Origin: Blautia sp.
GTDB lineage: Bacteria > Bacillota > Clostridia > Lachnospirales > Lachnospiraceae
Length of the DNA: 63,547 bases
Reading direction: 5' to 3'
NCBI GenBank assembly: GCA_017463155.1
Contig: JAFTPT010000030.1
Location: 1-63,547, forward strand
Position 1 is the first letter of the stretch. Each line of letters opens with the position of its first letter. This document shows, in pieces, positions 1 to 63,547 of this stretch. The notes below the pieces were generated by a model. It did not search any database and had not been told where the DNA came from. It saw nothing but the letters and a program-made list of their open reading frames with translations. Position numbers and translations under genes: made by a program.

Positions 1-20
1 AATGTATTAGCTGAAGCCAT
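1..20 (-). CDS. Possible 5' end of a gene leaving the window
   Basis: On the minus strand an ATG at 20 is preceded by an AAGGAGT ribosome binding site (29-35, nine bases away) and opens M-A-S-A-N-T before the window ends. Six codons cannot identify a family. The strong ribosome site is the only support. The structured segment upstream would suit a mobile-element leader, but that is inference. Confidence 0.25.
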
Positions 21-123
21 CTGTGGGTACTCCTTCGTGTAAGAGTTTGGTCGCTAATACACTATCGGAGCACAGGTGGCTTTTCAATATGAAACTGTCA
101 ACTCAGGCTGCATGAGTACCCAC
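3..123. other. Inverted-repeat-rich structured segment at left edge
   Basis: Three interlocking inverted repeats are visible: TGTATTAGC (3-11) with GCTAATACA (53-61), perfect; AGCCATCTGTG (15-25) with CACAGGTGGCT (71-81), one mismatch; and GTGGGTACTC (23-32) with GAGTACCCAC (114-123), perfect. The pairs cross one another, so a folded RNA would contain alternative or pseudoknotted helices. On the minus strand it lies just upstream of the possible start codon at 20. It could be a structured leader, a regulatory RNA or the end of an insertion sequence. Confidence 0.35.
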
Positions 124-340
124 TATCATGCCAGAAGCCTCAAAAAAATCAGGGATTAAACAAATGATCCCACCCGCAGGCAAAAAAAGTCTGAAGCTGA
201 AGAATATACCTCAGCGCTTCTTCCTTTTCCATACCATGCCTCACAATCTCAAAAAAACCATGAACAAACGAGCTGCAGAGAAGATGGACAAGCTGCGGTG
301 TTGCCCTGCCGGACGAAATGACATCATTTTCAGTGCTTTG
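124..340. other. No recognisable gene
   Basis: Between the structured segment and the stop of the XRE regulator I see no coding pattern with a ribosome site, and no convincing terminator. An open frame of 83 codons at 128-379 on the plus strand lacks a ribosome site, overlaps the regulator and has no family features. Confidence 0.4.
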
Positions 341-769
341 TCAAGGCCTGGTTTTCATGTTATTGACCATATTGGCTAAAGCCAGAAAACTTTCCTCCTT
401 AACAAGGGCCAGCCCCTGCCCTTCATCCCCCAGGACCATCAGCTGGTCACCCGGGGATATTTCAAACAGCTTTCTAGCCTTGGCCGGAATAACGATCTGA
501 CCCTTCTCGCCCACCGTCACCAGTCCAAACAGGTGTTTTCCCTTCGGGGGAACGGCTAGCCCCAGGTTTTCATCCGGCTCATAGTTAGCCAGATCATCCA
601 GTGACACGCCGAAAATATCCGCGATCTGTTTGCATTTATCTAGATCCGGGACTGTTTCGCCGGATTCCCATTTGGCCACGGACTGCCTTGTAACGCCGAG
701 CTTTTCCGCAATATCCTCCTGTGTCATCTGCAGCAATTTGCGCATCTGTATCAGATTGTCATGAAACAT
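341..769 (-). CDS. XRE-family regulator with C-terminal AbrB-like domain
   Basis: A 142-residue DNA-binding protein. An N-terminal HTH_3 domain spans about residues 5-60 (QMTQEDIAEKLGVTRQSVAKW carries the helix-turn-helix). A SpoVT/AbrB-type swapped-hairpin domain follows at about 83-125, with the typical GQIVIPAKARKLFEISPGD signature. The pairing of two DNA-binding folds is seen in Clostridia and suggests a dimeric repressor or transition-state regulator. The start follows a GGAG site, and its ATG directly abuts the stop codon of the upstream acyltransferase, so the two are translated from one message. Its target may be its own operon (inference). Nothing in the sequence shows an effector-binding domain. 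Confidence 0.85.
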   Translation of the reverse strand: MFHDNLIQMRKLLQMTQEDIAEKLGVTRQSVAKWESGETVPDLDKCKQIADIFGVSLDDLANYEPDENLGLAVPPKGKHLFGLVTVGEKGQIVIPAKARKLFEISPGDQLMVLGDEGQGLALVKEESFLALANMVNNMKTRP

Positions 770-1855
770 TTAACTCTCCTTCTTCCCTTTTATTCCCAGT
801 ACAGCCCATCTGAAGAACGGGATTCTGGAAATAACGGCGTATAAACCGTAGCCAAACACAAATCCTGCCAGTAAACTCAATGCATAACATAAAGGTGCAG
901 GCATCAATCCGGGCTTTGCAATGAAGAGCGCAACGGATGAAATGCCAAGATAATGGAATACGTAAAGCCCGAAGCTGTGTCCGGACATCCATTCTGTAAA
1001 TGCTGTGCTGAAATCAAGATATCTCGCCATACCCGAAAGCATTGCCAGAGAACCGGCATAAGCACATAGCGAAAACAGGAACCCTCTGTTGATCGGCTTA
1101 TCGGCGTAGTTCCTGCCAAAATAAAGGACGGTGAACAGGACGCATACCGCTGCCGCCAGCACGATCAAAGGCACCGCGATCGTCCTGAGCTTTGCCATGA
1201 CCGGATCATTGGAGAAAACGTAGTATCCGAGGATGAAAAACACAAAATAAAAAGCGAATCTGTAGACAGATATGATCGGCGTGTTCAGGATCTGTGCCGA
1301 ACCCCAGATCGGGAGAAGCATAAGGGCTGCTGCCCATATGGGAGTTCCGGCCCCTGCCTTCAGCAGCTTTCCTTTTTCGATCTTCTTAATAACAACAAGC
1401 ACCATACAGTATATCCATAGCAGGTGCATGTACCAAAGGACACCGCTTCCGGATGCGACCATGATCAAAAAAATGACAAAGCCGGGAACGCCTTCGGCCT
1501 TCAGGCCGTCGAATCCGCCTCCAAGGGACATGCTTACGTATCCCTGAATGAATTGAAAGACCAGAAGGCCGATCGTTGACGGGACCAGAAGCTTCCGGGT
1601 TTTCGACATCAGGAATTCTTTGTCCGAATGACGTTCCAGATACAGTCTGGCGCTGATTCCCGAAACGATAAAAAGGACCGGCATGATCCAGGGATAGACC
1701 AGATACTGGAACGCATCGTAATACTGGACCGGCAGATCGGTGATCCTGCCAAGACCGCCAAGAACGCCCTCCGCATTATACATATAAAACACGTGGTAGA
1801 TCACCACAATAACGACGGTGATCCAGCGGATGTTGTCCAAATAATGTTTTCTCAT
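770..1855 (-). CDS. Acyltransferase-3 family membrane protein
   Basis: A 361-residue integral membrane protein of the acyltransferase-3 family (OafA/YrhL/OpgC group), which moves acyl groups from a cytoplasmic donor to surface sugars or lipids. The family start is visible: YLDNIRWITVVIVVIYHVFY, with the conserved His at the end of the first membrane helix. About ten hydrophobic segments follow through a basic C-terminus. The length is usual for single-domain members. It is co-transcribed with the XRE/AbrB gene, whose start touches its stop. The acceptor substrate cannot be told from sequence. Confidence 0.85.
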   Translation of the reverse strand: MRKHYLDNIRWITVVIVVIYHVFYMYNAEGVLGGLGRITDLPVQYYDAFQYLVYPWIMPVLFIVSGISARLYLERHSDKEFLMSKTRKLLVPSTIGLLVFQFIQGYVSMSLGGGFDGLKAEGVPGFVIFLIMVASGSGVLWYMHLLWIYCMVLVVIKKIEKGKLLKAGAGTPIWAAALMLLPIWGSAQILNTPIISVYRFAFYFVFFILGYYVFSNDPVMAKLRTIAVPLIVLAAAVCVLFTVLYFGRNYADKPINRGFLFSLCAYAGSLAMLSGMARYLDFSTAFTEWMSGHSFGLYVFHYLGISSVALFIAKPGLMPAPLCYALSLLAGFVFGYGLYAVISRIPFFRWAVLGIKGKKES

Positions 1856-1888
1856 ACATATCCCACCTTTGCAATAAATCTTAACATC

Positions 1889-1917
1889 ATTCTATTGCAT
1901 ATTGAAAGGCGAGTCCA
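1889..1917 (-). promoter_or_regulatory. Putative sigma-A promoter of the acyltransferase-XRE operon
   Basis: On the minus strand, TGGACT (1912-1917) and TAGAAT (1889-1894) are separated by 17 bases, about 35 bases upstream of the acyltransferase ATG. The -35 box is weak and the -10 box is good. Confidence 0.45.
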
Positions 1918-2000
1918 CCATGTAAACTTAACATTTCCGGGCGTTTTATGTTCGAATTCGTTGCTTATCACATATTGCTTTGTGAGCAGGCGTTTTCTTC

Positions 2001-2485
2001 CTACAGAATCTTTAATGGCTTCCAGCGGAGAAAATCTCCGGATACCAGATGATAGGTACGCCCGCGATACTCCCCGTGGATACTGTCATGGAACCGGCTT
2101 TCGCCGTGGCAGTGCGCATAGATCACCTGTTCCGCGCCGTATTCCTCTGCCATATCCGTAAAACCACTTCGCTCTTCCAGGATGCTGGTCGGAGGATAGT
2201 GCAGGAACATGATATATTTCCGGTATCCATCCGCCTTCGCAAGCTCAAAGGATCTCCGCAGCCGGGAAAGCTCGCGGTCCACCAGCTTTTTAGCATGCTC
2301 CTCTGCCGCTTCATCCCAGCCTGTGATCCGGCCACGTCGGTCCAGATAAAAAGGTCCTTCAAAAGTGAAGCCCTTGGTTCCGACAAGGGCGTAATCCTGA
2401 TAAACCTCGTAGCTGTCCTGTAAAAACGTCAGCCGCGGCTGGTAAAGTTCGTTTAACTGCCCGGTCTTCTTTATGTCCCAGAACA
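2001..2485 (-). pseudogene. 3' half of a metallophosphoesterase gene split by a prophage
   Basis: This fragment begins at the phage junction with codons for M-F-W-D and runs to the natural stop. It carries the downstream metal-binding motifs of calcineurin-like phosphoesterases: FLHYPPT and AHCHGES. The N-terminal motifs are at 7649-7907. Joining 7907-7649 to 2485-2001 gives 744 bases, exactly 248 codons, and restores GNHD followed by MFW. An ATG happens to fall at the junction (2486), but without the first metal ligands a protein from it should be inactive. I see no ribosome site for it. Confidence 0.9.
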
Positions 2486-4050
2486 TGTCCCTGTTCCTTT
2501 ACAAACAGTAAAAAATCTTCCCCGGCTATTATAACCCCGGCTATCAAATCAAGCTCTATTATCATGTGCTTATCTTTTGTAACCGTGATTTTCTTTGTAT
2601 GCTCTAAGATAAAATCTATCTTACTCTCTTCAAAAGCCAAAGAATCCATCCACTTATCAAGCTCTGTATCAATGTTTTCAAGGTAGTAATCTATCTCTTT
2701 TACATCTTCATTCTGAGTAACCTGTAGCTCTATTTCATAGTTTTCAATCTGAGCCTCAATTTCTTTAAGCCGCTTCACATAATCCCCTTTAGGGATAAGC
2801 CCATCTATATAGGCATCTGTAAGCCGCTCTTTCTTCTCTTCCAGTATGTGTAAATCTTTCTTTTGCCTCTCAGGGCTTCTATTTTGCCCTGTAAGCCCTT
2901 TTCTGATTTCCCCTAACCAATTTACCCATGATTCTCTTATAACGGCTCTATGAGGCTGTAAATCGCTTGTAAGCCCCCTTATGATTTCTCTTACCTTATT
3001 CTCTGATATTGTTACCCCATCTGCACAAGCTATAGTTCCTTTGGCTTTTTGGGCTGAGCACTTCCAATACATATAGGGCTTATCTTTATATTTCTGTGTG
3101 TGCCCCCACATTACACTACCACAAGAGGCACAATACAATTTTCCGCTGAGCTTTTCTTTACCCACTTTCTTACCCCTCCCATCATGCCTAATAGCTTTTG
3201 CTTTTATGTTATTATTTACAGTTTCCCACACATCTTTACTGACAATAGCCGGGGTAGCATCCTCAACTATTACCCATTCCTCCTCAGGGTTAATAACTAT
3301 CTTTTTCAGGTTAAAATCCCTATGGTGTCTATTTAGTACTACTGTACCCTTATTTCTCTCATTCTTTAAGATTCTGAGGATAGTATCTGTATTGTATGGT
3401 CTGCCTACCCTGTTTCTGTACCCATTCTGATTCAGGTACTCCATAGTTTTCCGGGCTGAATCTGTTTCAAGATATTTCTCATAGATTAGCCTCACTACCT
3501 CAGCCTCTTTTTCATCAATAACCCACTCACCATCCCTCATAGTATAACCGTACATCTGAGGGCTACCCATAACTGTAAACTCTTCTCCATTTTTAGCCTT
3601 TTCCACTCTTCTCCTGTTAGCGTTATTGAGTTTCTTACTCAGATCCCGGCTAAACTCTTCCGCTAAAATAGCCTTGATACCTGTTATGAGGGCATTATCT
3701 GAGGTGTAAAAGCCTCCATCCAGATAGATATAGAGCTGTTTACCGTTGGTTATCATTCTATCAAGGAAAATATACCAGTCTTTAACATTCCTCATAAGCC
3801 TGTCCTGAGACTTGATTACAATGATATCAAAGGTATCTTTTTCCAGATCATCAAAGAGCCGCCTGTACTCATCCCTCCTCTTTGAGGTAGTACCGCTTTT
3901 TCCCTCATCTATGTAACCATCTATCAGAATCCAGCCTTTTTCCTTTATCGTATCTTTGCACTCCTGTACTTGCTTAGGTAGAGCCTTTAGCTGATTCTCT
4001 TCCTCAGTACTTACCCTTGCATAAAATACAGCCCTGTTTCCTTTACTCAT
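2359..4050 (-). CDS. Large serine recombinase (phage integrase)
   Basis: A site-specific serine recombinase that catalyses integration and excision. The resolvase domain is at about residues 5-150 with catalytic Ser14 in FYARVST and the arginine motif SQDRLMRN. The recombinase domain follows, then a zinc ribbon with CASC and a later Cys pair (about residues 310-350), then a coiled coil. The start at 4050 is preferred because it has a GGAAG site and because the promoter -10 box overlaps any earlier start. In the integrated state the frame crosses the attachment core at 2486-2489 and ends in host DNA (563 residues). In the excised circle it would end after 18 other residues at 7594-7596 (539 residues). 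Confidence 0.95.
   Translation of the reverse strand: MSKGNRAVFYARVSTEEENQLKALPKQVQECKDTIKEKGWILIDGYIDEGKSGTTSKRRDEYRRLFDDLEKDTFDIIVIKSQDRLMRNVKDWYIFLDRMITNGKQLYIYLDGGFYTSDNALITGIKAILAEEFSRDLSKKLNNANRRRVEKAKNGEEFTVMGSPQMYGYTMRDGEWVIDEKEAEVVRLIYEKYLETDSARKTMEYLNQNGYRNRVGRPYNTDTILRILKNERNKGTVVLNRHHRDFNLKKIVINPEEEWVIVEDATPAIVSKDVWETVNNNIKAKAIRHDGRGKKVGKEKLSGKLYCASCGSVMWGHTQKYKDKPYMYWKCSAQKAKGTIACADGVTISENKVREIIRGLTSDLQPHRAVIRESWVNWLGEIRKGLTGQNRSPERQKKDLHILEEKKERLTDAYIDGLIPKGDYVKRLKEIEAQIENYEIELQVTQNEDVKEIDYYLENIDTELDKWMDSLAFEESKIDFILEHTKKITVTKDKHMIIELDLIAGVIIAGEDFLLFVKEQGHVLGHKEDRAVKRTLPAAADVFTGQLRGLSGLRPCRNQGLHF
2486..2489 (-). other. Attachment site, recombinase side (hybrid junction)
   Basis: The core TGTC (GACA on the minus strand) joins phage DNA above 2489 to host DNA below 2486. 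The phage half-site (minus strand, 2510 down to 2490) begins TTTACTGTTTGTAAAGGAAC and mirrors the half-site at the other end of the element with three or so mismatches. Confidence 0.8.
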
Positions 4051-4086
4051 CCTGTACACTTCCTTTATCTTGCATAGATAAAACTT

Positions 4087-4115
4087 ATTATACACCTTTT
4101 TGAAAAAATGTACAG
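4087..4115 (-). promoter_or_regulatory. Putative recombinase promoter
   Basis: TATAAT on the minus strand (4087-4092) lies 17 bases from CTGTAC (4110-4115). The -10 box is a perfect match and the -35 box is weak. It sits 37 bases upstream of the recombinase ATG at 4050. Confidence 0.5.
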
Positions 4116-4119
4116 CACA

Positions 4120-4167
4120 AAAAAAAATGAGGGGCTACCTCAGTCCCTTACTACTGAAATAGCCCCT
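4120..4167 (-). terminator. Intrinsic terminator after the endolysin
   Basis: The stem AGGGGCTA (4130-4137) with TAGCCCCT (4160-4167), plus inner pairing TCAGT/ACTGA, is followed on the minus strand by a run of T. It ends the lysis transcript before the recombinase promoter. Confidence 0.8.
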
Positions 4168-4187
4168 ACTCTAAATAACCTTTTGAG

Positions 4188-5744
4188 TTATAAGAGTGTC
4201 ACATCTTCAATTTTTACCCAACTGATAATATTATCAAGGAGTACCCTATCGGATTTCACCTGAATAACCTTATAAGCCGAGCCTTTTACAAAGCTTGCAA
4301 TCTTCTGACCTGTTGCATACTTTGTAGCGGTCTTTTTCACCCTCACCCGGCAACCTACAAAGAATTTAGCCCCCGGAATCTTGATTTTCTGCCCCACGTT
4401 GATAACATCGGGATTCTTAATCCCATTGTAATCTACCAAAGCCTGTACAGTAGTTTTGTATTTCTGAGAAATAGCCCAAAGGGTGTCCCCCTTCTTTACT
4501 GTATAGGTCTTATCAGCGGTTTCTTTTGCCTCTTCCTTAAGCTTGTCCTCTTCTTTCGGCTTGTCCTCTGTCTTTTCCTCCTGAGCGTAATTAGGAACGG
4601 CAAAGCCCCTAATATAACCCCATCCAAAGGGTACAGTCCTTCTATCAACCTTGCCGCCGTTGGTATTGCCCTCAATGACAACAAAGGTTTTCTTAGAAAG
4701 ATTTACGCTCTCTACAATACCGATATGATCCGCATAACCATCATTAGGCTGAGTAGAATCATCCCAATTATAGAGCACAATCCAGCCCGGAGCCGGGGTA
4801 AGTGTACCATCTTCTTTCCAGATCCCTTTAGCCTTGAAAATCTTAATGTGTTCCTCACAGCCACACTCTACACCACCGATAAGGTCAACCGCATTATTTA
4901 CAATAAATGCTGTAGATGTAGTAGTATCACAGTAAGCATCTGTATAAGTTACCTGATAATTTCTCCCGGCTCCCGGATGAGCCTTAATATAAGCATTGTA
5001 AGCATCAATGATTACTTTATGGCTCCTGTCTGATCTTTTCAATCCTACCCATCCAGCCATAGTAGAAATAATCTGTTTAGCCGTTACTCCCACCTTACTC
5101 ACCTCTTTCTTTTCTTCTTTGGGGCTTTCCTCACTCACCTTACTTTTCAGAGTGTTGTAAACAAATTTCTGCCTACTCTTATAAGCCCCTACCTGATTAC
5201 CTGTATCAGTACTACAGGCGGCATAGAGATTATCAAGGGTATAAGGCTTAGCTGTCTTACCTAACACCCTTTTCATAGCACTGTAGCCGCCTTGATGCCT
5301 AAAATTAGCGCACATCATACAAGCCGCCTGAGAGGTTACTCCCAGCTTTTCAGCCTCAGCTACATACTCTTTCATCTGAGCATCAATCAAAGCATCCTGA
5401 GCGGCTTTACCCGGCTCAGAAGAGATAATAGCTTTAATGGCTTTTGCTTTAGCTGAGGTTTTCTTAATCTGGTATTTACTCCAGCTCTTAGAAAGATCAC
5501 CCTCAATCCCGGCTGTATCAAGTTTTCTAAAGGTGTCGGGAGCTTCTGCTAAAATCTTCTTTAACAGTGTCCGGGCTTCATCTGCATACCACTGTCCAGC
5601 ACCAATAGTAATAGCTACCTCATTTGAGGTATTTGTATTAGCCTCAATCAGTGAGGTATAATCAGCCCCTCCATACACCTGTCCACCTGTTTCTACTGCA
5701 TAAATGATTTTTCTCAGGATTTCTATATTCTTTGCATTTAGCAT
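4188..5744 (-). CDS. Phage endolysin with CHAP and LysM domains
   Basis: A modular peptidoglycan hydrolase of 518 residues. An N-terminal lysozyme/glycosidase-like domain (about 1-200, with VETGGQVYG near its start) is followed by a Lys/Glu-rich linker. A CHAP amidase/endopeptidase domain spans about 220-380; Cys in [10 protein letters not shown] and His in YADHIGIVE are the probable catalytic pair. A LysM wall-binding repeat ([17 protein letters not shown]) and an SH3-like C-terminus complete it. The start at 5744 has GAGGTGG seven bases upstream. The holin gene is the upstream neighbour. The protein looks intact, unlike the tail genes, so it may still lyse cells if expressed. Confidence 0.9.
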
Positions 5745-5799
5745 CCTTACCACCTCAATTTTCAAAATCAAAGAGGGTACTCATTGAGTACCCCCTACA

Positions 5800-6063
5800 T
5801 TAGTCCCTGTCTTTTGTCTGTTTAATAAGCTGATTAGTAAGCACTGTTACCCCTGTCACAAGTACCCCCTGAATAATGGCATCCGGGATAGTAATACCAG
5901 CACCAAGCCCGATAGCAATAGCCGCCGCTACCCCGATTACCAGAAGAATCCACGGAATCACCCAATCTGTAATTTTAGGGGTATTCTTAATCAGAGCACC
6001 GACAATATACAGCACCGGGATAAGGATAAGCATCTGCTCAATCAAATATTTTTCAAAATCCAT
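5800..6063 (-). CDS. Phage holin
   Basis: An 87-residue membrane protein with two or three hydrophobic helices (about 8-27, 34-55 and 62-78) and a charged C-terminus ending QTKDRD. Size, topology and position directly upstream of the endolysin are those of small clostridial phage holins, which open the membrane at lysis. The ribosome site AAAGGAGGTAC precedes the ATG. The exact holin family is uncertain. Confidence 0.85.
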   Translation of the reverse strand: MDFEKYLIEQMLILIPVLYIVGALIKNTPKITDWVIPWILLVIGVAAAIAIGLGAGITIPDAIIQGVLVTGVTVLTNQLIKQTKDRD

Positions 6064-6094
6064 AACTGTACCTCCTTTACCATGTGACTATTAG

Positions 6095-6132
6095 AAAACC
6101 CCGGCTTACCCTGTCACAAAGATAAGCCGGGG
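6095..6132 (-). terminator. Hairpin upstream of the holin
   Basis: CCCCGGCTTA and TAAGCCGGGG (6099-6108 and 6123-6132) form a perfect 10-base stem. On the minus strand TTTTCT follows. It lies between the small coiled-coil gene and the holin and could reduce read-through into the lysis genes. Confidence 0.65.
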
Positions 6133-6157
6133 TAGATAGTTTAGGATCACCTCCTAA

Positions 6158-6466
6158 CTATTTTCTATCCTCCGGGCTATTAAGCCGCTCTACAGTATCA
6201 ATTCTGTGATGAGCTGATTTTACAGACTGTTCCACAACTACCAACCTTTCAGAAAGCTCCTGTACATCCTTCTTTACTGAGGACATATCTGATTTAATTT
6301 CCCTACAATCAGTAGCTATGTTATCCAGCTTCACATTAACTTTAGCCTGTTCTGCGGCTCTCCTCTCAATCTCGGAGGCATCTGCTTTTTTGAGATTTCT
6401 TAGCCCACTGTATACCGCAAAAGCTACAGAAATAAAGCTAAGCAACATTGCAACCTCAATGGTCAT
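6158..6466 (-). CDS. Small phage membrane protein with coiled coil (XhlA-like)
   Basis: About 102 residues: an N-terminal membrane helix (MTIEVAMLLSFISVAFAVYS) followed by a long heptad-rich helix (about residues 30-100). This is the plan of XhlA/haemolysin-like proteins encoded beside phage holins, which attach to the membrane and assist lysis. The start with GGAGGTG upstream is preferred to an in-frame GTG three codons earlier. Similarity to XhlA is by architecture only. Confidence 0.7.
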   Translation of the reverse strand: MTIEVAMLLSFISVAFAVYSGLRNLKKADASEIERRAAEQAKVNVKLDNIATDCREIKSDMSSVKKDVQELSERLVVVEQSVKSAHHRIDTVERLNSPEDRK

Positions 6467-6490
6467 AATAAACACCTCCGGGGGATAGAT

Positions 6491-6664
6491 TTATTCCTCT
6501 ACAATGACAGCCTCATAACCATCTGTAGTAAGAATAGTGTCAACATCTGCTTTCCATTTTGCATAAATCTTAGTAGCCACAAAGTAGGCTCTGTACTTAG
6601 CCTTACCCTGTTCCTCAGACCTATCAGCGGCTTGCTCTACCATTCTTGCAATAAAAGTACTCAT
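6491..6664 (-). CDS. Small phage protein of unknown function
   Basis: A 57-residue soluble protein starting MSTFIARMVEQAADR with a strong AGGAGG site eight bases upstream. Similar short proteins rich in Lys, Tyr and acidic residues follow tail-fibre genes in clostridial phages, but I cannot assign a function. The ATG three codons earlier is too close to the ribosome site. Confidence 0.6.
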   Translation of the reverse strand: MSTFIARMVEQAADRSEEQGKAKYRAYFVATKIYAKWKADVDTILTTDGYEAVIVEE

Positions 6665-6669
6665 GCTAT

Positions 6670-6864
6670 TCATCCTCCTTTACCACAAGTATCAGCATAG
6701 CCCTCTTTTACCAGCTCATTCAGCTCTGTATAGTGAATGGCAAATTCCAGACAAGCCGGGGCAAGAGCTGAAAAAAAGATACTACCCTCAGTAGTATCTA
6801 TATCATCCCTTGCATCATCTATAACTCTGTCTAAGATTTCTTCATATGTCTGATCCTCATACAT
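6670..6864 (-). pseudogene. Baseplate J-like protein, truncated to 64 codons
   Basis: The N-terminus (MYEDQTYEEILDRVIDDAR, then EGSIFFSALAPACLEFAIHY) is the typical start of phage baseplate J/gp47 proteins, which usually have about 350 residues. Here the frame stops after EGYADTCGKGG, next to the ribosome site of the following small gene. An internal deletion has removed the rest of the gene and the tail-fibre region that normally follows. Its start overlaps the DUF2634 fragment by eight bases, which is normal phage gene packing. Confidence 0.8.
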
Positions 6865-7123
6865 CTATCTCTACCTCCCCAAAATCAGTAAGAAGAGTAA
6901 AGGTAATTCTGATTTTCGCACCGTTTACCTGTATCTCCAAATTTTCTAATCCTGAGATATATGGGTGTTGAGTTATGCACTCCTCAATAGTTCTTTCAAC
7001 CTCACTCTCTAAGTATTCCTGAGTATATGAGTAGCCTAACAACTCAGTGTATTCCTCACCAAAGTCCCATGAGTAAATAGCCCATTCATACCGCTTAGTC
7101 CTGAGAGCTGATTGCACCCACAT
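6857..7123 (-). pseudogene. Phage baseplate protein fragment (DUF2634/XkdS-like), C-terminal part
   Basis: The 88-codon frame keeps the conserved end of DUF2634/XkdS tail proteins: QSALRTKRYEWAIYSWDFG, an acidic helix, then two beta strands. The N-terminal half is absent. Upstream the DNA reads instead as the N-terminus of a helicase in another frame, so a deletion has fused the two genes near 7110-7130. The apparent ATG at 7123 is probably accidental. Confidence 0.75.
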
Positions 7124-7506
7124 AATAGCAGATCATAGCTTTTATATCCGATATTAAAAGCCTCAATTTGATGAGGATAAGGGGTAGTTTTAAACTCAAA
7201 TGGTATAACAGGCTTTATCCCCTCTAACCTCTTTCTCACCTCTAAAGCGGTATCAGCCGCCGCTCCAGCTTCTTTCCTCACTATCTGCCTCAGATATTTA
7301 GAATCAATATCTATACTCTCTTCCCCAAAGATACCTACCAGATTCACAAGCTCATTAGCCGGGATTTCCCACGCTCTCTCCTCAGGTAAATACCGCCTGT
7401 TTCTGAGCCTCTTAATCTTTTCTACAGTATCCGGGCTGTATCTGAATGAAACCACAAAAGCATCCGGGAAATAGTGTCCTTTTTCAACCTTTCTTAATTT
7501 CAGCAT
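7036..7506 (-). pseudogene. N-terminus of a phage SNF2-type helicase, cut by deletion
   Basis: The frame opens with a GGAGG site and MLKLRKVEKGHYFP. It has the small N-terminal domain common in phage SNF2-like helicases, then TPYPHQIEAFNIGYKSYDLLL, the Q-motif that normally leads within a few residues to the GKT Walker A box. At that point the sequence switches into the baseplate fragment in another frame, so about 370 bases are real helicase sequence (roughly 7130-7506). The remaining ATPase domain is lost. Confidence 0.75.
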
Positions 7507-7523
7507 AAAAATAAACCTCCTTA

Positions 7524-7550
7524 GATATTACCCACTTTCTTAGTAATATC
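7524..7550 (-). promoter_or_regulatory. Short hairpin in the leader of the helicase remnant
   Basis: GATATTAC (7524-7531) and GTAATATC (7543-7550) form an 8-base stem just upstream of the AGGAGG site of the gene starting at 7506. It could be a phage operator or an mRNA hairpin. Confidence 0.35.
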
Positions 7551-7648
7551 CAAAGAGGCTATAAGATTTTAAACAAAACTTATATAATATCTTTTATGCG
7601 GCTATCTTCAATTCTACAGAATATCCCTTTACAGTTTGTAAGGGAATG

Positions 7649-7652
7649 TGTC
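7649..7652 (-). other. Attachment site, distal side (hybrid junction)
   Basis: The same TGTC core joins the host metallophosphoesterase 5' half (above 7649) to phage DNA (below). On the minus strand the phage half-site reads CATTCCCTTACAAACTGTAA. Combined with the half-site at 2490-2510 it forms a dyad of two arms of about 21 bases centred on the dinucleotide GA, the architecture expected for attP of a large serine integrase. Confidence 0.8.
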
Positions 7653-7907
7653 ATGGTTGCCCCTTGTCAGGATCTTCCGGCCGGGCAGGTCGCAGATATA
7701 CTGCAGGTCCAGCTCACATTCCGCCAGGTTCTTTCCCCAGCTGTGATCGCCGACGAGGACGAGCGTATCCTCTGCGGTTAGCATATTCATGCAATTCTTC
7801 CGGAACTTCTCTTCATGTTTTTTCCAGACCCGATCATGCAGCTGCCCCGGCGCCTTCAGCACGGACTGGTAATGCAGATGCAGATCCCCAATGGCATATA
7901 AGCTCAA
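7649..7907 (-). pseudogene. 5' half of the split metallophosphoesterase gene
   Basis: It encodes MSLYAIGDLHLHY, then VGDHSWG and RGNHD, the first three metal-binding motifs of calcineurin-like phosphoesterases. After D86 of GNHD the host sequence stops and phage DNA adds TFPYKL before a stop. The rest is at 2001-2485. The repaired protein would have 247 residues with all five motifs. It is the last gene of a minus-strand operon after the nuclease-helicase and MazG-like genes, 36 bases from the latter. Confidence 0.9.
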
Positions 7908-7943
7908 GCTGTCACCTCGTTTTTATTCTCCCGGTCTTATGCT

Positions 7944-8267
7944 CTATTGAAGTCTGTCGTACTTGTCAGCCTTTCCTTTCGCTTTCTCAATCGGATATTT
8001 CTGTTCGTTCCTGGTCATCTTCTCATTCACAATCTCGTCCTCATCAAGGTCAAGTTTGTCGAGCATATTTCTGCAATAAACCAGAACATCTGCCAGTTCC
8101 TCTCTTACATGCGCAATATCATAATCTGTATCGCTCCATTGGAAACACTCTAGCAATTCATTTGCCTCAATAGAGATGGATTTCGCCAGATTGGCGGGCG
8201 AATGAAACTGATCCCAATCCCGATCCTCCGTAAACCTACGGATCCTGTCAATTGTTTCCTGGTTCAT
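7944..8267 (-). CDS. MazG-like nucleotide pyrophosphohydrolase
   Basis: A 107-residue all-alpha protein of the MazG/dUTPase-like superfamily that hydrolyses (d)NTPs to monophosphates. The signature is visible: NLAKSISIEANELLECFQW (an EXXE helix) followed by REELADVLVYCRNMLD (EXXD), which together bind Mg2+. The length is that of single-domain members. The ATG overlaps the TGA of the nuclease-helicase gene (ATGA), so translation is coupled. The substrate may be a normal, damaged or phage-modified nucleotide; sequence does not decide. Confidence 0.9.
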   Translation of the reverse strand: MNQETIDRIRRFTEDRDWDQFHSPANLAKSISIEANELLECFQWSDTDYDIAHVREELADVLVYCRNMLDKLDLDEDEIVNEKMTRNEQKYPIEKAKGKADKYDRLQ

Positions 8268-10159
8268 GGTTCCTCCTTTTTGTTGTGATCATCCTTACTC
8301 ATAGTAATCGTATCACCCGCCAATCTTGATTTCAGATACTGTTTAAGGTTCTCATCTCTGCAATATACATAACATCCATATCTACCTCTTGACATCAGTA
8401 CTTTGTAGATCTGTTTTACATATTGGCTGAGTCGCTTCTGCTGTCCCCTCAGGCCTTTCTTTCCGGAAACATCCTTATATTCATCAAAATCTACGAATAA
8501 AGCATGGCTTTCCGGATCATATTTTAAATCGTTACCGATAATAACCCCAACATAATCAAACTCAAGTCCTTGAACAGTATGAATACACCCTATCTGGTTC
8601 ACAGAGTCTTCTTTTATTGCGAAAAGTGCACGTTGGTTTCTTGCGTTCCATGGCATGCTAAAGTTCTTCTCTGGAATCGTAACGTCATCAACAGCTGCAT
8701 TTTTATCATCCGACCATTCCCATGCAAAGCCCGCAACCATACGAGAACTATTGTGAGTCTTCTCATTTCTAAGACGGATTATTTCGTACATATCATTTGG
8801 GTCATCAAAAATGCGAAACTCAAATTCCTTCTGATCCCATCCTTCAAAATTAGCCGTATCTTCAATTTGAAGTGTATGCGTCACCCAGTTCACAAATCCT
8901 TCGGCGCCAGAACACCGGAACTGTGCTTTCAGTTCCATTTCAACAACCTCAGAGCCTTCTGCCTCCGCTGCTTTACGGATTTCTTCCACGGAGCCTATAT
9001 CAGCAGGAACGACTTTCTGCGAATCATCTACAAAAAACACATTCAGCCAGGACGCATGAATGATATCCTGTATCTGGTTCTCACCTTTATACATAAATGC
9101 ACCTTTTCCCTTCAGACGATGTGCTTCATCTACGACAAGGACATCATATGCATTCATAGGAACACCAAAAAACGTACCCGCCCCTCCAAATAATGGGGTG
9201 ATATTTTTAGACTTGTCCACCTTGGAAGCAACAAGTTTTTTAACCATAACTTCACGAAAGGCTTCATTTGGAGCAACAAATTTTGCATTCAACCTTCTGT
9301 CGATCAAATTATGAAGGACCTTAAAAGAGATAACGGATTTTCCTGTCCCCGGTCCGCCTTTTACGATTATTGTCTTTTTGTTGTTAATTGCTTCAAGTTC
9401 TTTACAGATAGTATTATAGGCAATAACCTGCTCATCAAGCAGGATAAACTCATCATTACCGGTATAAAGTGAATCTACACAATCTACCAGTGCCATTGAT
9501 GGGCGAATCCGGCCATGTTCGATCTCATAGAGAATATCCATTCCGTTTCCGGCGCCGACCATCTTCTTCAGATAGTCCTGCAGTTTCCGATAATCATCAA
9601 TAAAGTAGATCGGTGCACGCTTCGTTCCTTCTCTGTAACGGGAATCCAGGAGCGGTTCAGGATCCTTCTTTGTATAGTTATGAAGATAGACACATGGAGA
9701 TCCGTCTATATCATTTGCATAGATTCCTTCATTCATCAGATTCATCATCCGGATGTAGCTCTCTGCCTGATATGAAGGATGTGGAACATCGTGAAATCCT
9801 CCACCGACAAATGTATGTACAAGTTCTGGAATGTCTGTTGTTTCTGCACTCTCCCATTGTTTTAATTCCACCAGGACATACTTTTTCTCCTGTTTTTCAT
9901 TTCGGCCTGTAACAATAAAATCGACACGCTTGCTTGTGTTGGGAATCGTATATTCGATCAGGACACCACAATCATCACCGACTCCAGAGTTTCGAAGGAC
10001 TCTCTCCATATACTGCATGGAGTTTCTCCAGGCTGTTTTTTCCGAAGGTGCCTCCCTATGGCCAATCCTCTCTATAAATCTTTCCTCGATAATATCAGCA
10101 ATATGATTTGATTCCACATCCTGCCTGAATGCCAGATTCGTATTACTGTAAATGATCAT
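8264..10159 (-). CDS. DUF2075 nuclease-helicase
   Basis: About 631 residues. The N-terminal part has a PD-(D/E)XK-like nuclease pattern (RVDFIVTGR, then VLVELKQWES, about residues 75-105). It is followed by a DUF2075/Schlafen-type superfamily 1 helicase: Walker A GGPGTGKSV near residue 268, Walker B VLVVDEAHRL, and C-terminal helicase motifs including IHTVQGLEFDYVGVI and YKVLMSRGRYG. The start MIIYSNTNLAF at 10159 is chosen. Longer in-frame starts would translate through the TATAAT box at 10203-10208 and into a terminator hairpin. Proteins of this kind are frequent in defence and mobile-gene settings. The coupling to MazG fits a nucleic-acid or nucleotide surveillance role (inference). Confidence 0.85.
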   Translation of the reverse strand: MIIYSNTNLAFRQDVESNHIADIIEERFIERIGHREAPSEKTAWRNSMQYMERVLRNSGVGDDCGVLIEYTIPNTSKRVDFIVTGRNEKQEKKYVLVELKQWESAETTDIPELVHTFVGGGFHDVPHPSYQAESYIRMMNLMNEGIYANDIDGSPCVYLHNYTKKDPEPLLDSRYREGTKRAPIYFIDDYRKLQDYLKKMVGAGNGMDILYEIEHGRIRPSMALVDCVDSLYTGNDEFILLDEQVIAYNTICKELEAINNKKTIIVKGGPGTGKSVISFKVLHNLIDRRLNAKFVAPNEAFREVMVKKLVASKVDKSKNITPLFGGAGTFFGVPMNAYDVLVVDEAHRLKGKGAFMYKGENQIQDIIHASWLNVFFVDDSQKVVPADIGSVEEIRKAAEAEGSEVVEMELKAQFRCSGAEGFVNWVTHTLQIEDTANFEGWDQKEFEFRIFDDPNDMYEIIRLRNEKTHNSSRMVAGFAWEWSDDKNAAVDDVTIPEKNFSMPWNARNQRALFAIKEDSVNQIGCIHTVQGLEFDYVGVIIGNDLKYDPESHALFVDFDEYKDVSGKKGLRGQQKRLSQYVKQIYKVLMSRGRYGCYVYCRDENLKQYLKSRLAGDTITMSKDDHNKKEEP

Positions 10160-10202
10160 TGGTCCATCCCACCCTTCCGATTCCTCTGTTAGTTCAAATA
10201 CA

Positions 10203-10208
10203 ATTATA
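10203..10208 (-). promoter_or_regulatory. -10 box of the nuclease-helicase operon
   Basis: TATAAT on the minus strand, extended by TATGC upstream, 44 bases before the ATG at 10159. The -35 region is poor (near TTTCTG), so the promoter may rely on the extended -10. Confidence 0.5.
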
Positions 10209-10260
10209 GCATATCGCCGGAAATACAGAAAGGTAATCCCTGGCATCTTTATGTAATAAA

Positions 10261-10290
10261 CGGCAGAGAAGGTTCTGTTCTTCTCTGCCG
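10261..10290 (-). terminator. Terminator after the LtrA-like gene
   Basis: CGGCAGAGAA and TTCTCTGCCG form a perfect 10-base stem, followed on the minus strand by TTTATTA. It ends the 19-kb-to-10-kb operon and insulates the nuclease-helicase promoter. Confidence 0.75.
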
Positions 10291-10344
10291 TTTCTTTATT
10301 CTTTACCACAACTGCACATAAAGACTTTATCGTAAACTATCTCA

Positions 10345-11445
10345 TCAGGATTTTGCCGTTTTCCTGATCGTAAAGAATACGAAGAAAACGTACACAACCG
10401 TGATCAGGATATTTACATACATGCGTTCCCTCATGAGGAGCATGCTGATCACAAAAAGAATGGTCAGGACAAGCACCGGTGCAAGGGATCTCCTGCAGCA
10501 CCGCCGTTCCTCTTTCGCAAAGGCCATGAGCGCAAACATGCAGCCGAACACCAGCAGAAAAGAGCCGATCAGCATCAGGGTCTTCGGCATCAGCCTGATC
10601 TTCTCGTCCTGCATGAACTCAAGAGCGGTCGTCAGATTGTTCATGCCAAACACCAGAAAGATGTGGATCATCATATAGCCGAGCCCCGTCGTCTCCTTTT
10701 CACGGTCGACGATGTGGTCATAGAGCATCTCATAGCAGAGAAAGAGCCCCACAACGATCAGGAAGCACATGGCCGAAAAATAGATGGAAGAAAAATCGAG
10801 CTCCCCTTCAAAATAGGACGCCAGCGCTATGATCATCTCGCCGAAGGTAAAGACCACGAACAACATGGCCCGCTCCGATAAATGCATAAAGTCAACGTTG
10901 GTCTGCCTTACCTTTCCGGCAATGAACCATGTGCCCGCAATACCGCAAAGGACCGCCACTCCGGCGAGCTGGACCCCGGTCGCATTGAATATGGGGATGG
11001 CGGCCAGTATAAGCGCCGCCTCTCCGAAGAGCACCTTGCACATACCGTTGATCGTCCGCAGTTCCTCCGGACTTTTCTGTTCCCTGCGCTCAAGCAGGAA
11101 CTGAATTCCGATATTGATGAGGATCAGGGCCCACGCCACGTGGTACTGGTTCTGGAAGCGTTCCCAGTGAAGCCTTGTCCCCTCACCGATATAGTACAGA
11201 AGATACATGTTCACAAACATGAACACGTGGTCACGGACCCGGTTCCGACCGAAAATATTGGTATAATAGGTTGAAAAATTCCAGATCTGGATCACGGCCA
11301 GGCTGCTGAGAATATAGGCCAGGTACACGGATCCGTTTACAAACCCGCCGTCTACATGCAGCAGGAGAGAATTATTCCGCCCGATGATGTAGACAAAGAT
11401 CAGATCATAGACAAGTTCAAGATATTCAACTTTCTTTTCACTCAT
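10345..11445 (-). CDS. LtrA-like low-temperature-requirement membrane protein
   Basis: A 366-residue polytopic protein with about ten membrane helices. The N-terminal signature KKVEYLELVYDLIFVYIIGR matches the V-x-x-x-E-L-x-x-D-L-x-F-V start of the LtrA family, named for a Listeria gene needed for growth in the cold. The molecular function is unknown. A ribosome site (AAGGAAAC) precedes the ATG. It lies 67 bases after the SpoIIE-type phosphatase on the same strand, with no terminator between, so it is probably the last gene of that operon. Confidence 0.8.
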   Translation of the reverse strand: MSEKKVEYLELVYDLIFVYIIGRNNSLLLHVDGGFVNGSVYLAYILSSLAVIQIWNFSTYYTNIFGRNRVRDHVFMFVNMYLLYYIGEGTRLHWERFQNQYHVAWALILINIGIQFLLERREQKSPEELRTINGMCKVLFGEAALILAAIPIFNATGVQLAGVAVLCGIAGTWFIAGKVRQTNVDFMHLSERAMLFVVFTFGEMIIALASYFEGELDFSSIYFSAMCFLIVVGLFLCYEMLYDHIVDREKETTGLGYMMIHIFLVFGMNNLTTALEFMQDEKIRLMPKTLMLIGSFLLVFGCMFALMAFAKEERRCCRRSLAPVLVLTILFVISMLLMRERMYVNILITVVYVFFVFFTIRKTAKS

Positions 11446-11512
11446 CTTCTGTTTCCTTGTAATCTCCGGTTCCTGTGACGCCGGGAGGACGTCCCCTCAC
11501 AGTCCCGTTTTG

Positions 11513-13795
11513 TCAGATATGTTTCCGCACGGTCAGGACATTTTTGCCGGCTTCATAATTGTAGAACACCTCATCCATCGTCTGTTTAACGATATGGATG
11601 CCCAGACCGCCGATCCTGCGTTCTTCCGGCCTCAGCGTGATGTCCGGATCCGGCTGGCTGACTGGATCGAAAGGCATGCCGCTGTCCGTAAAGACCAGCT
11701 CCACAAGCCGTGCAGCCGGATCAAACGAAAGCGAGATTCTTGCGTCTCCGTCTCCTCCGTCATAAGCATAATTGGCGATGTTCACAAAGATCTCTTCCAC
11801 CACAAGTGTGAAAGAAAAGATCAGGTCCTCGTCACAGTCAACCGCCTCCAGTTTTTCCTGTACAAACGCGTTGACCTCATCGAGGCTTTCAACCCTGGCC
11901 GGTACGGTCAGGATGCTTGTCTCCGGCTTTGCCCCTCTGTTGGGACCCACATACCGGAAAGCGAGCATGGTGATATCGTCAAACTGCGGAGCGTCCTTCA
12001 CAAACGCATGGATCGCATCATGCAGCCGTCTGATCTGCTCCTCCGCCCCGGCATCGGGATTCTCGTTAAGTATCTGTACGATCCGTTCCTCGCCAAACTG
12101 GGCAAGGTCTGCGTCCGTCGCCTCCGTTACACCGTCGGTGTATTGGAACAGACAGTCTCCGGGTTCCAGCAGCAGTTCATATTCATGATACCGGAGTCCG
12201 TCCAGGACACCCAGCGCCGGATCATGTTCATCCATCAGGAGTTCAAACACACCGTTCTTTCGCCTGATCACCGGATATTCATGTCCTGCGTTGGCTGCCA
12301 GAAGCCGCCCCGAGGACAGTTCCAGAATGCCCAGCCATGCCGTGCAGAACATGAAGGAATCGTTGTTCTGACGAAGCAGGTGATTCACATAGGTCAATAT
12401 CTCTTTTGGCGAACCGCCGCTCTGGGCATGATTCTTAAGAAGCGTCTTGGAAATGACCATGAACAGCGAAGCCGGAACGCCCTTGCCGGAAACGTCCGCG
12501 ATCGTCAGGGCCAGATGATCCTGGTCGATGAAGTAAAAGTCGTAGAAATCTCCTCCGACCTCCTTCGCCGGCGTCATGCTGGCGTAAAGATCGATCTCTT
12601 CCCTGTCCGGGAACGGTGGAAAAACACCGGGCAGCATATCTCTCTGAATCTTGGAAGCAACATCCAGCTCCGCCCCGATCCGTTCCTTCTCGGCGGTTAC
12701 TGTTTTGAGGTTTTCCGTATAATTCTCGACTTCCTGCACAAGACCCACGCAGGTCCTGGTCAGATTGCTGACTTCCCCGTATCCATACCGGTATGGTTTG
12801 CACCTGGCCGTAACGGTTCCCGGGTCCAGGCTGCCTTCCTCATGTGCCGTATACTGTTCCAGCACGTCCGAAAGGTGAAGGATCGGTTTGGTGACCTTCT
12901 TCTCGATGGAGCGCATAAACAGCATCTCGATGAGCAGCAGCGCATTCAGCATCACCGCGAGCATCACATAATACCAGTTCCAGAATGAGAAGTAGCGTTC
13001 GAGGGAGATGATCGAGTCTTCCGACCATTCCGTCGCGCTCTGCTTTACGATAACGTCATACTCCTGAAAAAGGTCCGGATCCAGATAATACGAGGTACGG
13101 TACAAAAGATACGCACCGATCACCGAAGCGATCACGCCGATAAGCAGAAAGGCGAGCACCATCCTCTCATTGATGGTCACCGTCCTGTTTCGGATCACGG
13201 ACACGACCACGACCACAGGAATACCGACGATCAGGACCGCATTCAGATACTGTGTATACAATACCGCCCAGGACAGCAGGTTATCTGTGTTGAGCGGGGC
13301 TGACGTCCCGATTCCATAAAATGCAACCAGAACGGCCACACTCACGAGCATGATGAGATAATACTTGAAAACATGCAAAGATGTATCCAGCCTCGGATAC
13401 CTGACTCGCTCTTCTCCCCTCAGCGGTATGGAATACCACAGGACCGCGGGCAGTGCAGAATAGACGATCAGCACCAGGTTCGTCATCGCAACATAGAACG
13501 TTTCACTCGGCAATCCGCTCGCGGGCTTGACGATCAGGAAGTACTGCACCGCGGAGACAAGCCCCGAAAGCAGACAGCCGATGACGCCCCAGATTCCCTG
13601 CAAAAACCCGAATATGGGCAGGATCGCCACCGCCGGGTCAAAATCGGAGATCACGCGGATGTCCGAGAGCAGGGTCGATAAATAGGCAAACCCCCTGCAC
13701 AAAAGGAAGCATACCAGCACCGACAGAAGGTTCTTCTTCCATCCGTAGCTGCGGATCAGGCCGAAGCCGGATCTCCATTTCTTTTCTTCATTCAT
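11513..13795 (-). CDS. Membrane SpoIIE-type PP2C phosphatase fused to an HATPase kinase domain
   Basis: A 760-residue sensor-effector. About residues 20-300 hold eight or so membrane helices. A HAMP-like stretch and coiled coil lead to a PP2C/SpoIIE phosphatase domain (about 400-600) with metal-binding EVGGDFYDFY, IADVSGKGVPASLFM and FDDITMLAF. A C-terminal HATPase domain of RsbW/SpoIIAB type (about 625-760) has N-box VVEEIFVNIANYAY, FTDSGMPFDP and GGLGIHIV. One polypeptide thus carries both the phosphatase and the probable kinase for a STAS protein, which is encoded three bases upstream. Signals sensed by the membrane part would set the phosphorylation state of that partner. No sigma factor is nearby. 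Confidence 0.92.
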   Translation of the reverse strand: MNEEKKWRSGFGLIRSYGWKKNLLSVLVCFLLCRGFAYLSTLLSDIRVISDFDPAVAILPIFGFLQGIWGVIGCLLSGLVSAVQYFLIVKPASGLPSETFYVAMTNLVLIVYSALPAVLWYSIPLRGEERVRYPRLDTSLHVFKYYLIMLVSVAVLVAFYGIGTSAPLNTDNLLSWAVLYTQYLNAVLIVGIPVVVVVSVIRNRTVTINERMVLAFLLIGVIASVIGAYLLYRTSYYLDPDLFQEYDVIVKQSATEWSEDSIISLERYFSFWNWYYVMLAVMLNALLLIEMLFMRSIEKKVTKPILHLSDVLEQYTAHEEGSLDPGTVTARCKPYRYGYGEVSNLTRTCVGLVQEVENYTENLKTVTAEKERIGAELDVASKIQRDMLPGVFPPFPDREEIDLYASMTPAKEVGGDFYDFYFIDQDHLALTIADVSGKGVPASLFMVISKTLLKNHAQSGGSPKEILTYVNHLLRQNNDSFMFCTAWLGILELSSGRLLAANAGHEYPVIRRKNGVFELLMDEHDPALGVLDGLRYHEYELLLEPGDCLFQYTDGVTEATDADLAQFGEERIVQILNENPDAGAEEQIRRLHDAIHAFVKDAPQFDDITMLAFRYVGPNRGAKPETSILTVPARVESLDEVNAFVQEKLEAVDCDEDLIFSFTLVVEEIFVNIANYAYDGGDGDARISLSFDPAARLVELVFTDSGMPFDPVSQPDPDITLRPEERRIGGLGIHIVKQTMDEVFYNYEAGKNVLTVRKHI

Positions 13796-13798
13796 TTC

Positions 13799-14098
13799 TT
13801 ATTCCAGATTCAGGAAAGTATCAAAGCCCGTCACCTTGAATACGTTAATGATATTCTTGCTGGCACCGCGGATCTTCATGCTGCCGTTCTTGCTGTTCAT
13901 CCAGTTCTGTGCAGCCAGGACCGTACGAAGTCCCGCTGAGGAGATGTAGGCAACCTGGGTAAAATCAAGGACCAGTTCCGTCACGCCGTCGATGGAAGCC
14001 TTGATCGCATCCTCCAGTTCCGGCGCGGTCTGCGTGTCGACTCGTCCTTCGATCATCATGGTAAGGGTCGTGTTTTCCAGCTGATTGTTGATCGTCAT
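13799..14098 (-). CDS. STAS-domain anti-anti-sigma-like protein
   Basis: A 99-residue single STAS domain of the SpoIIAA/RsbV family. The phosphorylatable serine lies in the usual place, FTQVAYISSAGLRTVLAAQ (S55 or S56 region). It follows a GGAGG site and ends three bases before the phosphatase/kinase start, so the pair is made together. In known systems the unphosphorylated form binds an HATPase partner. Here candidate partners are the HATPase domain of the next gene and the HATPase-like tail of the AMP-ligase encoded upstream. Confidence 0.93.
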   Translation of the reverse strand: MTINNQLENTTLTMMIEGRVDTQTAPELEDAIKASIDGVTELVLDFTQVAYISSAGLRTVLAAQNWMNSKNGSMKIRGASKNIINVFKVTGFDTFLNLE

Positions 14099-14162
14099 GA
14101 TAGTATCCTCCTAATTCGTTCATGTGTAGTCCGGCACGGCCGGGATTGTCTGTCCTTTTCCT

Positions 14163-15371
14163 TTACGGGAGCAGGTAATCGTTCCAGATATTTGCAAATA
14201 CCTCGATCCGTGGATACGCGTAGACCACGATGGCCACCGTCGCGATCCAGACGAGGACAGTAAATGCGATCATTTTTGCCCCTTTCAGGTTGGCAAAATG
14301 GATGTTCCAGTACTTTTCGTTCAGTTCCACGATCGCGTAACAGACGACGATGAGAAGCAGGCTGTACACGATCGGGAGCACCCTTCCGGGGAGTACATGG
14401 CCGGTGGCGGCGATCAGGATCGTCTGCACCGGAAGAATAAACATGTAGTGAACACAGTAGTAATTATTGATATGTGCCGAAAACTGTGTGACGATCTTCG
14501 GAAGCTTTCCGTCAAACAGCTTCACGAACTTGTACAGCAGCGCCAGGACTCCCAGGGTAAAGAGGCAGGTCGCGATGGCGTCCGGCAGCGGTTTCATGTT
14601 GTACTGGAGATCCGACCCCAGTTCAGGAAGGAAGGACATCTCCAGCGCGAACCGGAGCACATAGTAGACGAGGGCCAGCGGGAAGCAGATCGCCATGATC
14701 CTGTTCGCGAGTGCATCCTTGTCCTTGACTCTCGGATAATAGCCGCCGATAAAATAGCCGAACGCTGCAAAAATAAAGTAGCAGAACAGCGGAAAGTAGG
14801 CTTCCGCATCGGTGATGATGAAATATCCGAGCAGCTGGCTGGCCAGGTAACTGTCCGGCGACGGAACCGTGTGCCAGGCAAGCAGTGCGAGAAAGCTCAT
14901 CACCACGCTGATCCCGAGGATCGTCCCGTTCTTCAGCTTCAGTTTTTTGAACAAAGCCATCAGAAGGAACGCAAGTCCCGCAAAGCTCAGGATATCCGAC
15001 TGCAGGACCAGGAAGGAATTGGCGATGAAAAACTGCCTGCCTGTGATCCAGTAGGCGATCAGGTTCGGAAGCGCGTTCCGCATGATGTTCAGGAACTGGC
15101 CGATGGTCAGCAGGGCAAAGCCCCGGACCAGATAGGCCGACGATGACTGTCTGCGCATATAGCACATGCCGATGCCCATGCATGTCATGAAGGTCGCCGC
15201 CCCGAAAAACTCAGTGAGATAATCATCGATCACGCTCGGCATGACCTGCTTTCCCAGATCGAGAACGACATGGACAACGATCATTCCGACCACGCAGAGT
15301 GCTTTCAGAAGATCCAGCTCCGGCTGACGCCCTGTGTTTACTTTTTCATCTGCAAAATACCGGCTGCTCAT
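14163..15371 (-). CDS. Polytopic membrane protein, acyltransferase-like
   Basis: 402 residues with about ten to eleven membrane helices. The opening RQPELDLLKALCVVGMIVVHVVLDLG has the [R/E]xxxLDxLK...H pattern of acyltransferase-3/heparan-acetyltransferase-like proteins, with a His at the end of helix 1. Its start overlaps the stop of the AMP-ligase by four bases (ATGA), so the two are translated as a pair. This suggests it uses or transports the acyl product of that ligase. The family assignment is weaker than for the gene at 770-1855. Confidence 0.7.
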   Translation of the reverse strand: MSSRYFADEKVNTGRQPELDLLKALCVVGMIVVHVVLDLGKQVMPSVIDDYLTEFFGAATFMTCMGIGMCYMRRQSSSAYLVRGFALLTIGQFLNIMRNALPNLIAYWITGRQFFIANSFLVLQSDILSFAGLAFLLMALFKKLKLKNGTILGISVVMSFLALLAWHTVPSPDSYLASQLLGYFIITDAEAYFPLFCYFIFAAFGYFIGGYYPRVKDKDALANRIMAICFPLALVYYVLRFALEMSFLPELGSDLQYNMKPLPDAIATCLFTLGVLALLYKFVKLFDGKLPKIVTQFSAHINNYYCVHYMFILPVQTILIAATGHVLPGRVLPIVYSLLLIVVCYAIVELNEKYWNIHFANLKGAKMIAFTVLVWIATVAIVVYAYPRIEVFANIWNDYLLP

Positions 15372-17377
15372 TTGATCACCTTGTAGCGCATCAGGTAGTC
15401 CTTGACGCTGAAATCATCGTTGTAGGTATAATCGAGACAGTATTCGGTCTCACCGTCCGCATTCTCACCGGACGCATAGGAATCGACGTTGGCCAGGATG
15501 ATCCGCGCGCTGATCGAGGCGTCCTCGGATTCGAGGGAGTACTTTCTGCCGGTGTCGGTGAAGCGCAGGCGCATCCACTGCGGCATGAGCAGCACTTCCA
15601 TACGGATCTCTCCGTTCTCCTCAAACGCGTTGTCGATACGGTCTGTCAGCATTTCTTCCACGCTCAGGCGGATCTGACCCGCTTTTTCTTCATCAAAGTG
15701 AAGCTGCTCCGCAAGCTGCTGGATCATGGAGCAGGCAGGTACGATGGTGTAGTTGCGGTTCTTTACCTTGAGGTCAAGGATCCGCAGACCTTCGTTCATG
15801 GCGGCTGTCAGTGCAAGCTCATACAGCCTTCCGATCATGTCCGTATGCAGACCCCTCTGGTTCAGCTTGCCGTTCTCGTTGAGAGGGAACGCGTCATAGA
15901 CAAAGAAATGAGACGGAACCTTGAAGGAAGCCAGTTTGTTTTTGAGCCGGGCTCTCAGATCGTCTTCATCCAGCGGGCCCTTCTTAAGCACAACGCAGGC
16001 CTCCACGCTCTCACCCCAGATCGGGTGTGTCGCTCCCATGACCTTGGCTTCACGGATCTCGGGCTGTTCCATCAGGGCTCTCTCGATCTCGACGGGAGAA
16101 ATGTTCTCGCCGCTGCGGATGATAATGTCCTTGATACGGCCGGAAAACTGCAGCATACCGTCCTCGTCAAAGCGGCCGAGGTCACCGGTGTGAAGCCATC
16201 CGTCCTTGTCGATCGCCTGTTTTTCTTCGGGCAGGCCATAGTAGCCGTTCATCAGGCTCGGACCCTTGACGACGATCTCACCGATCTCGCCCTGTGCCGC
16301 AAAGCCGGTATCCGCATTCCAGATGCGCACCTCATGGTTGGGAAGGCTTCGTCCGACGGAGACTGCTCTCCTTTCCAGCGGATCCTGGGGAGTCTCCACG
16401 GTGATCACGGGTGAACACTCGGTCTGTCCGTAGCCGCACAGCAGCTTGCCGCCTCCGAGGAGCTTTTCGAAGCGCATCATTTCCACAGGCGTTGTAAAGC
16501 CGCCTCCGACGATGCAGAGCTCCAGCTGTCCGGAGAGCTTTTCTTCGAATTCCGGCATCGAGGTCAGCATCCCGTAGATCGCTCCGACCGAGCACATATT
16601 CGTGATCTGGTTCTCATAGATCATCTGCAGCAGGGTATCCGGTTTCAGAAGCGGTGTCAGGAACACGTGACGGCCCATCGCCAGGTAGGCATGGGCGACC
16701 ATCAGTCCATAGCTGTGGAAGGTCGGAAGCGCCAGGCAGAGCTTTTCGCCGACGGCGTCGCCCAGCATAAGCATAGCGCCTTCGCAATTGCTGAGGACGG
16801 AACGTGAGGACTGCAGGACCGCCTTGGGGATGGATGTCGTACCGGTGGTGTAGATGATGACCTGGGAATCCTCCGGTTTTGTTCTCGTATAAGCCTCTTC
16901 GAGAAGCTTCTGATCCTCCGCGGAGATCGGTGCGAAGGCTGTGGGCTCTACAAATGCGGTGGCCGGGAAGATGTGCTGCGCCGGTACGCCGCCGTCCATA
17001 AGGGCTTTTGCAGCCGCGTTCGGATCCGCGATGCTGATCGTGTTTCCGCCGATGATACCCCAGGAGGCATCGACCATCTTTGTAAGGGCACTGACATCAG
17101 CAGCCTTCAATCCGTAATTCATAAGGGAAGCCACACCGCCGGCCTGGGTGATGCCAAAAAAGGCAACCATCCACTCGATCCCGTTAAATCCCCAGAGGAC
17201 AGCCTTGTCGCCCTTCTGGAAGCCCGCATGGAGCAGCTTCAGCGTACAGTTGTCCGCCGCTCTCTTCAGCTGTCCGTACGTGACGGTTGTTCCGCGGCTG
17301 GTAATCGCCGGACGGTCCGGATATTCAAGCGCACCCTGGATCAATGTCTGTGAAAAAAGTTTTGTCTCAAATCTCAT
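15368..17377 (-). CDS. AMP-forming acyl-CoA ligase fused to a degenerate HATPase-like domain
   Basis: A 669-residue fusion. Residues 1 to about 500 are an ANL-superfamily acyl-activating enzyme: P-loop IIYTTGTTSIPKAV, GYGQTECSP, the hinge region GDLGRFDEDGMLQFSGRIKD, and the C-terminal lysine in ENGKLNQ. About residues 510-669 resemble an RsbW-type HATPase, with SVEEMLTDRIDNAF in the N-box position and FTDTGRKYSLES for the G1 box. The N-box Asn is replaced by Asp and the glycine-rich G2 box is missing, so it probably does not bind ATP normally. A tail of this kind could dock the STAS protein encoded downstream. The gene overlaps both neighbours by four bases. The start follows GAGGAGAAG. The acyl substrate is unknown. 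Confidence 0.88.
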   Translation of the reverse strand: MRFETKLFSQTLIQGALEYPDRPAITSRGTTVTYGQLKRAADNCTLKLLHAGFQKGDKAVLWGFNGIEWMVAFFGITQAGGVASLMNYGLKAADVSALTKMVDASWGIIGGNTISIADPNAAAKALMDGGVPAQHIFPATAFVEPTAFAPISAEDQKLLEEAYTRTKPEDSQVIIYTTGTTSIPKAVLQSSRSVLSNCEGAMLMLGDAVGEKLCLALPTFHSYGLMVAHAYLAMGRHVFLTPLLKPDTLLQMIYENQITNMCSVGAIYGMLTSMPEFEEKLSGQLELCIVGGGFTTPVEMMRFEKLLGGGKLLCGYGQTECSPVITVETPQDPLERRAVSVGRSLPNHEVRIWNADTGFAAQGEIGEIVVKGPSLMNGYYGLPEEKQAIDKDGWLHTGDLGRFDEDGMLQFSGRIKDIIIRSGENISPVEIERALMEQPEIREAKVMGATHPIWGESVEACVVLKKGPLDEDDLRARLKNKLASFKVPSHFFVYDAFPLNENGKLNQRGLHTDMIGRLYELALTAAMNEGLRILDLKVKNRNYTIVPACSMIQQLAEQLHFDEEKAGQIRLSVEEMLTDRIDNAFEENGEIRMEVLLMPQWMRLRFTDTGRKYSLESEDASISARIILANVDSYASGENADGETEYCLDYTYNDDFSVKDYLMRYKVIK

Positions 17378-19173
17378 GTTCTTCTCCTCTTTCGTAAAAA
17401 GATAAGACCTCCGATGATAGCATTTATCCCTAACAGGATCAACAGTGCCTTGATCGTCTGGTTCCTGAGATAGATCAGTGCATAGTCGAAAACCCTGTAG
17501 TAACCGTTGAAATGATATTTCAGCAGCGGCTCGGTCAGTATACGCTGCTGTGGAAGCGGATCCTCCACAGGCCGGATCTCGTCATCAAGGATCATTGTCG
17601 TGCGACGCGCTGCATCATACGGCTTCCAGTAATGCTTTTCGGTGGAGGGATCGCCGGTCTTCGCAAAGTTTACCCACATCTGCTGGACCTCATCCGCCAG
17701 CGTCTTGTCTGCCGGCTTTCCTGTAAAGATCGTATCCTCCGTATTGTTGAACACATAGGCGAGCTCGATCGCATGGCAGGCGCCGTAATGGGGGATATCG
17801 GATTCCTTTGTCCAGTAGTACATATAATGCTTTCCGCCGTTCTCCACGTGGGACTGGGCCTGGCGGATGGCCGGTACACGGAACAGAAGATCATTGAAGA
17901 ATTCGGTCTTTTTCCAGACATCATCGCTGGTCTGCAGCGCAAGCAGAGCATCCGCATAGTGTCTGTCTTCTTCGTCGATCTGTTCCAGCACCGATCCGTA
18001 CAGGAGCCGGCTTCCGATCCTGTATATGGGATAACCGCCCACCTCGTCGATCCAGTATCTTGCCTCATCGGCATTGGTCCCGGTCAGCATATCGATGTCC
18101 GAAGCCTTGCCGTCGGCATACGCGGCGTACACGTCCTCCGGCAGCACGATCCCGTCCCTCTCCGGAAAATTATTGTAATCATTCAGTTTTTCATTGATCA
18201 TCATCAGATCCTGCTCGCTGAGGGAGAGCAGGTCCTTCATGGAAGAAGCCTTGGCTTCCTTCAGCAGGTCCTGCGTCAGCGTCCGGGCTTCCTCGCGGCT
18301 GAAGGAAAAAGCGATCGAGCCGCTCTCGGCGATCGCGCGCCGGAACAGGCCCTTTGCCTCGTCGATCAGCGGAAGGAACGAGACGCTGCTGGCGCCGGCA
18401 GACTCACCAAAGATCGTCACATTGTCCGGATTGCCGCCGAACAAAGCGATATTCCGGTTGACCCACCGGAGGGCACTGATCTGGTCAAGAAGTCCCAGAT
18501 TGCCGCTCTTCTCGTACTCTTCACCGCCCTCTACCTCCGAAAAGTCCATAAAGCCCATCAGTCCGATCCGGTAATTGACCGTCACCAGAACGATATCCGG
18601 ATGTGCTTCGACAAAATTCTGTCCGTCGTAGATCGGGTCGGCCGTGCCTCCCCAGCCGTAAGCCCCGCCGTGGAAGAAGACCATGACCGTTTTGGGGCCG
18701 GATTCCTGTTCTTCTTTACCGGATGCCGTCCAGATGTTCAGCGACAGACAGTCCTCACCCTGCGTATAGAGGGAAGCCCGCTCTGTTTCCGCCTCCGTCT
18801 GTATCGCGGCTTTTCCGAAATAGAAGGCTTCATAGACCCCGTCGTCCGCGGGAGCGTCCACCGGCGGCTTCCACCTGAGTTCTCCGACCGGCGGCAAGGC
18901 ATAGGGGATTCCTTTGTAGGAACGGACATTCTGTTTCTCCGTTCCGATAAAGGTACCGTTGTCGCAGGCGACCGCCAGAGTGCTGTCATAATCGCTGCCC
19001 GTGACTTCTTTGTTCTCACCCTTGATCTTTTCGAGCTTTGCCCGTTCCGTCTCAATTAATCTGTCTGATTTATCGATCGTCTTCCATATATAGACTGCCA
19101 GCACGATAATATTGCACAGGATCCATAAAAAGATCAACCGTATGATCCTGCGCACATGTTTATTCTTTGTCAT
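17374..19173 (-). CDS. Membrane-anchored type B carboxylesterase
   Basis: About 599 residues of the carboxylesterase/cholinesterase alpha/beta-hydrolase family, which cleaves carboxylic esters. An N-terminal helix (RRIIRLIFLWILCNIIVLAV) and a C-terminal helix followed by RKRRRT would hold the catalytic domain on the outer face. The nucleophile is Ser258 in the GESAGAS elbow. The oxyanion region FFHGGAYGWGG, the acid loop near TNADEARYW and a probable catalytic His in GACHAIELAYVF are present. The start at 19173 has GGAG seven bases upstream; the ATG two codons earlier is too close. It is the first gene of the operon and overlaps the AMP-ligase by four bases. Confidence 0.9.
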   Translation of the reverse strand: MTKNKHVRRIIRLIFLWILCNIIVLAVYIWKTIDKSDRLIETERAKLEKIKGENKEVTGSDYDSTLAVACDNGTFIGTEKQNVRSYKGIPYALPPVGELRWKPPVDAPADDGVYEAFYFGKAAIQTEAETERASLYTQGEDCLSLNIWTASGKEEQESGPKTVMVFFHGGAYGWGGTADPIYDGQNFVEAHPDIVLVTVNYRIGLMGFMDFSEVEGGEEYEKSGNLGLLDQISALRWVNRNIALFGGNPDNVTIFGESAGASSVSFLPLIDEAKGLFRRAIAESGSIAFSFSREEARTLTQDLLKEAKASSMKDLLSLSEQDLMMINEKLNDYNNFPERDGIVLPEDVYAAYADGKASDIDMLTGTNADEARYWIDEVGGYPIYRIGSRLLYGSVLEQIDEEDRHYADALLALQTSDDVWKKTEFFNDLLFRVPAIRQAQSHVENGGKHYMYYWTKESDIPHYGACHAIELAYVFNNTEDTIFTGKPADKTLADEVQQMWVNFAKTGDPSTEKHYWKPYDAARRTTMILDDEIRPVEDPLPQQRILTEPLLKYHFNGYYRVFDYALIYLRNQTIKALLILLGINAIIGGLIFLRKRRRT

Positions 19174-19200
19174 CTTCATACTCCATATGCATACGGAATT

Positions 19201-19229
19201 ATTATACTCTCGGGATAAAAAAAAAGCAA
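19201..19229 (-). promoter_or_regulatory. Promoter of the esterase-ligase-STAS-SpoIIE operon
   Basis: TTGCTT (19224-19229) and TATAAT (19201-19206) on the minus strand, 17 bases apart, 28 bases upstream of the esterase start. Confidence 0.75.
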
Positions 19230-19254
19230 CGGTCTCATAATGCGGTAAACGCAG

Positions 19255-19285
19255 AAAAGTACCCCGCCTGAAGCGGAGTACTTTT
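19255..19285 (-). terminator. Terminator after the methyltransferase
   Basis: AAAAGTAC-type arms with a GC core (AAAAGTACTCCGC pairing with GCGGGGTACTTTT, one mismatch) surround a short loop. The hairpin starts four bases after the methyltransferase stop and the distal arm supplies the T run. Confidence 0.85.
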
Positions 19286-19289
19286 CCAT

Positions 19290-20072
19290 TTATTTCTCGG
19301 CGCAGATCATAAACAGATGCGTCGGGTCATCTCTCTCAAATTCCATCTGTGACTGCACGCCGCGCCCGACCTGCTCAAACACTTCAAGAACCCTCATATC
19401 GAGCTTTTCCATCATCTGCACGTCCCAGTCCGGACGTCTCTGTGATGATAACGGCAGGGATAGTGCCATCTTCTCCAGATCCTTTGTCCGTTCCGGATTC
19501 ACCTCCCAGGTGCCTCTCTCTTCCGGATAACGACGGAGGAATTCTTCTCTTTTCCTGGCCTTCTCTTCCCGCAGTTCCTCGTCAAACAGATACAGGTACC
19601 AGTTCGCGTCGAAATATACCATTCTTCCTCCCGGCACCAGCACCCGCTTCCAGTCCGCAAGTGCCTTTTCCGGGAATTCGAGATTCCAGACCACGTTCCG
19701 GCTGACGACCAGGTCAAAGCTGTTGTCTTCGAACGGCAGGAACTCTCCCCTGTGAAGAACGAAGTTCACCTCCGCCCCGTAAGCACGCGCATTATCCGCG
19801 GCGTGCCACAGCATATGCTCCGTTGCGTCCACGGCCGTCACATCATGTCCGGCCAGTGCGAGCGTCATCGCAAAAAAGCCCGGGCCGGTTCCTACGTCCA
19901 GGATCCGAAGATGCTCCTTCTGCGGAGCATGGTCGAGGATCAGGGTCCGCCAGGCAGCCTGTCTCCAGTCATTCATCTCTTCGATATTCTGGGCACTGTA
20001 GCTGTGGGCCCTGTCCGTCCAGTAGGAGGTCAGCCCTTCCAGCATTTCTGTTTTATTGTCCACGATCGCCAT
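19290..20072 (-). CDS. Class I SAM-dependent methyltransferase
   Basis: 260 residues. Motif I is ILDVGTGPGFFAMTLALAG, motif II acidic residue in VTAVDATEHM, and motif IV DLVVSRNVVWNLEFPEKAL, all in a Methyltransf_11-type Rossmann fold. The start at 20072 (MAIVDNKTEM) has AAAAGGAGA eleven bases upstream; the longer frame has no ribosome site. The substrate is unknown. UbiE-like and antibiotic or small-molecule methyltransferases share this pattern. It stands alone between two terminators, downstream of the MATE gene on the same strand. Confidence 0.85.
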   Translation of the reverse strand: MAIVDNKTEMLEGLTSYWTDRAHSYSAQNIEEMNDWRQAAWRTLILDHAPQKEHLRILDVGTGPGFFAMTLALAGHDVTAVDATEHMLWHAADNARAYGAEVNFVLHRGEFLPFEDNSFDLVVSRNVVWNLEFPEKALADWKRVLVPGGRMVYFDANWYLYLFDEELREEKARKREEFLRRYPEERGTWEVNPERTKDLEKMALSLPLSSQRRPDWDVQMMEKLDMRVLEVFEQVGRGVQSQMEFERDDPTHLFMICAEK

Positions 20073-20189
20073 GTATATATCTGTTCTCCTTTTTCTGTCT
20101 GTAACCGTATCCGGAAAAACCGGTTTTTGCGGCTCAGAAAAGCGTACCATGAAGGAAGCAGGAGCACAACCCTCCCCGGGGGATGTTTT

Positions 20190-21548
20190 TCAGGATTTCC
20201 GGCGGGATCCCGGAAGGGGGCCGGCCTTTCGCCAGGGTCCGTTCATGTAGAAGAAGACCGAGATCGCCGTGGCAACGATCCATCCGACGGGCCAGGCACA
20301 CCAGATGCCCGTCGCGCCGAGCGACGTCCGTGACAGGAGGATCGCAAGAACAACCCGAAGGATCAGGTCCGTAAAGGTCGCGATCATAAACCGGCCCATG
20401 AGGCTCGCCCCGCGCAGAATGCCATCAGCCACAAGCTTGGCCGATACGACAAAATAGAACGGTGACAGGATCCGGAGCAGCATGATACCCGTGTTCAATG
20501 CCTCCTGAGAAGGCTCGTTCATAAAAAGCAGTAGCAGCCATCTGCCGCAGGTGATATAGAGCACCGCGAGAGGCAGGGAAAGCGTCCACACAAGGCGCAG
20601 TCCGGCCTTGAATCCCTCGTGGATCCGGTCCATCTTGCCGGCACCGAGATTCTGTGCCGCATAGTTCGAAACACCGTTTCCCAGCGTGGTAAAGGAGGTG
20701 ATCACCAGGTTATTCAGCTTGATCCCGGCGGAATAGCCGGCCATCACGCCGGGGCCGAAGCCATTGATCACGCCCTGAATGATGATATTCCCGATGGAAA
20801 TAAAGCTCTGCTGCAGGATGCTCGGAACCGCGATCCGTGCGATCCGGCCGCAGATCCTTGCCGAAAACAGTTCACTTCTGCCCTCTGCCCGGATCTTTTT
20901 CAGCCGGCGGAAGACAAAGAGGAGCGCAAGGACACAGCTTACGCCCTGGCAGAGAAAGGTTGCCCATGCCACGCCTGCCACCCCCATATGGAAACCGGCC
21001 ACGAACCAGATATCCATTGCGATGTTGCCTGTGGAAGAGACCGCCAGGAAATAAAACGGGGTTTTGGAATCTCCGAGGGCCGAAAAGATCCCCGTGGAAA
21101 TATTGTAAAAGAAGACAAACGGAAGTCCCCATACATAGATCCGAAGATAGAGGGCAGAGTCCGCCAGCAGTTCCCCGGGCGTACGGATCAGCCCAAGCAG
21201 GGAATTACAGCCCAGAAGGCCGGCCAGCATAAGGAGCCCGCAGACAGCTCCGCTCATGATCATGGCTGTCGATACAGCTGTCTTCAGCTCACGGAACCGT
21301 TTCGCGCCAAAAAGCGTGGATACGACCACGGAGCAGCCGATGTTGCAGCCGAATGCAAACGCGATAAAGATCAGCGTGATCTCATAGCTGTTTCCGACGG
21401 CTGCCAGCGCATTCTCTCCGATGAACTTGCCTGCCACCAGACTGTCCGCTATGTTGTAGAGCTGTTGAAAAATGATACTCCCGAACAGCGGCAATACAAA
21501 CCGCCGCAGAACGGTTGCAGGTCTTCCTGTCGTCAGATCCGTATTCAA
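20190..21548 (-). CDS. MATE family efflux transporter
   Basis: About 452 residues with twelve membrane helices in two similar halves. The opening N-T-D-L-T-T-G-R-P followed by LRRFVLPLFGSIIFQQLYN is the canonical start of NorM/DinF-type cation-coupled drug exporters. A TTG at 21548 with GGGAG nine bases upstream gives precisely this start. ATG codons further up (21578 and 21605) lack ribosome sites and would add an untypical charged tail. It lies downstream of the rnpB terminator. Confidence 0.88.
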   Translation of the reverse strand: MNTDLTTGRPATVLRRFVLPLFGSIIFQQLYNIADSLVAGKFIGENALAAVGNSYEITLIFIAFAFGCNIGCSVVVSTLFGAKRFRELKTAVSTAMIMSGAVCGLLMLAGLLGCNSLLGLIRTPGELLADSALYLRIYVWGLPFVFFYNISTGIFSALGDSKTPFYFLAVSSTGNIAMDIWFVAGFHMGVAGVAWATFLCQGVSCVLALLFVFRRLKKIRAEGRSELFSARICGRIARIAVPSILQQSFISIGNIIIQGVINGFGPGVMAGYSAGIKLNNLVITSFTTLGNGVSNYAAQNLGAGKMDRIHEGFKAGLRLVWTLSLPLAVLYITCGRWLLLLFMNEPSQEALNTGIMLLRILSPFYFVVSAKLVADGILRGASLMGRFMIATFTDLILRVVLAILLSRTSLGATGIWCAWPVGWIVATAISVFFYMNGPWRKAGPLPGSRRKS

Positions 21549-21612
21549 TCGACCTCTCTCCCATCTTCCCTGTATCATCAGCCGTCCCGGATTCGGATAC
21601 TTCATAGGAACA

Positions 21613-21636
21613 GTACGGAGTACTACCCTATGAAAT
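21613..21636. repeat. 24-base motif shared with the tRNA-Leu terminator region
   Basis: GTACGGAGTACTACCCTATG and the next four bases match the sequence at 43430-43453 in 21 of 24 positions. In both cases it lies just beyond the terminator of a minus-strand stable RNA gene. Confidence 0.55.
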
Positions 21637-21643
21637 GACAAGA

Positions 21644-21659
21644 CCGCCCGGGAGGGCGG
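21644..21659 (-). terminator. rnpB terminator
   Basis: CCGCCC and GGGCGG form a compact GC stem about 25 bases after the RNA 3' end. On the minus strand CTTGTCATTT follows, so the T run is weak. Confidence 0.65.
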
Positions 21660-21682
21660 CTGAATCAAATACATTTCTTTAC

Positions 21683-22050
21683 GATGCGCAGTCGGGTCGA
21701 TAAGCCGGGTTATGTCGTTGGGTGATCATCTATCTAGGCCATCCGTCACCGGATGGCTCGAGCGACCCACCTGAAAGCACAGCGGGCAGCTGTATCGCTT
21801 TCGTTTTGGTCTTGCTTCGAATGGAGTTTACATGTGCCCGCCCTGTTACCAGGACGGCGGTAGTCTCTTACACTGCCTTTCCACCCTTACGTAGCAGCAG
21901 TTCCATGCAGTTACGCGGTATATCTCTGTTGCACTGGTCTGGGAGTTACCTCCACCGGACGTTATCCGGCATCCTGCCCTGTGAAGCCCGGACTTTCCTC
22001 ACCTGGACCCTTTCGTCTGTCCAGCCGCGATCACCTGGCCCGGCTGCGCG
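21683..22050 (-). ncRNA. rnpB: RNase P RNA, A-type
   Basis: About 368 bases encoding the catalytic RNA of ribonuclease P, which removes 5' leaders from tRNA precursors. Conserved cores are readable on the minus strand: GAGGAAAGTCCGGGCTTC near the 5' end, GTGCAACAGAGATATACCGC, AAGGGTGGAAAGG, and CGAAGCAAGACC before the final helix. P1 pairs ACGCGCAG (22044-22051) with CTGCGCAT (21684-21691), with one mismatch. These are features of the ancestral A-type rather than the Bacillus B-type. Ends are estimated from the promoter and P1. Confidence 0.95.
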
Positions 22051-22055
22051 TAGGT

Positions 22056-22084
22056 ATTCTAGCACATTCCCTTACGTATGTCAA
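22056..22084 (-). promoter_or_regulatory. rnpB promoter
   Basis: TTGACA (22079-22084) and TAGAAT (22056-22061), 17 bases apart on the minus strand. Predicted transcription starts at about 22050, the start of the P1 helix. Confidence 0.85.
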
Positions 22085-22100
22085 AAGAATTCGGCATGCT

Positions 22101-22769
22101 TCATCCGGAGACCCTGACGATCACGGCCCCGCATGCATCTGCTTCCGCATCCTCATGGGCCGTCAGGATCACTGTCCGCCCGTCTTTGCGCTTCAGAAGA
22201 AGCTGTATGACTCTGTCCCTGTTCTCCTCATCGAGTCCCTTGAACGGCTCATCCAGAAGAAGGAGGTCCGAGGGGTACAGAAGTGCCCTCAGAAAGGCCG
22301 TCCGCCTTTTCATCCCTCCGGAGAAGTCTGCAACGGGCTTATGGCATTCCTGCTCATCGATCCCCAGCTCTCCAAGAAGCCGGATGATCTCCTCCTGATT
22401 ATACTCCGGCACCGCAAAGCGGATGTTCTCCACCGCATTCCGGTTCTCCAGAAGCCGGTCCTCCTGAAAACAGAAGCCGACCTGTTTCGATGCGATATCG
22501 TACATGTAGCCGGCTTCCGGGCAGAGCTTTTCGATGCCATTTTCTGTCCAGCACACCCTTCCGCTGTCCGCTGTTTCAAGCCCCGCGAGCAGACGCAGCA
22601 GGGTCGTCTTTCCGGATCCGGAGGGCCCCATCAGCGCGTAGACGCCGCCTTCTTTAAACCAGGCGGAGAATTTCTCCAGGACCACATGGTCGTAGGCGAT
22701 CGTGACGTCCAAAACAAGCAGGCCGCTCTTCGATGCGTTTATTCCGTTTTCCATATCATTTCCGCTCAT
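22101..22769 (-). CDS. ABC transporter ATP-binding protein (TauB/SsuB-like)
   Basis: 222 residues. Walker A GPSGSGKTTLLRLLAGLE, Q-loop near GFCFQEDRLLENR, signature FSGGMKRRTAFLRALLY, Walker B DLLLLDEPFKGLD and the H-loop in LTAHEDAEADA. It powers the importer formed with the permease and binding protein upstream. The ATG at 22769 overlaps the permease TGA (ATGA), which fixes the start and couples translation. It is the last gene of the hydrogenase-transporter operon. Confidence 0.92.
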   Translation of the reverse strand: MSGNDMENGINASKSGLLVLDVTIAYDHVVLEKFSAWFKEGGVYALMGPSGSGKTTLLRLLAGLETADSGRVCWTENGIEKLCPEAGYMYDIASKQVGFCFQEDRLLENRNAVENIRFAVPEYNQEEIIRLLGELGIDEQECHKPVADFSGGMKRRTAFLRALLYPSDLLLLDEPFKGLDEENRDRVIQLLLKRKDGRTVILTAHEDAEADACGAVIVRVSG

Positions 22770-23512
22770 TTCACGCATGCCAGCAGTTTTCTCCACAATT
22801 TGTCCGACAGAATACTGAGCAGCACGATCACCAGTGTCCAGGCAAACAGGTCCGGCGTATTCAGATACACCTTGGCCTGCTGCAGCCTTTCCCCGATGGA
22901 CCCGGTGGGCATACCGATCACCTCGGCCGCGATCCCTGATTTCCACGAAAAGGACAAAGCCAGGGATGTGGCCGTCGTGAAGGCCGGCAGGACCTGCGGG
23001 ACATACAGACGCCGCAGTTTCCGGGGCCAGGACACATGAAAAATCTCTGCCATCTCCACCAGCTCCCTGTCCGTATGGCTGATCCCGGTCTTTACATTCA
23101 TGCAGACGATCGGCAGTGACATCAGGAACGAGATCAGCTGCGTCAGATACCTGGATGAAAGAAGGATCAGAGCCAGGATGATAAACGAAACCACCGGTAC
23201 GGTCCTGATGAGCCGCATCACCGGCTCTGTAAGGATTTCCAGCCACTCATACTTCCAGGTAAGAAAAGCCAGCAGCGTCCCCACGCACACGGCCAGCAGG
23301 AACCCGGTCAGGATCCGTCCGCTGGTATACAGGACGGACAGATAAAACCTGCCCGTTCCGCAAAGCTCGAACAGCCGCTGCAGCGTTTCGACCGGCGAAG
23401 CTACGAACAGTCCCAGGATCCTCTGCATGCTCAGAATCTGCCAAATGGCGACCCAGAAAAGGATCGCCATTGACTGTTTAAACCGTTTATGATGAATGAT
23501 ATCACGGAGCAT
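22766..23512 (-). CDS. ABC transporter permease (TauC/SsuC-like)
   Basis: 248 residues and six membrane helices, of the binding-protein-dependent inner membrane component family used for sulfonates, nitrate, bicarbonate or thiamine precursors. The EAA-like loop (ELVEMAEIFHVSWPRKLRRLYVP) is in the usual place before the fifth helix. The start overlaps the end of the binding-protein gene by eleven bases. The substrate cannot be inferred from the permease. Confidence 0.9.
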   Translation of the reverse strand: MLRDIIHHKRFKQSMAILFWVAIWQILSMQRILGLFVASPVETLQRLFELCGTGRFYLSVLYTSGRILTGFLLAVCVGTLLAFLTWKYEWLEILTEPVMRLIRTVPVVSFIILALILLSSRYLTQLISFLMSLPIVCMNVKTGISHTDRELVEMAEIFHVSWPRKLRRLYVPQVLPAFTTATSLALSFSWKSGIAAEVIGMPTGSIGERLQQAKVYLNTPDLFAWTLVIVLLSILSDKLWRKLLACVK

Positions 23513-24464
23513 AATAGAAATCGTCTCCCGGAAGGGCTCCGCCTACGGATTCCGGATTCTGGTCATAAAGGACCTGCAGGTAGCCTGACAGCTTCGCCTT
23601 CATCTCATCTCCGGAGATAAAGGTGATATTGCAGGCCGGAAGGGCTTTTTCGGCTACAGGGGCCGGAACGATGTCGAAACCGCCGATCAGCTCGGCTGCT
23701 TCTGCGGTATTGGCGTTCACATATTCGACGGATCCTTTGTATCCCTCGAGGAAAGCCGCCACCTCGTCCGGATGCTCTTCGGCAAAGGCTGTACGGACGA
23801 CCGCCACGCCGGTGATCAGTCCGGAAGCATCCTCCTTGCCTTCCTGCAGCTTGTCCCACTCCTCTGTCAGGTCCAGCGCAACGCGCACCTGGTCGTTCTG
23901 CATCTGGGCTGTCGTGACAAAGGGCTGGGGAAGCATCGCGATGCCCTCGGGGTCGGAAAGCAGCGACGCCAGGCACTCGGCATGCTCGCTCTTCCACTCA
24001 AGCTGTACATCCTTCTCGGGGTCCAGACCGTTTCCGGTCAGGATATAATCGAGAGCATATTCAGGCGTCGCGCCTTTGCCGCTGGCATAGATGGTCCTTC
24101 CCTTCAGGTCTTCGACCGAATTCACCTCTCCGGAAGTATCAACGATATAGATGACGCCAAGTGTATTGACAGCAAGTACCTGCACACCGCCCTGGGTATT
24201 GTTGTAGAGGACGGATGCCAGATTGGCCGGGACAGCGGCGATATCGACCTCTCCCTTGACAAGGGCGGGTGCGACCACATCCGCGGAGGGCGCGATCTCG
24301 AAGGAATAACCTGCGTCTGCTTCATCCATCATTTTGACAAGTCCCATCGCGGTGGGCCCCTTCAGTGCTGTCACATGTACCGCGGCCTCTTCTGCATGTA
24401 CCGGGACTGCCAGAAGTGCCATTGCTGAAATCGCTGCCAGAATACACTGTCTCATCTTCTTCAT
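23502..24464 (-). CDS. ABC transporter substrate-binding protein (TauA/NMT1-like)
   Basis: 320 residues. A signal peptide (MKKMRQCILAAISAMALLAVPVHAEEA, cleavage after AHA-like VHA) has no lipobox Cys, unlike most Firmicute binding proteins. The mature domain has the two-lobe pattern of COG0715 proteins: GPTAMGLVKMMDEA, EVDIAAVPANLASVLYN, and DLKGRTIYASGKGATPEYAL. The start at 24464 has GAGGAGAT eight bases upstream; a longer frame has none. It begins 16 bases after the hydA stop, so it belongs to the hydrogenase operon. The ligand is unknown. Confidence 0.88.
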   Translation of the reverse strand: MKKMRQCILAAISAMALLAVPVHAEEAAVHVTALKGPTAMGLVKMMDEADAGYSFEIAPSADVVAPALVKGEVDIAAVPANLASVLYNNTQGGVQVLAVNTLGVIYIVDTSGEVNSVEDLKGRTIYASGKGATPEYALDYILTGNGLDPEKDVQLEWKSEHAECLASLLSDPEGIAMLPQPFVTTAQMQNDQVRVALDLTEEWDKLQEGKEDASGLITGVAVVRTAFAEEHPDEVAAFLEGYKGSVEYVNANTAEAAELIGGFDIVPAPVAEKALPACNITFISGDEMKAKLSGYLQVLYDQNPESVGGALPGDDFYYAP

Positions 24465-24480
24465 CTTGTAAGATCTCCTC

Positions 24481-26247
24481 TTATCTGAATCGTTCCTTTG
24501 CCTGATATGTTGTATGAAGAAGCTCGTGCGCTTTATGGGAATTGGGCTCACCGAGATACTTCTCATACAGTTCCTTGATCTGCGGGTTATTGTGGGACTG
24601 GCGGATCACCTGGCGTTCATCCTCCGAGTACAGGGCCCTGGCCCTCTTCTCCTTGTAGGTCTCGAGGATATCGTCGTCTTCATCCGGAAGAAGCGACGGG
24701 CGTACATAAGGCTGGCCGCCTCCGTTGATGCAGCCGCCGGGACATCCCATGATCTCGATAAAGTGATATTTGGATTTTCCTTCACGGATCTCGTCCAGAA
24801 GGATCTTGGCGGAACGCATGCCCGAAGCCATCGCCACATTGACGGTCGTGCCGTTGATATCGAGGGAAGCCTCACGGATCCCTGCCTCATGGCCGCGGAC
24901 CTCTTCAAACGTGATCTTGTCCTTTTCCTTGCCGGTCAGCTTGAAGTATACGGTACGAAGCGCTGCCTCCATGACGCCGCCGGTGACGCCGAAGATGACG
25001 CCTGCGCCGGAGTAATCGCCCATGATATCCTGGTCCCATTCCTCATCCGGAAGCTTGTTGAAACGCATACCGCTCCGCATGATCAGGCGGGCAAGTTCAC
25101 GGGTGGTCAGCACCGCATCCACATCCGGAATGCCGTTGACCTTCAGCTGTTCACGGTCCTTCTCGTATTTTTTGGCGACGCAGGGCATGATCGATACCAC
25201 AAAGATATCCTTGGGATCCACGCCGTGCTGCTCCGCCCAGTAGGACTTGATGACCGCGCCCTGCATCTGGTGGGGCGATTTACAGCTGGAAAGATGGTCG
25301 AGAAGATCACCGTAGTTGTATTCCGCGTAATTGATCCATCCCGGTGAACAGGAAGTGATCATCGGAAGAACGCCGCCGTTCGTCAGACGTCCGAGCAGCT
25401 CCGTGCCTTCCTCCATGATGGTAAGGTCCGCACCGAAGTTTACGTCGTAGACACGCTCAAAGCCAAGACGGCGGAGCGCCGCGATCATCTTGCCGGTCAC
25501 AGGCGTTCCGATCGGATAACCGAACTCCTCACCGAGCGCTGCACGAACAGCCGGGGCTGCCTGCACGATCACATGCTTGCCCGCACGGAAGGCCTCATCC
25601 ACCTTGTCGATCTCGGAATGCTCCATAAGAGCACCCGTCGGACATACGCTGACACACTGGCCGCACTGGATACAGGGAGAATCCGCAAAGCTGCGGTTCT
25701 CGGCCGGAGAAACGATGGTGTTGAAGCCGCGGTTCTCAAACCCGAGGATCCCAAGGCCATGGGCATTCTGGCATCTGGCGATACATCTGCCGCAGAGGAT
25801 ACACTTGGAGGTATCTCTGATCAGGCCGGGCGCCAGCTCATCGACGAACGTCTCTGCATGCTCGCCCGCGTAAGCACCTTCTCTCGCGCCGACAAGCTTG
25901 GCCGCATGGAGAAGCTCGCACCAGCCGTTCTTGTCGCAGGCCTGGCAGTTCTGGTTATGATTGGAAAGAAGCAGTTCCACGCTGTGGCGCCGTGCCTCGA
26001 CAGCGGCAGGCGTGTTGATCCGGACCTCCATGCCTTCCGAAACCGGATAGACACAGCTGGCAACCAGGCCGCGGGCGCCGGTCGCTTCAACAAGACATAC
26101 ACGGCAGGAGCCTGCATTACACTCTCCGTGATTGAACGCGCACAGGGAAGGAATCTCGTATCCGCAGGCCTTTGCGGCTTCCAGGATCGTCAATCCGTCT
26201 TCGACCTGATAGGGGATACCCTCTATTTTAATATTTACGATCGACAT
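24481..26247 (-). CDS. hydA: [FeFe]-hydrogenase catalytic subunit HydA
   Basis: 588 residues. An N-terminal [2Fe-2S] ferredoxin domain (CAFNHGECNAGSCRVC) is followed by the His-Cys3 cluster helix (HNQNCQACDKNGWC), two [4Fe-4S] clusters (CILCGRCIARC and CIQCGQCVSVC), and the H-cluster domain with L1 TSCSPGWINYAE, L2 MPCVAKKYEKDR and L3 EIMGCPGGCINGGGQP. L1 with CSPGW is the form found in trimeric electron-bifurcating enzymes. With HydB and HydC it couples H2 to NAD(H) and ferredoxin in the cytoplasm. The start at 26247 has AGGAGGGA upstream. It is 16 bases after hydB. Confidence 0.96.
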   Translation of the reverse strand: MSIVNIKIEGIPYQVEDGLTILEAAKACGYEIPSLCAFNHGECNAGSCRVCLVEATGARGLVASCVYPVSEGMEVRINTPAAVEARRHSVELLLSNHNQNCQACDKNGWCELLHAAKLVGAREGAYAGEHAETFVDELAPGLIRDTSKCILCGRCIARCQNAHGLGILGFENRGFNTIVSPAENRSFADSPCIQCGQCVSVCPTGALMEHSEIDKVDEAFRAGKHVIVQAAPAVRAALGEEFGYPIGTPVTGKMIAALRRLGFERVYDVNFGADLTIMEEGTELLGRLTNGGVLPMITSCSPGWINYAEYNYGDLLDHLSSCKSPHQMQGAVIKSYWAEQHGVDPKDIFVVSIMPCVAKKYEKDREQLKVNGIPDVDAVLTTRELARLIMRSGMRFNKLPDEEWDQDIMGDYSGAGVIFGVTGGVMEAALRTVYFKLTGKEKDKITFEEVRGHEAGIREASLDINGTTVNVAMASGMRSAKILLDEIREGKSKYHFIEIMGCPGGCINGGGQPYVRPSLLPDEDDDILETYKEKRARALYSEDERQVIRQSHNNPQIKELYEKYLGEPNSHKAHELLHTTYQAKERFR

Positions 26248-26263
26248 TCTTTTTCCCTCCTGT

Positions 26264-28147
26264 TCATCTCTTGCTGATCGCATCGACACGACAGACAGAA
26301 ATACATGATCCGCATTTTACGCACTGCGTCGGGTCGATATGCATGGAAACCAGCTTATGACCGGGTGCAGTATAATCGGTCTTCTTGATACAGTCGACCG
26401 GACATCCCCTGGCACATTTGCCGCAGCCGATACACTTGTCCGGATCGATGTAGTATTCCATGAGCTTCTTACACACATGCGCGGGACATTTCTTGTCCTG
26501 GATATGGGCGAGATACTCATCCCTGAAGTGGGCCAGCGTGGAGTTGACCGGGTTGGCGGCCGTCTGACCAAGCGCGCAGAGGGAATTGGCCTTGACCGTC
26601 CTGCTGAGCTCTTCCAGCTCCTCCAGGTCTTCCATCACGCCGCGGCCTTCGGTGATCCGGGTCAGGAACTCCAGCATGCGCTTGGTGCCGATCCGGCAGG
26701 GCGTGCATTTTCCGCAGGATTCATCGCAGATGAATTCCATGTAGAATTTTGCCACGTCGACCATACAGTTGTCTTCATCCATGACGATGGCGCCGCCGGA
26801 ACCCATCATGGAACCCTTGGCTACCAGGTTGTCAAAATCGATCGGCTCATCGAGGAAATCCTCGGTCAGACATCCGCCGGAAGGTCCGCCGGTCTGGATG
26901 GCCTTGAACTTTTTGCCGCCGGGGATCCCGCCGCCGATGTCGTAGATCAGCTCACGCAGCGTCGTTCCCATGGGCACTTCCACAAGGCCGACGTTGTTGA
27001 CCTTGCCGCCGAGTGCGAACACCTTGGTGCCCTTGGAGCCTTCGGTTCCTACATCCGAGAAGGCTTTTGCGCCCTCCCGCAGGATAAACGGTACGCAGGC
27101 CAGTGTCTCAACATTGTTGATGATGGTCGGTTTTCCCCAGAGTCCCTTGACCGCCGGGAACGGAGGCCTGGGACGCGGCATACCGCGCTTGCCCTCGATG
27201 GAGTTCAAAAGGGCCGTCTCCTCACCGCAGACAAATGCGCCTGCGCCAAGACGGATATGGCAGTCAAAACTGAAATCCGTGCCCAGGATATGCTCGCCGA
27301 GAAGTCCCTGCTCCCTGGCCTGGGCGATCGCGATCTTCAGACGATGCACGGCGATGGGATACTCGGCGCGAACATAGAAATAACCGTTCTGCGCACCGAT
27401 CGCATACCCTGCGATCACCATGCCTTCGATAACGGCAAACGGATTTCCTTCCAGGATACTCCTGTCCATGAAAGCGCCGGGGTCGCCCTCGTCACCGTTG
27501 CAGACCACGTATTTTTCATCGGACTGAGAGTTGTAGGCAAACTGCCATTTACGGCCGGTCGGGAAACCGGCGCCGCCGCGGCCCCGGAGTCCTGCGGAAA
27601 GGACCTCGTCGATCACTTCCTGGCGGGTCATGGAAAGGGCTCTCTTAAGGCCGGAAAAACCGCCCATGCCGAGGGCTTCCATGATATTCTCCGGATTGAT
27701 GACGCCGCAGCCATGAAGAGCTACCCTGTGCTGTTTTTTGTAGAAATTGATCTCGTCCTGCTTGGAGACCTTCTGTCCCGTAGCGGGATCCTCATAGAGC
27801 AGGCGTTCGACAACGACGCCGCCCTCGATATCCTGTTCCACGATCTCTTCCACATCATCGATCTGAACCAGACGGTACAGTGTATCCTCGGGATAGATCT
27901 TGACAAAGGGGCCCTGGGAACAGAAGCCGAAACATCCGACCTGGTTGACGGTCACACGGTCTGTCAGGCCTTTATTCTCAATGATCTGTTCGAATTTTTC
28001 CCTGATCTCACGGGAATGATTGGAGAGACATCCGGTTCCGCCGCACAGGACAATGTGGCGTTTTCCGTCCGCGCCGGTGATCTTGTCATCCAGAGTTTTG
28101 GTACATACAGCGATCTTTTCATTCAGCTGTTCAACTGTCTTAATCAT
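26264..28147 (-). CDS. hydB: Hydrogenase NADH-binding subunit HydB (NuoF-like)
   Basis: 627 residues. An N-terminal thioredoxin-like [2Fe-2S] domain (CGGTGCLSNHS, NQVGCFGFCSQ) precedes a NuoF module with FMN/NADH motifs LRGRGGAGFPTGRKW and CNGDEGDPGAFMDRS, then the N3-type cluster CDESCGKCTPCRIGT. Two C-terminal [4Fe-4S] ferredoxin motifs (CIGCGKCARGCP, CVKCGSCISVC) complete the protein. This is the diaphorase that carries flavin and NADH in bifurcating hydrogenases. It overlaps hydC by four bases. Domain content and length match HydB of acetogens. Confidence 0.96.
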   Translation of the reverse strand: MIKTVEQLNEKIAVCTKTLDDKITGADGKRHIVLCGGTGCLSNHSREIREKFEQIIENKGLTDRVTVNQVGCFGFCSQGPFVKIYPEDTLYRLVQIDDVEEIVEQDIEGGVVVERLLYEDPATGQKVSKQDEINFYKKQHRVALHGCGVINPENIMEALGMGGFSGLKRALSMTRQEVIDEVLSAGLRGRGGAGFPTGRKWQFAYNSQSDEKYVVCNGDEGDPGAFMDRSILEGNPFAVIEGMVIAGYAIGAQNGYFYVRAEYPIAVHRLKIAIAQAREQGLLGEHILGTDFSFDCHIRLGAGAFVCGEETALLNSIEGKRGMPRPRPPFPAVKGLWGKPTIINNVETLACVPFILREGAKAFSDVGTEGSKGTKVFALGGKVNNVGLVEVPMGTTLRELIYDIGGGIPGGKKFKAIQTGGPSGGCLTEDFLDEPIDFDNLVAKGSMMGSGGAIVMDEDNCMVDVAKFYMEFICDESCGKCTPCRIGTKRMLEFLTRITEGRGVMEDLEELEELSRTVKANSLCALGQTAANPVNSTLAHFRDEYLAHIQDKKCPAHVCKKLMEYYIDPDKCIGCGKCARGCPVDCIKKTDYTAPGHKLVSMHIDPTQCVKCGSCISVCRVDAISKR

Positions 28148-28650
28148 TCTGCCGCCACTCCTTTCGCTTTTTCTTCCTCGATCAGATATGTGGCAATGAC
28201 TTCATTCACACGGGACGCCGTCATCTTGGGGTAGACCGTACCGTTGATCGTCACAGCCGGGGCAATACCGCAGGCTCCGATGCACCGGAGTGCATCAAGG
28301 GTGAACAGGCCATCCTCCGTCGTCTCACCGGGAGCGATGTGCAGCAGTTCACTGAATCTGTCGATGACCTGCTGTCCGCCCTTGACATAGCAGGCGGTAC
28401 CAAGGCAGCAGCCGATCACATACTTGCCCTTCGGCGTCAGTGAGAAGAAAGAATAGAACGTGACCACACCGTATATCTCCGCCACGGAGATACCGGTCTC
28501 CTCAGAAACTACCTCCTGCACTTCCAGCGGGATATAGCCATATTCGTTCTGAATATCGCTGAGGATCATCATGAGCGGTGTCTTTTCGTCCACATACCGC
28601 CTGCATATATCCCGAATCTTACGTTCAGCAGCTTCCTGCAGTTTTCCCAT
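28144..28650 (-). CDS. hydC: Hydrogenase subunit HydC (NuoE-like)
   Basis: 168 residues of the NuoE/HydC family with a thioredoxin-like [2Fe-2S] cluster: CCLGTACYVKGG and later ALRCIGACGIAPAV. It relays electrons between HydB flavin and the other subunits. It is the promoter-proximal gene; the start follows TAAGGAGGTG. Order hydC-hydB-hydA is standard for the trimeric enzyme. Confidence 0.95.
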   Translation of the reverse strand: MGKLQEAAERKIRDICRRYVDEKTPLMMILSDIQNEYGYIPLEVQEVVSEETGISVAEIYGVVTFYSFFSLTPKGKYVIGCCLGTACYVKGGQQVIDRFSELLHIAPGETTEDGLFTLDALRCIGACGIAPAVTINGTVYPKMTASRVNEVIATYLIEEEKAKGVAAE

Positions 28651-28739
28651 CAGAAAACACCTCCTTATAAAAAAATGAACCGGTTACCTTTTAACACAAA
28701 AATGACTTTATGCCTCCAATCTGCATTTTTGGTTAAACT

Positions 28740-28757
28740 TTGACAATATTATAACAA
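28740..28757. promoter_or_regulatory. Rex-like operator over the hydCBA -10 box
   Basis: On the minus strand the 18 bases read TTGTTATAATATTGTCAA. The Rex consensus TTGTTAA-N4-TTAACAA is matched in 11 of 14 specified positions. It covers the -10 element, the right place for a redox (NADH/NAD+) repressor of a hydrogenase. Assignment is by pattern only. Confidence 0.5.
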
Positions 28758-28776
28758 TTAATTGTGACTCAATCAA
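28748..28776 (-). promoter_or_regulatory. Promoter of the hydCBA-ABC transporter operon
   Basis: TTGATT (28771-28776) and TATAAT (28748-28753) with a 17-base spacer that contains the palindrome ACAATTAATTGT. The 5' leader is about 90 bases. No other promoter is evident before the transporter genes. Confidence 0.8.
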
Positions 28777-28952
28777 CATATATCCCGTATTTTCCAGTCG
28801 CGGAATGTTCTTTTTAAGATACAAAACCGTCCACTGATCTTTGCAGCCTTCTGTTTTTATAGTATTCTAAGCTGCTGTTCCGGGCTTATGTTCATCTTTC
28901 TGATTATCATCAGATTCGTAAATATATTATGCGTTTTGTAAAACAAATTGTC
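28777..28952. other. AT-rich divergent intergenic region
   Basis: Apart from the promoter elements on either side I see no gene, tRNA or terminator here. The base composition is much more AT-rich than the flanking coding DNA. Confidence 0.5.
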
Positions 28953-28981
28953 TTGTGAATTTATCTATTTTATGTTATATT
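28953..28981 (+). promoter_or_regulatory. Promoter of the binding-protein/HD-GYP operon
   Basis: TTGTGA (28953-28958), 17 bases, then TATATT (28976-28981), 40 bases before the ATG at 29022. It is divergent from the hydrogenase promoter. Confidence 0.65.
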
Positions 28982-29021
28982 ATATATTGAAATATTATAT
29001 ATTCATGGAAGGAATCAGAAA

Positions 29022-30008
29022 ATGAACGTGTTTAGAACGGATTTCTCCCGGATACTTCTGTATCTTTTACTCTTTTCCCTTTTCCTTCATGCCCGCCCGG
29101 TGCCTGCAGAATCCACTTCTGCCGAAAAAGCGGCCGGCCTCAGTACCGGAGAGGAAGAAGCACAAACCGGGGATCTCTATCTCGAAAATGAATATAATTA
29201 TGTCGATGCCTCCATGGATGTCTCCAACGGGATCCCGGACAATGCGGCCGGACGGCTTCTCCGGATCAAGGAGACCGGAAAACTGGTCGTCGCCACCGAG
29301 CCCTACTATCCGCCCCAGGAATTCATCGATCCGTCCTTGTCCGGACAGGAGCAGTACGTGGGGGCCGATATGGAACTGGCAAAGCTCATCGCGGAGCGCA
29401 TGGATGTGGAGCTCATGATCGTTCCTCTTGATTTCACCGATGTCCTCAGCGGCATCGCCGCGGGAGAGTATGATCTTGCGATCTCCGCCCTTTCCTACAC
29501 ACCGGAGCGTGCCGCGTCCATGACTCTCTCCAAGGGCTACTACTACGCAGAAGGCGGAAGCCGGACAGGCCTCATGATCCGCTCCGAGGACAGGACCCGT
29601 TTTACGGATGTCGAATCCCTGAGCGGCAGGGATCTGATCGTGCAGCGCGGTTCGATCCAGGAGCTGCTTGCGACGGAGAACATTTCAAGATACCGGCAGT
29701 TCCGGCGGGCAAGCACCCTGAACGACGTCTATCTCGCCCTGCAGACAGGCCAGGTACACGCAGCCGCTGTCGATCTTGAAGCCGCTGCGCGTTACATCAG
29801 CAGTAATCCCGGATGCCGGCTGGCTTTGATAGACAACGTCAGCTTCTCGCTGGAGGAGCAGTTCCAGGGGGACCGGATCGCCGCGCCAAAGGGAGAAGGA
29901 CAGCTGATCGGTTTTGTCAACGGTGTGATCGACGAGGTCCTTGCGGACGGCCTGTACATGTCCTGGTACGAGGACGCCGTGGCGCGTTCCGGAGAACTTG
30001 GTATGTAG
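29022..30008 (+). CDS. Secreted family 3 solute-binding protein
   Basis: 328 residues. A signal peptide (hydrophobic FSRILLYLLLFSLFLHA) is followed by a low-complexity spacer and an SBP_bac_3 domain from about residue 80: KLVVATEPYYPPQEF, YVGADMELAKLIAERM, and the second lobe with RDLIVQRGSIQELLA. Such proteins bind amino acids for ABC importers or feed ligand signals to membrane sensors. No permease or ATPase gene is nearby; the next gene is a giant membrane receptor, so sensing is the likelier role. The gene has a GGAAGGA site and lies 18 bases upstream of the receptor gene. Confidence 0.85.
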   Translation: MNVFRTDFSRILLYLLLFSLFLHARPVPAESTSAEKAAGLSTGEEEAQTGDLYLENEYNYVDASMDVSNGIPDNAAGRLLRIKETGKLVVATEPYYPPQEFIDPSLSGQEQYVGADMELAKLIAERMDVELMIVPLDFTDVLSGIAAGEYDLAISALSYTPERAASMTLSKGYYYAEGGSRTGLMIRSEDRTRFTDVESLSGRDLIVQRGSIQELLATENISRYRQFRRASTLNDVYLALQTGQVHAAAVDLEAAARYISSNPGCRLALIDNVSFSLEEQFQGDRIAAPKGEGQLIGFVNGVIDEVLADGLYMSWYEDAVARSGELGM

Positions 30009-30026
30009 CTTCATGCATGAAAGGAT

Positions 30027-33000
30027 ATGGTACACGACGTGAAAAACTGGAAAACGTGGCAGATCGGACTTTTTGTCCTTCTGTGCATTCTCCTGAATTA
30101 CGGCGGCCGCATGTTTGCCATGCAGCATCAGCTCCCGGTGTGGTTTGATTCCTTCGGGACGGTCCTGTGCGCCTACGTCGGAGGCGTCGTCTGCGGGATC
30201 ATTGTCGGAATAACCGGGAACATGATCTACGCCATGATGAACGGAGTCTCGTACGCCTATGCACTGATCAGCATCTGCATCGCGGTCGTTGTCGGAATAT
30301 CCGCCCGTAAGGACAGACTGTCAACGTTCTTCGGTACGATGTCCGTCAGTACGCTGATCACGGCCCTGTCTGTACTCCTCTCCCTCCCCGTCGACATCCG
30401 GCAAGGGTGGACCACCGGAAACATCTGGGGCGACGGCGTCGCCGGATTTCTGGAAGAGATCGGATTTCCGAAGCTGCCGGCGCTGGCCATCGGGGAAGGT
30501 TATATCGAATTTATGGACAAGGTGATCACCCTGGTCCTTCTTTTCCTGTGCCTGCGTCTTGTCCGCATGTTCTTTGCAAAGAAACAGGCATCCCGCTACA
30601 GGCGGCTGCAGGATCCTTCGAACCGGGCAGGACTCTTTCTTCTGCTCCTGCTTCCGGCCGCTCTTTTTTCCCTCCGGGATGTCCGGGCGGAGGAACCGGT
30701 CGTGGAGGTCATCGATTACAATGACTATGTCCAGACCGTCTACAGCAGCAACAACGGACTTCCCTGCGGGGAGGCCAACGATATTGCCCAGACCAGTGAC
30801 GGCATTCTGTGGATCGGCACCTATGCCGGCCTTTACCGGTACAACGGAACGGAATTCCGCTGGATGGACAATTATGAATCCGTGCGCAACGTCAACTGTC
30901 TGTATGTGGACAATGAGAGGCGCCTCTGGATCGGCACCAACGACAACGGTCTTTCCATCAGCATCAACGAAAAGATCGTCAACATCGTCGACCAGTCTGA
31001 CGGTCTTCCCTCCAATTCGGTCCGCTGCATCACCGAGAGTTCGGACGGTTATTACTATATCGGCACGACCAGCAGCATGCAGGTGCTGATGCTCAACAGC
31101 GGGCTCAAGCGGGTCACCACGCTGCGCGAGGTCAACTATGCGGACGTCATCGCGGCGGACGGGAACGGCCACGTAGCGGCCATCACGAACAACGGACGTC
31201 TCTTTCTTTTGAAGGAAGGCAAGGTCTTAAGCTCCCTGCAGCTTACCGGGGAGGAAGAGCTGTTCAACTCCTGCGGCTTTGACCGGGACGGACGGCTTCT
31301 CGTCGGCTCCTCGACCGACCATATCTATGTATATGATGTCTCTTCCGATTACTTTGTCTACCTGGAGGAATACACCTGCGAAGGTCTCTCCAATCTCAAC
31401 GATCTGTATTTTCTCGAGGACGGCAAGGTCTTTGTCTCCTCCGATAACGGACTCGGCTATCTGGATGAGAATCATTATTTCCATAACATCAACGTCAATG
31501 ATTTCAGTAACTCCATCGACAATATGCTGGTCGACTACCAGGGAAACCTCTGGTTCACGTCTTCCCGTCTGGGCCTTCTCAGGATGTCCCAGTCCTCCTT
31601 CAAGGATGTATACACCACCACGGGTATCCAAAGCCATGTGGTCAACGCGGTCTCCAGATGGCAGGATTCGTACTATTTCGGGACCGACAAGGGACTGGAT
31701 GTCGTGGACAGTGCCTGCCGCAGCCGGATCGTAAACGAACTGACCGAAAAACTTGCGGATGTCCGGATCCGCTGCATCTATGCAGACAGTAACGGGCATC
31801 TGTGGATCTGCACCTACGGGCAGGGCCTTCTGGAGGTGACGCCGGACGGGGAACAGTACCTCTACAACAGTGAGAACGGCAGCTTCGGAAGCCGCGCCCG
31901 CCTGGTGACGGAGCTTTCGGACGGGACCATCGTGGCCGGCGGGGATACCGGGATCAGCTTTATCCGGGATCACCGGATCATCCAGACCATCGACCATTCA
32001 CACGGTCTTTCGAACGCCATGATCCTCAGCATTACCGAGATGGAGGACGGGCGGATCCTGGCCGGCACGGACGGCGACGGGATCGCTGTGATCCGGGACG
32101 AAAAGATCATCGACGTACTGGGCCGTGAGGACGGGCTGAGCTCCGGCGTGATCCTGCGTACCGTCAAGGATCCAAAGGCAGACGCCCTTTTCATCGTGAC
32201 CAGCAACGGATTGTGCTACCTGGATGAAGGCGGTTCGATCCGCTCCCTGGACAACTTCCCCTATTTCAACAACTACGACATCTGGATGAAGGATAACGAG
32301 ACTCTGTTCGTCATGAGCAGTGCCGGCATCTACGTGGTGGACCGTTCCGAGCTCCTGTCCGGGAGCGACAACATCGCCTATGATCTTCTCGACTCGCGCA
32401 AGGGTCTGAACAGTGCCCTGACTGCCAATTCCTGGAACTATGACGACGGACACGGAAACCTGTTCCTCTCCTGTGATAAAGGCGTATTCATCATCGACAC
32501 GGACCGGTACAGCACCGACACACGCTCCTACCGCATGAACATCTCCTCCGTTCTGATGGACGGCGTCTCCCACAGAGTCGAGCAGAGCCGTCCGGTCACC
32601 GTACCCAGAGGAATCAGCCGGATCGAGCTGAATCCGGAGGTGATCAATTACACGATCCAGAATCCCTATGTAGGCTACTACCTCGAAGGGTTCGAAAGCC
32701 AGTGGACGATCCTTCCCCAGAGCAGTCTCGGCACCATCGTCTACACCAATCTTCCGATGGGGGAATATACCTTCCATCTGGCGGTCTTCGACAGCAGCAA
32801 GGAGAATGTCCTGGAGGAGCGGCTCTATCCGCTGATCAAGGACAAGGAAATCTATGATAACCGCTGGTTCAAGATCTACATGCTGATCGTCGGCATGATC
32901 TTTGTCGCGTGGCTGACGACCTTCCTGTTCCGGACCCACATGAACCGTCTCATGCGCAAACAGGCCCAGGAGCTCGCGCTGGTCAGGCGTCAGGTCCAGA

Positions 33001-33629
33001 TGGGCAATGAGACCATCATGACTATCGCGAACGCCGTCGACGCCAAGGACGTGCGCACAAGCGAGCATTCCAAGCGCGTATCGGAGTATTCCTACCTGAT
33101 CGGACAGGAACTGGGCTTCAGCGAGGTCGAGTGTGAAAACCTCCGCAAGGCCGCCCGCATGCACGACATCGGCAAGATCGGTATTCCGGATGTCATTCTC
33201 AACAAACCCGGCCGGCTGACGGACGAAGAATACGCAAAGATGAAAACACATGTTTCCGCAGGCGGCGAGATCCTGAAGGACGTCACCCAGATCGACCACG
33301 TTGTCGAGGGAGCCCTGTATCATCATGAGCGCTACGACGGAAAGGGCTATCCGAAGGGGCTGAAGGGCGAAGAGATCCCTCTTTACGGAAGGATCATCGG
33401 CGTCGCCGACGCCTTCGACGCGATGACGGCCAACCGTGTCTATCGCAACCAGCTGGATTTTGACTATGTACTGAACGAGATGCGGAAGGGACGCGGGACC
33501 CAGTTTGATCCCCAGTTCGTGGATATCCTGCTTCGGCTGATCGAGGAGGGCAAGATCGATATCAAAGCTCTCTATCCTGCCAGACAGGATGCCGGCACTT
33601 CGGATCGTTCGGAAGGAGGGACTGCATGA
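30027..33629 (+). CDS. Membrane receptor: 5-6 TM domain, beta-propeller, Y_Y_Y and HD-GYP
   Basis: 1200 residues. Residues 1-190 form a membrane domain with glycine-rich helices that resembles ECF-transporter S components (inference from pattern). After a further helix (about 200-215) comes an extracellular two-component-type beta-propeller, about 230-830, with many repeats of the form GxxW-IGT-x-GL (for example GILWIGTYAGLYRYNG, RRLWIGTNDNGLS). A Y_Y_Y-like domain (about 860-940) and a membrane helix (about 950-975) follow. A cytoplasmic HD-GYP phosphodiesterase ends it, with HD in MHDIGKIG near 1046 and GYPKGL near 1107. HD-GYP domains hydrolyse cyclic di-GMP. It overlaps the next gene by four bases. 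Confidence 0.9.
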   Translation: MVHDVKNWKTWQIGLFVLLCILLNYGGRMFAMQHQLPVWFDSFGTVLCAYVGGVVCGIIVGITGNMIYAMMNGVSYAYALISICIAVVVGISARKDRLSTFFGTMSVSTLITALSVLLSLPVDIRQGWTTGNIWGDGVAGFLEEIGFPKLPALAIGEGYIEFMDKVITLVLLFLCLRLVRMFFAKKQASRYRRLQDPSNRAGLFLLLLLPAALFSLRDVRAEEPVVEVIDYNDYVQTVYSSNNGLPCGEANDIAQTSDGILWIGTYAGLYRYNGTEFRWMDNYESVRNVNCLYVDNERRLWIGTNDNGLSISINEKIVNIVDQSDGLPSNSVRCITESSDGYYYIGTTSSMQVLMLNSGLKRVTTLREVNYADVIAADGNGHVAAITNNGRLFLLKEGKVLSSLQLTGEEELFNSCGFDRDGRLLVGSSTDHIYVYDVSSDYFVYLEEYTCEGLSNLNDLYFLEDGKVFVSSDNGLGYLDENHYFHNINVNDFSNSIDNMLVDYQGNLWFTSSRLGLLRMSQSSFKDVYTTTGIQSHVVNAVSRWQDSYYFGTDKGLDVVDSACRSRIVNELTEKLADVRIRCIYADSNGHLWICTYGQGLLEVTPDGEQYLYNSENGSFGSRARLVTELSDGTIVAGGDTGISFIRDHRIIQTIDHSHGLSNAMILSITEMEDGRILAGTDGDGIAVIRDEKIIDVLGREDGLSSGVILRTVKDPKADALFIVTSNGLCYLDEGGSIRSLDNFPYFNNYDIWMKDNETLFVMSSAGIYVVDRSELLSGSDNIAYDLLDSRKGLNSALTANSWNYDDGHGNLFLSCDKGVFIIDTDRYSTDTRSYRMNISSVLMDGVSHRVEQSRPVTVPRGISRIELNPEVINYTIQNPYVGYYLEGFESQWTILPQSSLGTIVYTNLPMGEYTFHLAVFDSSKENVLEERLYPLIKDKEIYDNRWFKIYMLIVGMIFVAWLTTFLFRTHMNRLMRKQAQELALVRRQVQMGNETIMTIANAVDAKDVRTSEHSKRVSEYSYLIGQELGFSEVECENLRKAARMHDIGKIGIPDVILNKPGRLTDEEYAKMKTHVSAGGEILKDVTQIDHVVEGALYHHERYDGKGYPKGLKGEEIPLYGRIIGVADAFDAMTANRVYRNQLDFDYVLNEMRKGRGTQFDPQFVDILLRLIEEGKIDIKALYPARQDAGTSDRSEGGTA

Positions 33630-34822
33630 AACGGGTATATATCACAACAGTCATTACCTCTCTTCTGGCTCTCGTCTTTTTCAGCTTTTTCTACTCGTTC
33701 TGGACAAAGCGGGTCGCCATGGAGCATCTGCGGATCGGTTTCGTCTATGAAAACGACGAGAGCACACCCTACACCTACAATTTCGCACTGGCGGAGGAGG
33801 CGCTCCGTGAGGCCTATCCGGGGCGGATCCAGATCCACTCCATCAGCAATGTCCCCGAATCGGAGACGGAAGAGCCGATCCGGGAGCTGGCCGGCAAGGG
33901 CTGCCAGCTGATTTTCACCAACAGCTACAGCGAAACCTTCATGGAACTGGCACGGGAATATCCGGAGATGGGATTCTGCCAGACCTCCTTCCTGAGCGTG
34001 CCGCCGGAGGATCTCCCTCCGAACTACCATACCTTCAACGGCCGTATCTACGAAGGGCGCTATGTGAGCGGCATCGTCGCCGGCTTAAAGCTGAAGGACC
34101 TGATCGACCAGCACGTCATCGCGCCGGAGGAAGCACTTGTCGGCTACATCGCCGCCAACGATTCGGCCAGCGTCCTGTCCGGGTGCAGCGCGTTTTTCCT
34201 CGGGATCCGCTCCATCGTACCGGAAGCTGTCATGCACATCCGCTACACCAATGAGTGGGACAACTATGCGCTCGAATACGCCATGGCGAAGGAGCTTGTC
34301 AACGAGGGCTGCTGCGTCATCTCCCACCACACCGATACGGTCGGCGCCGCCATCGCCTGTGAGGAATCTTCGGCGGACCATACGGTCATCTTTGTCGGAT
34401 ACAACCAGAGCATGCTGGACCTTGCTCCGACCACGGCGATCATCAGCACCCGCATCAACTGGACACCCTACATCGTCGGTGCCGCGGGGGCCGTTCTGGA
34501 AAACATACCCATCGAACGGTATGTCGACGGAAAAGCCCACGGTAATGACCTGTGCGGCGGGTTTGATCTGGGCTGGGTCGAAATGCTCGACCTTAATACG
34601 CATATGGCCGTCGACGGCACCCGGCAGAAGATCAACGAGGTGATCAGTTCCCTGAAGCGGGGCTCACGGCAGGTCTTCAAGGGCAGCTACACAGGCATAA
34701 ATCCGGCCGACGCCTCCGACACCGTCGATCTGAATCAGGGCTATACGGAGAACAAGGAGTATTCCGCACCGGGCTTTCGTTACATCCTGAAGGATGTGAT
34801 GATCGAGGATAAGGCAGGATAA
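33626..34822 (+). CDS. BMP/PnrA-like basic membrane lipoprotein family protein
   Basis: 398 residues. A non-cleaved or signal-type N-terminal helix (about 5-25) without a clear lipobox is followed by a BMP-family periplasmic-binding fold: LRIGFVYENDESTPYTYNFA, GCQLIFTNSYSETFMELA, and GFDLGWVEMLDLN. Family members bind nucleosides or other small molecules. Its start overlaps the receptor stop (ATGA), and no ABC transporter is encoded here, so it is probably a second ligand-binding partner of the receptor (inference). The stop codon lies in the arm of the terminator that follows. Confidence 0.85.
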   Translation: MKRVYITTVITSLLALVFFSFFYSFWTKRVAMEHLRIGFVYENDESTPYTYNFALAEEALREAYPGRIQIHSISNVPESETEEPIRELAGKGCQLIFTNSYSETFMELAREYPEMGFCQTSFLSVPPEDLPPNYHTFNGRIYEGRYVSGIVAGLKLKDLIDQHVIAPEEALVGYIAANDSASVLSGCSAFFLGIRSIVPEAVMHIRYTNEWDNYALEYAMAKELVNEGCCVISHHTDTVGAAIACEESSADHTVIFVGYNQSMLDLAPTTAIISTRINWTPYIVGAAGAVLENIPIERYVDGKAHGNDLCGGFDLGWVEMLDLNTHMAVDGTRQKINEVISSLKRGSRQVFKGSYTGINPADASDTVDLNQGYTENKEYSAPGFRYILKDVMIEDKAG

Positions 34823-34870
34823 GAGGACAGAAAAAAAGAGCCGTTTCCGGCTCTTTTTTTCTGTCCTCTT
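34821..34870. terminator. Bidirectional terminator shared by convergent genes
   Basis: A perfect inverted repeat with 23-base arms and a TTTC loop; the core is AAAAAAAGAGCCG and CGGCTCTTTTTTT. It serves the BMP gene on the plus strand and the small membrane protein gene on the minus strand. The TAA stops of both genes overlap the outer edges of the arms. Confidence 0.95.
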
Positions 34871-35006
34871 ATTCGTCGTCTTCTCTTTGTCCCGGTACCT
34901 CGGCACCGCCCGCCACTGAGGCGATCGCCGCGATCACGGCAGCGATGACTGCGATCAGGGCCATAACGCCAAAAGCGATAACTGCTACCAGTGCTCCTGC
35001 TTCCAT
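34869..35006 (-). CDS. 45-residue single-pass membrane protein
   Basis: A short frame with a strong AAGGAGGAG site seven bases upstream: start M-E-A-G-A-L-V-A-V-I-A, one Ala/Ile/Val-rich membrane helix (about 5-32), then a polar acidic tail VPGQREDDE. It begins 12 bases after proB and ends in the shared terminator, so it is the last gene of the PPK2-proB transcript. The function is unknown. Small one-helix proteins often regulate larger membrane partners, but nothing here shows a partner. Confidence 0.7.
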   Translation of the reverse strand: MEAGALVAVIAFGVMALIAVIAAVIAAIASVAGGAEVPGQREDDE

Positions 35007-35018
35007 TCGGTCTCCTCC

Positions 35019-35816
35019 TTATCGTTTTGCAGCAAACAACGTACCTACTTTTTTTCCTTCGATCACATCATACAAGGCGCCGGGGTTCTTCCCGTTGGTC
35101 ACCAGCACGCTGATCCCCTGTGCCGTGGCCAGATCCGCGGCCTGCAGCTTGGTGCGCATGCCGCCGGTACCTCTGCGGGAGCCGGCTCCCCCGGCCAGCT
35201 TGTAGGTACTCTCGTCGATCGTGTCGATGCGGCTGATCAGCTGCGCGTCCTTGTAGAGCCGCGGGTCCTTGTCATAGAATCCGTCGATATCCGATAGGAT
35301 CACCAGCTTATCTGCCTCGCAGAGGATCGCCACCACCGCCGAAAGCATGTCATTGTCGCCGAACAGCTTCTCGTCGGATTCGATCTCCGTATAGCTGACC
35401 GAGTCATTCTCATTGACGATGGGAATGATGCCCTGCTCGAGCAGTGCTTCAAAGGTATTGGCAAGGTTTTCCTTTTTTTCCTCCTCCTGGATGTCGTCGG
35501 CATTCAGAAGGATCTGGGCAACCGTCTTGTTGTAATATCCGAAGAATTTGTCATAAAGAAACATGTTCTCGCATTGCCCGACGGCCGCGGCCGCCTGCTT
35601 CATGCGCAGCGATCTCGGTTTTTCGGAGAGGTGCATCTTGTTGGCTCCGACCGCGATGGCGCCGGAGGAGACAAGGACGATCTCATTTCCCATATTCTGG
35701 ATGTCCGCCAGTGTGCGTACCAGCTCTTCCATTCCGCGCAGGTTACTGTTGCCAAGCTCATTGGTCAGCGTGGACGTACCGACCTTGACAACGATCCGGT
35801 TTCTCTTGATTCCCAT
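35019..35816 (-). CDS. proB: Glutamate 5-kinase
   Basis: 265 residues of the amino-acid kinase family; it phosphorylates glutamate in the first step of proline synthesis. RIVVKVGTSTLTNE, VLVSSGAIAVGANKM, NENDSVSYTEI and FGDNDMLSAVVA mark the ATP and substrate sites, with GTGGMRTKLQAA near the end. The PUA domain of the Escherichia coli enzyme is absent, as in many Firmicutes. proA is not adjacent, which is unusual. It lies five bases after the PPK2 gene. Confidence 0.95.
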   Translation of the reverse strand: MGIKRNRIVVKVGTSTLTNELGNSNLRGMEELVRTLADIQNMGNEIVLVSSGAIAVGANKMHLSEKPRSLRMKQAAAAVGQCENMFLYDKFFGYYNKTVAQILLNADDIQEEEKKENLANTFEALLEQGIIPIVNENDSVSYTEIESDEKLFGDNDMLSAVVAILCEADKLVILSDIDGFYDKDPRLYKDAQLISRIDTIDESTYKLAGGAGSRRGTGGMRTKLQAADLATAQGISVLVTNGKNPGALYDVIEGKKVGTLFAAKR

Positions 35817-35821
35817 AATGT

Positions 35822-36694
35822 TTATTTTTCCTCCAATAGTGCCTGCCTGTATTCATCCAGCTTTGCCTTCTCTTCCGCAGGCATTTCGGGATACTGCGGG
35901 TCGATTGCCTTCATGGCGTCCAGGATGGCTTCGGAGACCAGATACCGTGTGTACCACTTCTGATCCGCGGGAATCACATACCAGGGTGCGTTCTTGCTGG
36001 CCGTCTCGTTGATGGTCTTTTCGTAGGCCTTCTGGTAGTCGCCCCAGAGAGCCCTCTCCTTCAGGTCGGAGGAAGAAAACTTCCAGTTCTTCTCGGGCAT
36101 ATCCAGGCGCTCAAGGAAACGTTCCTTCTGTTTTTCGTAGGAGACATTCAGGAAGATCTTGACGATCCGGTAGCTGTTCTCAAACAGATAATCCTCATAA
36201 CTGCGGATGTGCCCATAGCGCTTGCCGAAGAAATCCTCCTTGGACTGTCCGATCACGCGTTCCGCCATATGGTAGCCCTTGTTCATGTCATGCACCTGCA
36301 CGACCAGGACGTCCTCATAGTAGGAACGGTTGAAGATCGCGATCATGCCCCTTCTGGGGATGCACTTGTTGACACGCCACATGAAATCATGGGCAAGTTC
36401 CTCCGCGCTCGGGGTCTTGAAGTTGTGGACCTCAACACCCTGCGGGTTCACGCCGCTCATCACGTTCTTGATGGTGCTGTCCTTCCCGGCCGCGTCCATG
36501 GCCTGCAGCAGGATGATCAGTCCTTCTCTCCCGTCCGCGTAAAGCCTGTTCTGGTACTCCTGCATTTTAAGCATGTTCTTTTCGGTCTTCTGAATGATCT
36601 TTTCCTTGTCGACCTTGTCCTTTTTGCTGTTGGTCGGGATCTTGGAAAGCTTGCATTTTTTGCTTCCGTCGAAGCAGTAATCCTTGAGTGCCAT
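35822..36694 (-). CDS. Polyphosphate kinase 2 family phosphotransferase
   Basis: 290 residues. Walker A-like LQAMDAAGKDSTIKNVMSG, then GVEVHNFKTPSAEEL, the catalytic FNRSYYEDVLV, and an Arg-rich lid near KERFLERLDMPEKNWKFSS. PPK2 enzymes transfer phosphate between polyphosphate and nucleoside mono- or diphosphates in the cytoplasm. Single-domain length fits class I or III; the class cannot be set with certainty. The ATG has AAAGGAGA upstream. It heads an operon with proB. Confidence 0.92.
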   Translation of the reverse strand: MALKDYCFDGSKKCKLSKIPTNSKKDKVDKEKIIQKTEKNMLKMQEYQNRLYADGREGLIILLQAMDAAGKDSTIKNVMSGVNPQGVEVHNFKTPSAEELAHDFMWRVNKCIPRRGMIAIFNRSYYEDVLVVQVHDMNKGYHMAERVIGQSKEDFFGKRYGHIRSYEDYLFENSYRIVKIFLNVSYEKQKERFLERLDMPEKNWKFSSSDLKERALWGDYQKAYEKTINETASKNAPWYVIPADQKWYTRYLVSEAILDAMKAIDPQYPEMPAEEKAKLDEYRQALLEEK

Positions 36695-36721
36695 CTGTTT
36701 ATTTCTCCTTTGTCACCCGGC

Positions 36722-36754
36722 TGCGGCAGGAACGGATCGCCCGGTCCTGCCGCA
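36722..36754 (-). promoter_or_regulatory. Hairpin in the PPK2 leader
   Basis: TGCGGCAGGA (36722-36731) and TCCTGCCGCA (36745-36754) are a perfect 10-base stem between the promoter and the ribosome site. No T run follows, so it is not a terminator for this direction. It may stabilise or regulate the message. Confidence 0.5.
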
Positions 36755-36775
36755 TGTCACTCGTTTCTGTCCTTT

Positions 36776-36804
36776 ATCATACTCCAAAAGGAATCTCTTC
36801 GCAA
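36776..36804 (-). promoter_or_regulatory. Promoter of the PPK2-proB operon
   Basis: TTGCGA (36799-36804) and TATGAT (36776-36781), 17 bases apart on the minus strand, about 80 bases upstream of the ATG. Confidence 0.65.
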
Positions 36805-36832
36805 GTGGCTCGGGTGCTTTATAGCGGAACCA

Positions 36833-37129
36833 TCATGATTCTTTTTTTAATTCCGCATGTACCTTGTCCATCCGCTCCTGGAATGCGAGCTGTTCCTCGT
36901 CGATGTACCCCGTCGAATAGACGGTGTCGATCATCTCATGATCAAAAAGATAAAGATGATCCGCATCCATATATCCTTCCGGGAACAGGCATCCGCAGTA
37001 ATCATAGATGACCGACGTCTCCTCAGGCTTAGCCTGGCAGAAGCCGATGATCATGACGCGTTTTGTACTCTCCTTTAAGAGAACAACGCTGCCGGCCGGC
37101 AGCAGTCTGTGCTCGTTCAATCTGTTCAC
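36833..37129 (-). CDS. DUF4176 domain protein
   Basis: A 98-residue cytoplasmic protein of the DUF4176 family: LLPAGSVVLLKESTKRVMIIGF, then YDYCGCLFPEGYMD, and a C-terminal amphipathic helix. DUF4176 genes usually sit in or beside type VII (Ess/Yuk) secretion loci of Firmicutes, with unknown activity. Here it follows by four bases the WXG-like gene. No EssC or other secretion gene is in the window. Confidence 0.85.
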   Translation of the reverse strand: MNRLNEHRLLPAGSVVLLKESTKRVMIIGFCQAKPEETSVIYDYCGCLFPEGYMDADHLYLFDHEMIDTVYSTGYIDEEQLAFQERMDKVHAELKKES

Positions 37130-37133
37130 TTCG

Positions 37134-38279
37134 TTATCCTCCTGTGTGTATCAGATGACTGAATGTCTTCATCATCGACACAGCGCCGCTTTTGGCGGCC
37201 TTGACGACGCCTCCGACATTCACCTCAAAACCGACGCTGGCGCCGAGTCCCAGGGAGGCTCCCACCTCCGCCTTGATCTTTCCGTCCGCATAGCTGAAAT
37301 CCGCGTGGGCACCGAGTCCGACATTCACGGATCCGTTGACCTTTCCTTCCAGCACGCCCAGCTTTCCGCCGGCGCTTCCTTTGGCTTCGACGGCTACTGC
37401 CTCCAGCCCGGCCGACGCAGTTACCTTGGGAGAAAAGCCTCCCTTCCTGTCCAGGATCTGCAGCTTTGCGGACGCGCTGGCTGAGGCTTTGCCGGCCGAT
37501 GCTTCTCCCTGTACGGTGGCGGTCACGTACTCACCTTCGTAGGAAGACGCGGCCTTCACGGTGGCCGCGCATACGCTCGCCCCCGCCTCCGCCTTGACCT
37601 CCGGAGACGGAATAAAAAATCCGGCCGTGTTCACCGCATAGACGCCGGCGACCACCGACGCGTGAGCCTCGGCTTTTCCGGTCTCCGCGTGTACCGTACC
37701 GTATTTTCCTGCCAGATCATACTCGTCCCGGACTGTCGACGCGGAAATACTCTTTCCTTTTTCGATGATCGTGGTCTTGCGGCTGCTTTTCTTGTCTTTG
37801 ACACGCACGCCGGCTTTTTTGACCGTTTTTCCGGACATAGCGGCCGCCCCGGCCATGCTGCTCTCCCGGAGGCCGGGCGATGTACCGCCGGCACCTCCGA
37901 ATCCGTGCCCTCCTCCGGAAGCGGCCCCCCCTGCTACGGTCCCGCTCTCTCTTTGGGCGGCTGCCCCTGTGCTCCGGTATGTATACTCCGAACCCGGGGA
38001 GGGAGCCTCCCCGGCCAGGGAACTGTCCGTATTCCGGTACAGGCGCACGCATTCTGCCAGGATGCTTCCCAGCTGTGCAGCCTGGTCCGCTTCCTGCAGC
38101 ACCTGTGTTCTGATCCCCAGAAGCGAATTCTTGATCCTTCCGGCCGAGCCGGTGTCGATCCTCAGGCTTCCGGCGAGCGTGCCGACGTTCTCTCCCTTCC
38201 TTCTGAGTGTACGGGAAAGTCCTGCCAGCTCATCTGCCAGCCGCAGCGCTTCTGAAGGAGAAATGTATAGTTCAGACAT
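37134..38279 (-). CDS. Putative type VII secretion substrate with Ala/Gly-rich repeat domain
   Basis: 381 residues. An N-terminal helical hairpin (about 1-85) has the spacing of WXG100/LXG-type secretion heads, though no WXG tripeptide is seen. A Gly/Ser/Ala-rich linker (about 90-140) follows. From about residue 180 there are repeated strands of Ala, Lys, Val and Gly (for example VKAEAGASV, GKASASASAK, IKAEVGASLGLGASVGFEV) that suggest a beta-rich or pore-like domain. The start at 38279 follows AGGAGG. The DUF4176 neighbour supports a secretion role. No immunity gene is recognised. Function is not established. Confidence 0.65.
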   Translation of the reverse strand: MSELYISPSEALRLADELAGLSRTLRRKGENVGTLAGSLRIDTGSAGRIKNSLLGIRTQVLQEADQAAQLGSILAECVRLYRNTDSSLAGEAPSPGSEYTYRSTGAAAQRESGTVAGGAASGGGHGFGGAGGTSPGLRESSMAGAAAMSGKTVKKAGVRVKDKKSSRKTTIIEKGKSISASTVRDEYDLAGKYGTVHAETGKAEAHASVVAGVYAVNTAGFFIPSPEVKAEAGASVCAATVKAASSYEGEYVTATVQGEASAGKASASASAKLQILDRKGGFSPKVTASAGLEAVAVEAKGSAGGKLGVLEGKVNGSVNVGLGAHADFSYADGKIKAEVGASLGLGASVGFEVNVGGVVKAAKSGAVSMMKTFSHLIHTGG

Positions 38280-38388
38280 GATCCTCCTCATTTCCAATCA
38301 GTGATCCATGTGCAGCTTGCCGGCAGCCTGGTCTTTCTATTTTCTTTTCACAGATTGATTATACCGTCACTCTACCCCCGGACGCAAG

Positions 38389-38423
38389 AAAAAGTGCTCG
38401 ACAAATTCCGCCTCGCACTTTTT
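38389..38423 (-). terminator. Terminator after the ACT protein
   Basis: AAAAAGTGC (38389-38397) and GCACTTTTT (38415-38423) form a 9-base stem, starting 19 bases after the ACT gene stop. The symmetric A/T ends would also work from the other side. Confidence 0.75.
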
Positions 38424-38441
38424 CAAAAATTCCTTCTTCGA

Positions 38442-38846
38442 TTATAAAAGGACAAAGCCTTTGCTTTTCAGGCACTCCTCGACTTCCATGATCTCCTCGG
38501 TGTGCAGGACCATGATGGGCATGCCGCTTTCACGTACAAAGGAGAGATACAGGTAATTGACGCTGATGTTGCTGTCCAGAAGAGCCTTCAGCAGATGGTT
38601 CAGCGCCCCGGGATGATCCTGGATCTCTACGCCCAGGACATCGGTCGTCCGGCATATAAAGCCGTTCTCCCGAAGGGCCGATACGGCTGTGTCCACATCC
38701 GAGACCACCATCCTTATAATACCGTACTCCGCACTGTCGTTGGTGACCGAACCCAGGATATTGACATGTTGATCTTCGAGGATCTGGGTGATCTTCTGCA
38801 TGGTGCCTTTCCGGTTTTCCGCATATATGGATAATTGTTTCATCAT
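38442..38846 (-). CDS. Protein of two ACT domains
   Basis: 134 residues: two tandem ACT domains (about 1-65 and 68-134), each a ligand-binding fold often specific for amino acids. The first has YAENRKGTMQKITQILEDQHVNI, the second EIQDHPGALNHLLKALLDSNIS. Stand-alone ACT pairs occur in acetogens near amino-acid or acetyl-CoA genes and are probably regulatory. The start at 38846 has GGAGG ten bases upstream. It is transcribed alone from a clear promoter. Confidence 0.88.
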   Translation of the reverse strand: MMKQLSIYAENRKGTMQKITQILEDQHVNILGSVTNDSAEYGIIRMVVSDVDTAVSALRENGFICRTTDVLGVEIQDHPGALNHLLKALLDSNISVNYLYLSFVRESGMPIMVLHTEEIMEVEECLKSKGFVLL

Positions 38847-38910
38847 AGTAGTCTGTCCTCCATTCAAAGATACCTGCCTAAGCAGATACCGAAACGCCAT
38901 TCACCCGACT

Positions 38911-38939
38911 ATTATACGGTACTTTTTCAAAAAAAGCAA
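38911..38939 (-). promoter_or_regulatory. Promoter of the ACT gene
   Basis: TTGCTT (38934-38939) and TATAAT (38911-38916), 17 bases apart on the minus strand. Confidence 0.75.
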
Positions 38940-38996
38940 TGCGAACCGGGCCGTCCTCTTCCATTTAGTGCCCCGTCATAAACGCCGGACATGGGC

Positions 38997-39026
38997 TTGA
39001 CGCTCTGCTCTTCCATATGCTACAAT
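38997..39026 (+). promoter_or_regulatory. Promoter of yitT
   Basis: TTGACG (38997-39002) and TACAAT (39021-39026) with an 18-base spacer. Transcription would start near 39033, giving a leader of about 90 bases. Confidence 0.65.
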
Positions 39027-39036
39027 GAATGCAGGT

Positions 39037-39110
39037 AAAGATAATCGATGGAAAGAGTCTAAACAGTAGATGATTATAGAGGTGCTCCTTACAGAGGCGC
39101 CTCTTTTTTT
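39037..39110 (+). promoter_or_regulatory. Attenuator-like leader of yitT
   Basis: The leader holds an outer stem GATAATC (about 39039-39045) with GATTAT (39072-39077). It is followed at once by a terminator: AGAGGTGC (39078-39085) with GCGCCTCT (39097-39104), then a run of T to 39110. The terminator ends just before the GAGGAGG ribosome site of yitT, so transcription must read through it. I do not recognise a known riboswitch class. Confidence 0.6.
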
Positions 39111-39125
39111 GTGAGGAGGAAAAAA

Positions 39126-40019
39126 ATGAGACAGTTTCTGGTACGCCGGTTCTCACGGGAGACCCGGCAGAATATCATGTGGATCCTGGCGGGGACCATG
39201 TTCATGGCCCTGGCCACAAACCTTTTCTTTACGCCCGCGAACATGGTCCCGGGAGGCTTTACGGGGCTTGCCATCATCATCAAACGTCTGTCCGCGCATC
39301 TGATCGACGGCGGCATCCCCACCTGGCTCGGCAACCTGCTCCTGAATGTCCCGCTGATCATCGTGGCCATCCTGGTCCGCGGCTGGAAATTCATGCGGAG
39401 AACATTTCTGGCAGCGGTCCTGTTCTCCGTCTGGCTGTTTGTGATCCCGGAATACACGCTGATCCGTTCCGATCATTTCCTCGTGGCGATCTTCGGAGGA
39501 GGCCTCATGGGGATCGGTCTCGGACTCGTGTTCTTCGGAAAAGCCACAACGGGAGGCACCGACACACTGGCTGCCCTCCTGCAAAAAGCCTTTCCGCACC
39601 TCAGTGTGGCAAAGATCATGCCGGCCCTCGACGTCATCGTGATCCTTCTGTCCGTCTGGATCTTCGGCATTGAGATCTCGCTGTATGCAGCCGTCTCCGT
39701 GATCCTGTGCGGGATGGTGGCAGACCGGATCATCAGCGGCTTCAAGAACGCCTACATGGCCTTCATCGTCTCGGATAAGAACCGGGAGATCGCGGACGCC
39801 ATCATGCGCGAGCTTGACCGCGGCGCCACGAACCTGAAGGGCAAAGGCATGTATACCCGGAGCGAACGCCCTGTCCTTTTCTGCGCTGTCTCCAAAAAAC
39901 AGACGGCGGACTTAAAAGAGATCGTGTACACCCTGGATCCGGACGCGTTTATGATCCTGAACGAATCCCAGGAGATCCGGGGTGAGGGCTTTCTTAAGTT
40001 CAGCCGGGAAGAACTGTAG
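39126..40019 (+). CDS. YitT family membrane protein
   Basis: 297 residues. Five or six membrane helices in the YitT_membrane domain (about 12-205; FFTPANMVPGGFTGLAIII and GKATTGGTDTLAALLQK are typical), then a cytoplasmic DUF2179 domain (about 215-290). The family is widespread in Firmicutes; its transport or other activity is unknown. The ATG at 39126 has GAGGAGG seven bases upstream. It ends two bases from the stop of the convergent ABC-F gene, with no separate terminator visible. Confidence 0.9.
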   Translation: MRQFLVRRFSRETRQNIMWILAGTMFMALATNLFFTPANMVPGGFTGLAIIIKRLSAHLIDGGIPTWLGNLLLNVPLIIVAILVRGWKFMRRTFLAAVLFSVWLFVIPEYTLIRSDHFLVAIFGGGLMGIGLGLVFFGKATTGGTDTLAALLQKAFPHLSVAKIMPALDVIVILLSVWIFGIEISLYAAVSVILCGMVADRIISGFKNAYMAFIVSDKNREIADAIMRELDRGATNLKGKGMYTRSERPVLFCAVSKKQTADLKEIVYTLDPDAFMILNESQEIRGEGFLKFSREEL

Positions 40020-40021
40020 GC

Positions 40022-41818
40022 TTACGTGTTCCCGAAGGATTCCACAAGCTCCTGCAGTTCGAGATAGCGTTCGATCTTCTCATCCAGGAGTGTGTCCACG
40101 GCGTCCTTCTGCTTTGTCAGTTCTTCGAGCTTTGTATAGCTGGTGGCGGAAGCCTCGATCTGCTGCTCCAGATCTTTCGACTGGGATGTCAGATCATCAA
40201 TCTCCTGTTCGATGGAGTCATATTCTTTTTGTTCCTTGTAGGAAAGCCGGGTCCTTCTACGGTCCGGCTTTTTCCGTCTGCCGGATTCTTTTGGTTCCCT
40301 GACCGGCTCCTTCGCGGCAGGCTGCGGGGCTTCCTGAAGCTTCCGGATCCGGTATTCCTCGTATCCTCCTTCATTCTGCTCGATCCGGCCCTCCCCCTCA
40401 AAGCTGAAGATGCGGTTTACGACCCGGTCCAGAAAATACCGGTCATGGGAGACGACGATGACGACGCCCGCAAAATGATCCAGATAATCCTCCAGGATCT
40501 GCAGCGTCTGGATATCAAGATCATTGGTCGGTTCGTCCAGAACGAGGACGTTGGGGGCTTCCATCAGGATGCGAAGGAGGTACAGGCGGCGTTTTTCACC
40601 GCCGGAGAGTCTTCCGACCTGCGTATACTGCGCATTGCTGTCAAAAAGGAACCGCTCGCACATTGCGGAGGCTGATACAAGGCCTTCGGGGGTGCGGATG
40701 AATTCGGCGCCGTCGCGGACGTAGTCGATCACGCGCTGATTCTCATCGATCGGCACATACTCCTGCCCAAGATAGCCGAACACAACGGTCTGTCCCACCG
40801 AGACAGACCCGCTGTCCGGTTCCTCGAGACCCAGGATCGTGCGGATCAGCGTGGATTTCCCGCAGCCGTTGGGGCCGATGATCCCGATCCGGTCCGTCCG
40901 GAGAAACGTGTATGTAAAGTCCCGGAAAAGGGCTTTGCTGCCGTAGGCTTTACAAAGTCCCTCCGCCTCGATGATCTTGTTCCCGAGCCGTGACGGGAGC
41001 GAGGTGATGGCTACGTTCCGCTCCTCTACGATCCTGTCCCGGTCGCGAAGAGCCTCAAAGCGCTGGATATGGGCCTTCTGCTTGGTGGCACGGGCCCTCG
41101 CCCCACGCATCATCCAGGCCAGATCCTGCTTGTAGAGGGCGGCCATTTTCCGCTCCGCGGCGCGGGCAAAATCCAGGCGCTCCTGTTTCATTTCCAGGTA
41201 TTTTTCGTAATTTCCGCTGTATCGGAAAATGTCAGCCTTGTCGATCTCCCAGATGGTATCCACGACCTCGTCCAGAAAAAACCGGTCGTGCGTGACCATA
41301 AGAAGCGCTCCGCGGTAGGCGGCAAGCTTCTCCTGCAGCCATTCGATCATCTCATGATCCAGGTGGTTGGTGGGCTCGTCCAGGACCAGGAGATCACTGG
41401 GCGTAAGAAGAGCTGCGGCAAGCGCAGCCCTCTTTTTCTGTCCGCCGGAAAGTGTATCCGGAAGGGCGTCCGGGTCCGTGATGCCCAGACGCAGCAGCAT
41501 CGAGCGCGCCTCTCCCTCCGTATCCCAGTGGGCTTCTTTTCCGGATATGGCGCCGCATGCGTTTTCCAGCACGGATTTCCCGGGATCAAAGACCGGATCC
41601 TGCGAAAGATACGAGATCCTGAGTCCGTTCCGTGTGACGACGGTCCCCCGGTCCGGCTGTCTCACACCGGCCAGGATCGAGAGAATGGTTGATTTACCGG
41701 TTCCGTTGACACCGATCACGCCGATCCGGTCATGATCTTCGATCCCTGCCGTAACATCGGTAAAGATCGTCCTGTCTCCCAGGGTGATCCCGATGTGTTC
41801 CAAAGTCATAATGTTCAT
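40022..41818 (-). CDS. ABC-F family ATPase
   Basis: 598 residues: two ABC ATPase modules without membrane segments. Walker A boxes GVNGTGKSTILS and GPNGCGKSTLIR, signatures LSGGQKKRAALAAALL and LSGGEKRRLYLLRIL, and Walker B boxes VLDEPTNHLD and VLDEPTNDLD. An Arg/Ala-rich linker (ARARATKQKAHIQRFEALRDRD) and a C-terminal coiled coil (about 530-598) fit the Uup-like group. ABC-F proteins act on ribosomes in translation quality or antibiotic protection. It is 23 bases after glnA on the same strand. The start (41818 or three codons later) is uncertain. Confidence 0.93.
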   Translation of the reverse strand: MNIMTLEHIGITLGDRTIFTDVTAGIEDHDRIGVIGVNGTGKSTILSILAGVRQPDRGTVVTRNGLRISYLSQDPVFDPGKSVLENACGAISGKEAHWDTEGEARSMLLRLGITDPDALPDTLSGGQKKRAALAAALLTPSDLLVLDEPTNHLDHEMIEWLQEKLAAYRGALLMVTHDRFFLDEVVDTIWEIDKADIFRYSGNYEKYLEMKQERLDFARAAERKMAALYKQDLAWMMRGARARATKQKAHIQRFEALRDRDRIVEERNVAITSLPSRLGNKIIEAEGLCKAYGSKALFRDFTYTFLRTDRIGIIGPNGCGKSTLIRTILGLEEPDSGSVSVGQTVVFGYLGQEYVPIDENQRVIDYVRDGAEFIRTPEGLVSASAMCERFLFDSNAQYTQVGRLSGGEKRRLYLLRILMEAPNVLVLDEPTNDLDIQTLQILEDYLDHFAGVVIVVSHDRYFLDRVVNRIFSFEGEGRIEQNEGGYEEYRIRKLQEAPQPAAKEPVREPKESGRRKKPDRRRTRLSYKEQKEYDSIEQEIDDLTSQSKDLEQQIEASATSYTKLEELTKQKDAVDTLLDEKIERYLELQELVESFGNT

Positions 41819-41841
41819 AGTGTCTTCTTTTCAGTCCATTC

Positions 41842-43272
41842 TTACAGATCATAGTATTTGGAGAATTCCACCGGATGCGGGATCCGGCTGATCTCTTCGG
41901 CATCTTTTCGTTTTCTGGCGATATGCTGCTTAAGCAGACGCTCCGGGAACACGCCTCCCTGCGTGAGGTACTCGTGATCCGCTTCCAGTGCATCCAACGC
42001 CTCCGACAGGGACTTGGGAAGTCCGGAGATCTTTTTCTTTTCCTCCTCGGACAGATCGTACAGATTGAAATCGTAAGGTCCCCAGCCCTTGGCATGGGGA
42101 TCGATCTGCTTCTGAATTCCGTCCAGCCCGGCCATCAGGATCGCGGCGTAGGCGTAGTATGGATTGCAGGTGGCATCCGGATTACGGAGCTCAAACCGCT
42201 TGGTCAGCGGGGTCTTTGCATAGGCAGGGATCCGTACGACGGCGCTTCGGTTCGCCATGGCGTAGCCGATGGTGACCGGTGCCTCAAAGCCCGGAACCAG
42301 TCTCTTGTAGGAGTTGGTCGACGGGTTTGTGATCGCGCAGAGGGAGCTTGCATGGCTTAAAAGGCCTCCGATGAACCAGTGGGCCTCTTTACTCAGCTGG
42401 GCGTAGCCTTCCGGATCATAGAACACAGGCTTGCCGTCCTTCGTGAGAAGCATGTGCACATGCATACCGCTGCCGGCTTCCCCGGCCAGAGGCTTCGGCA
42501 TAAACGTGGCTGTGACGCCGTTTGAGACCGCTTCATTCCGGATGATGTACTTGGCCGCCATCGTGGCGTCGGCCAGGGAAAGCATATCTCCCAGTTCGAC
42601 CTCGACCTCCATCTGACCGCAGCCGCCGACCTCATGATGATGATACTTGACGGGGATGCCCCAGTCGTCCATGGTCAGGCAGATCCGGCTTCGCAGGTCG
42701 TTGCTGATATCCATGGGCAGACAAGTATGATAGCCCGTCCCGTGAGGGATCTGATAGCCGTTGTTGTTCTCATCGGAAGCGGCTGCCCAGGGGGCCTGCC
42801 TGGTATGGACATACGAAGCGACCGTATCCGGACTGATGTCGTAGGCGGTCTCGTCAAACACGTAAAACTCATATTCCGGACCGATGAGCATCTGATCCGC
42901 GATGCCAAGCTCCTTCATATAGTCCAGGGCCCGTATCGCCACGTTCCGGGGATACTGGTCAAACGGACGGTTTTCGGGAAGGTCAATGATACGGACATCC
43001 CCGATCATGGAAAGAGTCGGGATCTCCATATAGTTGTCGACGACCGCGGAATCGAGGACCGGGACAAAGACCATGTCACTGTTTTCCACAGGCGCGTACC
43101 CATAGTTGGACCCGTCAAATCCGATGCCGTTCTCCATGATGCTCTGCGTCAGCCGTTCAGCCGGGATCGAAAGATGACGCCAGCGGCCGTCAATGTCCGT
43201 CAGCTTAAAATCAACGATCCGGATCCCGTATTCCCTGATAAGAGCCTGAATATCTTCCAAAGTCTTTTTCAT
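41842..43272 (-). CDS. glnA: Glutamine synthetase, type I
   Basis: About 476 residues. It makes glutamine from glutamate, ammonia and ATP. Motifs: FDGSNYGYAPVENSDMVFVP, GPEYEFYVFD, HHEVGGCGQMEVE, the ATP-site-type SGMHVHMLL and NRSAVVRIPAY. It is a GSI enzyme of usual length. The conserved adenylylation tyrosine region of the beta type is not evident, as expected for Firmicute GSI-alpha enzymes. The second ATG of the ATG-ATG pair has the better spacing from AGGAGG. A promoter lies about 110 bases upstream. It is followed by the ABC-F gene. Confidence 0.95.
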   Translation of the reverse strand: MKKTLEDIQALIREYGIRIVDFKLTDIDGRWRHLSIPAERLTQSIMENGIGFDGSNYGYAPVENSDMVFVPVLDSAVVDNYMEIPTLSMIGDVRIIDLPENRPFDQYPRNVAIRALDYMKELGIADQMLIGPEYEFYVFDETAYDISPDTVASYVHTRQAPWAAASDENNNGYQIPHGTGYHTCLPMDISNDLRSRICLTMDDWGIPVKYHHHEVGGCGQMEVEVELGDMLSLADATMAAKYIIRNEAVSNGVTATFMPKPLAGEAGSGMHVHMLLTKDGKPVFYDPEGYAQLSKEAHWFIGGLLSHASSLCAITNPSTNSYKRLVPGFEAPVTIGYAMANRSAVVRIPAYAKTPLTKRFELRNPDATCNPYYAYAAILMAGLDGIQKQIDPHAKGWGPYDFNLYDLSEEEKKKISGLPKSLSEALDALEADHEYLTQGGVFPERLLKQHIARKRKDAEEISRIPHPVEFSKYYDL

Positions 43273-43380
43273 CATACACCTCCTGCCGTTTACCGGGCAA
43301 ACGATTGCATTGTTATCGCATCAGGCCAAAACGGGAAATGCAGGTATATACAAGGAGTGTGACCATCTGACCTTATTGTC

Positions 43381-43409
43381 ATTATACCGTATCGATACCG
43401 AAATCACAA
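43381..43409 (-). promoter_or_regulatory. glnA promoter
   Basis: TTGTGA (43404-43409) and TATAAT (43381-43386), 17 bases apart on the minus strand. The spacer contains the palindrome GGTATCGATACGG-like core. The leader of about 100 bases shows no terminator. Confidence 0.75.
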
Positions 43410-43429
43410 ACCCGTATTCGTATTTTGTT

Positions 43430-43453
43430 GTACGGAGTATTATCCTATAAAAT
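43430..43453. repeat. 24-base motif shared with the rnpB terminator region
   Basis: GTACGGAGTATTATCCTATA and the next four bases match 21613-21636 in 21 of 24 positions. On the minus strand it follows the T run of the tRNA-Leu terminator. Confidence 0.55.
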
Positions 43454-43454
43454 C

Positions 43455-43490
43455 AAAAAAAGCCCGAAAGCCCAGCAAAGGGATTTCGGG
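43455..43490 (-). terminator. tRNA-Leu terminator
   Basis: CCCGAAA (43463-43469) with TTTCGGG (43484-43490), then a run of seven T on the minus strand, ten bases after the tRNA 3' end. Confidence 0.85.
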
Positions 43491-43500
43491 TTCTTCTACT

Positions 43501-43583
43501 GCCCCAGACCGGACTCGAACCGGTACACTGTCACCAGCGGCAGATTTTGAGTCTGCTGCGTCTGCCAATTCCGCCACTGGGGC
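43501..43583 (-). tRNA. tRNA-Leu, anticodon CAA
   Basis: 83 bases on the minus strand from GCCCCAGTGGCGGAATTGGC to the paired 3' end GGGGC. The acceptor stem GCCCCAG/CTGGGGC, anticodon stem GCAGA/TCTGC with loop CTCAAAA, a long variable arm and the T loop GGTTCGAGTCC are all present. The long variable arm and the D-arm are those of leucine tRNA; the anticodon CAA reads UUG. The 3' CCA is not encoded. Confidence 0.96.
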
Positions 43584-43651
43584 TTTTCATTTGAAGGGTA
43601 CGCCTCGTGCACCTGCTGCCCTACGGCTTATGCATTTCAGCGTACCCATAT

Positions 43652-43680
43652 ACCATAGCATAAATTGCATTCGTTGGCAA
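43652..43680 (-). promoter_or_regulatory. tRNA-Leu promoter
   Basis: TTGCCA (43675-43680) and TATGGT (43652-43657), 17 bases apart on the minus strand. Transcription would begin about 60 bases before the mature tRNA. Confidence 0.6.
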
Positions 43681-43752
43681 GTTTTTTCGGCACAAGCGTC
43701 CCGCAGGCAAGACACTTTTTTATATGCCGGGCCTTGCGTCTTTCAGCGTCTT

Positions 43753-45036
43753 TCAGCCTTCATCCGCAAGAAGGCTGTCGAACACCTCCGGGAAACAGTC
43801 AAAGGTCGCGAAGTAGTCTCTGGCTGTCTCCGCACGGCGGATCAGCCGGAAGCTGCCATCCTCTTTAAGGAGGATCTCGGCCGATTTCAGCTTGCCGTTA
43901 TAGTTGTAGCCCATGGAAAAGCCGTGGGCGCCGGTATCGTGGATGACCAGAAGATCGCCCATGTCCACCTTCGGGAGATACCGGTCGATCGCGAACTTGT
44001 CATTGTTCTCGCAGAGGGAACCCGTCACATCGTACATGTGATTGCAGGGCTCCTTTTCCTTGCCCATCACCGTGATATGGTGGTAGGCGCCGTACATGGC
44101 CGGACGCATCAGGTTGACGGCGCAGGCGTCCACACCAATGTATTCCTTGTGGGTGTGCTTTTCGTGGATCGCGGTCGTCACAAGGCACCCGTAGGGCCCC
44201 ATCATGAAACGTCCGAGCTCCGTGTAGATCGCCACGTCTCCCATTCCATGGGGCACGAGGACTTCCTCATAGACCTTGCGGACGCCCTCTCCGATCGCCT
44301 TGATATCGTTGGGATCCTGATCCGGGCTGTAGGGGATGCCGATGCCGCCGGAAAGATTGACGAAGCCGATATGCGCGCCTGTCTCCTCCTGCAGCCGGAC
44401 CGCCAGTTCGAACATGACGCGCGCCAGCATCGGATAGTATTCGTTGGTCACGGTGTTGCTGGCGAGAAATGCATGAATACCGAAATTCTCCGCTCCCTTT
44501 GCCTTGAGGATGCGGAAAGCCTCAAAGATCTGCTCCGTGGTCATGCCGTATTTGGCGTCGCCCGGGTTGTCCATGATGTCATTGCTGATCTTGAACAGAC
44601 CGCCCGGGTTATAGCGGCAGCTGATGGTCTTCGGGATGAATCCCACCGCCTCCTCCACAAAGGGAATATGGGTGATGTCATCGAGGTTGATGATGCCGCC
44701 GATCTGATCCGCATAGCGGAACTCCTCCGCCGGCGTATCGTTGGAGGAAAACATCACATCGCCCGCTTTACAGCCGCAGGCCTTTGCCATCATCAGCTCC
44801 GTCATCGAGGAACAGTCGCAGCCGCAGTCATACTCGCGCAGGATATCGATCAGGAACGGATTCGGCGTTGCCTTGACCGCAAAAAACTCGCGAAAGCCCT
44901 TATTCCAGGAAAACGCTTCCTTTAACGCCCTGGCGTTCTCGCGGATTCCCTTCTCATCATACAGATGAAACGGGGTCGGGTACTGTGCGGTGATCTCTTT
45001 CAGTTTTTCCAGCGTGACAAAGGGTCTTTTTTTCAT
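43753..45036 (-). CDS. lysA: Diaminopimelate decarboxylase
   Basis: 427 residues of the fold type III PLP decarboxylase family; it makes L-lysine from meso-diaminopimelate. The PLP lysine is in FFAVKATPNPF, the phosphate-binding region is FVNLSGGIGIPY, and the partner subunit cysteine is in DVTGSLCENNDKFA. The start has GAGGAAG upstream. It lies 38 bases after the rhomboid-like gene and probably shares its promoter. A few substrate-loop differences (YNPGG for HPG patterns) leave a related amino-acid decarboxylase possible. Confidence 0.88.
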   Translation of the reverse strand: MKKRPFVTLEKLKEITAQYPTPFHLYDEKGIRENARALKEAFSWNKGFREFFAVKATPNPFLIDILREYDCGCDCSSMTELMMAKACGCKAGDVMFSSNDTPAEEFRYADQIGGIINLDDITHIPFVEEAVGFIPKTISCRYNPGGLFKISNDIMDNPGDAKYGMTTEQIFEAFRILKAKGAENFGIHAFLASNTVTNEYYPMLARVMFELAVRLQEETGAHIGFVNLSGGIGIPYSPDQDPNDIKAIGEGVRKVYEEVLVPHGMGDVAIYTELGRFMMGPYGCLVTTAIHEKHTHKEYIGVDACAVNLMRPAMYGAYHHITVMGKEKEPCNHMYDVTGSLCENNDKFAIDRYLPKVDMGDLLVIHDTGAHGFSMGYNYNGKLKSAEILLKEDGSFRLIRRAETARDYFATFDCFPEVFDSLLADEG

Positions 45037-45074
45037 AATGTCTTCCTCTTTTCAGTATTGATCCTTTCGTATCC

Positions 45075-45932
45075 TTATTCCACATGTGTATGAGTAAACA
45101 GATGATCCTGGCAGTATTCGTAGTTTCCGTTGCATTTGGAGCAGAAACGGAATTCAAGATTCGGGTCGTCAAGCTCCGTCCGGCCGCAGATCGCGCATTT
45201 GTGCTTGGTGATCGTCCCGCCGGAAGCCCGTCCCTGCGGCTCCATGGCCTTTTTGAACTGCTGCCTGCGCCGTACTTCCTTCGGGTTGTACCTCTGTATA
45301 TTCCGCGTCGACAGAAAGAACAGCAGGAAATTGAGCAGGGAAGCGATGATCGGCACGGAAAGGTACCAGAAGCCGGCCCTGAAATAGCGGAACATGTCAT
45401 AGACCAGGATCGCCGCATACACAAGCGCCATCCATTTGACCTTGATCGGGATGACAAACCAAAGAAGCACCTGCATGTCCGAATACATGGTTGCAAAAGC
45501 CAGAAAAACGGACATGGTGACATAGTAGGTGGTAAACACATTGTATCCGTAATAATCCAGGATGCCTCCGGTTATGAAGTACAGGATGAACGCGCCGATC
45601 ACCGTAAAGACCATGCCGGAGAAAATGTAAAGCGTATACCGGAAGGAGCCCCATGCCCTCTCCAGAGCCTGTCCGATCGGATAATAGAAGAACAGGACCG
45701 AGATGGCGAACAGCAGGACATTTCCGGTCTGCGGGGGATAGATGATCCATGTCACAAGACGCCAGATCTGCCCGTGCAGGATCTGCAGCACGTTCAGGTT
45801 GAGCATGGACAGGATGCTCGGATTGATGATATAGAGAAAATAGCCGATCACATAGCAGACGACCATATACAGCGTCAGATTCGGGATCGCAAACCGGCCA
45901 AATCTACGTTCGAGTTTATTGATCCAGTTCAT
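45075..45932 (-). CDS. Rhomboid-like membrane protein with C-terminal zinc ribbon
   Basis: 285 residues. Six membrane helices in a rhomboid-like arrangement (LHGQIWRLVTWIIYPPQ matches the loop after helix 1) but without a visible GxSG serine, so probably an inactive relative. A C-terminal tail carries two CxxC pairs (CAICGRTELDD and FCSKCNGNYEYCQDH), a likely zinc ribbon. The function is unknown. It starts with GGAGG and a perfect TTGACA/TATAAT promoter, and lysA follows on the same message. Confidence 0.75.
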   Translation of the reverse strand: MNWINKLERRFGRFAIPNLTLYMVVCYVIGYFLYIINPSILSMLNLNVLQILHGQIWRLVTWIIYPPQTGNVLLFAISVLFFYYPIGQALERAWGSFRYTLYIFSGMVFTVIGAFILYFITGGILDYYGYNVFTTYYVTMSVFLAFATMYSDMQVLLWFVIPIKVKWMALVYAAILVYDMFRYFRAGFWYLSVPIIASLLNFLLFFLSTRNIQRYNPKEVRRRQQFKKAMEPQGRASGGTITKHKCAICGRTELDDPNLEFRFCSKCNGNYEYCQDHLFTHTHVE

Positions 45933-45966
45933 TCATCGATACCTCCGGATAAAAATCGTTTTTACC

Positions 45967-45995
45967 ATTATAATGATCAGGTCAGCCTTTGTCAA
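45967..45995 (-). promoter_or_regulatory. Promoter of the rhomboid-like/lysA operon
   Basis: TTGACA (45990-45995) and TATAAT (45967-45972) with a 17-base spacer; a consensus promoter. Confidence 0.85.
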
Positions 45996-45996
45996 C

Positions 45997-46025
45997 TTTA
46001 CAGCGCTCCTCAACTTCGCTATAAT
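45997..46025 (+). promoter_or_regulatory. aroC promoter
   Basis: TTTACA (45997-46002) and TATAAT (46020-46025) with a 17-base spacer. Its -35 box lies one base from the -35 box of the divergent promoter. Confidence 0.75.
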
Positions 46026-46111
46026 AGTCAGAGAAAACGAAAGACCTGTGCTGCCAGGATGCAGCAGATAAAGCTTATGGCCGACATGCATCAGCCGGAA
46101 TGGAGAACTAC

Positions 46112-47203
46112 ATGAGCCGATCAACCTTTGGAACCCGTTTTACCATTACGACCTGGGGGGAATCCCACGGCGAGGCGCTTGGCGTCGTCGTCGACGGCTG
46201 CCCCGCAGGCCTGCCCATCAGTACCGAGGACGTCCAGGTCTTCCTGGACCGCAGAAAGCCCGGAAAAAGCCGTTATGTGACGGCCAGGAACGAATCAGAC
46301 CAGGTTCGCATCCTGTCGGGCGTCTTTGAGGGAAAGACCACCGGCACGCCGATCTCCATGCTGGTCGAAAACCAGGACCACCGGTCCGCGGATTACAGCC
46401 GGATCAAGGACGTCTATCGTCCCGGACACGCCGATTACACTTTTGATCAGAAATACGGCTTCCGGGATTACCGCGGCGGAGGCCGGTCCTCCGGCCGGGA
46501 GACGCTCTCCCGCGTGGCCGGCGGCGCCGTTGCCTGCCGGTTCCTTTCGGAGCTGGGCATCCGGTTCACCACCTATGCCAGCTCGATCGGGCCCGTGCGG
46601 GCTGCTTCCTTCGATCCGGAGGAGATCGCAAGGAATCCCTTCTGCCTGCCGGATGCATCAGCTGCAGAAAAGGCGTCCGCCTATCTTGAAGAATGCATGG
46701 CGCAGCATGACAGCACGGGAGGCGTCATCGAATGCCGGATCGAAGGAGTCCCGGCCGGCATCGGAGATCCGGTCTTCGGAAAACTGGACGCGCTGTTCGC
46801 CCAGGCCCTCATGTCCATCGGGGCCGTAAAAGCGGTGGAGATCGGCGACGGGACGGCCGTGTCCGAGGCAAAGGGCTCTTCAAACAACGACGCCTTTGCC
46901 ATGAAGGACGGTACCGTGACAAAGCTTACGAACCATGCCGGCGGGATCCTGGGCGGCATCAGTGACGGTTCCACGATCCTTCTTCGTGCACATGTAAAAC
47001 CAACGCCCTCCATCAGCCTTCCCCAGCAGACTGTCTCAAACACCGGCGAGCCGTGTACACTGACCATCGAAGGACGTCATGATCCCGTGATCGTGCCCAG
47101 GGCCGTTGTCGTGGTGGAGACCATGGCTGCCCTTGTCCTGGCTGATTCCCTTCTGCTGAACATGACGTCACGCCTCGACAGGATACGGGAATTCTACCGC
47201 TGA
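46112..47203 (+). CDS. aroC: Chorismate synthase
   Basis: 363 residues. It converts 5-enolpyruvylshikimate 3-phosphate to chorismate with reduced FMN. Signatures GESHGEALGVVVDGCPAGL, FRDYRGGGRSSGRETLSRVAGG and SNNDAF are present, and length is normal. The ATG at 46112 has GGAG seven bases upstream; the ATG four codons earlier overlaps that site. It is monocistronic: the hairpin at 47212 follows. Confidence 0.96.
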   Translation: MSRSTFGTRFTITTWGESHGEALGVVVDGCPAGLPISTEDVQVFLDRRKPGKSRYVTARNESDQVRILSGVFEGKTTGTPISMLVENQDHRSADYSRIKDVYRPGHADYTFDQKYGFRDYRGGGRSSGRETLSRVAGGAVACRFLSELGIRFTTYASSIGPVRAASFDPEEIARNPFCLPDASAAEKASAYLEECMAQHDSTGGVIECRIEGVPAGIGDPVFGKLDALFAQALMSIGAVKAVEIGDGTAVSEAKGSSNNDAFAMKDGTVTKLTNHAGGILGGISDGSTILLRAHVKPTPSISLPQQTVSNTGEPCTLTIEGRHDPVIVPRAVVVVETMAALVLADSLLLNMTSRLDRIREFYR

Positions 47204-47211
47204 AAAGACAG

Positions 47212-47279
47212 AAAGACAGGGGACGGTTCTTTGTCTTGTTTGACGAGTCAAACAAGACAAAGAACCGTCCCCTGTCTTT
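47212..47279. repeat. 68-base perfect palindromic hairpin, likely REP-type and terminator
   Basis: Two perfect 33-base arms with a two-base GA loop. The arm starts AAAGACAGGGGACGGTTCTT and continues TTGTCTTGTTTGAC. I recall the core GGGGACGGTTCT as a motif of dispersed palindromic repeats linked to IS200-like (RAYT) transposases in many bacteria. It lies nine bases after aroC and eleven before the lactonase stop, between convergent genes, where it can also end transcription. Confidence 0.85.
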
Positions 47280-47289
47280 CCTGCACCCT

Positions 47290-48390
47290 TTATTCTTCTT
47301 CCCAATCTTCCTCTTCTTCGGTCGCGGGATCATCCGGAACCGCCCAGATGTGGATGCTGTTGGGCTTGTCTACCTCGATGGGCCTTCCCTTCATGACCAT
47401 GATATTCTTCTCATAGTCGATCGTGAAAACGTTGAGTGTGTTGCTGGCGTGGTTTGCGACCGCAATGTGCATGTTGTCCGGGAAGATCACAAGGTCCTTC
47501 GGATAGTCGCCGCTGACCGGAAGGGTGAACTTTTTGGTCAGCAGGCCGGTCTCCGGATCGATCTCGAACATGGAGACCGTGTTCTCCCCGGCCGTCGTAC
47601 AGAACAGATGCTTCCCGTCCGGTGCCAGTGCAAGTCCGGACGCCGCATTGTGGATCGCGTCGGGGTCATCCTCTTTGGTCAAAGTGCTGATCTCCTGGAT
47701 CATCTCGAATTCGGGCTGCTTTCCGCTGCCGTCATAGGTATACACCTTGATCTGGTTGCTCAGCTCGAACAGGATGTAGGCAAACCGTCCGTCCGCGCTG
47801 AAGCGGATGATCCTGGGGCCGCTCTCTCTCCGGCAACGGATGATGTCGGCCAGCTCCAGCTTGTGATTCCGCTTGTTGATCCGGTAGACCTTGACCTGGT
47901 CGATTCCGTTATCCACGGCGCAGAGATATTTGTTGTCCGGGGTCGGACGTACACAGTTGACATGGGGACGGAAATTCCGCTCCGCCACGCTTCCGAGTCC
48001 GCTGTGGAACACACCGTCCATCAGGCTTCCCAGCCGGCCGTCCTTATGTGTATGCACGACGGTCACCTTGCCGTCGTGATAGCCTGCGACATACAGGTAC
48101 TTCCCGTCCACATCCGTGGCGAGGAAACAGCCGCGCATTCCGTCGATATCCACGCTGTTGATCCTGGTCAGATCTCCGTTCGCATCCCTGCGGAAGACCG
48201 CCACACCCTCATCCTCGATGGAATAAAGATATTTGCCGTTTTTGGAAACAGCCGTGTGGGAGGCATTGCTCACACTTACCTCGCTCCGCTTGGTAAGGGT
48301 CCCTTCCTCCACATTGACATCGAACACCTGCACACCCTTGCTGGATCCGTGCGTGTAAGAACCCACATACGCAACATACTTTTTTTCCAT
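47290..48390 (-). CDS. Lactonase-family beta-propeller protein (YbhE/Pgl type)
   Basis: 366 residues of the seven-bladed propeller family that includes 6-phosphogluconolactonase YbhE. Typical pieces are YVGSYTHGSSKGVQVFDV, NASHTAVSKNGKYLYSIED, RPHVNCVRPTPDNKYLCAVD and LFCTTAGENTVSMFEID. There is no signal peptide, so it is cytoplasmic. It is 13 bases after hemL and is therefore probably the last gene of that operon. Substrate specificity is not certain; many homologues are annotated only as lactonases. Confidence 0.85.
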   Translation of the reverse strand: MEKKYVAYVGSYTHGSSKGVQVFDVNVEEGTLTKRSEVSVSNASHTAVSKNGKYLYSIEDEGVAVFRRDANGDLTRINSVDIDGMRGCFLATDVDGKYLYVAGYHDGKVTVVHTHKDGRLGSLMDGVFHSGLGSVAERNFRPHVNCVRPTPDNKYLCAVDNGIDQVKVYRINKRNHKLELADIIRCRRESGPRIIRFSADGRFAYILFELSNQIKVYTYDGSGKQPEFEMIQEISTLTKEDDPDAIHNAASGLALAPDGKHLFCTTAGENTVSMFEIDPETGLLTKKFTLPVSGDYPKDLVIFPDNMHIAVANHASNTLNVFTIDYEKNIMVMKGRPIEVDKPNSIHIWAVPDDPATEEEEDWEEE

Positions 48391-48403
48391 TACGAATCCT
48401 CCT

Positions 48404-49684
48404 TTACAAAGACAAAAGAACCTGTCCTGCTTTTTCGAGTGTTTCCCCGATCACATCCTCCGTGTGGGCTTCTGACAGGAACATCGCCTCAAACTGGGAC
48501 GGTGCCAGATGGATCCCTTTCCGGAGCATCCCGACAAAATAATCGGAAAACTTTGCGGTGTCGGATGTTTTTGCGCTTGTGTAGTCCCGGACCGGCTGAT
48601 CCGTAAAGAACAGGCTTCCAAGCGATGCGATATGATTCAGCTGCCAGGGCAGGCCGTTCTTTTTCAGGAGATCCTGCATGCCCCCGAACAGAAGCTGTCC
48701 CTTCTCCGTAAGATGCGTGTATACTTCCGGATGCTCATAAAGATATGTAAGCTGGGCAAGCCCCGCCGCCATGGCGATCGGGTTGCCGCTTAAGGTTCCG
48801 GCCTGGTAGACAGGTCCGGCCGGTGCGATCATGTCCATGATCTCTTTTTTACCACCGTACGCGCCTACAGGCATCCCGGCGCCGATGATCTTGCCATAGG
48901 TCACCAGGTCGGGCGTGATCCCGAAATATGCTGCCGCGCCGCCGAAAGCCAGCCGGAAGCCGGTGATCACCTCGTCAAAGATCAGAAGTGCCTTGTTCTC
49001 GTCACAGAGCGTCCGCAGCCCCTTCAGAAAGTCCTTATCGGGCAGGACAACGCCCATGTTGGCGGCGACCGGCTCCACGATCACGGCCGCGACCTCGCCG
49101 GGTGCGGACTCGAACAGTGCCTTCACGCTCTTGAGATCATTGTAGACCGCCGTCATCGTATCTCTGGTGCAGCCTTCCGGGACACCGGCGCTGTCCGGCA
49201 CCCCGCTCGTCATGACGCCGCTGCCGGCACTCACCAGCATGCTGTCCGTATGGCCGTGATAGCAGCCAGCGAACTTGATGATCTTACTCTTACCCGTAAA
49301 GCCCCTTGCCAGCCGGAGAGCGCTCATCACGGCTTCCGTACCGGAATTGACCATACGGATCATCTCCACATGGGGGATCCTTTCGCAGATAAACTCTGCC
49401 ATCTCGACTTCCCGCTCCGTAGCACAGCCGAAGCTCAGCCCTTTTTCGGATGCCTTCACGACCGCCTCACGGATCAGCGGATGATTGTGGCCGAGGATCA
49501 TCGGTCCCCAGGAATCGATATAGTCGACGTAGGCATTCCCGTCAACATCGTAGATCTGGCAGCCGTCCGCCCGGTCGATGAACCGCGGTGTCTCATCCAC
49601 GGAGCCATAGGCCCGCACAGGGCTGTTGACGCCTCCGGGGATCCTCTGCACAGCTCTCTCAAATAAACTCTGTGACTTTGTCAT
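48404..49684 (-). CDS. hemL: Glutamate-1-semialdehyde 2,1-aminomutase
   Basis: 426 residues, class III PLP aminotransferase fold; it makes 5-aminolevulinate, the second step of the C5 tetrapyrrole route. The PLP lysine is in VTYGKIIGAGMPVGAYGG, preceded by LLIFDEVITGFRLAFGGA. GVNSPVRAYG near the N-terminus is diagnostic. It lies 17 bases after the cobA-hemD fusion. Confidence 0.96.
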   Translation of the reverse strand: MTKSQSLFERAVQRIPGGVNSPVRAYGSVDETPRFIDRADGCQIYDVDGNAYVDYIDSWGPMILGHNHPLIREAVVKASEKGLSFGCATEREVEMAEFICERIPHVEMIRMVNSGTEAVMSALRLARGFTGKSKIIKFAGCYHGHTDSMLVSAGSGVMTSGVPDSAGVPEGCTRDTMTAVYNDLKSVKALFESAPGEVAAVIVEPVAANMGVVLPDKDFLKGLRTLCDENKALLIFDEVITGFRLAFGGAAAYFGITPDLVTYGKIIGAGMPVGAYGGKKEIMDMIAPAGPVYQAGTLSGNPIAMAAGLAQLTYLYEHPEVYTHLTEKGQLLFGGMQDLLKKNGLPWQLNHIASLGSLFFTDQPVRDYTSAKTSDTAKFSDYFVGMLRKGIHLAPSQFEAMFLSEAHTEDVIGETLEKAGQVLLSL

Positions 49685-49701
49685 GGGATCTTCTTCCTTC
49701 C

Positions 49702-51213
49702 TCAGCTGTTCTCCTCGTTCTTCATGCGGACCACCAGTTCCACCAGGCTGTCGATCGTGGCCTTTTCGGCCATGTATGTTTTCATGCCCAGGGCCTCCGC
49801 AGCCGCTTTGGTCTGCCGGCCGATGCAGGCGGCTTTGACCTTCGTGAAGTCAAGCCCCTTCACGCCTTCCGCAAACCCCTTGACCGTGGAGGCGCTGGTA
49901 AAGACAGCGCACTGGATCTCGCCGGCCTCGAATTCCCTGCGTTCGTCGATCAGGGTGCTCTTTTCGTAGCGTGTGCAGTAGGTCGGAAGATCGGTAACCT
50001 CCGCTCCGGCCTCCTTGAGCAGGCGGACCAGGTTTTCGTTGCCCTTTTCGGCCCGGGGGATCAAGACCTTCTCGCCCGAAGCCAGGACCTTCGCCAGTGC
50101 TTCTCCCAGGGAATCCCCGTCGTAGGTCTCCGGCATCAGATCCGCGATCAGCCCTCTTTCCCGGAGCTTTCTGGCTGTGCCCTCGCCGATCGCCGCGATC
50201 TTCGCATTCCCGAGAGAACGGATGTCCTGCTTTTCCCGGATCAGCTTGTCAAAGAATACCTCCACGCCCGTCGGGCTGGTAAAAACGATCCACTGATAAT
50301 CAGCAAGATTCTTGTAGGCTTCCTTCTGTTTTTTGCCGTCCGGCATGGGAAGCGTCGCAATGGACGGAAGCTCCAGCACCTCCGCGCCAAGCTCCCGGAG
50401 CTTCTGGGAGGTCGTCGACGCATGTGCCTTGGGCCTGGTGACCAGGACCTTCCAGCCGGCAAGCGGAAGGCAGCTTCTCCAGTAAAGCTCATCTGCCAGG
50501 GTGCAGACCTTTCCGACCACAATGATGGCCGGCGTTACGGCACCTTCTTTTTCGACCGTATCGGCCAGGGTCGACACCGTGGCTACGATCTTCCTCTGTC
50601 CGGCCGTCGTCCCTTTGGACAAAAGTGCGGCCGGCATATCCGGATCCATGCCGGCGTCCAGCAGGCCTTTACAGATATCGAGAAGCGCCGTTACGCCCAT
50701 CAGGAAGATCAGGGTTCCCTTTGTATCCGTCAGCGCTTTAAAATCGATGTCATATTCCTTTCCGGCGCGCCGGTGTCCGGTGATGATATGTATGGAAGAA
50801 CAGTAATCCCTGTGGGTCACCGGGATCCCGTTGTAGGCAGGTACCGAAAGAGCGGACGTCACGCCCGGGACGACCTCGCAGTCGATCCCGTTCTGAAGGA
50901 GAAGCTCCAGCTCCTCACCGCCGCGGCCGAACAGGAAGGGATCTCCGCCCTTCAGGCGTACGACCTTGTAGCCCTTCTGTGCCTGTTCGAGCAGCACCTC
51001 GTTGATCTGGTCCTGCGGCATGGTGTGATGGCTGGCCCTCTTGCCAACATTGATCAGGCGGGCCGTATCCGGGATCTTTCCCAGGATGCTGTCCCCTACC
51101 AGACTGTCATAGACCACCACATCCGCAGCGGCAAGTACTTCCATTCCTTTTACTGTCATCAGGCCCAGGTCCCCGGGACCTGCGCCAACCAGCCAGACTT
51201 TTCCATTCTTCAT
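49702..51213 (-). CDS. cobA-hemD: Uroporphyrinogen-III methyltransferase/synthase fusion
   Basis: 503 residues. Residues 1 to about 245 are the SAM uroporphyrinogen-III C-methyltransferase (VWLVGAGPGDLGLMTVKG, LKGGDPFLFGRGGEEL, PAYNGIPVTHR), which makes precorrin-2. From about 250 comes uroporphyrinogen-III synthase (HemD; TRPKAHASTTSQKLRELGAE, IVFTSPTGVEVFF, FTSASTVKGFAE), which closes the macrocycle. The fusion is common in Clostridia. It is placed between precorrin-2 dehydrogenase and hemL. The product feeds siroheme and cobamides. Confidence 0.95.
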   Translation of the reverse strand: MKNGKVWLVGAGPGDLGLMTVKGMEVLAAADVVVYDSLVGDSILGKIPDTARLINVGKRASHHTMPQDQINEVLLEQAQKGYKVVRLKGGDPFLFGRGGEELELLLQNGIDCEVVPGVTSALSVPAYNGIPVTHRDYCSSIHIITGHRRAGKEYDIDFKALTDTKGTLIFLMGVTALLDICKGLLDAGMDPDMPAALLSKGTTAGQRKIVATVSTLADTVEKEGAVTPAIIVVGKVCTLADELYWRSCLPLAGWKVLVTRPKAHASTTSQKLRELGAEVLELPSIATLPMPDGKKQKEAYKNLADYQWIVFTSPTGVEVFFDKLIREKQDIRSLGNAKIAAIGEGTARKLRERGLIADLMPETYDGDSLGEALAKVLASGEKVLIPRAEKGNENLVRLLKEAGAEVTDLPTYCTRYEKSTLIDERREFEAGEIQCAVFTSASTVKGFAEGVKGLDFTKVKAACIGRQTKAAAEALGMKTYMAEKATIDSLVELVVRMKNEENS

Positions 51214-51225
51214 CCGTTTTCTCCT

Positions 51226-51696
51226 CTAGTATTCCAGTGCCCGGTCAAGGCCTCTCTGGATTTCTTCACGCACGCGCCGCGCCAGAAAATGGTCCGTTCC
51301 GCTCGCGGTGACGCCCACGACCACATTTTCCTTCATGTATACACCCGGAAAATAAAAATCACATTTGTCCCGGTCGCTGGACACATTGACATAGATGCCT
51401 TCTTCCTTGCATACCCGGTAGATATCATCGTTCAGCTTATGATCGTTGGTGGCTGCCAGGACCATATACGCCATGGTAAAATCCGAACGCTTTACCGGCC
51501 GCTGGACAAGCTGGATCTGGCCAAGCTTGGCCATCTCCTGGACCTCCGGTGCCACCTGCGGTGCGATGACCGTGATATTCCTGGTAAAGGCAAGCAGGGT
51601 TTTGATCCGGCGGGATGCAACGCTTCCGCCGCCGATCACGACCACATTCTTGTCAGACAGGTCCACAAACATGGGAAAATAGTGCTTATTCTTCAT
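51226..51696 (-). CDS. Precorrin-2 dehydrogenase (CysG N-terminal/Met8-like)
   Basis: 156 residues. An NAD-binding domain (KNVVVIGGGSVASRRIKTLLAF) and the following VAATNDHKLNDDIYRVC segment are those of precorrin-2 dehydrogenase, which makes sirohydrochlorin. The chelatase part of full CysG is short, so it may be dehydrogenase only. The start overlaps hemA by eleven bases. Confidence 0.9.
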   Translation of the reverse strand: MKNKHYFPMFVDLSDKNVVVIGGGSVASRRIKTLLAFTRNITVIAPQVAPEVQEMAKLGQIQLVQRPVKRSDFTMAYMVLAATNDHKLNDDIYRVCKEEGIYVNVSSDRDKCDFYFPGVYMKENVVVGVTASGTDHFLARRVREEIQRGLDRALEY

Positions 51697-52912
51697 AAAG
51701 CATCTCCAACCCCTTTACACAGTTCATAAAGCCATCGGGAGAAAGGTTGTCCCGAAGGCCGAACATCATCTTGTTCATGACCTTTCCGGCCGCCGTCCGG
51801 ACGGTCTTTTCGAGCTTTTCTCTCTCTTCATCCGGTATTTCCGCCTTGCGGAAGGTCTTCTCGATCCGGACATACAGGTCCTCGACCGCATCCTGCTGCA
51901 GCTTCTGAAGCCTGGGGATCACATCCCGTCCGTCAAGCCATCCGTAGAACTCATCCATCTGTTCCCGGACGATGGCGTCCGCCTGTTCAAGACTTCCCTG
52001 CTGCTCCTCCAGAACACGGTCCGACCCGAAGGAATCCATGTCGTAGAGGGTGATCCCGGGGAGGTTTCCAACCTCAGGCTCAATATCCCTCGGCACGGCC
52101 AGATCGATCAGGATGACCGGCTTAAAAAGGGTCGCATCCGCGACCTGCTCCGTCCGGAGCGTGAAATTCGGACTTGCCGTCGCGCTGACGACCAGGTCGC
52201 AGCGTGGAAACAGCTCCATACGGTCCGTATAATTGATCCTCTTACATCCCCAGGGAATGTCCACGATGCCGCTCCGGTACTGCCGGATGGTCACGGAGAC
52301 ATCTGCCCCCTCATCGAGAAGCGCCGAGGAAGCCACCTTGCCCATCTCACCGTTTCCGATGACCATACAGGTCTTTCCCCTGACGGAGAAGCCCTGTCTG
52401 TCAAGCTTTTCGATGGCATCATGGATCACGGACCGGCTCCCGTGGGAAAAAGTCACCTCGGTCTTGATCCTCTTGCCGGCTGTTACGGCCATGCGGAAAA
52501 GGACCTCCATAACACTGTCCGTGGCAAAATGCTCCCTGGCTACCGTCAGGGCGTCCTTCACCTGGGTGATGATCTGGTCCTCCCCGATGATCTGGGAGCG
52601 CAGGCCGCTCGTCAGGTAAAACAAATGCTCAACAGCATCCTTGTCCTCCCTGGACACGAACAGATCCCGGTATTTTTCTATCTCAACTTCCTTGTCGGCA
52701 CAGAGCCACCCGAGCAGATCCGGCGCCCCGTCCTTTGAACTCGCCCATATTTCCAGCCGGTTGCAGGTAGAAAGGATCACACATCCATCGATCCCGGGAC
52801 ATCCCTTTAATCGCTCCATAGCCTCCCCGGAAAGCTTCCGTGTAAAGGCAAACAGCGCCCGCACGTCGACCGGCGCTCTGTTGTGATCGATCCCAATCAT
52901 GGAAATGTGCAT
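51686..52912 (-). CDS. hemA: Glutamyl-tRNA reductase
   Basis: 408 residues. It reduces glutamyl-tRNA(Glu) to glutamate-1-semialdehyde, starting the C5 route. The catalytic Cys is in VILSTCNRLEIWA, the NADPH-binding site is TCMVIGNGEMGKVASSALLDEG, and the C-terminal dimerisation helix is present. The GGGAGG ribosome site lies within a 22-codon frame that links it to icd. It is the first tetrapyrrole gene of the operon. Confidence 0.95.
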   Translation of the reverse strand: MHISMIGIDHNRAPVDVRALFAFTRKLSGEAMERLKGCPGIDGCVILSTCNRLEIWASSKDGAPDLLGWLCADKEVEIEKYRDLFVSREDKDAVEHLFYLTSGLRSQIIGEDQIITQVKDALTVAREHFATDSVMEVLFRMAVTAGKRIKTEVTFSHGSRSVIHDAIEKLDRQGFSVRGKTCMVIGNGEMGKVASSALLDEGADVSVTIRQYRSGIVDIPWGCKRINYTDRMELFPRCDLVVSATASPNFTLRTEQVADATLFKPVILIDLAVPRDIEPEVGNLPGITLYDMDSFGSDRVLEEQQGSLEQADAIVREQMDEFYGWLDGRDVIPRLQKLQQDAVEDLYVRIEKTFRKAEIPDEEREKLEKTVRTAAGKVMNKMMFGLRDNLSPDGFMNCVKGLEMLYEE

Positions 52913-52914
52913 TA

Positions 52915-52983
52915 TCAGTCTGCCTCCCTCTTTGCAGTGATCAACAGATCCTTCAAACCTCCGCGCACACTTTGAATGATCAT
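52915..52983 (-). CDS. 22-codon frame linking icd and hemA
   Basis: The frame starts with an ATG overlapping the icd stop (ATGA) and ends two bases before the hemA ATG. It encodes MIIQSVRGGLKDLLITAKRE-A-D. It has no ribosome site of its own and would be read only by ribosomes re-starting at the icd stop. It may couple hemA translation to icd, or may be chance. Confidence 0.3.
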   Translation of the reverse strand: MIIQSVRGGLKDLLITAKREAD

Positions 52984-54185
52984 GATAACCGGATATTCTC
53001 CTTGACTGCCAGTATAAATTCTCTGCTGCTCAGCACCTCCGGTTCCGCGAGGGACGTGATGAGCGCAAGGTCCTTCGTCATTCTGCCACTCTCGATCGTA
53101 CTGACCGCAGCCGCTTCGAGCGCTTCCGCAAACGCGCAAAGCTTTGGAAGAGCGTCAAGCTCTCCTCGTTTTCTGAGTGCTCCCGTCCAGGCAAAGATCG
53201 TCGCCACCGAATTGGTGGAGGTCTCCTCACCGGCCAGGTGTTTATAATAATGACGCTGTACGGTTCCGTGGGCAGCCTCGTACTCATAGTAGCCGTGGGG
53301 CGATACGAGCACCGAGGTCATCATGGCCAGGGAACCGAAGGCGGAGGATACCATGTCGCTCATGACATCCCCGTCATAGTTTTTGCAGGCCCAGATAAAG
53401 CCGCCCTCCGCCTTCATGACGCGGGCAACGATATCATCGATCAGGCTGTAGAAATAGGTAAGACCGGCCTCGTTGAACTCTTCTTTATATTCCTCCTCGA
53501 ATACCTGCTGGAAGATTTCTTTAAATCTGCCGTCATAGGTCTTGGAGATCGTATCCTTGGAGCCGAACCACACGTCCTGGTGCGTGTCCAGGCCATAGGA
53601 AAAACAGCTTCTCGCAAAGCTCCGGATCGACGCGTCCATGTTGTGCATGCCCTGCAGGACGCCGGGAGCCGCCATGTGCTGGATCTTCTCCTCCCGGACG
53701 GAGCCATCCTCTCCTTTAAAGACGAGGTAGGCGTCGCCGGGCGTATCCACATACATCTCCGTGTTCTTGTATACATCCCCGTAGGCATGACGCGCCAGGG
53801 TGATCGGCTTTTTCCAGTTGCGCACGCAGGGCTCGATCCCCTTCACCACGATCGGGGCGCGGAATACGGTTCCGTCCAGGATCGCGCGGATCGTCCCGTT
53901 GGGGCTCTTGTACATCTCCTTCAGGTCATACTCGGACATACGGGCCTTGTTGGGGGTGATGGTCGCGCACTTGACCGCAACACCGTACTTTTTGGTCGCT
54001 TCCGCGGCGTCGATGGTCACCTGGTCGTTGGTCTCGTTCCTGTATGCAAGGCCAAGATCATAGTACTCTGTCTTCAAATCGATAAAGGGAAGAAGGAGTT
54101 CTTCCTTGATCATCTGCCAGAGGATCCTGGTCATCTCATCTCCGTCCATCTCCACGAGCGGAGTCTTCATTTCGATCTTGCTCAT
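52980..54185 (-). CDS. icd: NADP-dependent isocitrate dehydrogenase (eukaryotic-like subfamily)
   Basis: 401 residues. PLVEMDGDEMTRILWQ at the start, KSPNGTIRAILDGTVFRAPI for isocitrate binding, the metal-binding NYDGDVMSDMVSSAFGSLAMM and AAHGTVQRHY near the nucleotide site mark the homodimeric subfamily found in eukaryotes and some bacteria. It makes 2-oxoglutarate for glutamate synthesis. The start has CAGGAGA upstream. It follows Re-citrate synthase by 86 bases; aconitase is not in the window. Confidence 0.95.
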   Translation of the reverse strand: MSKIEMKTPLVEMDGDEMTRILWQMIKEELLLPFIDLKTEYYDLGLAYRNETNDQVTIDAAEATKKYGVAVKCATITPNKARMSEYDLKEMYKSPNGTIRAILDGTVFRAPIVVKGIEPCVRNWKKPITLARHAYGDVYKNTEMYVDTPGDAYLVFKGEDGSVREEKIQHMAAPGVLQGMHNMDASIRSFARSCFSYGLDTHQDVWFGSKDTISKTYDGRFKEIFQQVFEEEYKEEFNEAGLTYFYSLIDDIVARVMKAEGGFIWACKNYDGDVMSDMVSSAFGSLAMMTSVLVSPHGYYEYEAAHGTVQRHYYKHLAGEETSTNSVATIFAWTGALRKRGELDALPKLCAFAEALEAAAVSTIESGRMTKDLALITSLAEPEVLSSREFILAVKENIRLS

Positions 54186-54271
54186 TGTTCTCTCCTGTCA
54201 TTCTTCACATGATGCAAGGACTATGCTGTCTACGGCACCGAAGCTGCCCGTGATCCACCGGGCGCTGCCGG

Positions 54272-55663
54272 TCAAAGGGAAATTCCCAGGCGCTGACAGC
54301 ATTCGTCGACAAGCTCCTCCAGCTCTCTGGCCGAAAGCACCGTCACACGGCCTTCCTCGTACTGCTGATCCACCCAGGCTTTCATCATCTTGACCAGCTC
54401 GGAGTTCTTTTCGATCTGGTTATCACCTTCCAGGTGGTAGTGCCGGTTGAGCCAGTGGGCGATTCCCGCCGCGCCGGAGGTATTGGAAACAGCCACCTCC
54501 ACAGGACGGTTCAGGAATTTATCCGTATCAAAGATATTGTAGATCTCTTCATTCTTAAGGAGTCCGTCCGCATGGATGCCGGCCCGGGTCACATTGAAGT
54601 TCTGTCCCACGAACGGCGTCCGTTCCGGGATCTTGTATCCGATCTCTTTTTCGTAATACTCGGCGATCTCCGTGATCACCGTTGTGTCCATGCCGCCCAG
54701 GTTTCCTCTCAGCTGGGCGTACTCGAACACCATGGCCTCCAGCGGGGTATTCCCCGTCCTCTCGCCGATGCCGAAAAGCGACGTGTTTACGCCGCAGGCG
54801 CCGTAGAGCCAGGCCGTGGTGGAATTGCTGACAGCCTTGTAAAAATCATTGTGGCCGTGCCACTCGATCAGCTCCGACGGCACGCCGGCGTGGGTCATGA
54901 TACCATAGATGATGCCGGGCACCGACCGCGGGATCACCGCGCCGGGATAGTTGACGCCGTAGCCCATGGTATCGCAGCAGCGGATCTTGATCGGGATCCC
55001 GTACTGCTGGCGAAGCTTCATGAGCTCGAGGCAGAAAGGAATGACATAGCCGTAGATATCGGCCCTGGTGATATCCTCCAGATGGCAGCGGACCGCCACC
55101 CCGATCTCCAGGCATTCCTTGACAATACTGAGATAATGCTCCATCGCCTCGCGGCGGGTCATCTTCATCTTGTAGAAAATATGATAATCCGAGCAGCTGA
55201 CCAGAATACCGGTCTCCTGCATGCCCATATCCTTGACCAGCTGGAAATCCGCCTTGCTGGCCCTGATCCAGCTCGTGACCTCCGGGAATTCATAGCCGCG
55301 CTCCATGCATTTTTCGACGGCATCCCGGTCTTTTTTGCTGTAGAGGAAAAATTCGGACTGGCGGATCTTTCCGTTCGGGCCTCCAAGCTTATGGAGATAG
55401 TCGTAGATCCTGACGATCTGTTCCGTCGTATACGGTGCCCTCGACTGCTGTCCGTCACGGAAGGTCGTATCCGTGATCCAGATGTCCTGCGGCATATGAT
55501 GCGGCACGATCCTGTCGTTGAAGGCGATCTTCGGAACCTCGGAATAGGGAAACAGGTTTCGGAATACGTTCGGTGTTGCGACATCGACCAGCGGATACAT
55601 ATGCTCCTCAAGCTGAAGGAGATTGGTCTGCCGGTTCATGTTGACGCGTCTGTTTTCTTCCAT
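54272..55663 (-). CDS. Re-citrate synthase
   Basis: 463 residues of the DRE-TIM metallolyase (isopropylmalate/homocitrate synthase) superfamily. DIWITDTTFRDGQQSRAPY, IKIRCCDTMGYGVNYPGA and EWHGHNDFYKAVSNSTTAWLYG carry the metal and acetyl-CoA sites. The sequence pattern and the icd neighbour match the Re-face-stereospecific citrate synthase first found in Clostridium kluyveri, which replaces the usual Si enzyme in anaerobes. The start at 55663 has GAGGAGG upstream. Homocitrate or isopropylmalate synthase is the main alternative. Confidence 0.88.
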   Translation of the reverse strand: MEENRRVNMNRQTNLLQLEEHMYPLVDVATPNVFRNLFPYSEVPKIAFNDRIVPHHMPQDIWITDTTFRDGQQSRAPYTTEQIVRIYDYLHKLGGPNGKIRQSEFFLYSKKDRDAVEKCMERGYEFPEVTSWIRASKADFQLVKDMGMQETGILVSCSDYHIFYKMKMTRREAMEHYLSIVKECLEIGVAVRCHLEDITRADIYGYVIPFCLELMKLRQQYGIPIKIRCCDTMGYGVNYPGAVIPRSVPGIIYGIMTHAGVPSELIEWHGHNDFYKAVSNSTTAWLYGACGVNTSLFGIGERTGNTPLEAMVFEYAQLRGNLGGMDTTVITEIAEYYEKEIGYKIPERTPFVGQNFNVTRAGIHADGLLKNEEIYNIFDTDKFLNRPVEVAVSNTSGAAGIAHWLNRHYHLEGDNQIEKNSELVKMMKAWVDQQYEEGRVTVLSARELEELVDECCQRLGISL

Positions 55664-55701
55664 AATGATCCTCCTCGGGTGAACATGTGTCACCACCCCT
55701 C

Positions 55702-55730
55702 ATTGTACCTAAAAAGCACTTGTTCGTCAA
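55702..55730 (-). promoter_or_regulatory. Promoter of the citrate synthase-icd-hem operon
   Basis: TTGACG (55725-55730) and TACAAT (55702-55707), 17 bases apart on the minus strand. No terminator is seen between here and the hairpin after the lactonase gene at 47279, so one transcript may cover seven genes. Confidence 0.75.
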
Positions 55731-55774
55731 TCACTGCCGCGAAGATGGACGAAAAAATGCCGAAGAAATGGACG

Positions 55775-55805
55775 AAAAAAGTGCCCCGCATCGCGGGACA
55801 CTTTT
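55775..55805 (-). terminator. Terminator after folD
   Basis: AAAAGTGTCCCGC and GCGGGGCACTTTT (one mismatch) around a short loop, followed on the minus strand by TTCG. It ends the Wood-Ljungdahl operon. Confidence 0.85.
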
Positions 55806-55822
55806 ATACGTTCTGAAATGAT

Positions 55823-56674
55823 TCAGGCATTCCTCCGCATGGCTGCTTCCACGACGTGGCCGACCAGGACAGAGGTCGTCACGGAACCGACGCCGCCGGG
55901 CACCGGTGTGATGGAATCCACGATCGGTTCAACGGCGTCGTAAGCCACATCGCCGCAGAGCTTGCCTTCTTCGTTGACATTGATGCCTACATCGATGATG
56001 ATCTGGCCTTCACGGACATATTCCGCGCCGACGACGCCGGCTCTTCCGGCGGCTACGATGAGGATGTCCGCCTCACGCGTGACGGACGGCATGTCCACCG
56101 TTCTGGTGTGGCAGATGGTCACCGTCGCGTTCTTCTTGATGAGCATCATGGCGGCCGGTTTGCCGACGACCAGGCTGCGGCCGATCACGACGGCCTTTTT
56201 GCCGGTGCAGTCGATGCCGTAATGATCCAGGATCTCCATGCAGGCCTGCGGCGTACAGGGCGGAAATCCGATCTGTTTGCCCGTAAAGACGCCGGACATG
56301 GAAAGGTCCGTCATGCAGTCCACATCCTTTTCCGGTGCCAGGGCATTTTCGATCACGGCCTGGTCAAGATGCTTTGGCAGGGGCCGGAACAGAAGGACGC
56401 CATGGATCGCGTCGTTCTTGTTGACCTTGTCGATGACGGCAAGGAGCTCCTCCTGGGATACGTTCTCCGGAAGAAGGATCTTCTCGCAGGAAACACCCAG
56501 TGTCTCACAGCGCTTGGTCGCGCCTTTTTCGTAGGATATATCGCTGGGATTCTCGCCGACGCGGATAATGCCGAGTGTCGGTGTGATGCCTTTGTCCTTC
56601 AGCATCTGCACATTGGCCTTGATCCTCTCATTGAGTGAAGCGTTGACTTCTTTTCCAAGTAATTGTCTGGCCAT
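55823..56674 (-). CDS. folD: Methylene-THF dehydrogenase/methenyl-THF cyclohydrolase
   Basis: 283 residues. It interconverts methenyl- and methylene-tetrahydrofolate with NAD(P)H in the methyl branch. SYEKGATKRCETLG contains the catalytic Lys and Tyr context, with HGVLLFRPLPKHLD, CTPQACMEIL, VIGRSLVVGKPAAMMLI and a C-terminal PVPGGVGSVTTSVLV. Full length. It is twelve bases after fchA. A separate cyclohydrolase (fchA) in the same operon gives redundancy. Confidence 0.96.
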   Translation of the reverse strand: MARQLLGKEVNASLNERIKANVQMLKDKGITPTLGIIRVGENPSDISYEKGATKRCETLGVSCEKILLPENVSQEELLAVIDKVNKNDAIHGVLLFRPLPKHLDQAVIENALAPEKDVDCMTDLSMSGVFTGKQIGFPPCTPQACMEILDHYGIDCTGKKAVVIGRSLVVGKPAAMMLIKKNATVTICHTRTVDMPSVTREADILIVAAGRAGVVGAEYVREGQIIIDVGINVNEEGKLCGDVAYDAVEPIVDSITPVPGGVGSVTTSVLVGHVVEAAMRRNA

Positions 56675-56686
56675 ATTTTCCTCCTG

Positions 56687-57316
56687 TTATTTCAGACGGG
56701 CAAGCACCTTGTCAAAGGTCTCGTCTGCGATCTTTGTATACTTTTCAAGCATCGCGTCTGCTCTCCGGTTCAGTTCCTCGGCATAGGGACGGTCCGTCAT
56801 GGATTTGGTATTGATGTAGACGTTCAGGCTGGCGCCCTTCAGGGCTGCCTTACAAAAGGCCGCGGCGACTCCGGCGTCGCTGATGGCAAGCGCTGAACCC
56901 TTCGCTGCAAATTCTACGATGATGTCGATCGCCTCACAGCATTTTTCCATGATCTCCATCGGCACGGAGCACGCGTCCTTCAGGACGATCTCCATGACCC
57001 TGGCCTTTTCTGCTTTCTGCTCCTCCGTCTCCCGGGGCATACCGTACGCCCTGGAAAGAGGCTCAAACACCTCGGCGTCACGCTCGATCAGACGCAGAAA
57101 ATCCCTCTGCAGCCCGTCGCATTTTGCCTTCAGTTCATACATCTCTTCCTCGACATCGGCATATTTCTTTTTGCCGACCGTGAGGCTGCCCACCATATTG
57201 CCAAGCGCCGTACCGACCGCTCCGACCAGTGCGGAGGCTCCTCCGCCTCCGGGAACCGGTGCCTTGGAGGCCAGCACTTCAACAAATTCCGTACAAGTAC
57301 TCGTTGAAAATCCCAT
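56687..57316 (-). CDS. fchA: Methenyl-THF cyclohydrolase (FchA/cyclodeaminase family)
   Basis: 209 residues, helical FTCD_C fold: VLASKAPVPGGGGASALVGAVGTALGNMVGSL at the N-terminus is the family signature (glycine-rich folate loop). In acetogens FchA hydrolyses methenyl-THF to formyl-THF or the reverse. It lies between folD and the DUF3786 gene, five and twelve bases from its neighbours. Confidence 0.9.
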   Translation of the reverse strand: MGFSTSTCTEFVEVLASKAPVPGGGGASALVGAVGTALGNMVGSLTVGKKKYADVEEEMYELKAKCDGLQRDFLRLIERDAEVFEPLSRAYGMPRETEEQKAEKARVMEIVLKDACSVPMEIMEKCCEAIDIIVEFAAKGSALAISDAGVAAAFCKAALKGASLNVYINTKSMTDRPYAEELNRRADAMLEKYTKIADETFDKVLARLK

Positions 57317-57321
57317 TCTGT

Positions 57322-57975
57322 TTAACCTCGATTAGTTTGAAATGATTTAAGAGACCCGATGAGGACGTCCCCCATCTGGGCGATGTCTTCCGCCTCAAAG
57401 GATAACGGAAAGTTATCCGAAAACAGGAACTGGGACGAAGGCGGAAATTCCTCATCCCCCTCCCAGAGGATCATGCGGACACGGTAGCCCGGATAGATCG
57501 AAAGCTCGTAGCTCATATCCCCCTGGCTGATCCTCTCCGCGTGCAGATGATCCATGATCTTCGCAAAATCCGCGAGCCTGTTTCCGTAGGTAAAGGCCAG
57601 TCTTTTGATGCAGCGCCCGTCGAACTGCCGGAGATACACTTCTCCCCAGGGCATTTCCCGGTACGTCCTGAAGGTCCCGCTGCTCTCGGCGTTTGTGCCG
57701 TTCAGCAGGTACCGGAGGGTCAGGATCTTTGCCTTGATCATCTCCTCCAGCGGGTAATACCCCTGCTCGTCGGGAAGATGCTCCACGGCAAAATCCGGAT
57801 GCGTGACCCGGTAGGTGCTGCCCAGAAACCAAACCGTCAGCGTATGTGTTTCTTCGTCATAGGGAAGACCCAGCCGCTCGCTGATCGAACGGGGATCGGT
57901 CCCGGCATACTGCTTCAGATAATGCTCCCAGGGCTGCTTTGTCAGACTGTCCTTGTCATATTCCAGTTTGTTCAT
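57322..57975 (-). CDS. DUF3786 protein
   Basis: 217 residues without membrane segments. It matches DUF3786, a family found mainly in anaerobes with corrinoid or Wood-Ljungdahl genes: KQPWEHYLKQYAGTDPRSISERLGL, a middle helix-rich part, and DMSYELSIYPGYRVRMILWEGDEEFPPSSQFLFSDN. The function is unknown. The operon position suggests a role in CFeSP or methyltransferase maturation (inference). Confidence 0.85.
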   Translation of the reverse strand: MNKLEYDKDSLTKQPWEHYLKQYAGTDPRSISERLGLPYDEETHTLTVWFLGSTYRVTHPDFAVEHLPDEQGYYPLEEMIKAKILTLRYLLNGTNAESSGTFRTYREMPWGEVYLRQFDGRCIKRLAFTYGNRLADFAKIMDHLHAERISQGDMSYELSIYPGYRVRMILWEGDEEFPPSSQFLFSDNFPLSFEAEDIAQMGDVLIGSLKSFQTNRG

Positions 57976-58007
57976 GTAATACCTCTGTATCTATCAGGCG
58001 CCGCCCG

Positions 58008-59951
58008 TCACTGACGGGACGCAAGTTCCTTTTCCACCCGCGGGAACATGGTGGTGTCCGTGTGCGGAAGGAAGCAGGCCCCGACGAATTCGTCCATGTA
58101 GGTCGGCACCGTGGAGAGCTCCAGATACGTCATGTTCTGGGCCAGCTCATAGGTCTTCTTCTCGGCGGGCGTGGACAGAAGCATCAGATACGCGCCGCTA
58201 AGCGAAGAGTTCCCGATGTAGTGGAATTTCTCGAGCGGGATGTCCGGGAACATGCCGATGTAGACCGCGTTCTGCATGTTGATGCCACTGCCGATCCCGC
58301 CTGCCACGTAGACGTCGTCGATCATCGAGACATCGAAATCCAGAGAACTCAGCATGGTCCTGATCGCGGAGAAGATCGCGCCTTTGGCACGGATAAAGTT
58401 ATCGATATCCACCTCGGTGATCTCCACGTCCTTGACGGACGCGGCTTCCTCTTCAAAGGCGATCACGTAGCTGCCCATGCCGTACTTGTCGTGGCGCACC
58501 CGCTTGCCCTCACGGACAAACTTGCCCTTGGGGTTGATGATCCCGGTCATGAAGAGCTCGCTGATCACGTCGATCAGGCCGGAACCGCAGAGTCCCACCG
58601 GCTTTGTCCCGGGCTCTCCGACCACCTTATAGGTAGGCTCCATCGTCTCCTTGTCGATGGTGCAGGCTTCGATCGCGCCATCCGTAGCGCGCATGCCGCA
58701 GCTGATGTCGCCGCCTTCAAAAGCGGGTCCCGCCGAGCAGGCACAGCTCATCATAAAATCACTGTTTCCGAATACCAGCTCACCGTTGGTACCAAGGTCG
58801 ATGAACAGGGAGAATTCAGGCCTGTTCCAGATCATGCTGACCAGGGTTCCGGCGGTGATATCTCCGCCCACATAGCTGCCGATGTTCGGCGCGATGATGA
58901 TGTGAGCATCCTTGTTGATATCGATCCCAAGCTCGCCCGCAAAGAGTGAATTGGTCTTGAAAAACGCGGGGATATACGGTTCCATACGCAGCGGATCCGC
59001 ATTGATCCCGGCGAACAGATGATTCATGGTCGTGTTGGAAGCGACACACATCCGGTAGATCTGGTTCCGGTTGATCCGGGCGCTCTTGCACATTTCATGG
59101 ATGATCGGGTTGATCGTCTCCTTGATGATGGCATCCTGCAGCTTGCGGACGCCTCCGGGCCGTCGGGACTCGATGATCCGGTTGATGACATCCGCGCCGA
59201 AACGGATCTGCCCGTTTCCGGACGAACCCTTGGCAAGGATCTCGCCGGTCTCCATATTGATCAGCACGGCTGAGACCGTCGTCGTTCCGATATCGATCGC
59301 AAGGCCGCCGATCACCACATCCGTATCGGCCCCGAACACATCGTAGACAAACATATCGTTCGGAGTGGCCCTGAGTACGCATTTTACCTTGAAGTGATTG
59401 TCGCGCAATACGTCCGGAAGCTTCCGGAGCACGGCATAGGGAACACGGACTCTGTCAAGATTCATAAACTTCCTGAGTGCCCGTGTGAGTCTTTCATTAT
59501 CCGGCATGGTGTCGTCCAGGGATGGTTCCTCCATATCGACTTCCACCACGTCAAGAGAATTCCGTAGTTCGATCCCGGCCAGCGTAATTTCCCTCTTGGC
59601 ATTCTCAAAAATGGCAATTTCCTCCGGAGAACTCAGGTCCGCCACCTTCATCCGGCTCTTGTAGGCCGAAGAAATGTCCGGCACGAGCACGTTGACGTCC
59701 CCCGAGACGAGGCTCACGCAGGCCAGTCTCCAGCCCGCCGCATACTCCTCCTCGGTGATGTGAAGCGTCTTTTTGGAATCCAGTTCTCCGTCCCTCAGCT
59801 GAACCCGGCATTTTCCGCAGGATGCGTTTCCGGAGCACGGCGCATCGATCGCAACATTCGCGCCGCGCGCGACCTCCAGAAGATTATCCCCCGCATTGGC
59901 ATATGTCTCTACCTGACTGCCATCTTCAAATGAAAAGGTTACCTTAAACAT
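58008..59951 (-). CDS. acsV: Corrinoid activation protein (RACo/AcsV)
   Basis: 647 residues. An N-terminal [2Fe-2S] ferredoxin domain (CSGNASCGKCRVQL, then RLACVS) is followed by a linker and an ASKHA-fold ATPase with GLAIDIGTTTVSAVLINMETG, LFIDLGTNGELV and the C-terminal DDVYVAGGIGSG. RACo proteins use ATP to drive reduction of inactive Co(II) corrinoid on the CFeSP (AcsCD). The start MFKVTFSFEDGS at 59951 has AAAGGTGG upstream. A terminator-like hairpin separates it from acsE. Confidence 0.93.
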   Translation of the reverse strand: MFKVTFSFEDGSQVETYANAGDNLLEVARGANVAIDAPCSGNASCGKCRVQLRDGELDSKKTLHITEEEYAAGWRLACVSLVSGDVNVLVPDISSAYKSRMKVADLSSPEEIAIFENAKREITLAGIELRNSLDVVEVDMEEPSLDDTMPDNERLTRALRKFMNLDRVRVPYAVLRKLPDVLRDNHFKVKCVLRATPNDMFVYDVFGADTDVVIGGLAIDIGTTTVSAVLINMETGEILAKGSSGNGQIRFGADVINRIIESRRPGGVRKLQDAIIKETINPIIHEMCKSARINRNQIYRMCVASNTTMNHLFAGINADPLRMEPYIPAFFKTNSLFAGELGIDINKDAHIIIAPNIGSYVGGDITAGTLVSMIWNRPEFSLFIDLGTNGELVFGNSDFMMSCACSAGPAFEGGDISCGMRATDGAIEACTIDKETMEPTYKVVGEPGTKPVGLCGSGLIDVISELFMTGIINPKGKFVREGKRVRHDKYGMGSYVIAFEEEAASVKDVEITEVDIDNFIRAKGAIFSAIRTMLSSLDFDVSMIDDVYVAGGIGSGINMQNAVYIGMFPDIPLEKFHYIGNSSLSGAYLMLLSTPAEKKTYELAQNMTYLELSTVPTYMDEFVGACFLPHTDTTMFPRVEKELASRQ

Positions 59952-59986
59952 TGGGAAACCACCTTTCTCAACTGTATAACGAATGG

Positions 59987-60015
59987 AAAAAGGCCGGAGG
60001 CCGAAGCCTCCAGCC
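59987..60015 (-). terminator. Intrinsic terminator between acsE and acsV
   Basis: GGCTGGAGGC and GCCTCCGGCC around TTCG form a strong hairpin, followed by TTTTT on the minus strand. It should lower expression of acsV-folD relative to acsDCE. Confidence 0.85.
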
Positions 60016-60069
60016 CTTTCAGTGCTTACATCCATGGGGAACACACTTCAGACATTCCCTGCATGCATA

Positions 60070-60855
60070 TTACAGATCAAGATAGGAATCTGCGTACAGC
60101 GTATTGTTCTTGAATACGTCACAGGACTTGATGGTCTCCATCAGTCTTCTGTCGTTGGGGTTCACGATCGCGGAGGTAAGGCCCTGCATCATGCACATGG
60201 CAACAAGGGCGGAATCCATGATCGGGCGGATGTTCTTCGGCATACCGTTGCTGTTGTTGGAAAGTCCGCCGGTGGAGTTAAGTCCCATCTCGGAGAACAG
60301 CTTGATGCACTCAAGAACTTCCATCTGCTTGTCCTGCATGCCTTTTACGACCAGGAAAAGCGGGTCAAACCACAGATCGGTGGGCTCCATGCCAAGGCCC
60401 ATGCCTCTTTCCAGCATGTTCTGGCAATGCATCATACGCTCGTCGTTGTCGGAAGCGACGCCCTCTGCCTGGCAAAGCGCGATGACGATAGCGTCATTGG
60501 CAGCCGCAAGGTCGATGTTCTCGATACGGTCGCTGGCGTTTGCGGAGTTGACGATCGGTTTGCCCTTTTCTCTGTTATATACGGAGATACCGGCCTCGAT
60601 TGCCTTCTTGTTGGTGGTATCGAGTGCCAGCGGAACATTGTCAAAGTTCGACTGAAGGAGCTGTACTGCCCACTTCATCAGATCTTCGCCATCGCTCTCG
60701 GCGGGTCCGATGTTTACGTCAAGGTAGGTAGCGCCGGCTTTGAGCTGCTCAGCTGCTCTTGCAAGGATCGGCTCAGGATCTCTGGCTGTGAAGGCTTTGT
60801 TCACTGCCGGTGCAGTTGTGGAAAGTCTCTCTCCAATTGTAATAAATTTTGCCAT
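60070..60855 (-). CDS. acsE: Methyl-THF:corrinoid/iron-sulfur protein methyltransferase
   Basis: 261 residues, a pterin-binding TIM barrel. It moves the methyl group of methyl-THF to the cobalt of the CFeSP. TYLDVNIGPAESDGEDLMKWAVQ and PLALDTTNKKAIEAGIS are MeTr motifs; LSNNSNGMP is near the substrate loop. Length and neighbours (acsC upstream, acsV downstream) are typical. Confidence 0.96.
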   Translation of the reverse strand: MAKFITIGERLSTTAPAVNKAFTARDPEPILARAAEQLKAGATYLDVNIGPAESDGEDLMKWAVQLLQSNFDNVPLALDTTNKKAIEAGISVYNREKGKPIVNSANASDRIENIDLAAANDAIVIALCQAEGVASDNDERMMHCQNMLERGMGLGMEPTDLWFDPLFLVVKGMQDKQMEVLECIKLFSEMGLNSTGGLSNNSNGMPKNIRPIMDSALVAMCMMQGLTSAIVNPNDRRLMETIKSCDVFKNNTLYADSYLDL

Positions 60856-60900
60856 GTCTCGTAATCTCCTTTTTTTATTATTGTTTCATGCAGGAACTGA

Positions 60901-62247
60901 TCAGGCCTGCATATCCTTCAGGAACTTCACAAGCTGAACGGCTTCTCTCGGTCCTACGATGATCTCCCAGCCCGGAAGCTTGGCTTCCAGATCGCCCTTC
61001 AGAACGGCGACCTTGCCGGGGATGACGAGCTTTCTGCACTTGATCTTCGGCTCGATCTCCTCCTTGATAAAGGTGGAGATGCTGGTGCTGGAGAACTTGC
61101 CTGCAGCCCAGGAGGTAAGAACGGAAAGTCCGCCCGCATCGTTGATGATGAAGTTAAGCGGCACACCGGAACGCTCCAGCTCGCCGTTGACAACGAAGTA
61201 GGTCAGGGCGAAGTCAACGGTCGTGACGCACAGAGAATTCTCATCCGCACCGTTCAGCGGGTAGATGCCCGGCTCGACCTTCATCGGCTTCTGCGGGTCT
61301 GTGTAAACGTTCTGACGCAGACCGAAGAGCGGAAGTCCTTCTGCATAGGTCAACTGTTCCATGACGATGATGGAACCGTATTTCATGGTGAACAGAGCTG
61401 CCAGAGCCGCCTGCATATGCAGATCGCCTTTTGCGACTCTGACCGTATTGACGATGGACGGATAACCGAAAGTCCTGTCCTCATCCTTCAGAGCGGCACG
61501 GCGTACAAGTACGGCGTTGGCAAAGGTCTCTTTGATATCAGCGCCGGTCACATCGAGGACCAGTTCCTTGTTGTCAAGCTTCTCAAGAGCGGCAACGGTA
61601 TCATACAGCTCGTTCAGGTCTTTGCCGGATACGCCGAGCACGACGCCTGCTTCCTTGGCAACAGCACTCATGGCTTCATAGTTGGATGCATTCGCGCCGT
61701 TCAGGATCGGCTTGCTGTCCTTGACTTCAGCAAGAGCAGCCTTCGCGATCTCGGGATCGGAGCAGCCAAGTACCATGGACCTGCCAAGGCCCGCAGCCTT
61801 CTTGACCAGTGCGGTATACTTGTCAGCGTCAGCGCCTTCGCCACAGTTCACATAAACGACCTCGGCATACATTCTCTCACCGATACGCTCATAGTCGACC
61901 TTCGGGATCATGGCGAGCTTCTCTTCTACCGTGGCATCATCCATGTCGGTGCAAAGAGCGACTGCATATCTGGGTTTGCTGACGAAGGTCTTCTCATGAC
62001 GGAAAAGAACGGTCTCGCCGCCAAGAGTGAATTCCTGGTCGCCGGTACCGAATTTGATCGTCTTCATGGGCGGAGCGGTCGCTGCGGACAGCTGTGCGAT
62101 CGCGTCTGCGGACATATGCGGACACTGCTCGATCTGCATTGCGCCCTGTGCAACCTTCATGGAGAAAGCCATACAGGTCGGGCATCCGCACTCTTTACAG
62201 TTTTTCTTGGGTGTCAATTTAAAGATCTGAATACCATTCAGTGCCAT
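60901..62247 (-). CDS. acsC: CO dehydrogenase/acetyl-CoA synthase corrinoid protein, large subunit
   Basis: 448 residues. The N-terminal [4Fe-4S] motif CKECGCPTCMAFSMKVAQG donates electrons for cobalt reduction. A TIM barrel (about 60-320) and a C-terminal corrinoid-binding domain (about 330-448; NDAGGLSVLTSWAAGKFSS) follow. With AcsD it carries the methyl group to acetyl-CoA synthase. It is 20 bases after acsD. AcsA and AcsB are not in the window. Confidence 0.96.
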   Translation of the reverse strand: MALNGIQIFKLTPKKNCKECGCPTCMAFSMKVAQGAMQIEQCPHMSADAIAQLSAATAPPMKTIKFGTGDQEFTLGGETVLFRHEKTFVSKPRYAVALCTDMDDATVEEKLAMIPKVDYERIGERMYAEVVYVNCGEGADADKYTALVKKAAGLGRSMVLGCSDPEIAKAALAEVKDSKPILNGANASNYEAMSAVAKEAGVVLGVSGKDLNELYDTVAALEKLDNKELVLDVTGADIKETFANAVLVRRAALKDEDRTFGYPSIVNTVRVAKGDLHMQAALAALFTMKYGSIIVMEQLTYAEGLPLFGLRQNVYTDPQKPMKVEPGIYPLNGADENSLCVTTVDFALTYFVVNGELERSGVPLNFIINDAGGLSVLTSWAAGKFSSTSISTFIKEEIEPKIKCRKLVIPGKVAVLKGDLEAKLPGWEIIVGPREAVQLVKFLKDMQA

Positions 62248-62267
62248 ATCTTTTTCCTCCTATACGA

Positions 62268-63209
62268 TTACACAAGTGCGGCGATCATTTTGGAGATCGT
62301 CTCAACAGACTTCGGATGTCTCAGGATAACTGCGTCAGAACCGGCCGCAAGGTCTGCTGCGGCGGTCATGATCTCCATATCGATCCCTCTCTCATCCTCG
62401 GGTCCCCACTCAGGCATATCTGCTTCGGAAGCGGTGGCTTCCTTCACGCCCCAGGTCTCCGCGGAGACCGGTGTAATGATAGGCATCTGCAGCATGTTGT
62501 CACTCTGGCCAAGTGCTGCACCTTTGATACGGTCCATCGTGGATACTACATATTCATATCCATATCCGGCAGCTGCGGATCCGACGTTCATAACGATCTT
62601 CTGCGCGTTTACGCCCAGCTGGGTCGTTACAACGTTCAGCTGCTTGGCAAGGTTGATATCAACAGCGGACTCCGCGCCTACGACCTGGTCGTATGCAAGG
62701 CCTGCTGCTGCACCGATTGCCTTGTAGTTTTCTTCTTTTTCGGACATAACAAGGACGTTGCGTCCCTGCAGTGCCTCTGCTACCTTGGGAAGAAGCTCCG
62801 CATCCTTCTCCACATTCTTGCAGCCCTCGACTACCAGCGGGCAGTCGACTGCGCCTGCTACTTCCTTCACGATTGCGATCAGCTCGTCAACGGACTTGTT
62901 GGTGCCGTTGGGATCTCCACCTTCCAGGTTCAGCGCCAGGAAATCGGCTCCCTCGACGGAAGCGGCCTTCTGTGCGATCTCAGCCATGGTGGAAGCACCC
63001 TCGTAGAATGCTTTCACTCCCGGAGCAAATGCATCCAGCCCAAGATCAGAAATCTCGATACCGACCTTCGGGGCATTTGCCGTCGGAGCATCAAAGGTGT
63101 AAAACGGGAAAGTGCTGTTTCCGCCCAGTGTTACCGTCTTGTCACCGCTGCCGATCGTAACTGTGTTAATCTTTGCATTGAATTTCTGTGGTTTCTGATT
63201 AAACGGCAT
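62268..63209 (-). CDS. acsD: CO dehydrogenase/acetyl-CoA synthase corrinoid protein, small subunit
   Basis: 313 residues, TIM barrel partner of AcsC (DGADFLALNLEGGDPN-type strand, here VEGADFLALNLEGGDPNGTN; YGYEYVVSTMDRIK near the corrinoid). It is the first gene after a clear promoter. Ribosome site AAGGAGGC. Full length. Confidence 0.95.
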   Translation of the reverse strand: MPFNQKPQKFNAKINTVTIGSGDKTVTLGGNSTFPFYTFDAPTANAPKVGIEISDLGLDAFAPGVKAFYEGASTMAEIAQKAASVEGADFLALNLEGGDPNGTNKSVDELIAIVKEVAGAVDCPLVVEGCKNVEKDAELLPKVAEALQGRNVLVMSEKEENYKAIGAAAGLAYDQVVGAESAVDINLAKQLNVVTTQLGVNAQKIVMNVGSAAAGYGYEYVVSTMDRIKGAALGQSDNMLQMPIITPVSAETWGVKEATASEADMPEWGPEDERGIDMEIMTAAADLAAGSDAVILRHPKSVETISKMIAALV

Positions 63210-63242
63210 GTCGCGTGTGCCTCCTTATAAAAATTTGATGCA

Positions 63243-63266
63243 GGGCATACCACGCCTGGTATGCCC
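63243..63266 (-). promoter_or_regulatory. 5' hairpin of the acs transcript
   Basis: GGGCATACCA and TGGTATGCCC form a perfect 10-base stem with a 4-base loop, beginning within about ten bases of the predicted transcription start. It may stabilise the message. No T run follows directly. Confidence 0.55.
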
Positions 63267-63280
63267 GCATATTCTGACAT

Positions 63281-63310
63281 ATTATACTACATAGATCCTG
63301 TCATTGACAA
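63281..63310 (-). promoter_or_regulatory. Promoter of the acsDCE-acsV-fchA-folD operon
   Basis: TTGTCA (63305-63310) and TATAAT (63281-63286), 18 bases apart on the minus strand, about 65 bases upstream of the acsD ribosome site. Confidence 0.7.
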
Positions 63311-63406
63311 GATAAAGATCGGTTATTTTGTCAGAACAAACTCAAGTGCCCTGAATCTCCGCTGTCAGGGAAATTCTAAAAGAATAGAAAAAATGCAAAA
63401 GCTGTA
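63311..63406. other. No gene recognised upstream of the acs promoter
   Basis: Between the promoter and the tandem repeat I see no reading frame with a ribosome site and no terminator. Any upstream acs genes would lie beyond the window. Confidence 0.4.
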
Positions 63407-63547
63407 GACGGAGCCTTAAGCTTTCGAATTGCTCCGTTGCTTCGCAACTCTCGCAATTCCGGCTTCGCCGCCCTGCCCGCCTTCCGTACGGACGGAGCCT
63501 TAAGCTTTCGAATTGCTCCGTTGCTTCGCAACTCTCGCAATTCCGGC
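63407..63547. repeat. 84-base tandem repeat running off the window
   Basis: A 57-base block at 63407-63463 recurs without change at 63491-63547, 84 bases later. The 27-base spacer contains TCCGTACGGA. Inside each block GAATTGC and GCAATTC enclose GTTGC-TTC-GCAAC, a nested hairpin. The end is not visible. Confidence 0.85.

Follow-up and report, generated by a model that had tools for sequence, protein, structure and literature searches.

What does a partner switch control when no sigma factor is encoded beside it? This question is raised by a stretch of DNA from Blautia sp. (contig JAFTPT010000030.1 of assembly GCA_017463155.1; 63,547 nucleotides, hereafter the window), in which six consecutive genes on the minus strand encode an esterase, an adenylate-forming ligase, a membrane acyltransferase, a STAS protein, a SpoIIE phosphatase with a HATPase domain of its own, and an LtrA-family protein (Table 1). 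All six lie where the first-pass annotation had placed them. Its description of three junctions as overlapping or 3–4 bases wide agrees with the measured values: the esterase and ligase genes overlap by 4 bases, the ligase and acyltransferase genes likewise by 4, and STAS and SpoIIE are separated by 3 bases; the remaining gaps are 64 bases (acyltransferase to STAS) and 67 bases (SpoIIE to LtrA). The promoter that it reported as visible can be read directly as two hexamers, but has no entry in the consensus promoter scan, in line with a scan rule that demands 4 or more matches in each hexamer, where 3 are present here. Judged from these letters, a real promoter element is plausible.

Table 1. 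Positions of the genes, the ligase tail and the putative promoter in the window
Feature	Coordinates	Strand	Basis
Type-B carboxylesterase (EST), 601 aa	17374..19179	-	PF00135 (COesterase), 329 bits
Adenylate-forming (ANL) ligase (LIG), 669 aa	15368..17377	-	PF00501 (AMP-binding), 221 bits; PF13193 (AMP-binding_C), 59 bits
LIG tail, aa 519-669, degenerate HATPase domain	15371..15823	-	Pfam match below cut-off, motifs, profile comparison
Multi-pass membrane acyltransferase (AT), 402 aa	14163..15371	-	PF07786 (HGSNAT_cat), 46.8 bits; PF01757 (Acyl_transf_3), 37 bits
STAS protein, 99 aa	13799..14098	-	PF01740, 48.5 bits; TIGR00377 over cut-off
SpoIIE-HATPase, 760 aa	11513..13795	-	PF07228 (SpoIIE), 167 bits, and PF13581 (HATPase_c_2), 81 bits, in one protein
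LtrA-family membrane protein, 366 aa, end of run	10345..11445	-	PF06772, 106 bits
Putative promoter, TTGCTT-17 nt-TATAAT	19201..19229	-	Direct reading of letters

Switch proteins and a ligase with a HATPase-like tail

The STAS protein carries the motif ISSAG at residues 52–56, which is kept in 10/10 orthologues; by likeness to RsbV, we take Ser54, the equivalent of RsbV Ser56, to be the candidate phosphorylation site. The SpoIIE-HATPase protein consists of 7 hydrophobic segments followed by a SpoIIE/PP2C phosphatase domain, whose profile has 6k4e (a putative serine phosphatase) as top structure match, and by an RsbW-type HATPase domain in which the N, G1 and G2 boxes are intact (EEIFVN 667, TDSG 703, GGLG 729). 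The Asp motifs of the phosphatase domain (GGDFYD, DVSGKG, QFDDITML) are present and presumably bind metal. With a conserved serine in the STAS protein, an intact RsbW-type HATPase and a SpoIIE/PP2C phosphatase, the locus holds the members of a partner switch.

Hydropathy analysis of the acyltransferase displays 8 hydrophobic segments, and both Pfam matches pass their cut-offs (22 for PF07786, 31 for PF01757). This makes it a multi-pass acyltransferase of the HGSNAT/Acyl_transf_3 type, with acyl transfer across the membrane as a prediction. The esterase contains GESAG at residue 258 and one hydrophobic segment near either end (12–30 and 576–594). ANL membership of the ligase is indicated by the A3, A5, A7 and A8 motifs and the A10 lysine, with key residues invariant among 15 aligned ligases; the catalytic motifs of the window protein are TTGTTSIPK (177), GYGQTE (315), HTGDLG (396) and NENGKL (500). 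Its top NCBIfam match is the long-chain-fatty-acid-CoA ligase PRK06187, at 325 bits and below the cut-off of 476.

The first-pass annotation had noted that the tail of the ligase looks like the partner fold. This resemblance was confirmed: pairwise comparison with RsbW-type HATPases yields an hhalign probability of 96.2 % (E 2.3e-9), and the closest solved structure is RsbW (E 0.0062). The match to HATPase_c_2 does not reach the curated cut-off (22.8 bits, E 1e-4, versus 27.4); four orthologous tails score 21.4–24.0 bits and 5/5 full-length proteins scanned stay under the cut-off, two of the scanned tails passing it only together with their neighbours in the frame. Motifs in the tail are EEMLTD (574), TDTGRK (607) and, where the G2 box would be, SARIILANVD (623). 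In the 15 ligases aligned (alignments A1 and A5, from which L022 was dropped as nearly identical to L023, and L025 and L026 as broken or cut), the Mg-binding Asn of the N-box is replaced by Asp or Glu in 15/15 and the G2 glycines are absent in 15/15, while 15/15 retain the ATP-pocket Glu pair and Asp-x-Gly. Comparison HATPases keep the N-box Asn in 16/16 of the aligned set (alignment A6, with 7 of 9 SpoIIE HATPases, L013 and L015 being left out, and nine others, chosen by hand). Alignments A2, A3 and A4 comprise 9, 10 and 11 rows, respectively, the last without L013. Constraint is similar on tail and core: over 12 of these 15 ligases, dN/dS is about 0.11 for the tail and 0.12 for the core. Judged by profile and motif, the tail is related to the kinase fold of partner switches, that is, to RsbW-type HATPases. 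An ordinary HATPase kinase is not favoured, since the N-box Asn and the G2 box are lost.

Conservation of the gene order and linkage to switch genes

The first-pass annotation had named a lack of conservation in relatives as an observation that would speak against its reading. However, the order ligase-acyltransferase-STAS-SpoIIE was found in 9 of the 10 loci that have the ligase, the acyltransferase and enough sequence after them, and it occurs in eight relatives at 54–85 % protein identity. Recurrence in eight relatives is more than chance would give, and chance adjacency is ruled out by the conserved order together with the tail-less ligase control (see below). The locus counts are not independent, because the loci are few and related; among loci from the same source, L022 lies in the assembly of L018, and L014, L016 and L027 are contigs G862, G981 and G1098. 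In L024 the ligase and the acyltransferase are present, but the following 8.8 kb contain neither STAS nor SpoIIE. L028 is a tailed ligase without STAS, SpoIIE or acyltransferase on its 13 kb contig, and adjoins a MATE-HATPase fusion and NRPS-like genes.

The unit of six genes did not hold. LtrA is missing from the six relatives in which the sequence extends more than 1.3 kb beyond SpoIIE, and was rejected as a functional part of the core. Of 15 fetched loci, 6 have the esterase upstream (L014, L015, L016, L020, L021, L026); among the others, L013 offers just 0.8 kb of upstream sequence and L024 only a weak match of 54 residues. The esterase was rejected as a required core gene and is optional. 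Across a class-wide sample, 1/391 genomes is a carrier, namely the window genome, and plasmid carriage was found in 0/3163 matching plasmid records at an identity of at least 60 %.

A different fusion of switch and ligase was found in the related genus g412, where 6 of the 7 genomes listed encode another ligase that begins with a STAS domain. This fusion is the strongest new evidence. The phosphorylation site and the ANL motifs are present in 6/6 of these proteins, and their clusters contain further switch genes (with 5 bases between SpoIIE and the STAS-ligase gene). A homologous acyltransferase is present in 3/6 clusters (L204, L240, L243); L239, L241 and L242 show none within the stretch fetched. 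Of 19 loci of ligases with a switch domain (the tailed set taken without the truncated or broken L022, L023/L030, L025, L026 and L029), 17 have separate switch genes no more than 5 kb away, versus 0 of 23 loci of tail-less ligases, a non-random control of 22 loci from the ligase search plus L210, of which a few have less than 2 kb on one side. In the ligase tree, tailed and STAS-fused ligases form one clade each (100/100 for both) within an open radiation.

Possible targets of the switch

A phmmer search of the window and of 13 fetched ligase loci, with three small sigma-70 factors as queries, found no sigma-like frame, which upholds the earlier statement that the module comes without a sigma factor. 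A homologous operon with a sigma factor or another clear target had been named as contrary evidence: in the 13 ligase loci this search found no sigma-like frame, whereas 1/6 STAS-ligase clusters has one, L204 including a gene for a small sigma-70 factor. The cluster of L239 includes a GGDEF protein, and other targets of the switch genes are therefore conceivable in these two clusters. Sigma factors of the SigB/F/G type (TIGR02980) exceed the cut-off in 0/14 carrier genomes, with weaker sigma-70 matches in 14/14; the model is a strict one, with only 1/14 control genomes over its cut-off, and the window genome is 92 % complete. By this strict model, there is no support for a SigB/F/G target at another place in the genome. 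Pfam gave no GGDEF match for any gene of the run, and hence no diguanylate cyclase target of the SiaABCD type.

Since related bacteria have switch parts fused to the enzyme, the switch probably controls the ligase. Based on this dataset, we propose, with a probability of about 0.6, that the partner switch directly controls acyl activation by the ligase for surface acylation. The SpoIIE-HATPase would be a membrane protein with both opposing activities: its HATPase domain may phosphorylate the STAS protein, with Ser54 as the probable site, and on a signal sensed by the membrane part, the PP2C domain would strip the phosphate. Free of phosphate, the STAS protein would then dock on the degenerate HATPase domain in the ligase tail, in the way that RsbV docks on RsbW. 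Because the tail comes after the mobile C-terminal lobe, docking may gate acyl activation, with a sign of control that we infer, as we do CoA as acceptor and the nature of the acyl substrate. Acyl-CoA would pass to the adjacent acyltransferase, by which a surface or membrane molecule, the presumed acceptor, would be modified; the anchored esterase, where present, may trim or recycle the acylated product. In g412, with STAS as the N-terminal domain of another ligase, the switch would work in cis. The idea that the ligase is the target, put forward in the first-pass annotation, gains from the fold of the tail, the conserved order, the STAS-ligase fusion and the linkage (17/19 versus 0/23), and is qualified by the other targets conceivable in L204 and L239.

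Direct action of the switch on the acyltransferase or its complex, with the tail merely docking the ligase there, is unlikely. This acyltransferase family is a frequent switch partner, beside STAS-SpoIIE here and in three of the six g412 clusters, and in L207 and L208 an acyltransferase gene overlaps the SpoIIE gene with no ligase present. However, switch domains were observed on ligases and not on this acyltransferase, and ligases with such domains occur without it (L028 on its contig; L239, L241 and L242 in the fetched stretch). The signal might also run in reverse: as a weak kinase, or as a sensor that binds nucleotide, the tail would pass information on acyl or ATP status to a STAS protein acting elsewhere. 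The kept Glu pair and Asp-x-Gly do point to a partly preserved ATP pocket, but in the same 15/15 tails the Mg-binding Asn is Asp or Glu and the G2 box is gone, and SpoIIE already supplies an intact HATPase, which makes this reading distinctly improbable.

It would also be conceivable, at long odds, that STAS-SpoIIE regulates gene expression in the ordinary way, through a distant or ECF-type sigma factor or some other target, and is merely co-transcribed with the acyl genes. This would leave unexplained why switch domains are fused to ligases and linked to separate switch genes, and sigma-like frames are confined to one of the six STAS-ligase clusters among the loci searched. On the other hand, apart from that sigma gene in L204, carrier genomes contain other STAS-HATPase modules (L182–L184, L192), some near small sigma-70 genes, and in carrier G286 a SigF-like sigma factor just under the cut-off (224.3 versus 234.35 bits) lies beside a HATPase gene.

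Known partner switches and wider meaning

The RsbU/RsbV/RsbW (SigB) and SpoIIE/SpoIIAA/SpoIIAB (SigF) switches share with the window a STAS protein with conserved serine, an RsbW-type HATPase and a SpoIIE-type phosphatase. In contrast to these, no sigma factor is encoded here, kinase and phosphatase are joined in one membrane protein, and the putative target is an enzyme with a degenerate HATPase. Compared with ANL acyl-CoA ligases of the FadD/MenE type, the ligase has all catalytic motifs and adds the C-terminal HATPase-like tail, whereas the enzyme of the related genus bears an N-terminal STAS domain. In the MlaB-MlaF system a STAS protein acts with an ABC ATPase, a target different from the ligase described here. 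We know of no SpoIIE or HATPase in that system. An excerpt of PMC7367683 ties the STAS protein MlaB to this non-sigma target.

A likeness in outcome is found in SiaABCD of Pseudomonas aeruginosa, where the switched partner protein SiaC directly binds and activates an enzyme, the diguanylate cyclase SiaD (PMC8457831, in excerpt). It differs in that the target is a cyclase bound on its stalk, and the excerpted text mentions no ANL ligase and no enzyme-fused HATPase or STAS domain (PMC8457831). The SpoIIE-HATPase scores 62 bits against the NCBIfam model of SiaA, which has a cut-off of 700. SypE of Vibrio fischeri is a dual kinase/phosphatase acting on the STAS protein SypA, the target of which is no known sigma factor; SypE differs in being a response regulator, and the target of SypA is given as not known in the excerpted review (PMC8256260). 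According to the same excerpt, partner switches are chiefly known as controls of sigma factors, and several STAS proteins with non-sigma outputs lack a known target (PMC8256260). Two different kinds of fusion join switch domains to ligases, which allows a target to be proposed here from the genome. Among the matches listed from the open-licence literature, no description of an ANL-HATPase or STAS-ANL fusion was found.

Effectors seen with switch domains comprise HATPase-tailed ligases, ligases with N-terminal STAS, MATE proteins with C-terminal HATPase, and APH-type phosphotransferases with STAS and/or HATPase. In L129, a MATE-HATPase gene is flanked directly by a large multi-ligase, NRPS-like gene on one side and by genes for STAS, SpoIIE and HATPase on the other. 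We consider the odds about even that metabolic partner switches form a general class in Clostridia of gut and rumen, such that effector enzymes and transporters bear their own switch domain, and a membrane phosphatase/kinase sets acyl activation, export or small-molecule phosphorylation directly, without transcription. With the ligase as target, acyl activation would be under phosphorylation control by a trio of STAS, HATPase and SpoIIE, and the MATE-HATPase and STAS-APH fusions seen alongside would find a common explanation.

Operon layout and the ligase tail

The six genes named by the first-pass annotation are real and located at the positions it claimed. Of its three tight junctions, two were measured as overlaps of 4 bases (esterase/ligase and ligase/acyltransferase) and one as a gap of 3 bases (STAS-SpoIIE), the two remaining gaps being 64 and 67 bases long. 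A promoter-like TTGCTT-17-TATAAT is located ahead of the esterase gene, but is missing from the promoters listed by a consensus scan.

Residues 1–512 of the ligase form a complete adenylate-forming enzyme with the motifs TTGTTSIPK, GYGQTE, HTGDLG, GRIKDIIIRSGENI and NENGKL, the key residues of which are invariant in 15 aligned ligases. The tail (residues 519–669) matches HATPase_c_2 from residue 545 with 22.8 bits, below the Pfam cut-off of 27.4. Comparison of a profile of 15 tails with a profile of 16 RsbW-type HATPases yields 96.2 % probability (E 2.3e-9 for the pair), and RsbW is the best solved-structure match of the tail profile (E 0.0062), which agrees with the earlier likening of the tail to the partner fold. 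The tail retains the Glu pair and the Asp-x-Gly of G1, carries Asp or Glu at the Mg-binding Asn of the compared HATPases (15/15) and lacks the G2 glycines (15/15); all three HATPase motifs are intact in the HATPase of the adjoining SpoIIE (9/9). Tail and core are under about the same constraint, with median pN/pS of 0.225 versus 0.227 (66 pairs of 12 ligases) and dN/dS of 0.107 (58 unsaturated pairs) versus 0.120 (65 pairs); saturation is almost reached at synonymous sites.

Conservation, rarity and linkage

Scanning of contigs with the ligase provided 15 loci, 11 of which are titled Lachnospiraceae (some titles name sheep or goat gut). The search of relatives proposed in the first-pass annotation found the order ligase-acyltransferase-STAS-SpoIIE in 9 of 10 loci with ligase, acyltransferase and enough downstream sequence, including the window as well as L013, despite the split of its acyltransferase into two frames. 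The sole exception, L024, has no linked STAS-SpoIIE. Omitted were L020–L023, where the contig stops in or shortly past the acyltransferase or STAS gene, L026, which ends inside the ligase, and L025, where a deletion fuses ligase residues 1–389 to the end of the acyltransferase frame; neither STAS nor SpoIIE was found at this deletion locus.

The system is rare. Counting the window genome wherever sampled, the ligase tail is matched in 2 of 61 close relatives, in 1 of 391 genomes of the class, in 2 of 48 of a second family and in 3 of 392 of the order; the search of the order also gave three weak matches to other proteins. Full-length ligases with tail are present in 4 of 397 genomes of the family, where two more weak matches are short stand-alone frames.

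A separate STAS, HATPase or SpoIIE gene lies within 5 kb of 17/19 ligases with a switch domain (11/13 tailed, 6/6 STAS-fused) versus 0/23 tail-less ligases; the loci are kin by descent, and the contrast is therefore descriptive. The unlinked loci are L024 and L020, the contig of which stops 308 bases past the acyltransferase gene. L021 is counted only via STAS, and L028 only via a MATE-HATPase fusion, its tailed ligase being located beside MATE-HATPase and NRPS-like genes in place of the usual neighbours.

Switch domains fused to other proteins

Genome G827, reached via acyltransferase homologues, encodes an acyltransferase, then a 635-aa STAS-ligase, and then a STAS protein. The 635-aa protein combines an N-terminal STAS domain (43.5 bits, cut-off 22.6) with a complete ligase (254.6 bits). 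A search of 121 relatives lists 7 genomes of this genus, 6 of which encode the fusion, with the YISSAGLR phospho-site and the ligase motifs kept in 6/6. A gap of 5 bases separates the STAS-ligase from a preceding SpoIIE gene in L240 and L243, both of which carry acyltransferase and second SpoIIE genes, L243 additionally HATPase and STAS genes. STAS and HATPase genes are present in L239, L241 and L242, in the fetched stretches of which no acyltransferase was found. STAS-fused ligases share only 31–33 % identity with the window ligase. In the tree, tailed ligases group in one clade (100/100) and STAS-fused ligases in another (100/100), within an open radiation that also holds the tail-less ligases. 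As the added domains differ and are attached to opposite ends of the ligase, the two fusions are different events.

Fusions of a MATE transporter with a HATPase were one frame in 30/30 stretches fetched around such matches; the C-terminal HATPase part was matched in 24 of 295 genomes sampled from the order, and the Pfam cut-off is exceeded in 3/3 proteins scanned. L128 and L133 combine the fusion with STAS, SpoIIE and HATPase genes, very large multi-ligase (NRPS-like) genes accompany it in L128–L131, a SpoIIE gene adjoins it in L119 and L121, and in L114 an HD-CE domain is added. No separate STAS, SpoIIE or HATPase gene was found in 24 of the 30 stretches, which counts against a wider pattern. 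STAS-APH phosphotransferase fusions lie close to SpoIIE-HATPase genes, and triple fusions (STAS-APH-HATPase) lie next to a STAS gene; with them, one more class of enzyme is tied to the switch.

Coordinates of features in the window and in stretches fetched from relatives
Stretch	Position	Feature
Window	8264-10309	Schlafen group 3 helicase-domain protein downstream of the operon (PF09848, 301 bits)
L025	10001-11459	Deletion junction
L129	2091-13512	2418-aa protein with two ligase domains, MATE-HATPase, STAS, SpoIIE, HATPase, in this order; junctions are 2-base gaps or overlaps
L185	5678-7264	STAS-APH or STAS-APH-HATPase fusion
L186	6594-8162	STAS-APH or STAS-APH-HATPase fusion
L188	6572-16186	Paralogous STAS/SpoIIE-HATPase pair directly upstream of polysaccharide-type cluster (sugar-transferase, glycosyltransferase genes)
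L189	8743-9921	STAS-APH or STAS-APH-HATPase fusion
L190	6978-8144	STAS-APH or STAS-APH-HATPase fusion
L204	6478-7107	210-aa protein without Pfam match, conserved downstream of the STAS gene in L239, L241 and L242; N-box-like LAEETLG stretch; possibly another degenerate HATPase
L207	9326-12068	Acyltransferase gene of the same family overlapping SpoIIE phosphatase gene
L208	9304-12046	Acyltransferase gene of the same family overlapping SpoIIE phosphatase gene
L239	3239-4411	GGDEF protein (partial match, 54 bits) between STAS and HATPase genes of a STAS-ligase cluster

A possible switch with an enzyme target

Judged from its genes, the operon probably behaves like a partner switch whose target is an enzyme. 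This upholds the main point of the first-pass annotation, a switch acting on the ligase, and the STAS-ligase fusion and the linkage strengthen it; LtrA is dropped from the module and the esterase becomes optional. Lacking a sigma factor, the operon does not belong to the SigB/SigF systems. In agreement with the earlier remark that none is present, three small sigma-70 proteins used as queries detected no sigma-like frames in the window or 13 other ligase loci. Among the STAS-ligase clusters one of six (L204) has such a frame, a small sigma factor also by Pfam. No SigB/F/G-type sigma factor exceeds the curated cut-off in 14 carrier genomes, all of which show weaker sigma-70 matches; the closest, in G286, is just below the cut-off and adjoins a HATPase gene. 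Nor is the operon a member of SiaABCD, since the run in the window is without a diguanylate cyclase.

Against the ligase as target we count L024, L028, the small sigma factor of L204, the GGDEF protein of L239, and L207 and L208, in the fetched stretches of which no ligase was found. Carrier genomes possess further STAS-HATPase modules, and cross-talk is hence possible. STAS, HATPase or SpoIIE genes also lie close to ABC exporter genes in L183, L184, L191, L192 and L204, some with small sigma-70 genes (Peptidase_C39 by Pfam for L183 only).

The SpoIIE-HATPase protein is built like a kinase and a phosphatase in one, and SypE is a known dual-activity protein of this kind (PMC8256260). Direct activation of an enzyme by its switched partner is documented for SiaC-SiaD (PMC8457831). 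Dephosphorylated STAS may dock onto the ligase tail. The A10 lysine (residue 504) of the mobile C-terminal lobe precedes this tail, whose HATPase-like part begins some 40 residues beyond the lysine. Rotation of this lobe is part of ANL catalysis, and docking could therefore lock it in one conformation, the sign of the effect not being predictable. No carrier-protein match was found by Pfam among the genes of the operon, which suggests CoA as acyl acceptor. Families of the operon acyltransferase carry acyl groups across membranes; the acyltransferase would consume the activated acyl group, and the anchored esterase, where present, may remove it. The polysaccharide neighbours in L188, the genome of which also holds the ligase operon, are not proof of such a surface theme, but would be compatible with it.
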